Under the pieces are notes generated by a model that saw only the letters and a program-made list of their open reading frames with translations, made no database searches and had not been told where the DNA came from. Below are positions 1 to 41,545 of a stretch of 41,545 bases of DNA, piece after piece (within the stretch, counting starts at the first letter, position 1; every line of letters begins with the position of its first letter). Location: positions 1 to 41,545 of the forward strand of contig NZ_QXEV01000015.1 of NCBI RefSeq assembly GCF_003550015.1, written 5' to 3'. This DNA is from Anaeroplasma bactoclasticum (GTDB lineage Bacteria; Bacillota_I; Bacilli_A; Acholeplasmatales; Anaeroplasmataceae). A program made the position numbers and the translations under genes.

Positions 1-2
1 CT

Positions 3-92
3 ATTATCCTTAATGCCTTCAATATCAATATTCCGGCAAAATTATATAAACCAGCTGAACTTAGAAAGCTTAAAGTAAGCATAAAATTGTGA
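3..92 (+). CDS. C-terminal end of an unidentified gene (partial)
   Basis: An open frame runs in from the window edge and stops at TGA after 29 codons. The residues (ending PAELRKLKVSIKL) are basic and protein-like. It is followed by a direct repeat and a hairpin that could be its terminator. It could be the tail of a transposase, since the other window edge also looks like a mobile-element boundary, but no catalytic motif is visible and I cannot identify it. Confidence 0.35.
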   Translation: MILNAFNINIPAKLYKPAELRKLKVSIKL

Positions 93-93
93 T

Positions 94-115
94 TGTAGGT
101 ACAAATGTAGGTACA
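94..115. repeat. 10-bp direct repeat TGTAGGTACA x2
   Basis: TGTAGGTACA occurs at 94-103 and again at 106-115, two bases apart, directly after the stop codon of the partial gene. It could be an element end or a binding site. Nothing else in the window matches it exactly. Confidence 0.5.
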
Positions 116-152
116 TAAAAAAACAAAATAAAAAATGGCCTCAACAGGCAAA

Positions 153-186
153 AAATCCAGTAACCAAGCCAAATGTTACTGGATTT
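153..186 (+). terminator. Hairpin terminator after the left-edge gene
   Basis: A perfect 12-bp stem (AAATCCAGTAAC with GTTACTGGATTT) encloses a 10-nt loop, with a short interrupted T run after it on the plus strand. On the minus strand it is followed by five T, so it may work in both directions. Confidence 0.6.
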
Positions 187-243
187 CTTTATATATCAAC
201 TGGCAAACTCGGGTTATATCATAAACATTCTTTATATGTATAT

Positions 244-276
244 AAAAAAACGTATTTTACGAATAAATACGTTTTT
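244..276 (-). terminator. Terminator of the aro operon
   Basis: A 12-bp stem (AAAAACGTATTT with AAATACGTTTTT) and a 7-nt loop lie just after the aroC stop. Reading leftward, seven T follow the cytosine-guanine core. This fits a rho-independent end for the five-gene operon. Confidence 0.75.
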
Positions 277-282
277 ATAAAT

Positions 283-1275
283 CTATTTTTTGTATGCATT
301 ACGAATTAAATTCGCATCACATAACGCAATAGCTAGACATGCTTCTAAAACTACCATTGCTCTTAGGATAATTGCAGCATCATGTCTTCCTTCGATTTCT
401 AAGGATTTTACCTTATCGTCTCTAAAATTATATGTCTCTTGCTTTAATCCAATGGATGGAGTAGGCTTTACAAAGACTTTAACAACAATAGGATTTCCAT
501 TAGAAATACCACCATTAATACCACCATTGTTATTAGAAAGTGTAGTACCTTTAGAATCTATAATCTTATCATTAAATTCAGAACCCTTTAATCCAACGCC
601 ATCAAATCCAATACCAAATTCAATTCCTTTTACTCCACCTACAGAAAACATCAAGTGAGCAATTGTAGATTCTAATGAATCAAAATAAGGTTCACCTAAT
701 CCTACAGGTAATCCTGTAGCTGTTAAAGTAACAATACCACCAACAGAATCCTTATTCTCTACTGCTTCTTTTAAAATAGATTGAAATTTAGATTGGTCCT
801 CGCAACCATTTAAATTTGTTAGGCTCGTATGGAATGTAACTCCCTTTAACATCTTTTTAGCTACAACACCTGCAGAAACTAAACCTAAGGTTAATCTTCC
901 AGAAAAATGGCCACCACCTCTATAATCATTATAGCCATCATATTTTATATGTGCTGTGTAATCTGCATGGCTTGGTCTTGGCTGATCTATCAAATTAGAA
1001 TAATCTTTACTTTTAGTATTTGTATTTACAAAGGATAAAAGAATTGGAGCACCTGTAGTATAGCCATTAAATACGCCACTGATAATATGTACCTCATCTG
1101 CCTCAATTCTTGGAGTAGTGCCTAATCCTCCTGCCTTTCTTCTAGATAAGTCTAAAAGAAAATCCTCTTCTGTTAAAGGAATTCCAGGCTTTACTCCATC
1201 AAGTAAAATACCAACGCCACCACCATGGGATTCGCCATAGATATTAATTTGAAACAATCTTCCGATATGATTCAT
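283..1275 (-). CDS. aroC: Chorismate synthase
   Basis: Last step of the shikimate pathway: 5-enolpyruvylshikimate-3-phosphate to chorismate, using reduced FMN. The N-terminus carries the family signature GESHGGGVG. RRKAGGLGTTPR, then RPSHADYT and YRGGGHFSGR, follow in the usual order, and a C-terminal GRHDA motif is present. At 330 residues it is slightly shorter than many bacterial homologues (about 360-390). The start is supported by AGGAGG 8 nt upstream. It is the last gene of the operon, 11 nt after the chorismate mutase gene, and is followed by a terminator. Cytoplasmic. The assignment is secure. Confidence 0.96.
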   Translation of the reverse strand: MNHIGRLFQINIYGESHGGGVGILLDGVKPGIPLTEEDFLLDLSRRKAGGLGTTPRIEADEVHIISGVFNGYTTGAPILLSFVNTNTKSKDYSNLIDQPRPSHADYTAHIKYDGYNDYRGGGHFSGRLTLGLVSAGVVAKKMLKGVTFHTSLTNLNGCEDQSKFQSILKEAVENKDSVGGIVTLTATGLPVGLGEPYFDSLESTIAHLMFSVGGVKGIEFGIGFDGVGLKGSEFNDKIIDSKGTTLSNNNGGINGGISNGNPIVVKVFVKPTPSIGLKQETYNFRDDKVKSLEIEGRHDAAIILRAMVVLEACLAIALCDANLIRNAYKK

Positions 1276-1286
1276 ATTCTATCCTC

Positions 1287-1571
1287 CTACTTGTTATTTT
1301 TATTTATTAAATCCTTTTGATACTCCTTAGATGCATTTAAAACACCCTCAAAGAAGGTAAGATAATACTTCTCAAGTTGCTTATTGGATAGAGTTTCAAG
1401 ATTTCTAGATTTAATAGTATCTTCACGAATGGAATCCAATACAGGAATATCATTTTCCATTTTATATTCTGCAACCATGGAAATCGCAGCCATTCTTTTA
1501 ATGAATAGATAAATCATTTCATTATCTACTTCATTAATAATCTCTCTTGCTTCCTCTAGCTTATTCTTCAT
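1287..1571 (-). CDS. Chorismate mutase, AroQ type
   Basis: Converts chorismate to prephenate, the branch to phenylalanine and tyrosine. The 94-residue all-helical protein has the AroQ pattern: an N-terminal helix with EAREIINEVDNEM, then KRM, VAEYK and the DSIRE segment that in this family lines the active site. It is a free-standing mutase rather than a fusion to DAHP synthase or prephenate dehydratase. Its start overlaps the end of aroA by 11 nt, implying translational coupling, and tyrA in the same operon would use its product. Confidence 0.88.
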   Translation of the reverse strand: MKNKLEEAREIINEVDNEMIYLFIKRMAAISMVAEYKMENDIPVLDSIREDTIKSRNLETLSNKQLEKYYLTFFEGVLNASKEYQKDLINKNNK

Positions 1572-2826
1572 ATTCTATCTTTCCTCCTAGTCTTTCAAAT
1601 ACTTCCCAAAAGTTAGGGTAGGATTTTGAAACACAACCAGCATTTAATATTTTAATATCGCCTTTAGCCTTAATAGATGCCATCGCAAATGACATAGCTA
1701 CTCTATGATCATTATGGCTATCAATAACGCCACCAGTGAATGAATCTACTCCAAAAATTTCCATTCCATCCTCATGCTCAATGATATTCGCACCAAGCTT
1801 TTCAAGCTCTTCTTTCATACAAGTGATTCTATCGCATTCTTTAATTCTTAATCTTCCAGCATTGATAAATTCCGATTTACCTTCACTTAAGGATGCAAGC
1901 ACAGTAAGTGCTGGTCCCAAATCAGGGCTTTGACTAAAATCAATAATAGCGCCCTTTGTTTTTATAGAATCTGCATATAATTCATCATTTTCATAATGGA
2001 TTTTAGAAGAAAAATCTTCAATATCCTTTAATATTTTCTTATCTCCTTGATGAGAATCCATATTCATAGCTTTAAGCTTAATATTTGCCCCTAAGCAATC
2101 TGCAACTAAAAAGAATGCAGATTGGGAGAAATCTCCTTCAATTGTATAATCACATGGAGTATAGCTTTGATTTCCTTTAATATAGAATTCCTTATAATCC
2201 CTATTTTCAATTTGGATACCAAATTTCTTTAGCATATCTAAGGTTAAATCAATATATCCTTTAGACTCTAAGGTGGTTGTAATTTCTATTTTAGAATCCC
2301 CATCTAAGATAGGTAGGGCATAAAGAAGCCCTGTAATAAACTGGCTAGATATATCTCCTCTTACCTTATATACACCACTTTTAATTCCACTCTTTACCTT
2401 TAAAGGAAGATAGTCCTCTCCTCTTTCATAAGAAATACCTTGTAAATCAAATATTTCTAAGAATGTATCTAGAGGTCTTTTTACTAAATGATTTTCTCCT
2501 CTAAATTCCATAGGAGCATCACATACTAACGCAATTGGAATCATAAAACGAATAGTAGAGCCTGATTCATTTGCGTTAATCATAGATTTTACTCTTTTTA
2601 CTTTAGAACCATATATCACTAAATAATCATCATATTCTTCTATAATTGCTCCACAAGCCCTCATAGCCTCTATAGTTGCTTTAATATCTTTAGAATATAA
2701 AACATTGGAAATAACACTTTTTCCTAAAGCTAAGGATGCAGCAATAATTGCTCTATGAGATAAGCTTTTAGAAGGTGGAATCATTATACTTCCTTCTAGT
2801 TTGGATGGCTTAATTGTTACATTCAT
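1561..2826 (-). CDS. aroA: 3-phosphoshikimate 1-carboxyvinyltransferase (EPSP synthase)
   Basis: Transfers the enolpyruvyl group of PEP to shikimate-3-phosphate. The sequence begins with the substrate-binding PPSKSLSHRA motif. The PEP-binding loop appears as NESGSTIRF, and RLRIKECDRI and NDHRVAMS lie near the C-terminus, all expected for the two-domain EPSP synthase fold. Length 421 residues is typical. It overlaps the aroB end by 17 nt and the chorismate mutase start by 11 nt, so the three genes are tightly coupled. Cytoplasmic. Confidence 0.96.
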   Translation of the reverse strand: MNVTIKPSKLEGSIMIPPSKSLSHRAIIAASLALGKSVISNVLYSKDIKATIEAMRACGAIIEEYDDYLVIYGSKVKRVKSMINANESGSTIRFMIPIALVCDAPMEFRGENHLVKRPLDTFLEIFDLQGISYERGEDYLPLKVKSGIKSGVYKVRGDISSQFITGLLYALPILDGDSKIEITTTLESKGYIDLTLDMLKKFGIQIENRDYKEFYIKGNQSYTPCDYTIEGDFSQSAFFLVADCLGANIKLKAMNMDSHQGDKKILKDIEDFSSKIHYENDELYADSIKTKGAIIDFSQSPDLGPALTVLASLSEGKSEFINAGRLRIKECDRITCMKEELEKLGANIIEHEDGMEIFGVDSFTGGVIDSHNDHRVAMSFAMASIKAKGDIKILNAGCVSKSYPNFWEVFERLGGKIEYEE

Positions 2827-3850
2827 TTTCCTTCTCCTTTAAATCATCCTCACGAATTGGATATATTACAGCCTCACCTAGCTTTGTAATAAAAATAAAA
2901 TTAATAGTTCCTGCTATATTCTTTTTATCATAAACAACATCAGCTAAATATTCCTTATAATCATACTCTACCTGTGGGAATCCATATTTATCTAATATAC
3001 GATTTATAGTGTCTTTAGCTAAAGGATCTGTTACACCTAAATCCACACCCATAGTAAGTGCCATTCTCATACCAATTCCTACCGCAACACCATGCTTATA
3101 GCCATATTTTAATTCAATGGCATGACCGAAAGTATGACCAAAGTTTAGCTTCATTCTCTCGCCAGTATCAAATTCATCAATTTCAACAACCTTTTTCTTT
3201 ACAGATAAAGATTCTTTAATTATTTCCTCATCAACCCCTGGTCTAGTATCTAATAAATCAAATAGCTTTTTATTACCAATCGCACCATGCTTAATTAATT
3301 CACCCATACCGCTGATATATTCACTAGGCTCTAGTGTATTTAATACTTTAGGGTCAATTAAAACCATAGATGGCTGCTTAAATGCTCCTAAGATATTCTT
3401 TCTTCCAAAGAAATCAATTCCTGTTTTACCTCCAATGGATGAATCCATTTGAGATAATAAGGATGTAGGTATACCAATATATGGAATACCTCTATATAAA
3501 GTGGATGCCACAAAGCCAGTTAAATCCCCAATTACTCCACCACCTAGGGCTAATAATAAATGATTTCTTCTTATATCTTTTTTTAATAATTCCTCACAAA
3601 TATGGGAATATTCTGTTAAGCATTTTGATGCTTCCCCATGAGGAATAACTACAGATTCTACTGTAAAATCCTTTTCTAATACAGTAGTAACCTTTTTTAA
3701 ATAAAGCTTTGCAACATTATCATCTGTGACAATAAATACTTTATTATTCTTATATATTTGTTTAATATAATCCCCTATATGATCAAATAGTCCATCTTCA
3801 ATAATGATTCTATAAGAGGTGTGTGTTAAATTTATTTCAAGTTCCTTCAT
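2810..3850 (-). CDS. aroB: 3-dehydroquinate synthase
   Basis: Converts DAHP to 3-dehydroquinate using NAD+ and a divalent metal. The NAD-binding stretch ALGGGVIGDLTGFVAST is followed by IPTSLLSQMDSSIGGKTGID and by the metal-binding NFGHTFGHAIE motif. Length 346 residues is normal. It starts 2 nt after the tyrA stop and overlaps aroA. DAHP synthase, aroD, aroE and aroK are not in this window, so the full pathway must be completed elsewhere or by salvage. Confidence 0.96.
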   Translation of the reverse strand: MKELEINLTHTSYRIIIEDGLFDHIGDYIKQIYKNNKVFIVTDDNVAKLYLKKVTTVLEKDFTVESVVIPHGEASKCLTEYSHICEELLKKDIRRNHLLLALGGGVIGDLTGFVASTLYRGIPYIGIPTSLLSQMDSSIGGKTGIDFFGRKNILGAFKQPSMVLIDPKVLNTLEPSEYISGMGELIKHGAIGNKKLFDLLDTRPGVDEEIIKESLSVKKKVVEIDEFDTGERMKLNFGHTFGHAIELKYGYKHGVAVGIGMRMALTMGVDLGVTDPLAKDTINRILDKYGFPQVEYDYKEYLADVVYDKKNIAGTINFIFITKLGEAVIYPIREDDLKEKENECNN

Positions 3851-3852
3851 AA

Positions 3853-4683
3853 TTATTTTTCCATCTCTTTCCTAATCTTTGTTGAAGAACGGAATAATTC
3901 ACATAAAGCATCCTTATCCTCACGGTATAGTGCCATTTTTAATAAATCTAATTCAAATTCAAAGGAGGCAATATGCTCAAGTAAATATTTTCTATTCTCT
4001 AAAAAAAGCTCACTCCATAGATTCTCATTAATCATTGCAATTCTAGTTAAATCTCTATAGGAATCTCCAATATAGTATTTCGTATCACTATCATGGTCAG
4101 AGTTAACCAAAGAAACTGCAATTGCATGAGTAAGCTGAGAGGTAAAGCCAATCATTCGATTGTGCTTTTCAATATCCATTACAGATATTCTTTTAAATCC
4201 TAAATCTGTACCAATTTGTTTTAATAATTCAATTGCTTCTTCCTTTGTATCTTTTGTTGGTGTAATAAGATAATTTGCACCACCAAAAACACATTCTGTA
4301 GAATAAGCAATACCAATTTTTTCTCTACCTGCCATAGGATGATGAGAACAATACGTTGCAGGTTTTGATAATTTTGTTGCTTCATATATAAAATCACTCT
4401 TTACTCCACAAATATCTGTAATTACTTGACCCTCATGGAAATATTCTTTATATCTTTCAACGAAGGATACAATTGCCTTAGGATATATCGCTAAAACAAT
4501 TAAATCGGATTCCATAATAAATTCCTCTGGATGAACAGAACCATTAGAAATATATTTCTTTTCTAATGCATAATCAATAGAATCCATATTGATATCCGAT
4601 CCATAAACTGTATATCCTTTATTGGACAAGCGGTATGCATAAGCACCACCCATTAAGCCTAAACCTACAATTAAAACTTTCAT
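3853..4683 (-). CDS. tyrA: Prephenate dehydrogenase (tyrosine branch)
   Basis: Oxidative decarboxylation of prephenate to 4-hydroxyphenylpyruvate. A Rossmann GLGLMGG motif lies at the N-terminus, and CSHHPMAGRE and SQLTHAIA are the conserved catalytic and substrate-binding segments of this family. I place the start at the second ATG (4683): AGGAAG sits 6 nt before it, whereas the ATG at 4689 abuts that site. The protein is then 276 residues, without an ACT domain. It is first in the aro operon, an order suggesting that the operon is geared to tyrosine supply. Confidence 0.88.
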   Translation of the reverse strand: MKVLIVGLGLMGGAYAYRLSNKGYTVYGSDINMDSIDYALEKKYISNGSVHPEEFIMESDLIVLAIYPKAIVSFVERYKEYFHEGQVITDICGVKSDFIYEATKLSKPATYCSHHPMAGREKIGIAYSTECVFGGANYLITPTKDTKEEAIELLKQIGTDLGFKRISVMDIEKHNRMIGFTSQLTHAIAVSLVNSDHDSDTKYYIGDSYRDLTRIAMINENLWSELFLENRKYLLEHIASFEFELDLLKMALYREDKDALCELFRSSTKIRKEMEK

Positions 4684-4699
4684 AATCATCTTCCTATCT

Positions 4700-4717
4700 G
4701 TAGTATAAATATACTAC
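4700..4717 (-). promoter_or_regulatory. Palindromic operator candidate in the aro leader
   Basis: GTAGTATA and TATACTAC form an 18-bp inverted repeat with a 2-nt centre. It lies about 14 nt beyond the -10, roughly +8 to +25 of the transcript, a classic repressor position. It is AT-rich and too short for an attenuator. The regulator is unknown; a TrpR/YerC-like or tyrosine-responsive repressor would fit but is not shown. Confidence 0.55.
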
Positions 4718-4730
4718 ACCATAATATAGG

Positions 4731-4759
4731 ATTTTAGCATATAATCCAACACTTTGCAA
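4731..4759 (-). promoter_or_regulatory. Promoter of the tyrA-aroB-aroA-aroQ-aroC operon
   Basis: On the minus strand the -35 is TTGCAA (4754-4759), the spacer is 17 nt and the -10 is TAAAAT (4731-4736), with a TG dinucleotide giving an extended -10. It lies between the degV terminator and tyrA, and no other convincing promoter occurs within the operon. Confidence 0.75.
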
Positions 4760-4785
4760 GAAAATGCACAAAACTGAACAAATAG

Positions 4786-4808
4786 AAAAAAGAGGCTTAT
4801 GCCTCTTT
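4786..4808 (-). terminator. Terminator of nfo-degV
   Basis: An 8-bp stem AAAGAGGC/GCCTCTTT has a 4-nt loop that contains the degV stop codon. A T run follows leftward. It insulates the aro promoter from upstream transcription. Confidence 0.75.
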
Positions 4809-5657
4809 GTCATACTTCTCTATATATCCCATCGCAATAGAATATTTACCATATTTTAATACCATCTGTGGTGGCATTTCAAAACATGGTATTTTCAAAT
4901 CTGGAAAGCTTTTTTCAAGCTCTTTTACAAATGCTTTTGTATATAAGGACCTCTCATTTGTATATAAAACAAATGGAACTACCTTCTTGCCATCCATTTC
5001 CAATAATAATACATCTATATATGGATTTATTGTCTTATTTTTTTCCTTTAAGCGGAGGAAGGAGGAATCACTTTTTCTAATAAAATACATTATAGAATTA
5101 TTACCACTTATTTCAAATCCTTCATCCTCGGAAGAATACTTTTCAATTCTATCGGTTTTATCCTCTAAAGGAGAATATAAAAAGATTGCATTTTTAGAAT
5201 CATAAAAAGCTAATGCTTTTTCTATTTCCGGAATAGATTTATTATCAAAAAACATCTTTTGAGCTTCCTTAGCCATATAAGCTACTGGTAAGCCTTCGGA
5301 TTTTACGATGTAATAAAAGTATTGAACATTATGATTTTCTTTTACATATTTTTCTATTAATGGCTTATAATATTCTAGCTTTTTACTCGATAATATAAAA
5401 TAAAATCTATCATGACCATCTAATACAAAATCCTCTAAAATATCCCTTAATACTTCTTCACTACATCCCTTTATTTCTGGATTTGCGTTACTGTCATATT
5501 TCAATCTTAAATCAAAAGCGTAAAAATCCATCTCCGAAGCATTTTTATATATCTCCACAGGAGAAAAGTGAATTTCATCTGGTAAAATTCCAAGAATAGA
5601 TGGTTCTGGAATAGCTTCAACACCACAATCTGAGGATACGATTACCTTTGTTTTCAA
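4797..5657 (-). CDS. DegV-family (fatty-acid-binding type) protein
   Basis: A divergent member of the DegV family, cytosolic proteins that in characterised relatives bind a fatty acid (FakB type) for phosphorylation. Supporting features are the N-terminal VIVSSD strand, the GCSEEVL helix, the DGHDRFYFILSSKKL segment matching the family's central SS motif, and a C-terminal acidic domain. I choose a TTG start at 5657: AGGTGG lies 7 nt upstream, while the ATG at 5675 precedes that site. This gives 286 residues. It follows nfo by 40 nt and probably shares its transcript. No FakA kinase is nearby, so the ligand is unproven. Confidence 0.6.
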   Translation of the reverse strand: MKTKVIVSSDCGVEAIPEPSILGILPDEIHFSPVEIYKNASEMDFYAFDLRLKYDSNANPEIKGCSEEVLRDILEDFVLDGHDRFYFILSSKKLEYYKPLIEKYVKENHNVQYFYYIVKSEGLPVAYMAKEAQKMFFDNKSIPEIEKALAFYDSKNAIFLYSPLEDKTDRIEKYSSEDEGFEISGNNSIMYFIRKSDSSFLRLKEKNKTINPYIDVLLLEMDGKKVVPFVLYTNERSLYTKAFVKELEKSFPDLKIPCFEMPPQMVLKYGKYSIAMGYIEKYDKEA

Positions 5658-5697
5658 AGTATCACCACCTAACACATAAAGTATATCACAATTTCAA

Positions 5698-6534
5698 TTA
5701 ACATTCTTCTCTTTTTGATTTTAGATATTTTATTTCTTGCATAAAGCCATCTAAATCATTCGGTGTTTCTAAATAGAATGGAATAGCCTTTAGTAAAGGA
5801 TGATTGATGATACGTACTAATGTATCCAATCCAATAGTTCCTTCTCCAAGCTTTGCATGCTGATCCTTATGGGAATTAAAGGGAACCTTGGAATCATTTA
5901 AATGAATAGCCTTTAATCTATCTAAACCAATTACTTCATCAAAATGCTTTAAAACACCATCTAAATCATTTACAATATCATATCCTGCAGAATATATATG
6001 GCATGTATCTATAGTTACACCTATATGCTCCTTATATATTACTCCATCAATTATTTCTTTTATTTCCTCAAATGTAATACCAAGCTCACTACCCTTACCA
6101 CTCATCGTTTCTAAAAGGATAGTTGTTGTCATATCCTTTGTCATTACTTGATTTAATACATCGATTATTTCTTTTATACCAACACTTCTTTCTTGTTTAC
6201 CACAAGAACCAGGGTGAAAATTATATAAAGCATTACCAAATTTTTCTAATATAACTAAATCCTCTTTAAAGCAAATTAATGCAAATTCCCTAACATTTTC
6301 TTTTTCTGATGCAGGATTTAGAGTATATGGTGCATGACATAGTAACCCTTTAATATTGTTTTCTTTAGCAAATAAAAGAAAATCATCTAAATCCTTTTGG
6401 TTAAAGGCTCTAGCCTTACCACCTTGTGGATTTCTAGAAAAATATTGGTAAGTATTTCCACCAATCGATATAATATTTTTAGCAGTTTTATAATATCCAT
6501 CTACGATAGATAAATGACATCCTATTTGAAACAT
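5698..6534 (-). CDS. nfo: Endonuclease IV (AP endonuclease)
   Basis: Cleaves the phosphodiester bond 5' of abasic sites in base-excision repair; a TIM-barrel enzyme with three Zn2+. Metal-ligand motifs appear in order: GCHLSI, CHAPY, NFHPGS, LLETMSGKGSE, TIDTCHIYSAG, HLNDSK, HKDQHAKLGEGTIG and a C-terminal ETPN. Length 278 residues is typical. The start has GAGG about 7 nt upstream. Upstream lies the pyk terminator; downstream the degV-like gene is probably co-transcribed. Cytoplasmic. Confidence 0.95.
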   Translation of the reverse strand: MFQIGCHLSIVDGYYKTAKNIISIGGNTYQYFSRNPQGGKARAFNQKDLDDFLLFAKENNIKGLLCHAPYTLNPASEKENVREFALICFKEDLVILEKFGNALYNFHPGSCGKQERSVGIKEIIDVLNQVMTKDMTTTILLETMSGKGSELGITFEEIKEIIDGVIYKEHIGVTIDTCHIYSAGYDIVNDLDGVLKHFDEVIGLDRLKAIHLNDSKVPFNSHKDQHAKLGEGTIGLDTLVRIINHPLLKAIPFYLETPNDLDGFMQEIKYLKSKREEC

Positions 6535-6576
6535 AAAATACCTCGTCTTAATGAGATTATAACAATAATAAAGAGA

Positions 6577-6607
6577 GAAAAAAAGAGTCCATTTTGAAAT
6601 GGACTCT
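6577..6607 (-). terminator. Terminator of pfkA-pyk
   Basis: AGAGTCCATTT pairs with AAATGGACTCT around a tiny loop, followed leftward by seven T. It separates pyk from nfo. A TATAAT-like -10 for nfo lies at about 6557-6562 but lacks a good -35. Confidence 0.75.
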
Positions 6608-6623
6608 AAAAGTTATATAGTTA

Positions 6624-8006
6624 TTACTTAACGTCAACTAATTCTAACTTCTTGCCAACGATAGTGATGATTGTATCATCAGCTTCAAGCTCTAATGAAG
6701 CCTTTGCCTTTGCAACTGCATCTGCAAGCTTACCAACAAGTGGCTGAATACCGAATAAGATAGAAGCTGTACGAGCATCATCAGCATTGTCAAATGCGAA
6801 GAATACGTCAGCAGCAGGACGGAACTGAGAAATAGCTAAAGCTAATTCAATGTCGCCCTCAACAGCGATTGCTGGAACTTCGAAGTTGTTAGCTAATGTA
6901 GCTGCAGCTAAACCTAAAGCATCTGCCTCATTCTGGTTTTCCTTCATTTCAACTACATTTCTAATCATTAATTCATAATCGATAGAGTCTTCCGCTCTCT
7001 CATCAATCTTAGCCATGTAAGATACTGCTTCGAATGGATAATCACCCTGAGCAGACTCACCAGAAAGCATTGTTGCAGATGTACCATCTAATACTGCATT
7101 GTGAACGTCAGAAACCTCTGCACGAGTAGGTCTTGGGTTCTGCTGCATAGAGTCTAACATCTGAGTAGCTGTAATAACAATCTTACCAGTAGACTGAGCT
7201 AAGAAAATCATCTGCTTCTGGATTTCAGGTAAATCCCAAGCATCAACGTCAACACCTAAGTCACCACGAGCAACCATTACACCATCAGAAAGCTTAACGA
7301 TTTCTTCCATGTTAGATACACCCTCTTGGTTCTCAATCTTAGAGATAACCTTAATATGAGTGTTGCCCTTAGCAGCTAAAATTTCACGAATCTGACGAAT
7401 ATCATCAGGACGACGAACGAATGAAGCAAAGATGAAATCTAATCCCTGATCACAAGCGAATTCCATATCTGCCTTATCCTTTGGAGAAACATAAGGCATA
7501 TTTAAGATAACGCCTGGAACATTACAGTTTCTCTTATTCTTGATCTTACGATCGTTCTGAGCCTCACAAACTAATTCATGATTAGCCTCATCCTTCTCTA
7601 ATACCTTAAGTGTTAAGTTACCATCTTCAATTAAGATTCTTCCACCAACAGAGATATCATCATATAAACCAGCATAAGAAATAGCAATCTTATCCTTATT
7701 TCCTAAATAAGAATAATCCATAGTTACACGGATAATATCACCCTTGTGTAACATAACTGGCTCATCATTCTGTAAATAACCAGTACGAATTTCTGGACCC
7801 TTAGTATCTAGTGCGATACCTGTGAACCAACCATGCTCCTTATTTAATTCCTTAACGTTCTTAATACGGAATCCCTGCTCTTCATAATCACCATGAGAGA
7901 AGTTCATTCTCATAACGTTCATTCCTGCAATTCCGATTAATCTCTCAAGAGATTCCTTCTTTTCAGAAGCAGGTCCAATTGTACAAACAACCTTAGTCTT
8001 TTTCAT
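6624..8006 (-). CDS. pyk: Pyruvate kinase
   Basis: Final ATP-forming step of glycolysis: PEP + ADP to pyruvate. The N-terminus TKVVCTIGPASEKKE, the MNVMRMNFSHG segment, the active-site region VISKIENQEGVSNMEEI, VARGDLGVD and TATQMLDSM are all standard. It is 460 residues long, without the extra PEP-utiliser domain found in Bacillus Pyk. The C-terminal allosteric domain looks short but complete. It lies 18 nt after pfkA behind AAGGAG, so the two glycolytic genes form an operon. Its codons are noticeably more GC-rich than its neighbours, as expected for high expression. Confidence 0.96.
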   Translation of the reverse strand: MKKTKVVCTIGPASEKKESLERLIGIAGMNVMRMNFSHGDYEEQGFRIKNVKELNKEHGWFTGIALDTKGPEIRTGYLQNDEPVMLHKGDIIRVTMDYSYLGNKDKIAISYAGLYDDISVGGRILIEDGNLTLKVLEKDEANHELVCEAQNDRKIKNKRNCNVPGVILNMPYVSPKDKADMEFACDQGLDFIFASFVRRPDDIRQIREILAAKGNTHIKVISKIENQEGVSNMEEIVKLSDGVMVARGDLGVDVDAWDLPEIQKQMIFLAQSTGKIVITATQMLDSMQQNPRPTRAEVSDVHNAVLDGTSATMLSGESAQGDYPFEAVSYMAKIDERAEDSIDYELMIRNVVEMKENQNEADALGLAAATLANNFEVPAIAVEGDIELALAISQFRPAADVFFAFDNADDARTASILFGIQPLVGKLADAVAKAKASLELEADDTIITIVGKKLELVDVK

Positions 8007-8024
8007 TTCTTTTCTCCTTAAATA

Positions 8025-8978
8025 TTATTTTAATTTTTGAACTAAATTGTGTAACTCCTCGCTTGGAATATTCTTCATATTCAAAGCCTCTTCAATAGGT
8101 GTACTGCGGAGTTCATTGTCAATTACACCTACGCAGACTCCTGATACCCCCTGCTTAAGAAGGTCAACCGCAAACCCACCTAATCTAGCAGCAAGTAAAC
8201 GGTCTTCAGGTGTAGGAGTTCCACCACGCTGAACATATCCTAAAACCGTAGCACGACATTCATATCCAGAATAGTCCTCTACTTCTTTAGCTAACTGGTA
8301 AACGTCTGTCATATTTTCAGATATAACAACGATTGCATGACGACGACCGGCAAGTCTATTTTCCTTTAAATCCTTTAAAAGCTTTTCCTTGTCAAGGCCA
8401 GTCTCATTTGTAAATATATACTCGGCACCTGTGCATAATCCAGAATATAATGCTAAATCACCACAGTGTCTACCCATTACCTCAATAATAGAGCATCTTT
8501 GATGAGATGATGAGGTATCCTTAAGCTTATCGATTGCATCACAAGCTGTATTTAAGGCAGTTGAAAACCCAATAGTATAATCACTAGATGCAATATCATT
8601 ATCAATTGTACCAGGAATACCAATTGTTTTAATTCCCATATGGTGAAGTGCTAATGCACCAGCATAAGTACCATCGCCACCAATACAGATTAAAGCCTCG
8701 ATATCATTCTTTTGTAATTGCTTTACGGCAAGCTGTCTTACAGCCTCATACTTGAATTCAGGAAGTCTAGCTGTACCTAAAATAGTACCTCCACGATTTA
8801 GAATTTCAGAAACATCGCTTCTAGTAAATTCCTTAAATCTTCCTTCAACAAGACCACGGTATCCATCCGAAACACCGAATACTTTATCTCCGTTAGATAG
8901 TGCTGCACGCACAACCGCACGGATAGCTGCGTTCATACCAGGAGAGTCTCCTCCAGATGTTAAAACACCAATTCTCAT
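8025..8978 (-). CDS. pfkA: 6-phosphofructokinase, ATP-dependent
   Basis: Phosphorylates fructose 6-phosphate at C1 with ATP. The sequence shows GVLTSGGDSPGMNAAIRA at the N-terminus, the donor loop IGGDGTYAGA with glycine where PPi enzymes carry aspartate, the catalytic GTIDND, and EVMGRHCG. Length 317 residues matches classic allosteric bacterial PfkA. It is divergent from a PPi-type phosphofructokinase gene and heads the pfkA-pyk operon. Start supported by AGGAG 8-9 nt upstream. Confidence 0.95.
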   Translation of the reverse strand: MRIGVLTSGGDSPGMNAAIRAVVRAALSNGDKVFGVSDGYRGLVEGRFKEFTRSDVSEILNRGGTILGTARLPEFKYEAVRQLAVKQLQKNDIEALICIGGDGTYAGALALHHMGIKTIGIPGTIDNDIASSDYTIGFSTALNTACDAIDKLKDTSSSHQRCSIIEVMGRHCGDLALYSGLCTGAEYIFTNETGLDKEKLLKDLKENRLAGRRHAIVVISENMTDVYQLAKEVEDYSGYECRATVLGYVQRGGTPTPEDRLLAARLGGFAVDLLKQGVSGVCVGVIDNELRSTPIEEALNMKNIPSEELHNLVQKLK

Positions 8979-9017
8979 ATTTTCAGCTCCTTATGAAAAT
9001 ATTTACTACCACATAGC

Positions 9018-9045
9018 ATTATATCACATTTTTGTCAGCCTTCAA
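9018..9045 (-). promoter_or_regulatory. pfkA-pyk promoter
   Basis: The minus strand has TTGAAG (9040-9045), a 16-nt spacer and TATAAT (9018-9023) with an extended TG. It lies 40 nt before pfkA. Confidence 0.7.
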
Positions 9046-9107
9046 GGGTTTTTCTTTTTACAAACATAATTAGTAATTATGAAAGTGAAAATAAAGCACT
9101 ATTTTTC

Positions 9108-9146
9108 TATAATAAATGACATTTTACCGCCACTTTGGTAAAATGT
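9108..9146 (+). promoter_or_regulatory. -10 box and 28-bp inverted repeat before the short PPi-PFK
   Basis: A consensus TATAAT (9108-9113) with a poor -35 is followed by a perfect 10-bp inverted repeat (ACATTTTACC/GGTAAAATGT, 8-nt centre, 9119-9146). The repeat begins at about the expected start site. No T run follows, so it is not a terminator. It could be an operator or a 5' stabilising stem. Confidence 0.5.
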
Positions 9147-9168
9147 TTATACAAGGTGTGTGATAAAA

Positions 9169-10419
9169 ATGAAAATTTGTAAGGGTGCTATGATACTAGG
9201 TCAATCCGGTGGACCTACTTCTGTTATAAATGCTAGTGCCGCTGGTGTTTTTATAGAAGCATTAAATAATGAAAATATAACTCATGTCTATGCTGCAAGT
9301 CATGGAATTAAAGGAATATTAAATGAAGAAATATTTGATATCAACCAAGAAGATATAAAAGAATTAGAATTGTTAAAAACAACTCCATCCTCTTCTATTG
9401 GTTCTGTCAGATATAAATTAAAGGATTACAAGGAAGATCCTAGTGAATACTTAAGAATTCTAGAGGTATTCAAAAAATATGATATCCGCTATTTCCTTTA
9501 TAATGGTGGAAATGATTCTATGGATACTTGTAATAAAATATCTAAATTCTTTAAAGAAAATAGCTATGAATGCTATTGCATAGGAATTCCTAAAACCATC
9601 GATAACGATTTAGCATTTACAGACCATACTCCAGGGTTTGCAAGTGTTGCAAAATATATTGCAACAACCATTATGGAAGCTAAACTAGATGCCACCGTTT
9701 ATGATACTCCAATGATTATCATATTTGAGGCTATGGGAAGAAATGCTGGATGGTGTGCTGCTTCTGCAAAGCTTGCAGAATATAAAGGCTTAGGAGCTGA
9801 TTTAATTTATGTGCCAGAAATCACCTTTAGCTTTGACAAATTTTGGCAGGATGTCGAAAAAAAGATTAAAGAAAACAATGGTAAGGTTATTATAGTTGCC
9901 TCAGAAGGAATTAAAATAGAGGATGGAAGATACGTATCTGAATTAAATGAATCTAGAGGAGAAAAGGACTCCTTTGGTCATGCTCAAATGGGTGGTACTG
10001 CTTCTGTTTTAGCAAGCTTCTTAAGAAGCAAAACGAAAATTAAAGTCAGAAGCCTAGAGCCATCATTAATCCAAAGATCAGCCGCTCATCTTGCATCTAA
10101 GGTAGATGTTATAGAAGCCTATGAGGCTGGTAGATTTGCAGTAAAATTAGCTTTAAATCAAGAAACCGATTATATGGTAGGATTTAAAAGAAAGCCTAAA
10201 GAAATATATTCTATAGAATATATAAAAATACCACTAGAGGATGTTGCGAATGCAGAAAAAAAGCTTCCTTTGGAATGGATTTTAAAGGAAGAATCCAATA
10301 TAAGTGATGATTTCATTTCTTATTGCTTGCCTCTAATTCAAGGAGATATGAAAGCTCCTTTGGAGGATGGTCTTCCTCGCTTTGCAAAATTAAAGAAAAT
10401 ACTTGTTAATGGAAACTGA
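9169..10419 (+). CDS. PPi-dependent phosphofructokinase, short type
   Basis: Probably catalyses the reversible, pyrophosphate-linked phosphorylation of fructose 6-phosphate. Evidence: GQSGGPTSVINAS at the N-terminus, the donor loop GGNDSMDT with aspartate at the position that excludes ATP, IPKTIDNDLAFTDHTPGF, and EAMGRNAGW. The first aspartate of the usual GGDDS is asparagine here. I prefer ATG 9169 (417 residues, AAGGTG 10 nt upstream) to GTG 9160, which almost touches that site. It faces away from pfkA and ends in a terminator. The PPi preference is inferred from motifs. Confidence 0.85.
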   Translation: MKICKGAMILGQSGGPTSVINASAAGVFIEALNNENITHVYAASHGIKGILNEEIFDINQEDIKELELLKTTPSSSIGSVRYKLKDYKEDPSEYLRILEVFKKYDIRYFLYNGGNDSMDTCNKISKFFKENSYECYCIGIPKTIDNDLAFTDHTPGFASVAKYIATTIMEAKLDATVYDTPMIIIFEAMGRNAGWCAASAKLAEYKGLGADLIYVPEITFSFDKFWQDVEKKIKENNGKVIIVASEGIKIEDGRYVSELNESRGEKDSFGHAQMGGTASVLASFLRSKTKIKVRSLEPSLIQRSAAHLASKVDVIEAYEAGRFAVKLALNQETDYMVGFKRKPKEIYSIEYIKIPLEDVANAEKKLPLEWILKEESNISDDFISYCLPLIQGDMKAPLEDGLPRFAKLKKILVNGN

Positions 10420-10437
10420 CGATTGTCAGTTTTTATT
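10413..10437 (+). terminator. Terminator of the short PPi-PFK
   Basis: AAACTGAC/GTCAGTTT stem with loop GATT, then TTATT. The gene's TGA stop is inside the stem. Confidence 0.7.
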
Positions 10438-10476
10438 ATCTTCTTCTCCAAAGATATAGAAACGAAAGGATAATCA

Positions 10477-10485
10477 TGTTATAAT
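10477..10485 (+). promoter_or_regulatory. Extended -10 promoter of the DHH gene
   Basis: TGTTATAAT (TG at 10477, TATAAT 10480-10485) lies 30 nt before the start codon. The -35 is weak (TAGAAA at 17 nt spacing). AAAGGA precedes the ATG. Confidence 0.55.
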
Positions 10486-10514
10486 TATTCTAATAGAAAG
10501 AAAGGAATAAGATT

Positions 10515-11444
10515 ATGAAAAGATTAGTTACTAGAAGTGATTTTGATGGACTTGTATGTGCCATGATTTTGAAAGAATTAAATCTTATTGATGAAATTAA
10601 GTTTGTACATCCTAAGGATGTTCAAGATGGAAAAATTGAATTATCAGAAAATGATATCACAACCAATTTACCTTTTGACCCAAGAGTAGGATTATCCTTT
10701 GACCATCATGAAAGTGAAATGGATCGTACAAAAGCTTTAAATACTAAGGATAAGCTAATCATTGATCCAAATGCGAAATCTGCAGCTAGAGTAGTATATG
10801 AATACTATGGTGGCGAAAAGGTTTTGAAGAAAATTTCTAAAGAATTAATGGAAGCTGTAGATAAGGGTGATTCAGCAGATTTCACAAAGGATGAAATATT
10901 AAATCCTACAAGATGGAGCCTATTAAACTTCATTATGGATGCAAGAACTGGTCTTGGTAGATTCCATGATTTTAGAATCTCTAATTATGATTTAATGATG
11001 GAATTAATTGATTATTGTCCAAATCATACAATTGAAGAAATTCTACTTCTTCCTGATGTAAAAGAAAGAGTAGATTTATACTTTGAACAAGCAAAGCTAT
11101 TTGAAGCACAATTAAGAAGAATTGTTAAAGTACATGATAAAGTAATATTGATAGATTTAAGAAATGAAGATGTCATCTATGCAGGTAATAGATTCTTCGT
11201 TTATGCATTATACCCTGAATGTGAAATATCTATTCATGTTGCGTGGGGATTTAAAAAGCAAAATACTGCAGTTATGATTGGTAAGAGTATTATTAATCGT
11301 AACTCAGATTTTGATATTGGTATGCTATGTTTATCTTATGGTGGTGGAGGACATAAAAATGCCGGAACCTGCCAATTAGATAATGATAAGGTAGATTTAG
11401 AATTACCAAAGATTATAGAAAAAATAAATAAGAATAATGGATAA
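10515..11444 (+). CDS. DHH-family phosphoesterase
   Basis: A cytoplasmic Mn2+-dependent phosphoesterase of the DHH/DHHA1 superfamily (RecJ, NrnA, exopolyphosphatase relatives). Motif I is RSDFDG near the N-terminus, the DHH motif reads SFDHHESEM, and the C-terminal DHHA1-type glycine loop is YGGGGHKNAGTC. Length 309 residues is normal for stand-alone members. Substrate could be nanoRNA, cyclic dinucleotide product or short polyphosphate; the sequence does not decide. It has its own promoter and shares a bidirectional terminator with ackA. Confidence 0.85.
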   Translation: MKRLVTRSDFDGLVCAMILKELNLIDEIKFVHPKDVQDGKIELSENDITTNLPFDPRVGLSFDHHESEMDRTKALNTKDKLIIDPNAKSAARVVYEYYGGEKVLKKISKELMEAVDKGDSADFTKDEILNPTRWSLLNFIMDARTGLGRFHDFRISNYDLMMELIDYCPNHTIEEILLLPDVKERVDLYFEQAKLFEAQLRRIVKVHDKVILIDLRNEDVIYAGNRFFVYALYPECEISIHVAWGFKKQNTAVMIGKSIINRNSDFDIGMLCLSYGGGGHKNAGTCQLDNDKVDLELPKIIEKINKNNG

Positions 11445-11451
11445 AAAAATA

Positions 11452-11477
11452 ACAGGAAGGCCAACTAGCCTTCCTGT
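11452..11477. terminator. Bidirectional terminator between the DHH gene and ackA
   Basis: A 10-bp GC-containing stem ACAGGAAGGC/GCCTTCCTGT with a 6-nt loop is flanked by an A run on the left and a T run on the right. It serves both convergent genes. Confidence 0.85.
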
Positions 11478-11485
11478 ATTTTTTA

Positions 11486-12712
11486 TTACTTAATGTTTGC
11501 AACACGTACAGTGTCTCTTGCAATCATAACCTCTTCGTTTGTAGGAATAATCCATACCTGAATCTTTGAATCAGGTGTAGAAATAATTCTTTCATCAGAG
11601 AATGTATCATTTAGCTTTTCATCAAGCTTAACACCAAGTGGAGCTAAACGAGCAACAATCTTCTGTCTTAAATGCTTTAAGTTTTCACCCATACCAGCAG
11701 TGAAGGCAATTACATCAACCTTACCACCTAAATATAACCAATAAGAAGCAATATAATCTGCAACTCTCTTAGCCTGAACATCGAATGTTAATTTACATCT
11801 ATGATCTCCATTGTTCATACCTTCAGTTACGTCTCTAGCATCATTAGATCTACCAGATAATCCTAAGTAACCAGACTTCTTATTTAAGATATTAACAACT
11901 TCATCAGCAGTCTTGCCTTCCTTATTGCAAATATAAGAAACTACTGTTGGGTCAATATTACCTGTACGAGTACCCATTGGAATACCTTCAAGTGGTGTTA
12001 AACCCATAGATGTATCCTTACATTTACCACCTTCAACAGCACTAATAGATGCACCATTACCTAAGTGGCAAACAATTACATTTGTCTCATTTAATGGCTT
12101 ACCAATTAATTCTGCTGCTCTTTGAGATACATACTTGTGAGATGTACCATGAGCACCATACTTACGAATACCATACTTTGTATACCATTCATAAGGAATT
12201 GCATACATATATGCCTCTTCAGGCATTGTCTGATGGAATACAGTATCAAATACTACTACCTCAGGAACCTTTGGTAATGCCTTATAGAATGCTTTAATAC
12301 CAACAATATGAGCTGGGTTATGAAGTGGAGCTAAATCTGCTAAATCAGCAATCTTATTAACAACAACTCCATCAGGACCATCAACTAAAGTTGAATCCTT
12401 AAAATATTCTCCACCCTGGACAATACGATGACCTACACCGTTAATTTCATCAAGGCTCTTTAAAATCTGTTTATCAATTAATGCATCTAATACTAACTGT
12501 ACACCCTCAGCATGAGTAGGAATAACTGGTGTAGTTTCTTCCTTCTTTCCATTATACTTTAAAGTAACAATACCGTTTAGAGGCTTACCACTACCATCAA
12601 CAGAACCAATCTTTTCAACAGTTCCTGATGCGATAACCTTTTCCTCTGGCATCTCTAATAACTGGAACTTAATAGAGGATGAGCCAGCATTTACTGCCAT
12701 AATCTTAGCCAT
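11486..12712 (-). CDS. ackA: Acetate kinase
   Basis: Makes ATP and acetate from acetyl phosphate and ADP; the fermentative energy step. The N-terminal VNAGSSSIKFQL nucleotide site, the HRIVQGGE loop with catalytic arginine, FDTVFHQTMP, HLGNGASISA and GLTPLEGIPMGTRTG are all as in the family. Length 408 residues. It starts 14 nt after a YtxK-like methyltransferase, an order known from Bacillus. No phosphotransacetylase gene is in the window. Codon choice suggests high expression. Confidence 0.96.
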   Translation of the reverse strand: MAKIMAVNAGSSSIKFQLLEMPEEKVIASGTVEKIGSVDGSGKPLNGIVTLKYNGKKEETTPVIPTHAEGVQLVLDALIDKQILKSLDEINGVGHRIVQGGEYFKDSTLVDGPDGVVVNKIADLADLAPLHNPAHIVGIKAFYKALPKVPEVVVFDTVFHQTMPEEAYMYAIPYEWYTKYGIRKYGAHGTSHKYVSQRAAELIGKPLNETNVIVCHLGNGASISAVEGGKCKDTSMGLTPLEGIPMGTRTGNIDPTVVSYICNKEGKTADEVVNILNKKSGYLGLSGRSNDARDVTEGMNNGDHRCKLTFDVQAKRVADYIASYWLYLGGKVDVIAFTAGMGENLKHLRQKIVARLAPLGVKLDEKLNDTFSDERIISTPDSKIQVWIIPTNEEVMIARDTVRVANIK

Positions 12713-12726
12713 TTTCTTTTTTCTCC

Positions 12727-13677
12727 TTAATTTCTCTTTTTATTATAATTATTTTTTTCAAACCAAGCTTCAATATCCCTTAATGCATTATTAAAGTCTT
12801 CTACATCATCAAAATTAGGTAGCTTTACCATGAAGCACTTGGCATCCTTTAATAGCCTCTTCTGTAAAACAAGAACAAGCTTTGGTCTTCCTGCATTAAA
12901 CATTGAATCTGGAAGTTCAATAATTCCTAAAATAGACATTGTTTTAAACAATTCCTTTTTAAATTCTTGCTTAGAATCATAATCAAAGAAATCATTTTCT
13001 ACAATCGCAATCATAGAACCATCCATCTTTAATTCATCTGCAAAATGCAAGATAGCATCATAAGGGAAATACTTTTCATTTTGATATTCCTGATGAGGCA
13101 TATCAAAGATAATAGAATCCATATTGCTTAAGGATAAGCTCATCGTATCTTGATAGAATACTTCAACAGGATAATCTAATAAATCCGCAGTTAATGCAGT
13201 GATTTTTGTCATCCACTCATTATCATCTACTGCATAAAGCTTTGTGTCCTTTTCTAAATAATTGGCAACTGTAAATAATAAATTACCAGTACCACATAAA
13301 GGATCCAAAATAGATATTTCTTTTTCCTTATGAACCTTTGTAATTAAATATGCAGCTAAAATACCTAAGGTATCCGGAGTAGTATTTCCATTAGGAATTC
13401 TCATCTCCTTAAAGCCTCTTAGTACAATGGATTGCATAGCCTTGCGGACATCTTCAACAGAAAAATCCACATCTTTAATTTTGTCATAAATTTTTTGAAG
13501 CTCTTCTTCTTTTTCTTCATCCTCAAATTCGCATAAAACCTCACCTGCAAGTAAATTCTTTACAGTCATTTCTAGTAATTCAAAATAAGGCTTATGGAAT
13601 GCTTCGTATAAGAAATTATTGGATTCATCCAATATGTCATAAAAAAGCTCCAGGTTGTCCATTTTTACTTCCTGCAT
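12727..13677 (-). CDS. Class I SAM-dependent methyltransferase, YtxK-like
   Basis: A Rossmann methyltransferase with an N-terminal helical region (residues about 1-110), then the SAM-binding ILDPLCGTGNLLF motif and an acidic DDN at the end of the next strand. The (N/D)PPY-like catalytic motif is FDMPHQEY, a weak match. A C-terminal LVLVLQKR strand resembles N6-adenine DNA methylases. Position immediately upstream of ackA matches ytxK in Bacillus, whose role is unclear. Start supported by AGGTGA. Its target (DNA, RNA or protein) is unknown. Confidence 0.78.
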   Translation of the reverse strand: MQEVKMDNLELFYDILDESNNFLYEAFHKPYFELLEMTVKNLLAGEVLCEFEDEEKEEELQKIYDKIKDVDFSVEDVRKAMQSIVLRGFKEMRIPNGNTTPDTLGILAAYLITKVHKEKEISILDPLCGTGNLLFTVANYLEKDTKLYAVDDNEWMTKITALTADLLDYPVEVFYQDTMSLSLSNMDSIIFDMPHQEYQNEKYFPYDAILHFADELKMDGSMIAIVENDFFDYDSKQEFKKELFKTMSILGIIELPDSMFNAGRPKLVLVLQKRLLKDAKCFMVKLPNFDDVEDFNNALRDIEAWFEKNNYNKKRN

Positions 13678-13695
13678 AATTTTATCACCTTTAGC

Positions 13696-13724
13696 ATTAT
13701 ACCAAATTAAAAAATCAATGTAAA
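13696..13724 (-). promoter_or_regulatory. Promoter of the ytxK-like/ackA operon
   Basis: The minus strand has TTTACA (13719-13724), a 17-nt spacer and TATAAT (13696-13701) with an extended TG, 20 nt before the start codon. Confidence 0.75.
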
Positions 13725-13725
13725 G

Positions 13726-13753
13726 AAAAAGCCTAGCATAAAACTTGCTAGAC
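13726..13753 (-). terminator. Weak terminator of the TRIC-type gene
   Basis: A 6-bp CTAGCA/TGCTAG stem plus one outer pair, with a T run leftward. It overlaps the -35 end of the next promoter. Confidence 0.5.
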
Positions 13754-14439
13754 TACTTTTTCTCCTCTTCATTTTTTAAATGAATCTTAGGGAAATTCCA
13801 TTTATATCTTGCGGCAAAGAATCTTATTGTAACTACAATCAAAACTGTAGTGATAGATGTAAGCCAAATATTATCCACAAATTTAGATAAGAACACAAAA
13901 TATACAGCACCAATAATTGCAGCTACCGCATAAATATGCTTTCTAAAAATTGCAGGAATTCTCATAACCAATATATCTCTTAGCATAGATCCACCAACAC
14001 AGGTTAATAGGGAATAGAAAATTAACTGTCCCTCATTTGTAACTCCACACCCCTGTGCTCTTAGGACACCTACGATTACGAATGCACCAAGACCAATTGA
14101 ATCAATAATTAAGAAAGTTAATCTATATGCTTTAGAATCTTCCCAAGAAAGATCTCTTATAAACCACATAACTGCAAAAACTAAACATGCAACAGCAAAC
14201 GCGATTAATGGGTACCACCATTCATCAAAAATGACAAATTTCTTTTCTCCCATAATCAAGTCTCTTAAGAAGCCTCCTCCTGTTGCTGTAATTACAGATA
14301 AAACAACAACGCCAAACGCATCAAGCTTATTCTCTATTCCGGTTAAAGCACCAGAAATGGCATAAGCTACTGTACCTATTACTGCTATTATTAATAAAAT
14401 GGTATTTAAAAGCTCCATATCTAAGGTAGTAATATCCAT
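13753..14439 (-). CDS. TRIC-type (UPF0126/YicG) membrane protein
   Basis: A 228-residue inner-membrane protein of about seven helices made of two homologous halves. Each half carries the family's glycine-rich turn: ATGGGFLRDLIMG at about residues 50-65 and CVGGSMLRDILVMRIP at about 135-155. Prokaryotic TRIC relatives form trimeric monovalent-cation channels. The C-terminus is a short basic/acidic tail. Single-gene unit between the ytxK-like promoter and a long intergenic region. Confidence 0.85.
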   Translation of the reverse strand: MDITTLDMELLNTILLIIAVIGTVAYAISGALTGIENKLDAFGVVVLSVITATGGGFLRDLIMGEKKFVIFDEWWYPLIAFAVACLVFAVMWFIRDLSWEDSKAYRLTFLIIDSIGLGAFVIVGVLRAQGCGVTNEGQLIFYSLLTCVGGSMLRDILVMRIPAIFRKHIYAVAAIIGAVYFVFLSKFVDNIWLTSITTVLIVVTIRFFAARYKWNFPKIHLKNEEEKK

Positions 14440-16129
<1,690 letters not shown>

Positions 16130-16146
16130 AAAAATTGCCCTATAAT

Positions 16147-16184
16147 AAAAATTGCTGGAATTTGGCTCCCAGCAATTTTTTTAT
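16147..16184 (+). terminator. gdhA terminator
   Basis: A 12-bp stem AAAAATTGCTGG/CCAGCAATTTTT with a 10-nt loop, followed by T. It may also act leftward on the lipoprotein transcript. Confidence 0.85.
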
Positions 16185-16206
16185 TTCTATTTTTTTAATT
16201 ATTATT

Positions 16207-17703
16207 TTAATAGTCTGCTTCTGTAGATAATTCTGGCAATTCCACTTGGAAGCTATCCATACTAATATTCACATAAGGTGAGGAATTTCCTGGAGTATGA
16301 TCTTCAGCCATAACACTCTTGGACGCTAAGAAGAATTTAGTAATCTTTCCACTTTCTTGGTCATCCCATGTTACATCTACACCATACCATTTGCCATCTA
16401 TATTAGTATAATTCCAACCATGAGGACCACCATTACCAATACCAGATACCATAATTGTATTTACACCTAAGAACTTACATAAATATAAATATGTTTTTGC
16501 ATAGCATTCACAAACTCCACCAGTTAATGGGTTTTGATCTGCAACGCCCATTATGCTGTGGGCATAATGCTCTTTAGAAGCAATTTGTTCACTCTTATTC
16601 TCCCATGCATAATCTATTTTTTCAATAATATAATCATGGATTAATAGAGCTTTTTGTTTTTCCTTGATTGTAGTATCAGCTAGGTATAAATCATATACTT
16701 CATGCTCCATCTTCTTTATATTTTCCATTGCTTCTTGTCTTTGAGAATAATTAAAATATTCTTCTGCTAAGGTTACTGAAATGGTATGCTTTTTTCCAAG
16801 TAATGTTTGTGAAGTGGATATAATCATAGAGGATGATAAGAAATAGAATTGTGGATTATTACCTAAGAAGGAATTTGTAATTGCATATGCTTCATCAGAA
16901 GAAATATCACCATCATTAAATTCATAAGATGTAACTCTTACTGATATTTGATTTCCATTATAAACTAATGCATAATCCTTAGTCTTATCGGCAACATAAT
17001 TTTCAGTTGAGTCAAAGAATGACATACAGCCTTCATATAATGTTTCATATAAAGCCTTATATGTAGCTCTATGCTCTTCATATATAGGATTTTCTGTAAA
17101 TTGAACATAATCATAATTCTTATGATAATCCAAAACTACCGTATCTGCCAAAGTGTCATCACATCTAGAGCATTTATGCAATGTATATGATCCACCATAA
17201 GAATTTGTTATCTTGGTATGTTTATAATCATGACCTAGTGCAGGAATAACTACTGCACCCTCTGTCTTTTCTCTACATACTCTACAAAACATACCATTGG
17301 CAACACCAGGAGTGGTACAGGTTGCAGGAGTTGAATCTCCTTCTGTATTATATATCCATTCATGTGATGCAGGGATAACCTCTTGTTTAACTAGGATTTC
17401 ACCACATCTTTCGCAGTATGACCCTTCCGTTAATCCATCCGTGGTACAAGTTTTAGCCTTACCTAAAAGTTTTGCTACCTTATGTCCTAGTTTTTGAACG
17501 GAATTGCCATATTTTTCTTCACCACATTTTTTACATTTGTATATTGTATATCCATCTGTAGTACAGGTTGCCTCTACTATTGTTTCTTCATAGCTATGAG
17601 TACAAGGCGGCTTAATTGTAGGAGCTGGTGTATCAAAGCTACATGAAGCTAGCCCCATAAGGGATGCAAGTCCCATAAATACTAGCATTAATGTCTTTTT
17701 CAT
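16207..17703 (-). CDS. Lipoprotein with CxxC zinc-ribbon-like repeats and a transglutaminase-like domain
   Basis: Probably a surface-anchored cysteine-protease or peptide-crosslinking-type protein. With the start at ATG 17703 (AAAGGA 10 nt upstream; the GTG at 17712 is too close) it has 498 residues. The signal peptide ends in lipobox LASC (lipidated Cys21). Residues about 30-185 hold three full cysteine repeats of the CTTDG...C..C type and a shorter fourth CSRC. The C-terminal transglutaminase-like core has GGVCECYA (Cys398), GGPHGWN (His428) and YGVDVTWDD (Asp443), so the catalytic triad is intact. Single-gene transcript. Substrate unknown. Confidence 0.82.
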   Translation of the reverse strand: MKKTLMLVFMGLASLMGLASCSFDTPAPTIKPPCTHSYEETIVEATCTTDGYTIYKCKKCGEEKYGNSVQKLGHKVAKLLGKAKTCTTDGLTEGSYCERCGEILVKQEVIPASHEWIYNTEGDSTPATCTTPGVANGMFCRVCREKTEGAVVIPALGHDYKHTKITNSYGGSYTLHKCSRCDDTLADTVVLDYHKNYDYVQFTENPIYEEHRATYKALYETLYEGCMSFFDSTENYVADKTKDYALVYNGNQISVRVTSYEFNDGDISSDEAYAITNSFLGNNPQFYFLSSSMIISTSQTLLGKKHTISVTLAEEYFNYSQRQEAMENIKKMEHEVYDLYLADTTIKEKQKALLIHDYIIEKIDYAWENKSEQIASKEHYAHSIMGVADQNPLTGGVCECYAKTYLYLCKFLGVNTIMVSGIGNGGPHGWNYTNIDGKWYGVDVTWDDQESGKITKFFLASKSVMAEDHTPGNSSPYVNISMDSFQVELPELSTEADY

Positions 17704-17724
17704 AGATATCACATCCTTTATTTA

Positions 17725-17753
17725 ATTTTATACTAAATATTCATCTTTAACAA
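17725..17753 (-). promoter_or_regulatory. Promoter of the transglutaminase lipoprotein
   Basis: The minus strand has TTGTTA (17748-17753), a 17-nt spacer and TAAAAT (17725-17730). Confidence 0.6.
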
Positions 17754-17777
17754 GAAAAAAAGGCTTATTTTAAGCCT
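17752..17777 (-). terminator. mntP terminator
   Basis: AGGCTTA/TAAGCCT stem, 3-nt loop, with six T leftward. It abuts the lipoprotein promoter. Confidence 0.7.
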
Positions 17778-17792
17778 AATTTCAAATACCTG

Positions 17793-18428
17793 TTAAATTG
17801 CACAATAATGACTAACAATAATCCAAATACCTAAGCCAACTAAAATGATTCCGCCAATAATTTCTGAAATCATTACCTTGCCTCTTAAAAGCTTTAGAAT
17901 TTGCTTACCCAAGAATAATCCTACTAAGGATAGCATAAATGTAATGCACATAATGATAACTACATGTAACCAAATGGTTTGATTGGATGAAATTCCTGCA
18001 TGCATCGCAACACCTGTACCAAGCGCATCAATTGCGGTTGCAAATCCTAAATAGAATACCTCCTTATAGGAAAATAGCTTTTCCTCTTCGGCATCCCTTT
18101 TACCTTTTAACTTAAGTATTCCTTCAATAAACATCTTCCCACCAATGAATACAAGTAAGGCAAAAGCCATCCAGGATACGATAGTAGCCATTACATCTCC
18201 TGCACTATTACCTCCGGCTTCGCCTACAATTGTGCTAATTCCTTCTACTAGGAAATATCCAATTAAAGGCATTAATGCCTGCATAAAGCCAAAGAGAAAT
18301 GCAGTAAAAAATATTCTTTTTTTATTAATATCTGTAACAGTTAACCCTAAGGTTATCGATACAGCAAAGGCATCCATAGATAAAGCTATGCCTAAAAGAA
18401 TTACCTGTAATATTATTTGTGCTGTCAT
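17793..18428 (-). CDS. mntP: Manganese efflux pump MntP
   Basis: Exports Mn2+ across the cytoplasmic membrane. The 211-residue protein has six hydrophobic helices in two halves. The conserved acidic residues sit in ALSMDAFAVS (first helix) and ATAIDALGTGVA (mid-protein), with FGFMQALMPLIG between them. These motifs define the MntP/YebN family. There is no room for a yybP-ykoY manganese riboswitch: the upstream gap is only 76 nt. Instead a 31-bp inverted repeat covers the -10. Confidence 0.92.
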   Translation of the reverse strand: MTAQIILQVILLGIALSMDAFAVSITLGLTVTDINKKRIFFTAFLFGFMQALMPLIGYFLVEGISTIVGEAGGNSAGDVMATIVSWMAFALLVFIGGKMFIEGILKLKGKRDAEEEKLFSYKEVFYLGFATAIDALGTGVAMHAGISSNQTIWLHVVIIMCITFMLSLVGLFLGKQILKLLRGKVMISEIIGGIILVGLGIWIIVSHYCAI

Positions 18429-18448
18429 ATAAATCCCCTTAAATTCAA

Positions 18449-18492
18449 AAATGAGACCTATATAGTATAAGCCTCATTTAAAACCAATACAA
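18449..18492 (-). promoter_or_regulatory. mntP promoter overlapped by a 31-bp inverted repeat
   Basis: The minus strand has TTGTAT (18487-18492), a 17-nt spacer and TATACT (18464-18469). An inverted repeat at 18449-18479 has 15-bp half-sites agreeing at 12 positions, with AAATGAG/CTCATTT ends, and is centred on the -10. It could be a metal-regulator operator. The same sequence could act as a weak terminator of the upstream gene, since T follows the stem. Confidence 0.6.
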
Positions 18493-18504
18493 TAAAGAAT
18501 AGAA

Positions 18505-18945
18505 TTATTGATTAAATAAATAAATTATTAAACCAATAAATGCAGTAAAGAATATAATCAATAAAATAGAAATAATCTTATTGGCATCTAGCTTTTTACC
18601 TGTTTTTCTTCTAAACTCCTTAAGTAATGCTTCCATATCCTTTTCATCCTCTAAGGAATCAATCTTTTTAATATACTTTTCAGATAGAGTTTCCATTTCC
18701 TCATACTCTGCTTGATAATAGTATTCTCTTGGAATCATATCCATATGCTTTTGAATTTTATCCTGATAATACCATCTACGATAGTTAAGATCCTTCATAT
18801 TTTCCCTATGAGTCTCTTCTTTAGTCTTTCGATCCATTTCCTTAAGATAGATATAGTTTTCCATCTGGCGCTGTGCCATTTCTGGAATTTGAGTAGTCTC
18901 TTCTACACTTTCTTCCTCAAGGTCCTTTTCCTTATTATCTTCCAT
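18505..18945 (-). CDS. Hypothetical tail-anchored coiled-coil protein
   Basis: 146 residues, not recognised. The first 120 are highly charged and predicted helical, very rich in Glu, Lys and Met/Tyr, compatible with a coiled coil. The C-terminus is a single hydrophobic helix (about residues 125-143) ending in LFNQ, so the protein is probably anchored by its tail with the charged part in the cytoplasm. It lies 10 nt after an alpha/beta hydrolase gene, implying co-transcription. Confidence 0.75.
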   Translation of the reverse strand: MEDNKEKDLEEESVEETTQIPEMAQRQMENYIYLKEMDRKTKEETHRENMKDLNYRRWYYQDKIQKHMDMIPREYYYQAEYEEMETLSEKYIKKIDSLEDEKDMEALLKEFRRKTGKKLDANKIISILLIIFFTAFIGLIIYLFNQ

Positions 18946-18955
18946 CGTAATCCTC

Positions 18956-19936
18956 CTACTTTAAAAGAAGCCCAAATGCCTTATCTAATAAGCTATTATC
19001 TAAAGCACCCATAGAATGGAAATCAAAGCCCTTCATATATTCTGTCTTTTCTTTTTCACCCATCTTTGATGTTTCTTCCATAAATTTTCTTCCAACGGCT
19101 ACTGCATTAATAGAATACTGAGGACAATGGTCCTTATCATCTACTATGATGTAGTTTAAATTAGATAGCTTCTTTTTTAACATATTAGTATTATACTTGA
19201 ATTTAACCACTTTGTCATTCGTTGAATGAATAATCACAACATTTCCCTTAAAATCAGCTAAAGAGGTAATAGCATTTGCTTTGGAATACTTCTTTGTTTT
19301 ACCGTATTCAATGATTTTATAAAAAGGAATAATAAACCATAATCCCTTAGGAAGCATTCCTTTCATACAAGAGGATATACTAATAAATGGTGCAAGTGCC
19401 AATACACCCTTAATATCTTTATGATAATAAGGAATATTTGTTGCAGCAAAACCACCCCAAGAGTGTCCATATACATAGATTTCTCTTTCTTTAAGTAATG
19501 GATTCTCTTTTACGTATTTAATAATTGCATCTGCACATCTTAAAGAATTTGCTAAGCCTCTTAAATTACCGGTAGAATCATTTGTTCCTTCATAATTCAT
19601 AGCTAAAACCTGATAGCCCTTATGGCAAATATATTCAATATCCTGTACATATGCAGCTACTCCACTCCACATGCCATGAAACACAACAAAGATTTTTGTT
19701 TTATCATAATTAGGATAACTATATAAGCCACCCTTTAATATAGAATCTTCCATATTAATTTCAACAGGTGAAAAATCAAGGCCGAACTCTTCTTTAGTAT
19801 AATAATTTATTCTAGTATCATCATAATAATGCCCAATAAAAAAGGCTTTATGAAGCTTTTTTGCAATGGCATAAGCAACTATTGCAAAAATAAGTAAAAA
19901 CGCCAAAATCCCCAAAATAATATATAACCAAAGCAT
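18956..19936 (-). CDS. Membrane-anchored alpha/beta hydrolase
   Basis: A serine hydrolase of the alpha/beta fold, similar in plan to YqkD/BEM46-type proteins. Residues 1-28 form one membrane helix. The oxyanion region is VVFHGMWSG, the nucleophile elbow GHSWGG, the acid is probably the Asp of HSTNDKVV, and the catalytic His is in DDKDHCPQYS. 326 residues. The RBS AGGAGG overlaps the downstream end of the coaX terminator, so it may rely on read-through or a promoter inside coaX. Substrate unknown. Confidence 0.82.
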   Translation of the reverse strand: MLWLYIILGILAFLLIFAIVAYAIAKKLHKAFFIGHYYDDTRINYYTKEEFGLDFSPVEINMEDSILKGGLYSYPNYDKTKIFVVFHGMWSGVAAYVQDIEYICHKGYQVLAMNYEGTNDSTGNLRGLANSLRCADAIIKYVKENPLLKEREIYVYGHSWGGFAATNIPYYHKDIKGVLALAPFISISSCMKGMLPKGLWFIIPFYKIIEYGKTKKYSKANAITSLADFKGNVVIIHSTNDKVVKFKYNTNMLKKKLSNLNYIIVDDKDHCPQYSINAVAVGRKFMEETSKMGEKEKTEYMKGFDFHSMGALDNSLLDKAFGLLLK

Positions 19937-19952
19937 ATTTATCCTCCTTTTT

Positions 19953-19979
19953 AAAAAATGGCAGCTGTTATGCTGCCAT
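19953..19979 (-). terminator. coaX terminator
   Basis: An 8-bp stem ATGGCAGC/GCTGCCAT with a 6-nt loop holding the coaX stop, followed by six T leftward. Confidence 0.75.
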
Positions 19980-20720
19980 ATTTCTTTTATAAATCTCTAA
20001 TAAACCATCTAGGGTTAAATTATCCTTTTGTGTAATACTATGCTTACATAAAGGAACAATTAATCTAGATAATCCACCAGTTGCGATAACTGGAATATTT
20101 GGATTATGGATTTCTTCCATGATTCTATCAATCATTCCATCCACTTGTGCAGCAGCTCCAAGTACTACTCCAGATTGAATACACGCAATAGTATTTGTAC
20201 CAATTGCCTTCTTTGGAGTAACTAATTCAACATTAGGTAATAATGCTGCAGAAGATACTAAGGATTTTAATGAAATGGAAACTCCAGGGGCAATACTACA
20301 GCCCAAGAAGGTTGCATTCTTCATATAAATATATTTTGTTGCAGTTCCTAAATCCACCAATATTACTTCAGGATAATCCTCTAAGGCACCGGCACAATCA
20401 CAAATCATGTCGGCACCTACAGTTTTTGGATCATCTACCTTAAGAGAAACTCCAGTTTTAATTCCTGGACCAATAATTTTAGCCTCTATATTATAGTAAG
20501 ATTGGAATACCTTCTTTAAGGCACTCGTAACAATAGGAACTACTGAGGAAATAATAACATCCTCAATTTCATATGAATTAAGCATGGTTCTAATTAAAAG
20601 ATAATATTCATCACTTGTTTTATCTGTGAAGGTTTTTAATCTGAATGTATTGCTTATGGATTTTTTATCTGAAAAACCAAACACGATATTTGAATTACCA
20701 ATATCTACTAATAAAACCAT
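19968..20720 (-). CDS. coaX: Type III pantothenate kinase
   Basis: First step of CoA synthesis: ATP-dependent phosphorylation of pantothenate. It has the ASKHA fold motifs: LLVDIGNSNIVFG (phosphate 1), VDDPKTVGADMICDCAGA, LVDLGTATKYIYM (phosphate 2), the substrate loop GCSIAPGVSISLKSL and the C-terminal VIATGGLSRLI (adenosine). Length 250 residues is typical of CoaX, which is feedback-resistant and needs a monovalent cation. It starts 12 nt after an ECF S-component gene, which suggests that the transporter carries pantothenate. Confidence 0.94.
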   Translation of the reverse strand: MVLLVDIGNSNIVFGFSDKKSISNTFRLKTFTDKTSDEYYLLIRTMLNSYEIEDVIISSVVPIVTSALKKVFQSYYNIEAKIIGPGIKTGVSLKVDDPKTVGADMICDCAGALEDYPEVILVDLGTATKYIYMKNATFLGCSIAPGVSISLKSLVSSAALLPNVELVTPKKAIGTNTIACIQSGVVLGAAAQVDGMIDRIMEEIHNPNIPVIATGGLSRLIVPLCKHSITQKDNLTLDGLLEIYKRNMAA

Positions 20721-20732
20721 ATAATTCTCCTT

Positions 20733-21410
20733 TTAAATGCTTGCTATGATTTCTTCTTCTAATACTGAATTCTCTTCTTCTTCAAGGAATTCGTCAAAAT
20801 TATGTGCAAAGCCAAGATTATAATTTCTTGCTAATACCTTAATTAATACTACTAATGCTGGAGATGCAACTGCACTAACTGTGAATTCAATTGCGAAGTT
20901 AACAGTTACAACTGTTGCCCATGTTACTGCAAAATCTGCAAAATATGGTAATGAATTAAAGAATAATACTGCACCAACCATGAATAAGCCAGTGTTAATA
21001 ACTGGAACTAATAATGTTGCTAAAACCACACCAACACCAAATAATGTAATCTTTGTCTTCTTATTCTCATTCTTTCTAGCAATAAAGCTAAATAAATTGA
21101 ATACTAAACCAGCAACTAAACCAGCAATTCCTGTCTTTAATAAACATAAGATAATAGTTGCTGCTGGATTAACTGGCATAAATAAACCCTGTGTTCCAGG
21201 TGCAGTGATTACAATTGCACCCATAACTAATCCTAAGAATCCGCCTGCTAGAGGTCCATATAAAATGGCTCCCACTACAATAGGAATTAAAGCAAGAGTA
21301 ATTTCTACCTCGCCAAACTTAACATAGTTGCTTAAAAATTGTAAAGCAACTACTAAAGCTGTAAGTGTTGCTAAACCTACAAGCTTCTTAATTAATAAAC
21401 TGTTTTTCAT
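20733..21410 (-). CDS. ECF transporter S component, probably for pantothenate
   Basis: A small integral-membrane substrate-binding subunit of an energy-coupling-factor vitamin transporter. With ATG 21410 (AAAGGA 10 nt upstream, chosen over ATG 21440, which precedes that site) it has 225 residues and about six helices. Glycine/proline turns such as YGPLAGGFLGLVMGAI and VNPAATIILCLLKTGIAG are typical of ECF S proteins. Adjacency to coaX makes PanT-like pantothenate uptake the best guess; it is inference. The EcfA/EcfT module is not in the window. Confidence 0.8.
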   Translation of the reverse strand: MKNSLLIKKLVGLATLTALVVALQFLSNYVKFGEVEITLALIPIVVGAILYGPLAGGFLGLVMGAIVITAPGTQGLFMPVNPAATIILCLLKTGIAGLVAGLVFNLFSFIARKNENKKTKITLFGVGVVLATLLVPVINTGLFMVGAVLFFNSLPYFADFAVTWATVVTVNFAIEFTVSAVASPALVVLIKVLARNYNLGFAHNFDEFLEEEENSVLEEEIIASI

Positions 21411-21461
21411 TATATAAATTTCCTTTCTTTTTAGGCCCATACGGGTCCCATAAGCGAGTTT

Positions 21462-21490
21462 ATTATATTATTATAATAACGAAAAAACAA
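21462..21490 (-). promoter_or_regulatory. Promoter of the S-component/coaX operon
   Basis: The minus strand has TTGTTT (21485-21490), a 17-nt spacer and TATAAT (21462-21467). The leader of about 45 nt begins with a GC-rich CCC/GGG stem-loop near 21433-21446. Confidence 0.7.
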
Positions 21491-21496
21491 GAATTA

Positions 21497-21799
21497 TTAG
21501 TTTTGTTCTAAAATATCCACAAGTGAAAGCGTAATCCTAATTTCTTTTTCATTTAAGAAAATGGAATTTTCACTAAATTCAATCTTAGTATTTTTAGGAA
21601 ATACCTGATTTTTTTCTAGACAAGCAAAAACAAAAGTTTTCTCTTGAATCATATCTAATTCCGGACGATATCCATTGGCTATTAAATCCAAATGAATTGG
21701 CATTAAAATATCAAAATAAAGCTTATTATTTTTTATATAGATTTTCTTAACCTCATATTCATTAAAATCATAATTCTTTAAAAAGAAATCTAATGTCAT
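21497..21799 (-). CDS. Hypothetical protein, 100 residues
   Basis: Not recognised. A small acidic, probably soluble protein with alternating hydrophobic strands (for example VKKIYIKNNKLYFDIL and NTKIEFSENSIFLNEKEIRI), suggesting a beta-rich fold. AAGGGG lies 8 nt before the ATG. A TATAAT box lies near 21828. It sits between the rpsU terminator and the coaX operon promoter and appears monocistronic. Confidence 0.65.
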   Translation of the reverse strand: MTLDFFLKNYDFNEYEVKKIYIKNNKLYFDILMPIHLDLIANGYRPELDMIQEKTFVFACLEKNQVFPKNTKIEFSENSIFLNEKEIRITLSLVDILEQN

Positions 21800-21842
21800 A
21801 AAATCATCCCCTTTTAAAGAATTATATAAAATTTTAACAAAG

Positions 21843-21863
21843 AAAAAAAGGGCTTTTGCCCTT
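21843..21863 (-). terminator. rpsU terminator
   Basis: AAGGGC/GCCCTT stem with a TTTT loop and a T run leftward. Confidence 0.7.
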
Positions 21864-21868
21864 AATTC

Positions 21869-22042
21869 TTACTTATATTTCTTACGAGCTTCCTGTCTCT
21901 TCTGCTTACGAACATCAGATGGCTTTAAATAGTACTGACGCTTCTTAGCTTCCTGAAGGTTACCAGATCTTGAAACATCGCGCTTAAATCTACGTAATGC
22001 ATCTTCAATGCTTTCTTTTTCACGAACTACAATTTTTGGCAT
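21869..22042 (-). CDS. rpsU: Small ribosomal subunit protein bS21
   Basis: A component of the 30S subunit near the anti-Shine-Dalgarno region. The 57-residue basic protein starts [21 protein letters not shown] and ends in a lysine/arginine-rich tail, typical of S21. The start at 22042 is fixed by AAGGAGG 11 nt upstream. A longer in-frame reading from 22084 adds residues that precede this site and is unlikely. It is a single-gene unit with a strong promoter. Confidence 0.95.
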
Positions 22043-22082
22043 GTTAACTCTAGCCTCCTTCCAGGGAAAAACTCCGTGTTTC

Positions 22083-22111
22083 ATTATATCAAATAGTATT
22101 TTTTTTGTAAA
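22083..22111 (-). promoter_or_regulatory. rpsU promoter
   Basis: The minus strand has TTTACA (22106-22111), a 17-nt spacer and TATAAT (22083-22088) with extended TG. One of the best promoter matches in the window. Confidence 0.8.
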
Positions 22112-22138
22112 GTTATATTTTTCTTTTTTTGAAAAAAA

Positions 22139-22891
22139 TTAGTTTTCAAACAAAAATTTCATATAAATTGGAATTCTTTTCTCCCAATCGGCCTCGCAAT
22201 GCTCACCATTAGGCTCAAAATAAAACATAAATGGAATATCCTTTTTTACAAACTCATCTTGAATCTCATAATGATATTTTTGAATTAAATCTCTATTCCA
22301 TTCTCTTCCACCATAATCCATATATACTCTTGTATCTTTACTTATATTACTATTTCTAATATCTTCTTTTAATTCATTAGGACATAGCATTATTGCGCTA
22401 GATAGACATGCAGCATATTTGAAGATATGATTATATTTAACTATACTATATAAACTCATAAGGCCACCCATAGATGCTCCTGCAATCATTGTATTTGCTC
22501 TATCTGGTAGGGTTCTATATTTTTTATCCATTTCTTCTTTAAACTCACCAGTAAGCCAATCCATATAGGTCTTACCTCTTCCATCTATATATTCTTCAAT
22601 TAAATACATGGGCTTCATATGATAAGGAAAATATTCATAGTATCTCTCATTACCAACATGATTACAATCCACACCTATAATAATCATTTTCTTTTTATAG
22701 AAATCCATAAACTCTTGTAAGCCCCAGGACTTTCCATATGTTGCATCCTGATTAAAGAATAGATTGTGTCCATCATACATATATATTACTGGATACCTTT
22801 CATTTGACTCATAATAGTTTGGAGGTAAATATACCTCTACTCTTCTAGATAGTCCAAAAGGAGTAATATAAACGTTAAACTTTTCTACCAT
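22139..22891 (-). CDS. Putative esterase (alpha/beta hydrolase, COG2819-like)
   Basis: A 250-residue serine hydrolase of the putative esterase family (enterochelin esterase and esterase D relatives). Features: a beta-rich N-terminus with EVYLPPNYYES, RYPVIYMYDGHNLF, the nucleophile elbow AGASMGGLMS and a C-terminal catalytic His in NGEHCEADWEKR. No signal peptide, so cytoplasmic. GGTGG lies about 6 nt before the ATG. It has its own promoter and is immediately downstream of a small-RNA candidate. Substrate unknown. Confidence 0.85.
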   Translation of the reverse strand: MVEKFNVYITPFGLSRRVEVYLPPNYYESNERYPVIYMYDGHNLFFNQDATYGKSWGLQEFMDFYKKKMIIIGVDCNHVGNERYYEYFPYHMKPMYLIEEYIDGRGKTYMDWLTGEFKEEMDKKYRTLPDRANTMIAGASMGGLMSLYSIVKYNHIFKYAACLSSAIMLCPNELKEDIRNSNISKDTRVYMDYGGREWNRDLIQKYHYEIQDEFVKKDIPFMFYFEPNGEHCEADWEKRIPIYMKFLFEN

Positions 22892-22925
22892 TGTTCCACC
22901 TCAAAATCGAATATTAGTATCTTAT

Positions 22926-22953
22926 ATTATAGCATATTCTACCTTTATTTCAA
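22926..22953 (-). promoter_or_regulatory. Promoter of the putative esterase
   Basis: The minus strand has TTGAAA (22948-22953), a 16-nt spacer and TATAAT (22926-22931) with extended TG. It begins right after the terminator of the small-RNA candidate. Confidence 0.75.
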
Positions 22954-22956
22954 AGT

Positions 22957-23047
22957 ATATAAAAACGTTCTGGCTGAGCAGCACCAGAACGTTTTAAAAA
23001 AGGGGATGTATACTGGATTAAATCCATAGTTAGTCTTAACTAACCAT
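22957..23047 (-). ncRNA. Candidate small regulatory RNA (about 90 nt)
   Basis: Between two genes lies a complete transcription unit without a convincing ORF. A near-consensus promoter is followed by a 6-bp hairpin (GTTAGT/ACTAAC, 23029-23044), a small stem TGGAT/ATCCA (23014-23026), a single-stranded CAUCCCCUUUUUU stretch (22996-23008) and a 12-bp terminator (AAAACGTTCTGG/CCAGAACGTTTT, 22962-22995) followed by T. The C-rich stretch is complementary to Shine-Dalgarno sequences, as in RsaE/RoxS-type sRNAs of Firmicutes. A 25-codon frame from ATG 23027 lacks an RBS. It could instead be a leader of the esterase gene. Confidence 0.65.
22961..22995 (-). terminator. Terminator of the small-RNA candidate
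   Basis: A 12-bp perfect stem with a 10-nt loop and five T reading leftward. It is stronger than most gene terminators nearby. Confidence 0.8.
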
Positions 23048-23052
23048 TTATT

Positions 23053-23080
23053 ATTATATTCATTTTAAATAAGATGTCAA
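23053..23080 (-). promoter_or_regulatory. Promoter of the small-RNA candidate
   Basis: The minus strand has TTGACA (23075-23080) and TATAAT (23053-23058), both perfect consensus, with a 16-nt spacer. No ORF of substance follows before the terminator. Confidence 0.8.
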
Positions 23081-23092
23081 CAGCATTTTAAT

Positions 23093-23125
23093 AAAAAATA
23101 AAAGAAATGACAAATTGCCATTTCT
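23093..23125 (-). terminator. Terminator of the 23.1 kb membrane protein gene
   Basis: AGAAATG/CATTTCT stem (23103-23125) with a T-rich tract leftward. Confidence 0.6.
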
Positions 23126-23553
23126 CATTTTTGAATGATTAAAGCTTTCCCATTATAATGCTTCGCTTCTACTTTTGATTTTATTTGGATTTTTTCTATG
23201 AAATCCTTTGATACTACATTTGCACTTCTAAATGTCATAGATTCTACTTTGTATTCAATGACTGCTATATATTTATCTTTATTAAAACCAAACTTAGAGC
23301 TTTTTTGAAATTTATCTACCAATGTAGCCTTAATTACATCCTTTGATTTTTTACAATTTAAATAATTAATTGTAGAAGGTAGTCCTAAAAATATAGGTCC
23401 AATAGATAAAGTTATGAATAATACAAATAATACAACATATATATAATATCCACCATTGAATATGGACATCAATAAAAATGAAATTGCTAATAATATTAGT
23501 GGAATAGCTAAAATAATGTAGATTACTTCAATATAGACATTATATTTTTTCAT
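23125..23553 (-). CDS. Hypothetical two-helix membrane protein
   Basis: Not recognised. With the start at ATG 23553 it has 142 residues. Two hydrophobic helices (about residues 8-32 and 38-62) are followed by a soluble domain with strands VIKATLVDKFQ, KYIAVIEYKVES and FRSANVVSKDF. This plan resembles DUF3592-like membrane proteins, but I cannot confirm it. It overlaps the preceding GNAT-like gene by 14 nt, so it is co-translated with the 25.7-23.1 kb operon. The upstream in-frame start at 23586 would give a longer overlap. Confidence 0.7.
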   Translation of the reverse strand: MKKYNVYIEVIYIILAIPLILLAISFLLMSIFNGGYYIYVVLFVLFITLSIGPIFLGLPSTINYLNCKKSKDVIKATLVDKFQKSSKFGFNKDKYIAVIEYKVESMTFRSANVVSKDFIEKIQIKSKVEAKHYNGKALIIQK

Positions 23554-23836
23554 CGTAGAAAACATCCTTTTTTTCTGGATTCTCACTAAAGTATTTCACA
23601 GCATAGCTACAAGTAATTCTAACCTTATAGCCTTTTTCTTTTATTACCTCATATGTAGCATCCATAAGTTTTTTTGCAATACCCATTCCTCTTAATGTGC
23701 CATCTACAAAGGTTCTATTAATATTTACAACACCATCTAAATCTTTAGGAAATGTTACATATGCAATCATATTGCCATCTTTATCCTTGATATAGACACA
23801 ATCATCCTCTTTAATGATTTCACTTAAATTTTCCAT
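23540..23836 (-). CDS. Small GNAT-like N-acetyltransferase (COG2388/YidJ type)
   Basis: A 98-residue minimal GNAT-fold protein. After an N-terminal strand pair comes INRTFVDGTLRGMGIAKKLMDA, with the RGxGxA acetyl-CoA loop, and a C-terminal TCSYAVKYFSENPE motif characteristic of this short group. AGAGG lies 7-8 nt before the ATG. It starts 9 nt after the ion-channel gene. Acceptor substrate unknown. Confidence 0.88.
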   Translation of the reverse strand: MENLSEIIKEDDCVYIKDKDGNMIAYVTFPKDLDGVVNINRTFVDGTLRGMGIAKKLMDATYEVIKEKGYKVRITCSYAVKYFSENPEKKDVFYDEKI

Positions 23837-23845
23837 ATAGTACCT

Positions 23846-25684
23846 CTAAAATTTAACATAAACTAATGAATCCGTAGGATGAATAACTACATCCTTCTTC
23901 TCATCCTGATTCTCATGGAAGAATATTACATTATCGCCTCTGCATATACCTAAAAGGATATTTTCACCCTTAAAGCATTTATAGAAAGAGGATAATAATT
24001 CTGCTTTAGATTTAAAGATTAAGTCTTTATCCATTTCAATGACAGATGATGCAGGATTTACTGCGATATCAAAATCATTTGCATCAAAGGCATGGTCTGT
24101 TGTAAGTAGCTTATCAAAGAATTTCTTGGAATCCTGGTTCATCGCAAGCTGTGTAATAAGCAAGCTCATCATCTTATTAGAAATAATTGTATTATGAATA
24201 TCAAAATCTCTTATAGAAGATAAATTTCTAGAATCTAGGATTTCTGTAATATATGTCAAGTTTTCTCTTTTTGGGAATGCCTTAGATAAAGCAATCAATG
24301 TAACAAAGACATTTGCATCATAGGATTCTTCTGCAACAGAATCATCAGATAGTATTAAAACCTTCTTTTCTCCAGTAGCTTCTTTAATATCTTGAATTAA
24401 TTTATCATTTTCATCCTTATGATAATGCTTAATTGTATATTTAAATTCAGGAGATTCAGCACTTCTATTTAAATTATCTAAAATGAATTCTCTTTTTTGA
24501 TTATCTCCAATTACAAAGATACTACATGGATCATGTCTTACAGGACCCCTTGGCTTTAAAACAACGTTTGATTCATATGGAGCATTTCTTCTTTTTTGAA
24601 TTTCCTTTTCATCATTTGCTAAAACAAATAATTTATTTAATGTAACAACAGGAATTGAATTGTCATGTATCTTCATAAAATCAGATACACTCTCTTTTGA
24701 ATTTAAGGAATAGAATTCTGCACCTTCAAAGGAGAATAATTCTAAATAAACCAAAGCCATTTCTGGATCTACAATGGACTGGGCAATAATTTGTCCAATC
24801 TTTTTATTAAAGGATACTGGAATAATACTTTTATTTTTTAATGAATTAACTGTAAAGCTAATATTTTCAATTTGCTTTCTAGTTTCATCTGAATTTGTTT
24901 CAACAACAATTTGAGTATTACTCTTAATACCAAAGGAACCTAATCTTAAAATAATCTTAAGATTTAATAAATCAGAATTTAATATATCATCGTCATCATA
25001 ATCTACCATATCTTCTCTTGCCATAACTACAATTTCAGATGCCTTTTCAATAGATATATCATCTAGATTTCCTCTAAGAAGGGAATCTCCTTCTTTTATA
25101 ATTAAATTTGCTTTATATTTTTGAGTTACGTCATTCGCAAGAAATAAAGATTTAATTTCAGATTCAATATATTCCTTTGTTTGATTGGATAAAATGACAA
25201 TATTATTTTTAAAGCCTTTTTGCATTAGATTAAAAATAATATCAGGAACCTTAGAATTCCAATTTAGAATTACAAAATGATTGGATAATACAATTTTACC
25301 CTTAGCCTTACTCTTTTTATCAATATAGCTCCTTAGGCTTGTTGTAACCATAGCTACAATAGCACCACTAAATAATACCATTTCAACTACAATGGTAACT
25401 GCAGCTAAAACCATCATAGATAAATGATTTGTATCATATTCCAAAATAGAGTTTGGGGCAATCATCCATTTTACTGCAGTAACAAATGCTGCCGCAAATC
25501 TGCCCTCAAAAAAATAAGCCTCATATTTATTATTATCTATTCCAAACGCAATTAATGACACAATAAATAAAATAATAAAATTTATGATTAAAAGGGATAA
25601 CAAAGTAACCAAAAGAGGCTTTTGGTAAGTTTGCATCGTACTTTTCGCTTTTATTTTTAAAAATAAGGATTTTAAAAACTTCAT
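23846..25684 (-). CDS. CASTOR/POLLUX-type ion channel protein
   Basis: Probable ligand-gated cation channel of the CASTOR/POLLUX/SYM8 family with tandem RCK-like cytosolic domains. The start at ATG 25684 is set by AGGAGG 6 nt upstream (TTG 25705 precedes it), giving 612 residues. Helices lie at about 15-45 and 75-110 around a pore-like FVTAVKWMIAPNS segment. Then come the family signature LSNHFVILNWNSKVPDII and two Rossmann-like domains, the second starting near CSIFVIGDNQKR. First gene of a three-gene operon. Plant homologues are nuclear-envelope channels; the bacterial role is poorly known. Confidence 0.85.
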   Translation of the reverse strand: MKFLKSLFLKIKAKSTMQTYQKPLLVTLLSLLIINFIILFIVSLIAFGIDNNKYEAYFFEGRFAAAFVTAVKWMIAPNSILEYDTNHLSMMVLAAVTIVVEMVLFSGAIVAMVTTSLRSYIDKKSKAKGKIVLSNHFVILNWNSKVPDIIFNLMQKGFKNNIVILSNQTKEYIESEIKSLFLANDVTQKYKANLIIKEGDSLLRGNLDDISIEKASEIVVMAREDMVDYDDDDILNSDLLNLKIILRLGSFGIKSNTQIVVETNSDETRKQIENISFTVNSLKNKSIIPVSFNKKIGQIIAQSIVDPEMALVYLELFSFEGAEFYSLNSKESVSDFMKIHDNSIPVVTLNKLFVLANDEKEIQKRRNAPYESNVVLKPRGPVRHDPCSIFVIGDNQKREFILDNLNRSAESPEFKYTIKHYHKDENDKLIQDIKEATGEKKVLILSDDSVAEESYDANVFVTLIALSKAFPKRENLTYITEILDSRNLSSIRDFDIHNTIISNKMMSLLITQLAMNQDSKKFFDKLLTTDHAFDANDFDIAVNPASSVIEMDKDLIFKSKAELLSSFYKCFKGENILLGICRGDNVIFFHENQDEKKDVVIHPTDSLVYVKF

Positions 25685-25714
25685 AGTGCTCCTCCTATAC
25701 TTCAATTATTAGTA

Positions 25715-25722
25715 ATTATAAC
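25715..25722 (-). promoter_or_regulatory. Extended -10 promoter of the channel operon
   Basis: The minus strand has TATAAT at 25715-25720 with upstream TGT, about 30 nt before the start codon. The -35 is not clear because it falls in the preceding gene's T tract. Confidence 0.5.
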
Positions 25723-25732
25723 AAAAGAAAGT

Positions 25733-25760
25733 AAAAAAAAGAAGCCATTTGAATGGCTTC
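25733..25760 (-). terminator. Terminator of the GtrA-like/HGS-rich pair
   Basis: GAAGCCAT/ATGGCTTC stem with a TTGA loop, followed leftward by eight T. Confidence 0.85.
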
Positions 25761-25762
25761 CA

Positions 25763-26806
25763 TTATTTTTCTATATCCTCTTCTTTAAAATCCTCATTAT
25801 TTACTTCAAAATCCTTTGGATTTGTTTCAAATTCTTTTTTAAGTTCTTCATATTCATTTGGATTATAGGTATATGGTTCATCCATAGAATGCTTTTTTCT
25901 ATACTCATCGTATTTTATATCGCCTTCAAAATACTTACCTAAATCATCATTTTTATCTGCTTCATTTATTTTTTCTACAGCGATGATTGTTTTAATCAAA
26001 CGATAAAAACCAAATATGATAACTCCACCACCAATAATAGATAATACAATTAGCATATAATAGGCTTGAGGGTAGGCAGTATCATATGTAGAAATATCAA
26101 TACAAATATTATAACCAGTTAATTCATAAAAATGATTCATAGCTTCCTTTAATGAAGTATCATCACCTATAGAATATGTTGTATTATTAATGATTTTGAT
26201 ATCTTTTACATTATTACTATATAAAGGATTGAAATAAAGTAAATCAATACGCTCATTTAATTCCATTAAGGAAGTATTTAAGGCTTCTGCTAAGGATGAA
26301 ACCTGATATTCATACTTATTTAGATTATTATATAGCTTATTTCCAAAGAAAGAATTTTGATTACCAAACATTTGATCTATAGAATAATCCAAATTATCAC
26401 CTACAATAGGCATATAATCTAATTCCTTTAAATTATCATAAGCTACTATTTCAACTAAAACATTATATTCATAATTGGAATCCTGTTGATAAACTTCACT
26501 ATAGCGATTTAAAGAATAGCTTTCTAAAGCATCTTCTGATCCTCTTAAATGAAGAGTACCAATTCCTAAGCCAACAATAAATATACCTACACATATTAAT
26601 GCGATAATACCACGAATCGCATAATATCCTCTATGTACTCTAGAATATGGTACATAAATACCACTAAAATAAAAGCCCGGTCTTATATAATAGGAATGGT
26701 GCTCTTTTCCATATATATCCCTTCTTGGCGCTCTAGGAGCACTAGAGTGACTTCCTCCAGAATGGAATCCACCATGACTAGAAGACCCTCCACCAACATG
26801 AGGCAT
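25763..26806 (-). CDS. Hypothetical membrane protein with a Gly/Ser/His-rich N-terminus
   Basis: Not recognised. 347 residues: a flexible N-terminus rich in Gly, Ser and His (residues 1-30), an aromatic segment, a helix at about 62-85, an approximately 170-residue extracytoplasmic domain with many Asn and Tyr, a second helix at about 250-275 and an acidic cytoplasmic tail. The two-helix plan recalls TPM-domain membrane proteins, but I see no clear TPM signature. AAGGG precedes the ATG. It follows the GtrA-like gene by 14 nt and ends at a strong terminator. Confidence 0.75.
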   Translation of the reverse strand: MPHVGGGSSSHGGFHSGGSHSSAPRAPRRDIYGKEHHSYYIRPGFYFSGIYVPYSRVHRGYYAIRGIIALICVGIFIVGLGIGTLHLRGSEDALESYSLNRYSEVYQQDSNYEYNVLVEIVAYDNLKELDYMPIVGDNLDYSIDQMFGNQNSFFGNKLYNNLNKYEYQVSSLAEALNTSLMELNERIDLLYFNPLYSNNVKDIKIINNTTYSIGDDTSLKEAMNHFYELTGYNICIDISTYDTAYPQAYYMLIVLSIIGGGVIIFGFYRLIKTIIAVEKINEADKNDDLGKYFEGDIKYDEYRKKHSMDEPYTYNPNEYEELKKEFETNPKDFEVNNEDFKEEDIEK

Positions 26807-26820
26807 AATATCCCTTCTTT

Positions 26821-27390
26821 CTATTCTTCAATCTTTTTTCTTTCTTTAGATAATACAAATTTCTGTAGTGGAAATAATACACAAGCTTGTATAAAGCCTG
26901 CAGTTAGAGATGCGATAGTTGGGGCAAGTGCCTCAATTGCGCTTCCTACCATCCAAGATACCATAACACCTTGGAACCAAGTCATCACTAAAACTAAAAC
27001 TGCAATTACAGAAATATATACTATAAAATGCCATAGTGGGGCATCACTTCTGAATGTTTTCTTTTTATTTAAAAAGTAGGCTATTGTATTTGATACAGCA
27101 TTAGAAATAAAGAATGGTAATACATATCCCCAGTTATCATTACCCTCTCCTACATATCTAGGATCAAATATAGCTTCTAAAAAGCTAGGAAGAGGGGCTT
27201 TCCATTCCTTCATCCATAGTAACAATAAATTTACTAATAAAAGCTGAATACCTGTTGTAAAAGTACAAATAATCGTAAATTTTGCAATTTGCCATAATGT
27301 TTTTACTGTGCTTCCCTTCGCTTCCGCCTTATCATCTATTTTTTCTAGCCAGGACTTCTTTTTTTCTTCTTTAATTTCATTTTCTTCCAT
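26821..27390 (-). CDS. GtrA-family membrane protein
   Basis: A 189-residue protein with four hydrophobic helices after a charged N-terminus. The segment SNAVSNTIAYFLNKKKTFRS matches the conserved loop of GtrA/DPMS-type proteins, which help flip or present polyprenyl-linked sugars. GGTGAG lies upstream of the ATG. It is first in a two-gene unit with the Gly/Ser/His-rich membrane protein. No glycosyltransferase lies beside it, so the lipid-sugar substrate is unknown. Confidence 0.78.
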   Translation of the reverse strand: MEENEIKEEKKKSWLEKIDDKAEAKGSTVKTLWQIAKFTIICTFTTGIQLLLVNLLLLWMKEWKAPLPSFLEAIFDPRYVGEGNDNWGYVLPFFISNAVSNTIAYFLNKKKTFRSDAPLWHFIVYISVIAVLVLVMTWFQGVMVSWMVGSAIEALAPTIASLTAGFIQACVLFPLQKFVLSKERKKIEE

Positions 27391-27423
27391 AAGCTCACCA
27401 ATTTATTTAACTAATTTCAACCC

Positions 27424-27432
27424 ATTATAACA
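27424..27432 (-). promoter_or_regulatory. Extended -10 promoter of the GtrA-like gene
   Basis: The minus strand has TGTTATAAT (TATAAT at 27424-27429), 34 nt before the start. The -35 is poor. Confidence 0.5.
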
Positions 27433-27445
27433 CAAGAAAAAATAG

Positions 27446-27477
27446 AAAAAAAGATGCATAAGCGTTAAGCCTATGCA
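27446..27477 (-). terminator. Terminator of the secreted endonuclease gene
   Basis: TGCATA/TATGCA stem with an inner GC pair and a T run leftward. Confidence 0.65.
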
Positions 27478-27484
27478 CCATAGA

Positions 27485-29911
27485 TTATTTAAATGCCTTT
27501 AAAGCCTCTAACATATCACTTGAAACACCTAATGCAGAAGCATTATTAATGTAATAAGTAACTAATGCTTTAAAACTATAGGAAGATGCATTCATATAAT
27601 AATAAGTACCATTAATAAGTACATATACTTCTGCAGTATAAACTGTAGAATAATCACTTCCTACGGATATATTTTTAGAAATCACATAAGAATTATTGGA
27701 CAATGTTGGAGTGATATTATAGTAGCTATAAGAACCACTTCCCTTTTTAATTCTTACTCCATATGAAGCACTATTACCTAAAGAGTTATATAAATCTTTA
27801 GAGATTGTGCCTTTAAAATCCATTGAAGCATTACTATATGTATATGTAGTTACTTCTTGAACCTCTCCGATAGAGTATGTAACAGAAATATAATTTACAT
27901 ATAATCTTTGACTAGAGGATGTACCCTTACATGTAAATAATACCTTATTCTTTGCTTGAATGTTATTAACTGTAAGCTTTCCACCAGCTGTAATGGATTG
28001 ATTTTGACTTGCTGAACCATTATCTATAGAATAAGTAACCTTGGTTGCCATAGATGAGCCTATAGTTACACTAGTAATTGTTGCATTATTTTTACTAGAT
28101 ACAGTAAATACACCACCATTTTGATATACTCTGATAATATTAGAATATACACCTGGATTTGTTGATGCACTACCCTTAGCTGCTAGATATGAAATATTAC
28201 TATCTAAAGAACCTGATATAGAAGTAAAGCTTGATTTGGATACTGTTTTAGATGTTGTATTGGATGTATTTTGTGTTACTTCTTTGTTGTAACTCAAATT
28301 CAAAATAGCCTTTGTATCATTATTCTTAAACTGATTTGTATAAGTAGATAAATCTACTGTTGCTTCTGTACCACCTAATCTAAATAAGGATACATCCTTT
28401 TGCGTAGCCTTATAGCCTGCAAAAACCTTGTTTGTCGTATTATATTCCAAATATCTTTGGCTATAACATACATTCTTAATTGTTGTTTTACCAGAAGAAA
28501 TACTTATTACCCAATCACATTTATTTGACAAAGATGTTGTTGATGTAAGCTTATTAGCATCGGATGGAATAGTTAAATAGCTTCCACTAGATGTTTTAAA
28601 TCTAAAGGAGCCAGAAGTTGAACCATTTTCTAATGTAACTACTTCTACACTACTTGATGGAGATGAAATCTGATTATTTGAAATAGATACACTAGTATAT
28701 CCTCTATTGGAAGTATTTTGAGTTTTACTTAATGCTACATTTCCATCCTTATAGGATAAGATTACTTTATCTCCTGCTTTTAAATTAGATGTGCTTGTAA
28801 CTAAGCTATAATTATTCTCTTCTGGTGTTGGAGTTACACTAGATGCTCCATAAGTAGAATTATAGGTAGATATTACATTATCCCAATAAGTTTTTAAATT
28901 TGTAGAGGTTCCAGATTTTGCCTTTACATAATTAAATAATGTAGTGTCATTAGAAACTAAAGCTTTATCTGCAACAGTTAATCTACAATATTTATTGTAT
29001 GCACTATATACCGTATCCTCACTAGAAGATGATGATAAATTGGATATAGAAGATTTAACATCGCTTAAGGAATATTCTGTTTTTGTTTTAGAATTTGTAT
29101 AATTATTTGTCCATATTGTATCTACCCATTCTGGGTGGTCAATAAATGGATTACGATTGTTTTGTAATGCATAGGTTGCTTCATTTCTAAGCATTTCCTT
29201 ATCAGAAACTGGGTCCTCATGAGCCCACTTTGTAAATACCTTAATTGCATTTTGAGTTAAATAAGGATAGCTTGAAGAAAAGACATTCTTTACTTCTCCT
29301 GCTGACCAAGAAGAAATCTTATCAGAATAACGAATTGCCATATAGAAATATCCTCTTGCGATATCTCCTTTATATTCATCCGCAATTTCAAAAGTAGTTT
29401 TAGAGCTATATATAGTACCATTGCCAAGCTTAGAGCCATTACTAAATGTTTTTGATGCACTAGATACATCATCATACATATAGCTTGATCTTTGATTATT
29501 TACATATACATCTGTAGGATAGATATGATAAATATCTGAAACCATTGGAGTTGCTTTGGCAAACCAAGATTGTGGAATGGTATGCTCACGATTAAATCCT
29601 GCTCCTTCACTAGATGCAGATGAACCAGTATCCTTCTTTAAATCATAAATCTGATTTGAATAAATGTCCCATACCACATTTGTACCTGGTAAGACATCTG
29701 TTGTAGGATATGCCTGGGTGTAAAGATTTGAATAACTAATCGCTTTAGTGTTAGAACTAATCAAGCTATGTAAGTTTGATGCTAGAGTTGTTCCACTAGT
29801 TGTATTAGTTATACTAGAATAATAGCTTGATTGAGCATTAGCACTAATTGCTATAGAACTAAATGCGAAACAAGCTATAGGTAAAGAAAGTACTACTTTC
29901 CATCGTTTCAT
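27485..29911 (-). CDS. Secreted endonuclease I-type nuclease with a long C-terminal extension
   Basis: An extracellular DNA/RNA endonuclease of the EndA/NucM family, of the beta-beta-alpha metal type. The start at ATG 29911 (AGGAGG 12 nt upstream) gives 808 residues. A signal peptide ends after residue 26 (ISANA). The nuclease domain (about 30-270) has FNREHTIPQSWF with general base His110, IYHIYPTDVYVNNQRSSY and the closing NNRNPFIDHPEW. The remaining 530 residues are Ser/Thr/Asn-rich with two or three beta-type modules. No LPxTG or membrane anchor is visible, so it is probably released. It may serve nutrient scavenging from host or biofilm DNA. Confidence 0.88.
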   Translation of the reverse strand: MKRWKVVLSLPIACFAFSSIAISANAQSSYYSSITNTTSGTTLASNLHSLISSNTKAISYSNLYTQAYPTTDVLPGTNVVWDIYSNQIYDLKKDTGSSASSEGAGFNREHTIPQSWFAKATPMVSDIYHIYPTDVYVNNQRSSYMYDDVSSASKTFSNGSKLGNGTIYSSKTTFEIADEYKGDIARGYFYMAIRYSDKISSWSAGEVKNVFSSSYPYLTQNAIKVFTKWAHEDPVSDKEMLRNEATYALQNNRNPFIDHPEWVDTIWTNNYTNSKTKTEYSLSDVKSSISNLSSSSSEDTVYSAYNKYCRLTVADKALVSNDTTLFNYVKAKSGTSTNLKTYWDNVISTYNSTYGASSVTPTPEENNYSLVTSTSNLKAGDKVILSYKDGNVALSKTQNTSNRGYTSVSISNNQISSPSSSVEVVTLENGSTSGSFRFKTSSGSYLTIPSDANKLTSTTSLSNKCDWVISISSGKTTIKNVCYSQRYLEYNTTNKVFAGYKATQKDVSLFRLGGTEATVDLSTYTNQFKNNDTKAILNLSYNKEVTQNTSNTTSKTVSKSSFTSISGSLDSNISYLAAKGSASTNPGVYSNIIRVYQNGGVFTVSSKNNATITSVTIGSSMATKVTYSIDNGSASQNQSITAGGKLTVNNIQAKNKVLFTCKGTSSSQRLYVNYISVTYSIGEVQEVTTYTYSNASMDFKGTISKDLYNSLGNSASYGVRIKKGSGSYSYYNITPTLSNNSYVISKNISVGSDYSTVYTAEVYVLINGTYYYMNASSYSFKALVTYYINNASALGVSSDMLEALKAFK

Positions 29912-29963
29912 AAATAATATAACCCTCCTATTTACCATTTTTATTTTTGAACCGCCTAAATAA

Positions 29964-29992
29964 ATTATAATTTATTTAAATAACAATTACAA
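29964..29992 (-). promoter_or_regulatory. Promoter of the secreted nuclease gene
   Basis: The minus strand has TTGTAA (29987-29992), a 17-nt spacer and TATAAT (29964-29969). Confidence 0.65.
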
Positions 29993-30015
29993 TAACAAGG
30001 TTATATACGAATACA

Positions 30016-30045
30016 TAAAAAAGCTCCTAAGATATACTTAGGAGC
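30016..30045 (-). terminator. Terminator of the long PPi-PFK gene
   Basis: A 9-bp stem GCTCCTAAG/CTTAGGAGC with a 5-nt loop and six T leftward. Confidence 0.85.
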
Positions 30046-30054
30046 AATTTCTTA

Positions 30055-31725
30055 TTACTTTAACATACCCTTTTCTAAAGCAAGAGTAACTGTTGTACGG
30101 TCGCAAACCTCACTTGGTCCAAAGTACTGAATAGCACCTGGATAAGTATATGCTGTTTCAACAGCCCAAGTAGCTCTACGAGCCTCAAAATACTTGAATG
30201 GAGCACCATCAAGCTCAACTAAAGCCTTCTTAATAACTGGCTTGTCTTCACCATGACGTCTTTCCATATTCATCATCTTTGTGATAGGCATACCACCTGC
30301 AACCCATTCCTCAGCTGGTCTAGATAGGTTAGATACCTTAGATAGGTAACCATTGAAGCCATACTGAATTAGCATGAATGCATTGTAACCTAAAGAATAG
30401 CAGTAATCTGCATCAAAGTTAGATGGGAATGCACATCTTCCTTCATAACCAAAGAAATGATGTAAGGCATTGAACTTACCATTGTAAGTACCAGCCTTCT
30501 TTCTTTCAGCTAACTTAGCCTTAACTAAAGCACTGAATAACTTTTCAGACTCAATTAAGGATACCTGAACGTTACCATGAGGGTCACGCTCTAAGAATAA
30601 CTGCTGCTGAATAGTTTCAGGTAAAATATCAAATACAGCAAATGAAGCAGCTGTTAAGCCCTTCTTAATGAATTCATACTTTTCCTTCCAAGTAGCTAAA
30701 GCATTGAAAGCATCAGCCTTAGCACCAGCAAGTAATTCATTAATTTCTGCAATTAATACAGAGAATTCAGGAACGAATTCAACAACACCTTCTGGGATAA
30801 TAGCAACACCGAAGTTCATACCCTTTGCAGCTCTTGCAGCAACAGAATCAGCGATGTAATCAGCAATTTGAGATAAGCTCATCTTCTTTGCAGCAACCTC
30901 TTCAGAAATTAAGCAGATATTAGGCTGAGTCTCAAGAGCACACTCAAGTGCAACGTGAGAAGCACTACGGCCCATTACCTTAACGAAATGCCAATACTTC
31001 TTTGCAGAGTTAGCATCTCTTTCAATATTACCGATAACCTCAGAATAAGTCTTAGTAGCTGTATCGAAGCCGAAGGAGCATTCGATATCCTCATTCTTTA
31101 AGTCGCCATCGATAGTCTTAGGACAACCAATAACCTGTACGCCAGTATTATTAGCAGCAAAATATTCAGCTAATACTGCAGCATTAGTATTGGAGTCATC
31201 TCCACCAATGATTACAATTGCAGTAATACCATGCTTCTTTGCAACTTCAGCTGCAACCTTAAATTGCTCCTTAGTTTCAAGCTTAGTTCTACCAGAACCA
31301 ATAATATCAAATCCACCAGTATTTCTGTATTCATTTATATATTCATCAGTGAATTCAATATAATCATCATCTAAAAGTCCAGAAGGACCATTCTTAAATC
31401 CTAAAAGAACATTATTCTTATCTGTAGCCTTAAGTGCATCATATAAACCACAAATTACATTGTGTCCACCAGGTGCCTGTCCACCAGATAGAATTACACC
31501 TACAACTTGCTTTTTAGCTAAAGATGTATTCTTGCCCTTTTCAAATGTAATTTCCTTTTCGCCATATGTATTAGGGAATAAAGCCTTAATCTTTTCCTGA
31601 TCTGCAACAGACTCAGTAGGTAAGCCTTCCTTAACACAAATTTCAGCAATACCATTTCTTAACATTCCAGGTAGCTTTGGAGTGTACTGGTATCTTGCCT
31701 TTTGAAGTGGTGATAAATTCTTCAT
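30055..31725 (-). CDS. pfp: Diphosphate--fructose-6-phosphate 1-phosphotransferase, long type
   Basis: Reversible PPi-dependent phosphofructokinase. At 556 residues it matches the long clade of plant PFP beta subunits and spirochaete enzymes. Motifs: [18 protein letters not shown], the donor loop [11 protein letters not shown] with the PPi-specific double aspartate, the catalytic [23 protein letters not shown], and PEGVVEF. It has its own promoter and terminator and codon bias of a highly expressed gene. It is a second PPi enzyme, clearly different from the short one at 9.2-10.4 kb. Confidence 0.95.
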
Positions 31726-31765
31726 TTTATTTCTCCTTTAATAAATGTAATTTTTAACCAAATGT

Positions 31766-31774
31766 ATTATAACA
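31766..31774 (-). promoter_or_regulatory. Extended -10 promoter of pfp
   Basis: The minus strand has TGTTATAAT (TATAAT 31766-31771), about 40 nt before the start, with AAGGAG as RBS. The -35 region is only TTTTTA. Confidence 0.55.
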
Positions 31775-31877
31775 CTTAATTTCAAAGATAAAAAGCATTA
31801 AATACTATGTATTTATTAAATCAAGTATTAAAAGTGTTTTCATCTTTTTAAAAGGACTCTATTTCATAATTTACTAC

Positions 31878-33365
31878 TTATTTTATCTCTCTATTGAATG
31901 GAATCGAATAATTATCTCTCCAAGGCTTAATTTCTTCAAAATCCTTAGCTGCCTTTAAGACCATTTTTTCTTCAAATCTCTTACCAATAATTTGCATACC
32001 TACAGGTAAATTATGAGATGCCAATCCTGCAGGAATAGAAATCGCTGGATAGCTTACAAAATTAACCAAATAAGTTTGGCACCAGCCAATTAAGGAATCC
32101 ACACTTTTACCATTGATTTCTTCTGGTCCCTTTGTAAAGCCCTTTGGATTATTTTTTACAGGAAGACAGCAGGTAACCGGTGAAAGAATTAAATCATATC
32201 TCTTAAATACATCCTCAAAATTATCTAAAATATCCGTTCGAGCTAAATTGAACTCATATAAATCCTCAATTCCTAGATGATCGCAAACATTCTTATAATA
32301 AATGAATTCCTCTGGGAAATCCTCTAAATGATCTTTAAAATAATCAATTCCCTTTTCCTTTTGGTGATTAATATCTAAGGCACAATCAATTGTAATTCCC
32401 TTGCTCCAAAGAGAGGAAAATTCATTTGCTGTATGCTTAAAATTAAAATGAACCTCTTCAACGATATAGCCCTTATCTATAAAGCGCTTTGCTGCATCAT
32501 AAACGATTTTCTTTACTTCTTCATCTACCTCAAATAAATCAAAATCATAGGTAAAACCAATTCTTAAGGCTTGATTACTATTTATATAGCCATCGATATC
32601 TTCATTTTGTCTTAATACCATATTGTTATATGGATCCTTAGGCTCTACCTTTGCCATAAGCTTATATAAGGCAATCGCATCACTTACTGTTTTGACTAAT
32701 CCACCACTAACACAATAGGGATGGGATGCAGAATATGCATCTGGTCTACTGAATAATGGAATAGAGCCAAAGCCTGCCTTAAAGCCTACCAAATTACAGC
32801 AAGAAGCAGGCACTCGAATAGACCCTCCGGCATCTCCACCCTCTGAAATAGGTAGTAAGCCATCCGCTACTGCAGCTGCACTACCACCAGAGGATCCACC
32901 AGCATTATATAACGGATTAAATGGTGTAGATGTTACACCATACATCTTATTGTCCGTCGTTCCACTAAAGCCATAGGATGGGGCATTCGTTTTACCAACG
33001 GCAATACCACCCTCTTGCTCCATCACTTCACAAAATAAGCTATCATATTCATCCATGCTTACTAAGCATTTAACTCCACCATAGGAACGTGTCCAGCCCT
33101 TTTTGCTTGGCAAGAAGTCCTTTAAGCCAAAGGGAACACCCGCAAAAACACCTAAGTTTTCCCCATGTTCTAATCTTTCTTCTAATTTTTTTGCTTCTAT
33201 ATAGGCTAAATCAAATCTTGTATAGGTAAATGCGTTAATGGATTTATTTCTTTTCTTTATTCTTTTTTCAAAATACTTTAGCACCTCTGTTGGTGTGATT
33301 ATCCTTGAATTCACTAATTCACCTATTTCAAGTGCAGATAAATATTCTAATTTTATTTCACTCAT
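31878..33365 (-). CDS. Amidase (amidase-signature family)
   Basis: Hydrolyses an amide bond with the Ser-cisSer-Lys triad. The catalytic Lys is in VPFGLKDF, the cis-Ser in GGSSGGSAAAVADG and the nucleophile Ser in GGDAGGSIRVPAS, with correct spacing. 495 residues, close to GatA and 6-aminohexanoate-cyclic-dimer hydrolase lengths. No gatB or gatC lies nearby, so a role in Gln-tRNA formation is unlikely. Its ATG overlaps the stop of the queuosine-precursor transporter by 4 nt (ATGA), so the two are co-expressed under the upstream riboswitch candidate. The substrate could be linked to transported queuine or preQ1; this is inference. Confidence 0.9.
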   Translation of the reverse strand: MSEIKLEYLSALEIGELVNSRIITPTEVLKYFEKRIKKRNKSINAFTYTRFDLAYIEAKKLEERLEHGENLGVFAGVPFGLKDFLPSKKGWTRSYGGVKCLVSMDEYDSLFCEVMEQEGGIAVGKTNAPSYGFSGTTDNKMYGVTSTPFNPLYNAGGSSGGSAAAVADGLLPISEGGDAGGSIRVPASCCNLVGFKAGFGSIPLFSRPDAYSASHPYCVSGGLVKTVSDAIALYKLMAKVEPKDPYNNMVLRQNEDIDGYINSNQALRIGFTYDFDLFEVDEEVKKIVYDAAKRFIDKGYIVEEVHFNFKHTANEFSSLWSKGITIDCALDINHQKEKGIDYFKDHLEDFPEEFIYYKNVCDHLGIEDLYEFNLARTDILDNFEDVFKRYDLILSPVTCCLPVKNNPKGFTKGPEEINGKSVDSLIGWCQTYLVNFVSYPAISIPAGLASHNLPVGMQIIGKRFEEKMVLKAAKDFEEIKPWRDNYSIPFNREIK

Positions 33366-34210
33366 AGATTTACCTCTTTATCAAACTCAAATCTTGATGG
33401 ATCCTTACGTAATTCCATTTCCTTACAATAATCAAAATAATCCTTTCCTACTCCTTCGGATTGCCATTTTTTACAAATTCTATAGCCAATTGGACTAAAG
33501 AACACCTCAAAGAATAGTTCGATTAATGCACCTACAAGCGCAATACCAATTAATGTTGGGAAAGTATAAAATTTTGCAAAAACCGCGAATGCTAAAGCGC
33601 CAAAAATAAAATTATCAACAAACTGACCAAATATGGTACTTACATAGCTTCTGCAATAAAAAGCAAGCTTACCATCTGGATTCTTCTTAAAGATTTTACC
33701 AAATAGACCATTAATAATCGCATTTATAATACCAGATATAATATATGCAATTGTAGATGATATTAGTATTTGCCATGGCTGTGGGGCAGCATTAGCCTCA
33801 AAGCCAAATAATGTATCAAAAATATTACTTGCACCTTCAAATGGATATTTTGCTGGAAATAAAGCAATAAGTGCTAAAAATATAACCGCAATAGCATTCA
33901 CTAAAGCGCCTAAAACCGTTAGCTTAATTGCAGCCTTTGTTCCATATGTCTTTGTTACAATATCCATTACTAAGAAAACTGCCCATGATAGGAATATTCC
34001 TCCTGTAATGGACACAAATGGAATGTCATTAATATATATTCCACTCCAAACAATTTTATTTGCAGCTAAATTCATAGTGATTGTCGCCATTATAAATAGC
34101 ATTGTAACTACACCAGGAATGCTTCTAAGTAGCATCTTCCAATCATGAAAATCAAAGAACCATTCAAGTGTATCTATAAACCATATTTTAATCTTTTTTA
34201 AGGGATTCAT
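33362..34210 (-). CDS. VUT-family queuosine precursor transporter (YhhQ-like)
   Basis: Integral-membrane importer related to YhhQ, which takes up preQ0/preQ1 or queuine for tRNA modification. 282 residues from ATG 34210, fixed by GAGGAG 7 nt upstream; an apparent start at 34225 overlaps that site. About six helices. Family features include MDIVTKTYGTKAA near residue 90 and FGQFVDNFIFGALAF near residue 215. N- and C-terminal extensions are charged and cytoplasmic. It lies downstream of a leader with preQ1-I features and is translationally coupled to an amidase gene. Confidence 0.85.
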   Translation of the reverse strand: MNPLKKIKIWFIDTLEWFFDFHDWKMLLRSIPGVVTMLFIMATITMNLAANKIVWSGIYINDIPFVSITGGIFLSWAVFLVMDIVTKTYGTKAAIKLTVLGALVNAIAVIFLALIALFPAKYPFEGASNIFDTLFGFEANAAPQPWQILISSTIAYIISGIINAIINGLFGKIFKKNPDGKLAFYCRSYVSTIFGQFVDNFIFGALAFAVFAKFYTFPTLIGIALVGALIELFFEVFFSPIGYRICKKWQSEGVGKDYFDYCKEMELRKDPSRFEFDKEVNL

Positions 34211-34233
34211 ACTATCACTCCTCACAAAAAATA

Positions 34234-34306
34234 AAAAGAGTGCAACTAAAAAACACTCTTTTGTTCCCTAGTTTTATTTAAAGATAGGATGGATTACGAA
34301 CTATCT
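34234..34306 (-). ncRNA. preQ1-I riboswitch candidate with transcription terminator
   Basis: In the leader, AGATAG (34301-34306) pairs with CTATCT (34282-34287). The loop begins UUC and ends CAUC, placing a C before the 3' stem strand as in preQ1-I, and the tail reads UUAAAUAAAACUAGG. A terminator follows: AAAAGAGTG/CACTCTTTT (34234-34262), then T. The tail AACUA can pair with UAGUU in the terminator loop (34244-34248), an antiterminator that ligand binding would block. The downstream gene is a queuosine-precursor transporter. The exact P2 pairing is not clear. Confidence 0.68.
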
Positions 34307-34323
34307 TATTCAATTACCTCTAA

Positions 34324-34352
34324 AGTATATATCTTTACGATAAAGAATTCAA
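34324..34352 (-). promoter_or_regulatory. Promoter of the transporter-amidase operon
   Basis: The minus strand has TTGAAT (34347-34352), a 17-nt spacer and TATACT (34324-34329). The predicted start near 34317 places the riboswitch candidate at the 5' end of a leader of about 107 nt. Confidence 0.7.
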
Positions 34353-34387
34353 GTATAAAGATTTTATAATATTTTCAAATAACAAGA

Positions 34388-34636
34388 TTATTCCTTATGA
34401 TTATTTAAATAATCTATGAATTCCTTTGTTTTAGACCAATATTTAATTCCCCAATTTTCAAAATTCCATTCTTCCATATATGAATTACATTCATAATCTA
34501 CATAATATAATAATCCATTGGAAACTACAAAATTGGTTGGGAAATAATCTATATTTAGATTACTATTTTTGGCCAACATTGCCATATTTCTTACCTCATT
34601 AATATAGCTTGATACATCTATATCGCTTTTTACCAA
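34388..34636 (-). pseudogene. C-terminal remnant of a kinase-like phosphotransferase
   Basis: The 82-codon frame holds only the distal part of an aminoglycoside/choline kinase-like fold. NIDYFPTNFVV resembles the catalytic-loop asparagine region, and YYVDYECNSY the metal-binding aspartate region. The usual family length is 200 residues or more. Upstream in the same frame there is only a run of Phe codons formed by the cstA terminator, with no start codon or RBS, so the 5' part has been deleted. The only initiator is TTG 34636. Confidence 0.65.
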
Positions 34637-34660
34637 ATCAATTATAAAATGAAAAAAGAT

Positions 34661-34693
34661 AAAAAAGAAGAAAGTGCCATTTTTTAGGCACTT
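34661..34693 (-). terminator. cstA terminator
   Basis: AAGTGCC/GGCACTT stem with an 8-nt loop and a T-rich tract leftward. Confidence 0.7.
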
Positions 34694-34701
34694 CCTAGTC
34701 T

Positions 34702-36189
34702 TTATTCTTCATCTTCTAAAATTAAATCCGAATCCTTTTTGGTTATTAGTTTAAATAAATAAAATCCAGAAATAACTATGGTTAATCCAATTCCAATATA
34801 AATTGCCGTAACATAAGAAATCCACTTGCCTAAAGCCAAATTAGGCTCTGCCAAAATATAGGTTGTAACGACAGCGGTCATAAACATTGCAGGTATAGCA
34901 GTAAATAGGGATATGTATTTTTTCTTCCTAGTCTTATATAAGTATCCACTACTTACCCATAAGCAAATTGCGGCTAACACTTGGTTTGACCAAGCAAACC
35001 ACCTCCAAAGTATATTAAAATTCGATGGATTAGTAAAATTCCATATACTAATACCTATTACACAAGCGAATAATGGAATGGTTAATAATAACCTATTTTT
35101 CAATTTTTTAGGATCTGCGTTTATTGCCTCACCAACAATTAATCTTAAGCTTCTTAAGGCTGTATCCCCACTAGTTATTGGGCATATAACAACACCAACT
35201 ATAGCTAAGATTGTTCCAAATGTACCAAGCACTCCCTTAGAAATATCATTTACAGAGGATGAGCTTCCACCAATAGTATTTAATAGATTCCATCCTTCTT
35301 CTGTATTAACTCTAAAGAATGCCATTGCAGCGGCAGCCCAAATTAATGCAATAATACCTTCAGCTACCATGGCACCATAAAATATTTGTCTTCCTTCCTT
35401 TTCACTTTTAATACATTTGGCTATCATTGGAGATTGGGTTGCATGAAATCCACTCACAGCTCCACAAGCCACAGTTGTCATCATAAATGGCCACCAAGGA
35501 AGTGAATTATTTGCCTTAGAAAAATCTTTAAAATTATTAAATAATTCTAACATTGGATATTCATTTGAATTTGACATTATACCAATAATTACAGCAATAG
35601 CCATAGAAATAAGAACAATACCAAAAATAGGATATAGCTTACCAATCACCTTATCTATTGGTACTATTGTACTAACAAAATAATATATTAGAATAATAAT
35701 CATCCATATCCAGGCTTTAACATTTCCGCTAGTTAAGGATTCAAGTAATGTAGATGGAGATACTACAAATACTGCAGTAACTAAAATTAATAATATAATG
35801 GAAAACACTCTCATAATAATTTCTATCGCTTTCCCTGAATACTTTCCAGCAAGCTTAACAATAGATTCTCCATTATTTCTAGATGAAATCATACCAGAAA
35901 AATAATCATGTACTGCTCCACCTAATATACAGCCTAAAACAATCCATATAAATACAATTGGCCCAAAAAGTGCTCCACTAATTGCACCAAAAATAGGTCC
36001 TGTACCAGCTATATTCAAAAGTTCAATTAAGAATGACTTCCATTTTGGAAGAGGTGTTATATCTACACCATCAGGGTTTTTAATTGCTGGAGTTTTTCTA
36101 TCATCTATCTTAAATATCTTTTCACTAACTCTACTATAGATTAAATATCCTCCAACTAAAACAAATAAAGAAATAAAAAAAGTAATCAT
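34702..36189 (-). CDS. cstA: Carbon starvation protein CstA family (peptide/pyruvate transporter)
   Basis: Large multi-pass membrane protein. Relatives import peptides or pyruvate in starved cells. The start at ATG 36189 is set by AAGGAGG 5 nt upstream (ATG 36219 lies before it), giving 495 residues and roughly 13-14 helices. The diagnostic N-terminal block LNIAGTGPIFGAISGALFGP, GAVHDYFSGM and GFHATQSPMIAKC are present. It is of the short type, without the extended C-terminal domain of E. coli CstA. Own promoter and terminator. Confidence 0.92.
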   Translation of the reverse strand: MITFFISLFVLVGGYLIYSRVSEKIFKIDDRKTPAIKNPDGVDITPLPKWKSFLIELLNIAGTGPIFGAISGALFGPIVFIWIVLGCILGGAVHDYFSGMISSRNNGESIVKLAGKYSGKAIEIIMRVFSIILLILVTAVFVVSPSTLLESLTSGNVKAWIWMIIILIYYFVSTIVPIDKVIGKLYPIFGIVLISMAIAVIIGIMSNSNEYPMLELFNNFKDFSKANNSLPWWPFMMTTVACGAVSGFHATQSPMIAKCIKSEKEGRQIFYGAMVAEGIIALIWAAAAMAFFRVNTEEGWNLLNTIGGSSSSVNDISKGVLGTFGTILAIVGVVICPITSGDTALRSLRLIVGEAINADPKKLKNRLLLTIPLFACVIGISIWNFTNPSNFNILWRWFAWSNQVLAAICLWVSSGYLYKTRKKKYISLFTAIPAMFMTAVVTTYILAEPNLALGKWISYVTAIYIGIGLTIVISGFYLFKLITKKDSDLILEDEE

Positions 36190-36238
36190 ACATACCTCCT
36201 TCTTATAGAATTCATTCATAGCTATCTCTATACTATAA

Positions 36239-36247
36239 ATTATAACA
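36239..36247 (-). promoter_or_regulatory. Extended -10 promoter of cstA
   Basis: The minus strand has TGTTATAAT (TATAAT 36239-36244), 50 nt before the start. The -35 is weak (TTTTAT). Confidence 0.5.
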
Positions 36248-36317
36248 AGGTTATGATATGAATAAAAGTAATATATGATATTTCAAAAAAGATAAGACAA
36301 AAATTAAAAATAATGTT

Positions 36318-36352
36318 TAAAAAAAGAGCTTTAAACCGAAGTTCAAAGCTCT
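36318..36352 (-). terminator. Terminator of the alkylation-repair gene
   Basis: AGAGCTTT/AAAGCTCT stem, 12-nt loop and a T run leftward, directly after the stop codon. Confidence 0.7.
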
Positions 36353-36356
36353 AACT

Positions 36357-37028
36357 TTATCTTAATGTTTTTAAATATTCTTTATGCTCTTTAGAAACTC
36401 TAAAGGATTCAAGGGCCTTTTGAATTGCTTTATTATGTACCCAATCCTCTAATATATGCTTCTCAAAATAAGGAATAGTCTTTTCATATTGTTTTGCAAG
36501 AGATGTCGCAAAATACCAAGCAACCATCATTTTTAAATAATAGTCTTCTCCTTTTTTATTTGCTACTATATTTAAGTATTCTTCTTTAAAATCATCCCCT
36601 AAAAATTCATTCATTAAAATCCTTATACCAAATCTTGCAGTATAAACATGACTAGAAGAAATCCATTCTTTAATATATGGTAATAGTTTATCATGATTCT
36701 TAGCAAATACCTTTGGGCTTGATTGATCCGATACAGGCCAACAATCCACATATGGTAAAAATCTATTAATCTCTTTAATACATGTATCAAAATCTTTGAT
36801 GAAAGAAATCAGAAAAAAATGAACTAAATTCTCTTCATAATATTCATGAGGAAGCTCATTCAAAAAACCTAAGCCTTCTTTTGTATCTTTCAATTCTTTT
36901 GCTAATTTTCTTAAATTTGGGCTTCTTACACCTAAAATTTTATCACTTGCAATATTTGGTACAAGCTTTGCTTGAAAATCCTTATATTTTAAATCAGCAA
37001 GAGGAATTAATTTTTCATAAATCCCCAT
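36357..37028 (-). CDS. DNA alkylation repair protein (AlkD-like HEAT-repeat fold)
   Basis: A 223-residue all-helical protein of the AlkC/AlkD glycosylase superfamily, which removes N3- or N7-alkylated bases. Visible features: GVRSPNLRKLAKEL near the N-terminus, YVDCWPVSDQSSPKVF, where W and D have the spacing of the AlkD active-site pair, ARFGIRILMNEFL, and a Trp in MVAWYFATS near the position of the third key residue. AGGAGG precedes the ATG. It follows the Nudix gene by 9 nt, forming a small repair or cleanup operon with it. Confidence 0.85.
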   Translation of the reverse strand: MGIYEKLIPLADLKYKDFQAKLVPNIASDKILGVRSPNLRKLAKELKDTKEGLGFLNELPHEYYEENLVHFFLISFIKDFDTCIKEINRFLPYVDCWPVSDQSSPKVFAKNHDKLLPYIKEWISSSHVYTARFGIRILMNEFLGDDFKEEYLNIVANKKGEDYYLKMMVAWYFATSLAKQYEKTIPYFEKHILEDWVHNKAIQKALESFRVSKEHKEYLKTLR

Positions 37029-37037
37029 ATTAGCCTC

Positions 37038-37496
37038 CTATAAAACATTATTCTTTATTCCATTATAATAATCTTCAATTGCTTTTTTATGATTCAAAGA
37101 TGCTATAATGGGTAATTCTTCTTTAGAAAAGAATTTCAATTCTAAAGATTCAGAATCTATAGATAAAGTACCAGAGGTAATATGTGCCTTAAATACAGCA
37201 CATATCACATGTGCCATATCTCCACTAGGCCATTCCATATCTTTATTATGATATATACCTATTAAATAATCTAATTCTATATCTAAGCCAGTTTCTTCTT
37301 TAACTTCTCTTATAGCACCTTCATGGTATGTCTCTCCCATTTCCATAATTCCACCAGGAAGTCCCCATTTTCCATTATCGCTTCTTCTTTGTAATAATAT
37401 TTTATTATCTCTTTCAATAATAGCACCAGAAGCATTCATAATTATTTTATCATGACCTACTTTACTTCTTATATATTTAACATAATCTTTTTCCAT
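37038..37496 (-). CDS. Nudix hydrolase
   Basis: Hydrolyses a nucleoside-diphosphate-linked substrate. The complete Nudix box GGIMEMGETYHEGAIREVKEETGLD is visible as two parts: GGIMEMGE and REVKEETGL. I start at ATG 37496 (152 residues) because AAGGAT lies about 8 nt upstream, whereas ATG 37502 is too close. It overlaps the truncated GNAT frame by 20 nt and precedes the alkylation-repair gene. Substrate unknown; mutagenic nucleotide cleanup would fit the neighbour. Confidence 0.9.
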   Translation of the reverse strand: MEKDYVKYIRSKVGHDKIIMNASGAIIERDNKILLQRRSDNGKWGLPGGIMEMGETYHEGAIREVKEETGLDIELDYLIGIYHNKDMEWPSGDMAHVICAVFKAHITSGTLSIDSESLELKFFSKEELPIIASLNHKKAIEDYYNGIKNNVL

Positions 37497-37848
37497 ATTC
37501 ATCTATCCTTAATCCCATTTCAATTCGAATGTTATGATTCTTTATATCACTATTTGAATAAGCAAATAAATCAAATCCAATAATTTCAAAGCCATTCTTT
37601 TCATAAAAAGAAATAGCTTTATAATTATAACTTTGAGTTTCTAAAACAACCATTCTAGCACCGCTTTTTTTAGCGTCTATCTTAATTTGATCAAGAAGCA
37701 TTTTACCAATACCTTTACCTCTTAAATCATTATCAAATATTATAATATTCGATATTCTAAACCTTCTATTCCACTTCTCATAGAATCCCTCAACAAAGCC
37801 TTTTAGGGAATCTTTTTCAAAGTATCCATAGGCAATAGGATTATCCAA
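37477..37848 (-). pseudogene. N-terminally truncated GNAT acetyltransferase
   Basis: The frame retains the acetyl-CoA loop LRGKGIGKMLLDQ and the C-terminal SYNYKAISFYEKNGFEIIGFD, but starts abruptly at strand beta2. The first strand and two helices of the fold, roughly 40-50 residues, are missing. An in-frame TAG directly precedes the only possible initiator, TTG 37848, and there is no ribosome binding site. A neighbouring frame upstream could supply part of the N-terminus through a frameshift. The following Nudix gene overlaps it, so it may once have been translationally coupled. Confidence 0.65.
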
Positions 37849-37850
37849 CT

Positions 37851-38120
37851 AAGAGGATAGCATTTCATCATAAATTGCACCTTTTTGCACGATATGCAAA
37901 ACAATCTTTCTCTTTTTTTGTATGGATACACACTTTTTTCGATTTTTATAATAAGACGCAATGTAATTTAAATACATTTCACTGACAATACGCAAAGTAT
38001 ATTTTCGATTTTTTGGTAGAATTCTACCTTTTTGTCGATTTCAAAAGATTGAAAGTGCAACGTATTTTTTTACAAATGAGCAACACATTCAGCGATTCAC
38101 TCATAGATATGCGGATTCGG
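37851..38120 (-). repeat. Candidate intergenic element with TCGATTT motifs and a perfect palindrome
   Basis: A gene-free stretch of about 300 bp contains the perfect 14-bp palindrome GGTAGAATTCTACC (38015-38028), flanked by three copies of TCGATTT in T-rich context (near 37949, 38005 and 38034) and a TTGCA/TGCAA inverted repeat near 37890. On the minus strand a 35-codon frame from GTG 38132, followed in a shifted frame by about 60 open codons ending at 37851, gives basic, cysteine-containing peptides. I cannot tell whether it is a decayed gene or a repeat unit. Confidence 0.4.
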
Positions 38121-38147
38121 AAATGATCCACATGTTTTTAATCAAAA

Positions 38148-38912
38148 TTAATCAACATATTTTTTTACTGATTTCCCCCAAATATGCATAATCCATTTTT
38201 GAGGTAATAATTTACTCCAAAGATGTTCATACTTCACAAAAAGGGAACAAACAGACATATCCTTTCCTCTTTTTGAATCTTTCATAGCCTTACGTGCTAC
38301 TTTTTCTGTGGGTACAATTCCATAGTACTTAACTTTCTTACCATTATGTTCTTTTTTAAGCATATCTGTGTCAATCCATCCAGGGCATACTGCAGTAGCG
38401 CTTATACCTTTTTCTTTTAGCTCATAATTTAAACTTCTTGTATAAGATCTTAAAAAAACCTTGGTTGCAGAATATAGTGCAATATATGGATTAGGCTGAA
38501 ATGATGATGCCGAAGATATATTTAATATTTTTGCACCTTTATTCATATAAGGAATAGCATAATTACAAATTATAGCTGGAACCTTACAGTTAATTTCAAT
38601 TGTTTTAGATATTTCCTCTTGAGTGAAATTTACTATTTTATCCATTTTGGATATGCCTGCATTATTAATTAAATATTTAACATCTGGCTTGTGTTCTTCT
38701 AATAAATTACGTATTTTTTTAGCTTCTTCTTCACTAGCTAAATCACATTGTATTGGAAATATCTTATCTAAATACTTATTAGATAATTCTTGAAGCTTTT
38801 CGCTATTTCTGCCAATTGCCCAGATTATATCTATATCTTCTTTTAATAATTCCTGTATAAAAGCTTTACCTAAACCACCGGTTGCACCAGTTAGAATTGC
38901 AATTTTACTCAT
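38148..38912 (-). CDS. Short-chain dehydrogenase/reductase
   Basis: Classical SDR, 254 residues, NAD(P)-dependent. N-terminal cofactor motif TGATGGLG, INNAG after strand 4, catalytic Ser in NISSASS, YSATK with the Tyr and Lys pair, and PGWIDTDM. A C-terminal basic/aromatic tail may contact membrane or substrate, as in DltE/YqjQ-like enzymes. AGGAAG lies upstream of the ATG. Its leader contains a short ORF and a GC-rich stem. Substrate unknown. Confidence 0.9.
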   Translation of the reverse strand: MSKIAILTGATGGLGKAFIQELLKEDIDIIWAIGRNSEKLQELSNKYLDKIFPIQCDLASEEEAKKIRNLLEEHKPDVKYLINNAGISKMDKIVNFTQEEISKTIEINCKVPAIICNYAIPYMNKGAKILNISSASSFQPNPYIALYSATKVFLRSYTRSLNYELKEKGISATAVCPGWIDTDMLKKEHNGKKVKYYGIVPTEKVARKAMKDSKRGKDMSVCSLFVKYEHLWSKLLPQKWIMHIWGKSVKKYVD

Positions 38913-38936
38913 ATTATTTTCTTCCTGACCTTTTTT

Positions 38937-38984
38937 CTATTTTTTTACAAGCAAACATACCGCTTCGACGGTCGGATGCGTCAT
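38937..38984 (-). CDS. Short upstream ORF in the SDR leader (15 codons)
   Basis: ATG 38984 to TAG 38937 encodes MTHPTVEAVCLLVKK. It lies in a leader of about 90 nt between a plausible promoter and the SDR start, and its stop is 24 nt before the SDR ATG. This stretch (38955-38985) is strikingly GC-rich for the region. AAGGG lies only 3 nt before its ATG, so translation is uncertain. It could be a leader peptide or part of a mobile/repeat sequence. Confidence 0.3.
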   Translation of the reverse strand: MTHPTVEAVCLLVKK

Positions 38985-39006
38985 CAACCCTTAATACACG
39001 TTAAGA

Positions 39007-39035
39007 AATATAAATAACAAATAATAACATAACAA
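39007..39035 (-). promoter_or_regulatory. Promoter of the SDR gene
   Basis: The minus strand has TTGTTA (39030-39035), a 17-nt spacer and TATATT (39007-39012). It gives a leader of about 88 nt. Confidence 0.55.
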
Positions 39036-39099
39036 CATCACCAATAGTTGTTAAATATTCATTAGATGTAGCTTATTCTTAACCACCAAAGGATAAAAA

Positions 39100-39627
39100 T
39101 TATTCTAAAATATATTCTACTATTTCTCCATTAGATACTTCACAAACGTCTAAGAAACGTTCCATTAGCAAGCCATGACAAACAATAATAACCTCACCAT
39201 AATTCTTATATTTTTCTAAAACTAAATATACTCTATCTTTCATAGAATTCGCTGTCTCATAATTATATTTTGGATCATTTGATTTTTCTCCATCATTTTT
39301 AAAGAATTCTTTAAGGTTTTCTTTAGCCTCATCATCAGGTATATAATTATAATCTATATTCGCTACCCACTCATGAAGGTTCGTTTCAACAACTAAATCA
39401 ATCCCTAATTCTTTAGATATAATCGCAGCTGAGTGCATAGCCCTTCCATATGGTGATGTAACAATGATTTTAGCACTTTTTAACCTTTTATCTTTTGCTG
39501 TAGCTTTAATTTGTTCTACTCCCTTATTTGAAAGTGGAAGCATATTAAAACCCCAATTCTTATATATCTTTGTATCTGCTAAAGTAAAATCAGTTTCTCC
39601 ATGACGGATAAAATAAAACTTTGTCAT
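39100..39627 (-). CDS. Histidine phosphatase superfamily protein
   Basis: A phosphoglycerate-mutase-like phosphatase with the phospho-accepting His in FYFIRHGETD at the N-terminus, the SPYGRAMHSA motif with the second Arg, the proton donor Glu in NLHEWVANIDY, and the second His in VIIVCHGLLM. I start at ATG 39627 (175 residues) because GAGG lies 8 nt upstream and RHGE then sits near residue 8, as usual. The longer frame to 39690 is not supported. Substrate unknown; not a glycolytic mutase by length. Confidence 0.88.
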   Translation of the reverse strand: MTKFYFIRHGETDFTLADTKIYKNWGFNMLPLSNKGVEQIKATAKDKRLKSAKIIVTSPYGRAMHSAAIISKELGIDLVVETNLHEWVANIDYNYIPDDEAKENLKEFFKNDGEKSNDPKYNYETANSMKDRVYLVLEKYKNYGEVIIVCHGLLMERFLDVCEVSNGEIVEYILE

Positions 39628-39653
39628 ATAGTAACCTCTATTTTCATTTATTT

Positions 39654-39749
39654 CTATTGTTTTTTTACATAAATACAATTCAAAATCCAATAATCATCCA
39701 TTACAAGTTCATCTTTTAAAAGCTTTGCAAATGATTCATAGGTAATTTT
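39654..39749 (-). pseudogene. 31-codon protein-like remnant after grpB
   Basis: Immediately after the TGA of the GrpB gene the same frame continues for 31 codons to a TAG, with a natural-looking sequence (YESFAKLLKDELVMDDYW segment). It has no start or RBS. It could be the tail of a deleted gene or of an originally longer fusion. Not recognised. Confidence 0.4.
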
Positions 39750-40310
39750 TCAATATCTATTGCCGTATATCAGTTTAGCTTGCTCTGTATATTTCTTCAC
39801 GAACTCAGTTTTTGCATTTGTATAAGCATCTCGATTATGTTCGTATTCTTTCCATAACGAAAGTTTTAATTTCTCATATTCTTTTGCAACATCAGGAAAC
39901 TCGATAAGATAATCTCTAAAATACAATTCATTATTATCGCCTGCATATCTTAAATGCAAATGAAATGTACGTTCTGCAAAACCGTTTTCGGTATATCCTT
40001 TATTGAAAGATAATCTATTCTCACTTTGTGACATACAAATATAGCCGTTTTTTATAACCAAATCTTTATAATCAAACAAATTGCCTTCCCTTGGGATTTC
40101 TACAAGAATATCAATAATTGGTTTTGCCCATATAGTAGGTATTGCCGTACTTCCAATATGACTGATTCTACACATTTTCGAAAGAGCATTTTTTAAAAGA
40201 GTTTCTTCCTCCAAATACCAGTTTTTCCAACATTCTTGGTGTTCTACCAAAACAATAGGAAACAACTGCCACAATTCCTCCAATGTCATTTCTGATAAAT
40301 TCTTTCTCAT
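39750..40310 (-). CDS. GrpB family protein (UPF0157, nucleotidyltransferase-like)
   Basis: 186 residues of the GrpB/CoaE-domain-associated family, which has a nucleotidyltransferase-like fold. Key segments: SHIGSTAIPTIWAKPIIDILVEI, recognisable as HIGSTAIP plus AKPIIDI, FHLHLRYAG, YFRDYLIEFPDVAKEYEKLK and NRDAYTNAKTEFV. AGGTGAG precedes the ATG. These proteins are common in accessory regions of Firmicutes, and their substrate is not established here. Confidence 0.9.
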   Translation of the reverse strand: MRKNLSEMTLEELWQLFPIVLVEHQECWKNWYLEEETLLKNALSKMCRISHIGSTAIPTIWAKPIIDILVEIPREGNLFDYKDLVIKNGYICMSQSENRLSFNKGYTENGFAERTFHLHLRYAGDNNELYFRDYLIEFPDVAKEYEKLKLSLWKEYEHNRDAYTNAKTEFVKKYTEQAKLIYGNRY

Positions 40311-40354
40311 TTATCTCACCTACACATTACTATTTATCTGTTTCTTTCATATGA

Positions 40355-40363
40355 ATTATATCA
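40355..40363 (-). promoter_or_regulatory. Extended -10 promoter of the GrpB gene
   Basis: The minus strand has TGATATAAT (TATAAT 40355-40360), about 45 nt before the ATG. No good -35 is seen. Confidence 0.45.
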
Positions 40364-40433
40364 TAGAACTTATTATTTTTTCCATTGGCTTACCAATCGT
40401 AATATTACTATTTTCTGATGTATTATAATCCCA
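40356..40433 (-). pseudogene. 25-codon C-terminal-like remnant
   Basis: On the minus strand an open frame between TGA and TAA reads protein-like, ending ITIGKPMEKIISSMI. The preceding bases open in a neighbouring frame (VVREMMGL), as after a frameshift. No start or RBS. The end overlaps the GrpB promoter. Weak evidence of a decayed gene. Confidence 0.25.
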
Positions 40434-40535
40434 TCATTTCTCTTACTACTCTACTTCAATTTAACCCAAAGCATGTTCAGTGAACTAAAGCATTAGCAAC
40501 AACTTTAAATAGCGTTTTGCTTTATTATTTTATAT

Positions 40536-40934
40536 TTAATTAAAACCATATTTTAGTAAATCTTTAATCGTAAAACCTAATTCATCTATATCATATCCAT
40601 TTTCAATTAGTATTTTTTTTACTAATTTTTCATCGAAGCGATCATCAGGCCCCCATGACCCTTTCCATATTTCAAAGGATATTTCCTCAAAAAAATTCAT
40701 GATTTTTTTATTATGTTTCACCCATTTTTTAACTAAAGCTATTTTGTTTTCTCTTTCTTTCCTTTCGTCTTTAGTTAATCTTTTAAATTTATAAGCTTTA
40801 AAAGCACCTTTAATCGTTTTATATCCATAACCTTGGGCATCATCTAAAACTTCACCAGTTTCAGAATCAACTATGATAAATCTAGGATTATTATTTATAA
40901 TAACTTTCTCACTCTTTAGCTTTTTTCCATCCAT
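40536..40934 (-). CDS. Hypothetical protein, 132 residues
   Basis: Not recognised. A basic N-terminal half contains RFIIVDSETGEVLDDAQGYGYKT, seen here as strand FIIVDSETG plus a glycine-rich turn, then a lysine/arginine-rich helix (about 55-85), and an acidic C-terminal half with FEIWKGSWGPDDRFDE. I start at ATG 40934; GAGGAG lies 13 nt upstream, inside the longer reading from 40955. A strong promoter precedes it. Such proteins occur in accessory or mobile regions, but I cannot assign a role. Confidence 0.6.
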   Translation of the reverse strand: MDGKKLKSEKVIINNNPRFIIVDSETGEVLDDAQGYGYKTIKGAFKAYKFKRLTKDERKERENKIALVKKWVKHNKKIMNFFEEISFEIWKGSWGPDDRFDEKLVKKILIENGYDIDELGFTIKDLLKYGFN

Positions 40935-40988
40935 ATTATTTATATTTCTCCTCATATAGTAAATTAAAAATAATTATCTAGCATATAA

Positions 40989-41017
40989 ATTATAATATGT
41001 TTTTAATACATAATCAA
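40989..41017 (-). promoter_or_regulatory. Promoter of the 132-residue hypothetical gene
   Basis: The minus strand has TTGATT (41012-41017), a 17-nt spacer and TATAAT (40989-40994). Confidence 0.7.
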
Positions 41018-41119
41018 TCTTTATATGTATTTATTCCTATATCTTAAAGTGCAAAACAAAAGGTGAATAAATTTATATCTAATACTGTGATGGAGACATC
41101 ACAAGAGGTGTTTGAATTT

Positions 41120-41440
41120 AATGACTAGATGCCACTATCTAGTCCAGATCTAGTCACTAAGACATGGTTAGGGCCATTCATCTAGTCATTTACCCCTATA
41201 TCCCCATACATTTCTTCAAGACTTTGGCAGTGACTAGTTCATTTTTAAGACAATAAAAAAAGGCTCAAAATACCAAAAAGTGATAATCTAAATTTCGAAT
41301 AGTAGCTATACTACCTATAAACGAAAGTAGTAAAATTAATTCTAAATTTCAAGTAGTACATACCTATAAACAATTTGTAGTAAAAATATTAATATATAAA
41401 AAGAATCCTCCCCTTATAATATTGATGTCTAGTCATTAAT
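41120..41440. repeat. Six CTAGTC/GACTAG sites in the right-edge intergenic region
   Basis: CTAGTC or its complement occurs at 41123, 41139, 41150, 41182, 41232 and 41429. The first two form an 8-bp inverted repeat GACTAGAT/ATCTAGTC with a 6-nt loop. The approximately 500-bp gap between 40956 and 41460 has no gene that I can support. Confidence 0.6.
41287..41394. repeat. Imperfect 54-bp tandem repeat (two units)
   Basis: Units begin at 41287 and 41341, both with TCTAAATTTC. Each contains AGTAG near the start, CCTATAAAC in the middle and GTAGTAAAA near the end. Small insertions and deletions separate the units. They lie 70-170 nt before the right-edge gene. Confidence 0.65.
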
Positions 41441-41453
41441 TTAAGAGGAGGAT
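41405..41453 (+). promoter_or_regulatory. -10 box and RBS-sequestering inverted repeat before the right-edge gene
   Basis: ATCCTCC (41405-41411) is complementary to GGAGGAT (41447-41453), the ribosome binding site of the gene at 41461. A TATAAT (41415-41420) lies between them. A transcript starting at this -10 lacks the left arm and would be translated; read-through from outside would be folded and silent. The -35 is unclear. Confidence 0.5.
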
Positions 41454-41460
41454 ATTTTTT

Positions 41461-41545
41461 ATGGAATTTGATTCCATTAAACACCTTGGAGTTAATCCTG
41501 ATTTATTTGATTTAGATAAATGTTCAGAGGATTATGATCAAGGTA
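41461..41545 (+). CDS. N-terminal part of an unidentified gene (cut by the window edge)
   Basis: ATG follows GAGGAGG by about 8 nt. The 28 visible residues begin MEFDSIKHLGVNPDLFDLDK. They are too few to identify. The RBS-masking arm and surrounding repeats resemble the 5' end of an insertion-sequence transposase gene; this is inference from context. Confidence 0.5.
   Translation, partial: MEFDSIKHLGVNPDLFDLDKCSEDYDQG

Follow-up and report, generated by a model that had tools for sequence, protein, structure and literature searches.

We interpret a short unit on the minus strand of the 41,545-nucleotide stretch of DNA analysed here (the window) as a free-standing gene, which probably encodes a trans-acting, C-rich small RNA (sRNA) of about 90 nt that would belong to a metal regulon, most likely one for iron, and act by masking Shine-Dalgarno sequences. 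The existence of the transcription unit is confirmed; it is self-contained and lies between two terminators and two promoters (Table 1), and its reading as a stand-alone sRNA gene at 22957-23080 is very well supported by the signals found there. An earlier note on this DNA had proposed an orphan sRNA with its own promoter, its own terminator and a C-rich seed directed against Shine-Dalgarno sequences; the proposal stands, and it is strengthened by RNAs of the same layout in related species.

The sRNA promoter has the perfect consensus that the earlier note ascribed to it, with the -35 element TTGACA at 23080-23075, a spacer of 16 nt and the -10 element TATAAT at 23058-23053. It is the only promoter with 12 of 12 matches in a scan of the whole window, the chance level being a mean of 0.12 per Markov-shuffled window. 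The terminator stem (22995-22962), to which 12 bp had been assigned, has 13 bp by the scan and is followed by a T-rich tail. The next gene, an esterase gene, likewise has the promoter of its own that had been claimed for it, TTGAAA-16-TATAAT, which scores 11 of 12 and carries a TG ahead of the -10 element.

Table 1. Features of the sRNA locus and predicted targets within the window
Feature	Position	Strand	Evidence
Sigma-A-type promoter of the sRNA, TTGACA-16-TATAAT, 12/12	23053-23080	-	promoter scan
Predicted sRNA transcript, about 90 nt	22957-23047	-	promoter and terminator positions, fold
Palindromic operator, core GTTAGT-N4-ACTAAC at 23029-23044	23028-23046	-	same box in front of relatives' feoA, ZIP, DUF3793-flavodoxin and DtxR-family genes
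C-rich linker around AUACAUCCCCUUUUUU, unpaired, proposed anti-Shine-Dalgarno seed	22996-23012	-	fold; AUCCCC kept beside the terminator in relatives' box-controlled RNAs
Intrinsic terminator of the sRNA	22957-22995	-	terminator scan
Terminator of the upstream 153-aa gene, separating that gene from the sRNA unit	23102-23126	-	terminator scan
Esterase's own promoter, without box	22926-22953	-	promoter scan
100-aa gene, predicted target; perfect complementarity over 11 nt between Shine-Dalgarno AAAAGGGGATG and the seed	21497-21799	-	pairing -17.3 kcal/mol, best of 41 window genes
Putative MntP-type manganese efflux pump, predicted target; Shine-Dalgarno AAGGGGAT complementary to the seed	17793-18428	-	PF02659, E 2e-29; pairing -15.7 kcal/mol, second best

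In the predicted fold, which is as described in the earlier note, two short hairpins are followed by an open linker (GUAUACAUCCCCUUUUUU) and this by the terminator (-28 kcal/mol, z -5.2); the CAUCCCCUUUUUU portion of the linker is unpaired when the whole RNA is folded. Most of this z-score comes from the terminator, as the 5' 51 nt folded without it reach only -1.55, so that the fold alone says little in favour of a functional 5' part. The earlier description missed a conserved DNA palindrome at the transcription start. This operator box covers about +1 to +19 of the sRNA and coincides with hairpin 1, which is better explained as a DNA operator than as an RNA element; covariation in hairpin 1, proposed as a check, is consequently not the right test.

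The first lead to the box came from weak covariance-model matches sharing the first hairpin, ATGGTTAGTTnAGACTAACTA, and hairpins of this type were found ahead of a FeoA-domain operon (genome G002) and a DUF3793-flavodoxin pair (genome G024). The exact GTTAGT-N4-ACTAAC occurs at five sites in the 2.2-Mb genome to which the window belongs, against 0.26 expected and none for the reversed control, and at 55 sites in 27 genomes of the genus, against eight for the reversed pattern. A -35 element with the box at the right distance was found 48 times in 55 genomes of the family (control 4) and five times in 105 genomes from other families of the order (control 17). In an uncultured Clostridia MAG (locus L333), two TTAGTNATAGCTAA palindromes, the first of them just after a TTGACA promoter, form a closely similar box, which suggests that the operator may reach beyond the family.

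The genes that follow the boxes encode FeoA, ZIP transporters, DUF3793 proteins, an HMA-like protein, TetR-type regulators and DtxR-family regulators. The assignments to FeoA, Zip, DUF3793 and flavodoxin are borne out by Pfam, and in the genome of the window the flavodoxin gene follows the box-preceded DUF3793 gene. Four box-preceded regulators of the DtxR family each carry both iron-dependent-repressor domains according to Pfam; their nearest model in NCBIfam is MntR, with scores below its cut-offs. In genome G017 a single box lies between a DtxR gene and feoA, which are divergent. The feoA and DtxR genes of the window's own genome were not located. TetR-family regulators are also found behind the metal box at L146 (2506-2521), in G008 (L166) and in G011 (L159), in the last case beside an ABC-permease-type gene; these sites may represent an extra branch of the regulon.

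Because the box precedes feoA, ZIP and DUF3793-flavodoxin operons as well as DtxR-family regulators, we take it to mark a metal regulon, most simply an autoregulated one of the DtxR type. The metal is most likely iron; it could instead be manganese or zinc, as the genes concerned include ZIP and MntP and the regulators are nearest to MntR. The position of the box at its start site makes it very likely that the sRNA is itself a member of this regulon.

Box-controlled RNAs in other species were found by following the sequence downstream of those boxes that have no gene immediately behind them. Five further species (genomes G010, G011, G013, G014 and G018) have such an RNA ending in AAUCCCC and a terminator, and their alignment gives a common layout in which promoter and box are followed by a variable stretch containing CU-rich runs and then by AAUCCCC and the terminator. 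In G011, G013, G014 and G018, feoA comes immediately after the RNA on the same strand; in G010 the RNA adjoins a ThiI-like gene. The window RNA has the same order of box, AUCCCCUU and terminator; it is the shortest of the set, without the CU-rich middle and the feoA neighbour of most of its longer relatives, and adjoins the esterase gene. We define this box-seed-terminator family by a promoter, a TTAGT-N4/5-CTAA-type box at the start, AUCCCC shortly before the terminator and no gene between, a plan shared by six species including that of the window.

The association of seed and box is also evident from a comparison of terminators inside one and the same set of loci. CCCC at most about 22 nt ahead of the stem was present in 4 of 14 terminators with a box upstream and in 2 of 270 without one (Fisher P 5e-5, or 7e-4 when the window case is left out), the 284 terminator-like sites coming from loci collected largely around boxes and not from a random genome sample.

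The earlier note had named absence of conservation beyond the terminator as evidence against a functional RNA. Operator and seed do recur in other species, though without an alignable sequence around them: by BLASTN and covariance model the window RNA has no significant overall similarity to the relatives' RNAs, and it can be aligned with them only in promoter, box, seed and terminator. Of the database checks suggested at the time, BLASTN of the sRNA unit against 60 relatives returned only short AT-rich or promoter/box pieces and Rfam gave no match; AUCCCC proved to be kept in the RNAs of the five other species. When 55 genomes of the family were searched with a covariance model built from the single RNA, the matches were box hairpins or due to chance, and none was a full homologue. 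Descent of the window RNA and its longer relatives from a common RNA is nevertheless plausible.

Several further candidates were rejected upon inspection. Matches to the pattern TATAAT...TCCCCTTTTT were terminator arms or had no terminator behind them. The inspected matches to a one-mismatch seed pattern other than those in G010, G011 and G018 lacked the layout, as did one beside a tRNA gene in the window's own genome, and a collection scan for the long form recovered the contigs of G014 and G018, its other matches not resembling the sRNA. Two other loci deserve mention. On the minus strand of L223 (G026:C147:25400-27300), a ZIP transporter is preceded by a box-controlled promoter, about 100 nt and a terminator-like hairpin with CCCCC in its loop, an arrangement which may represent another sRNA or a leader. 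At L165 (G024:C41, box at 2197, minus strand), a box-controlled orphan RNA contains UUUUCCCCCUU and has its terminator farther downstream, and is a weaker candidate for the box-seed-terminator family.

Synteny provides insight into the relation of the unit to its neighbours. Followed via the 619-aa gene, the gene order of the window is kept only in genome G019 (there 619-aa gene, GNAT, 146-aa gene, esterase, S21), in which the sRNA unit is absent, the gap measures 133 bp as opposed to 234 bp in the window, and the terminator of the upstream gene is directly followed by an esterase promoter, TTGAAG-16-TACAAT, at the corresponding place. The absence of the whole unit implies that it was acquired by one line, or else discarded by the other, in one piece; the presence of a separate promoter in G019 implies that the esterase does not need it. 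The 619-aa protein (23846-25705) has no Pfam or NCBIfam match, has a distant second copy with 27% identity in the same genome (G000:C7) and has relatives in several members of the genus; a 347-aa protein with a His/Ser/Gly-rich N-terminus (25763-26806) likewise has no Pfam match.

These observations bear on other explanations of the locus. As the unit is on the same strand as the esterase gene and lies 66 bp ahead of its start codon, it might be a leader or attenuator of that gene, either riboswitch-like or acting by box-controlled read-through. We consider this quite improbable, given that the esterase promoter sits after the sRNA terminator and is retained in G019 without the RNA, that the RNA opened by removal of the terminator 3' arm shows no competing antiterminator fold (z -0.04), and that the relatives' RNAs stand beside feoA or a ThiI-like gene instead of an esterase. 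A gene for a small protein can hardly be maintained: the one ATG-started frame of at least 20 codons inside the transcript, with 25 codons (23027-22950), has no Shine-Dalgarno sequence, begins between the two hairpins, crosses the terminator stem and stops past the predicted RNA end, in agreement with the earlier judgement that the roughly 90 nt hold no credible ORF. It could also be that promoter and terminator were left behind by the loss of a box-controlled gene, as a decayed feoA/ZIP-type unit that is transcribed under metal shortage and has no function. The lack of overall conservation with the relatives' RNAs, the box as the strongest conserved element and the position of such RNAs beside feoA in several genomes would all fit such an origin, which we regard as unlikely in view of the AUCCCC that five other species keep in this position ahead of the terminator despite diverged surroundings, and of the retention of a perfect promoter and a strong terminator.

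The suggested resemblance to RsaE/RoxS has to be divided into pairing mode and kinship. The former is plausible, as the unpaired linker before the terminator contains an exact CAUCCCCUUU, corresponding to the UCCC-type single-stranded seed of RsaE/RoxS, and the RsaE/RoxS model (RF01820) can be weakly aligned with the RNA from end to end. The latter did not hold: the alignment, at 18.4 bits (E 0.33-0.82 in local scans), falls far short of the gathering score of 79, the model exceeds its cut-off in none of 60 relatives' genomes, and those weak matches in relatives that were inspected look like chance. Promoter control differs as well, since the start site bears the metal-regulon box, and a true homologue of this redox and central-metabolism sRNA, too divergent to be matched by the Rfam model, is therefore highly improbable. 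The earlier note had not recognised the RNA as a known family; at the gathering threshold Rfam gave no match in the window, and FsrA was not listed in the Rfam scan even at E 10. The control element at the start site instead favours a metal-responsive sRNA comparable to FsrA, IsrR and MrsI.

The best-studied C-rich sRNAs of iron regulons use a regulator different from the DtxR type. A metal-regulon operator at the promoter, as in the iron-sparing class of RyhB, FsrA, IsrR and MrsI, is present in the window RNA. IsrR of Staphylococcus is a Fur-repressed iron-sparing sRNA of 174 nt with Fur boxes and three C-rich regions (PMC9410917). The window RNA resembles it in the operator at the promoter, the single-stranded C-rich sequence directed against Shine-Dalgarno sequences, and the stem-loops with terminator, and differs in its length of about 90 nt, its one C-rich region and its DtxR-type box; a sequence or synteny relation to IsrR was not found. 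This is in line with the statement of the IsrR authors that C-rich Shine-Dalgarno-binding sRNAs such as IsrR and FsrA share neither synteny nor sequence (PMC9410917). FsrA of Bacillus subtilis is Fur-repressed and binds Shine-Dalgarno sequences by a C-rich motif, as cited in PMC9410917. It is similar as a C-rich anti-Shine-Dalgarno sRNA of an iron regulon, and dissimilar in its Fur control and FbpABC chaperones, the window RNA being without a match in Rfam. MrsI of Mycobacterium tuberculosis has in its promoter a box for IdeR, a member of the DtxR family (PMC8628891). With about 100 nt and a promoter site for a DtxR-family regulator it is comparable, whereas it belongs to another phylum, has a different six-nucleotide seed and, according to the account in PMC9410917, is not a C-rich Shine-Dalgarno binder. 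The window RNA would thus combine the C-rich mode of IsrR and FsrA with the DtxR-type control of MrsI; the literature searches made brought up no paper on a C-rich, DtxR-controlled sRNA in the host lineage.

The open linker is complementary to AAAAGGGGAUGUA, and pairing at -15 kcal/mol or better was predicted for the starts of 3 of 41 window genes, compared with a mean of 0.3 for shuffled linkers, whose maximum in 200 shuffles was 3, so that the real count was reached at least once. Among the predicted targets in Table 1, the 100-aa gene has an orthologue in G019 with another ribosome-binding sequence, AGAGGTGACTACCATG, in a genome that has no sRNA at the syntenic locus. Elsewhere in the genome, where targets were sought by a short-seed pattern only, the start of a 2[4Fe-4S] ferredoxin gene (AAAGGGGAAATG, complementary to UCCCCUUU) and that of a gene for a POR_N-domain protein of the ferredoxin-oxidoreductase type (AAGGGGGATTGTATG) also fit the seed and are predicted targets. 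AAGGGG-N-ATG is only modestly enriched in the genome, with 113 occurrences against 68 in the control.

A possible course of regulation can be outlined from these elements. A repressor of the DtxR family, charged with Fe(II) or Mn(II), would bind the box at the start site and block initiation, and the sRNA would be made upon metal shortage. Its unpaired AUCCCCUU would then pair with Shine-Dalgarno sequences of the AAGGGGAU type and prevent ribosome binding, lowering non-essential products that use or export metal, predicted to be the 2[4Fe-4S] ferredoxin, the ferredoxin-oxidoreductase-type protein, MntP and the 100-aa protein. Meanwhile the same box would turn on feoA, metal importers and flavodoxin as an iron-free substitute; a fall in ferredoxin through the sRNA, coupled with a rise in flavodoxin through the shared box, would amount to a classic iron-sparing switch, within an iron-sparing response that would rest on a DtxR-type regulator. 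We regard an anti-Shine-Dalgarno, metal-sparing function of the sRNA as probable.

It seems that iron-sparing sRNAs evolved on several occasions and with no sequence in common. We lean, by a small degree, towards the view that a lineage of gut Bacilli possesses a separate family of metal-sparing sRNAs, C-rich and controlled by the DtxR family, which mostly stand in tandem with feoA and would have arisen independently of the Fur-controlled FsrA and IsrR; the window RNA may be the shortest form of this family, with little beyond operator, seed and terminator. Where alignment fails, such RNAs can be sought through regulon boxes behind which a terminator stands in place of a gene. If the interpretation is true, an RNA of about 90 nt made of operator, seed and terminator would represent a minimal iron-sparing sRNA, and the class would be extended to a DtxR-type regulon in gut Bacilli.
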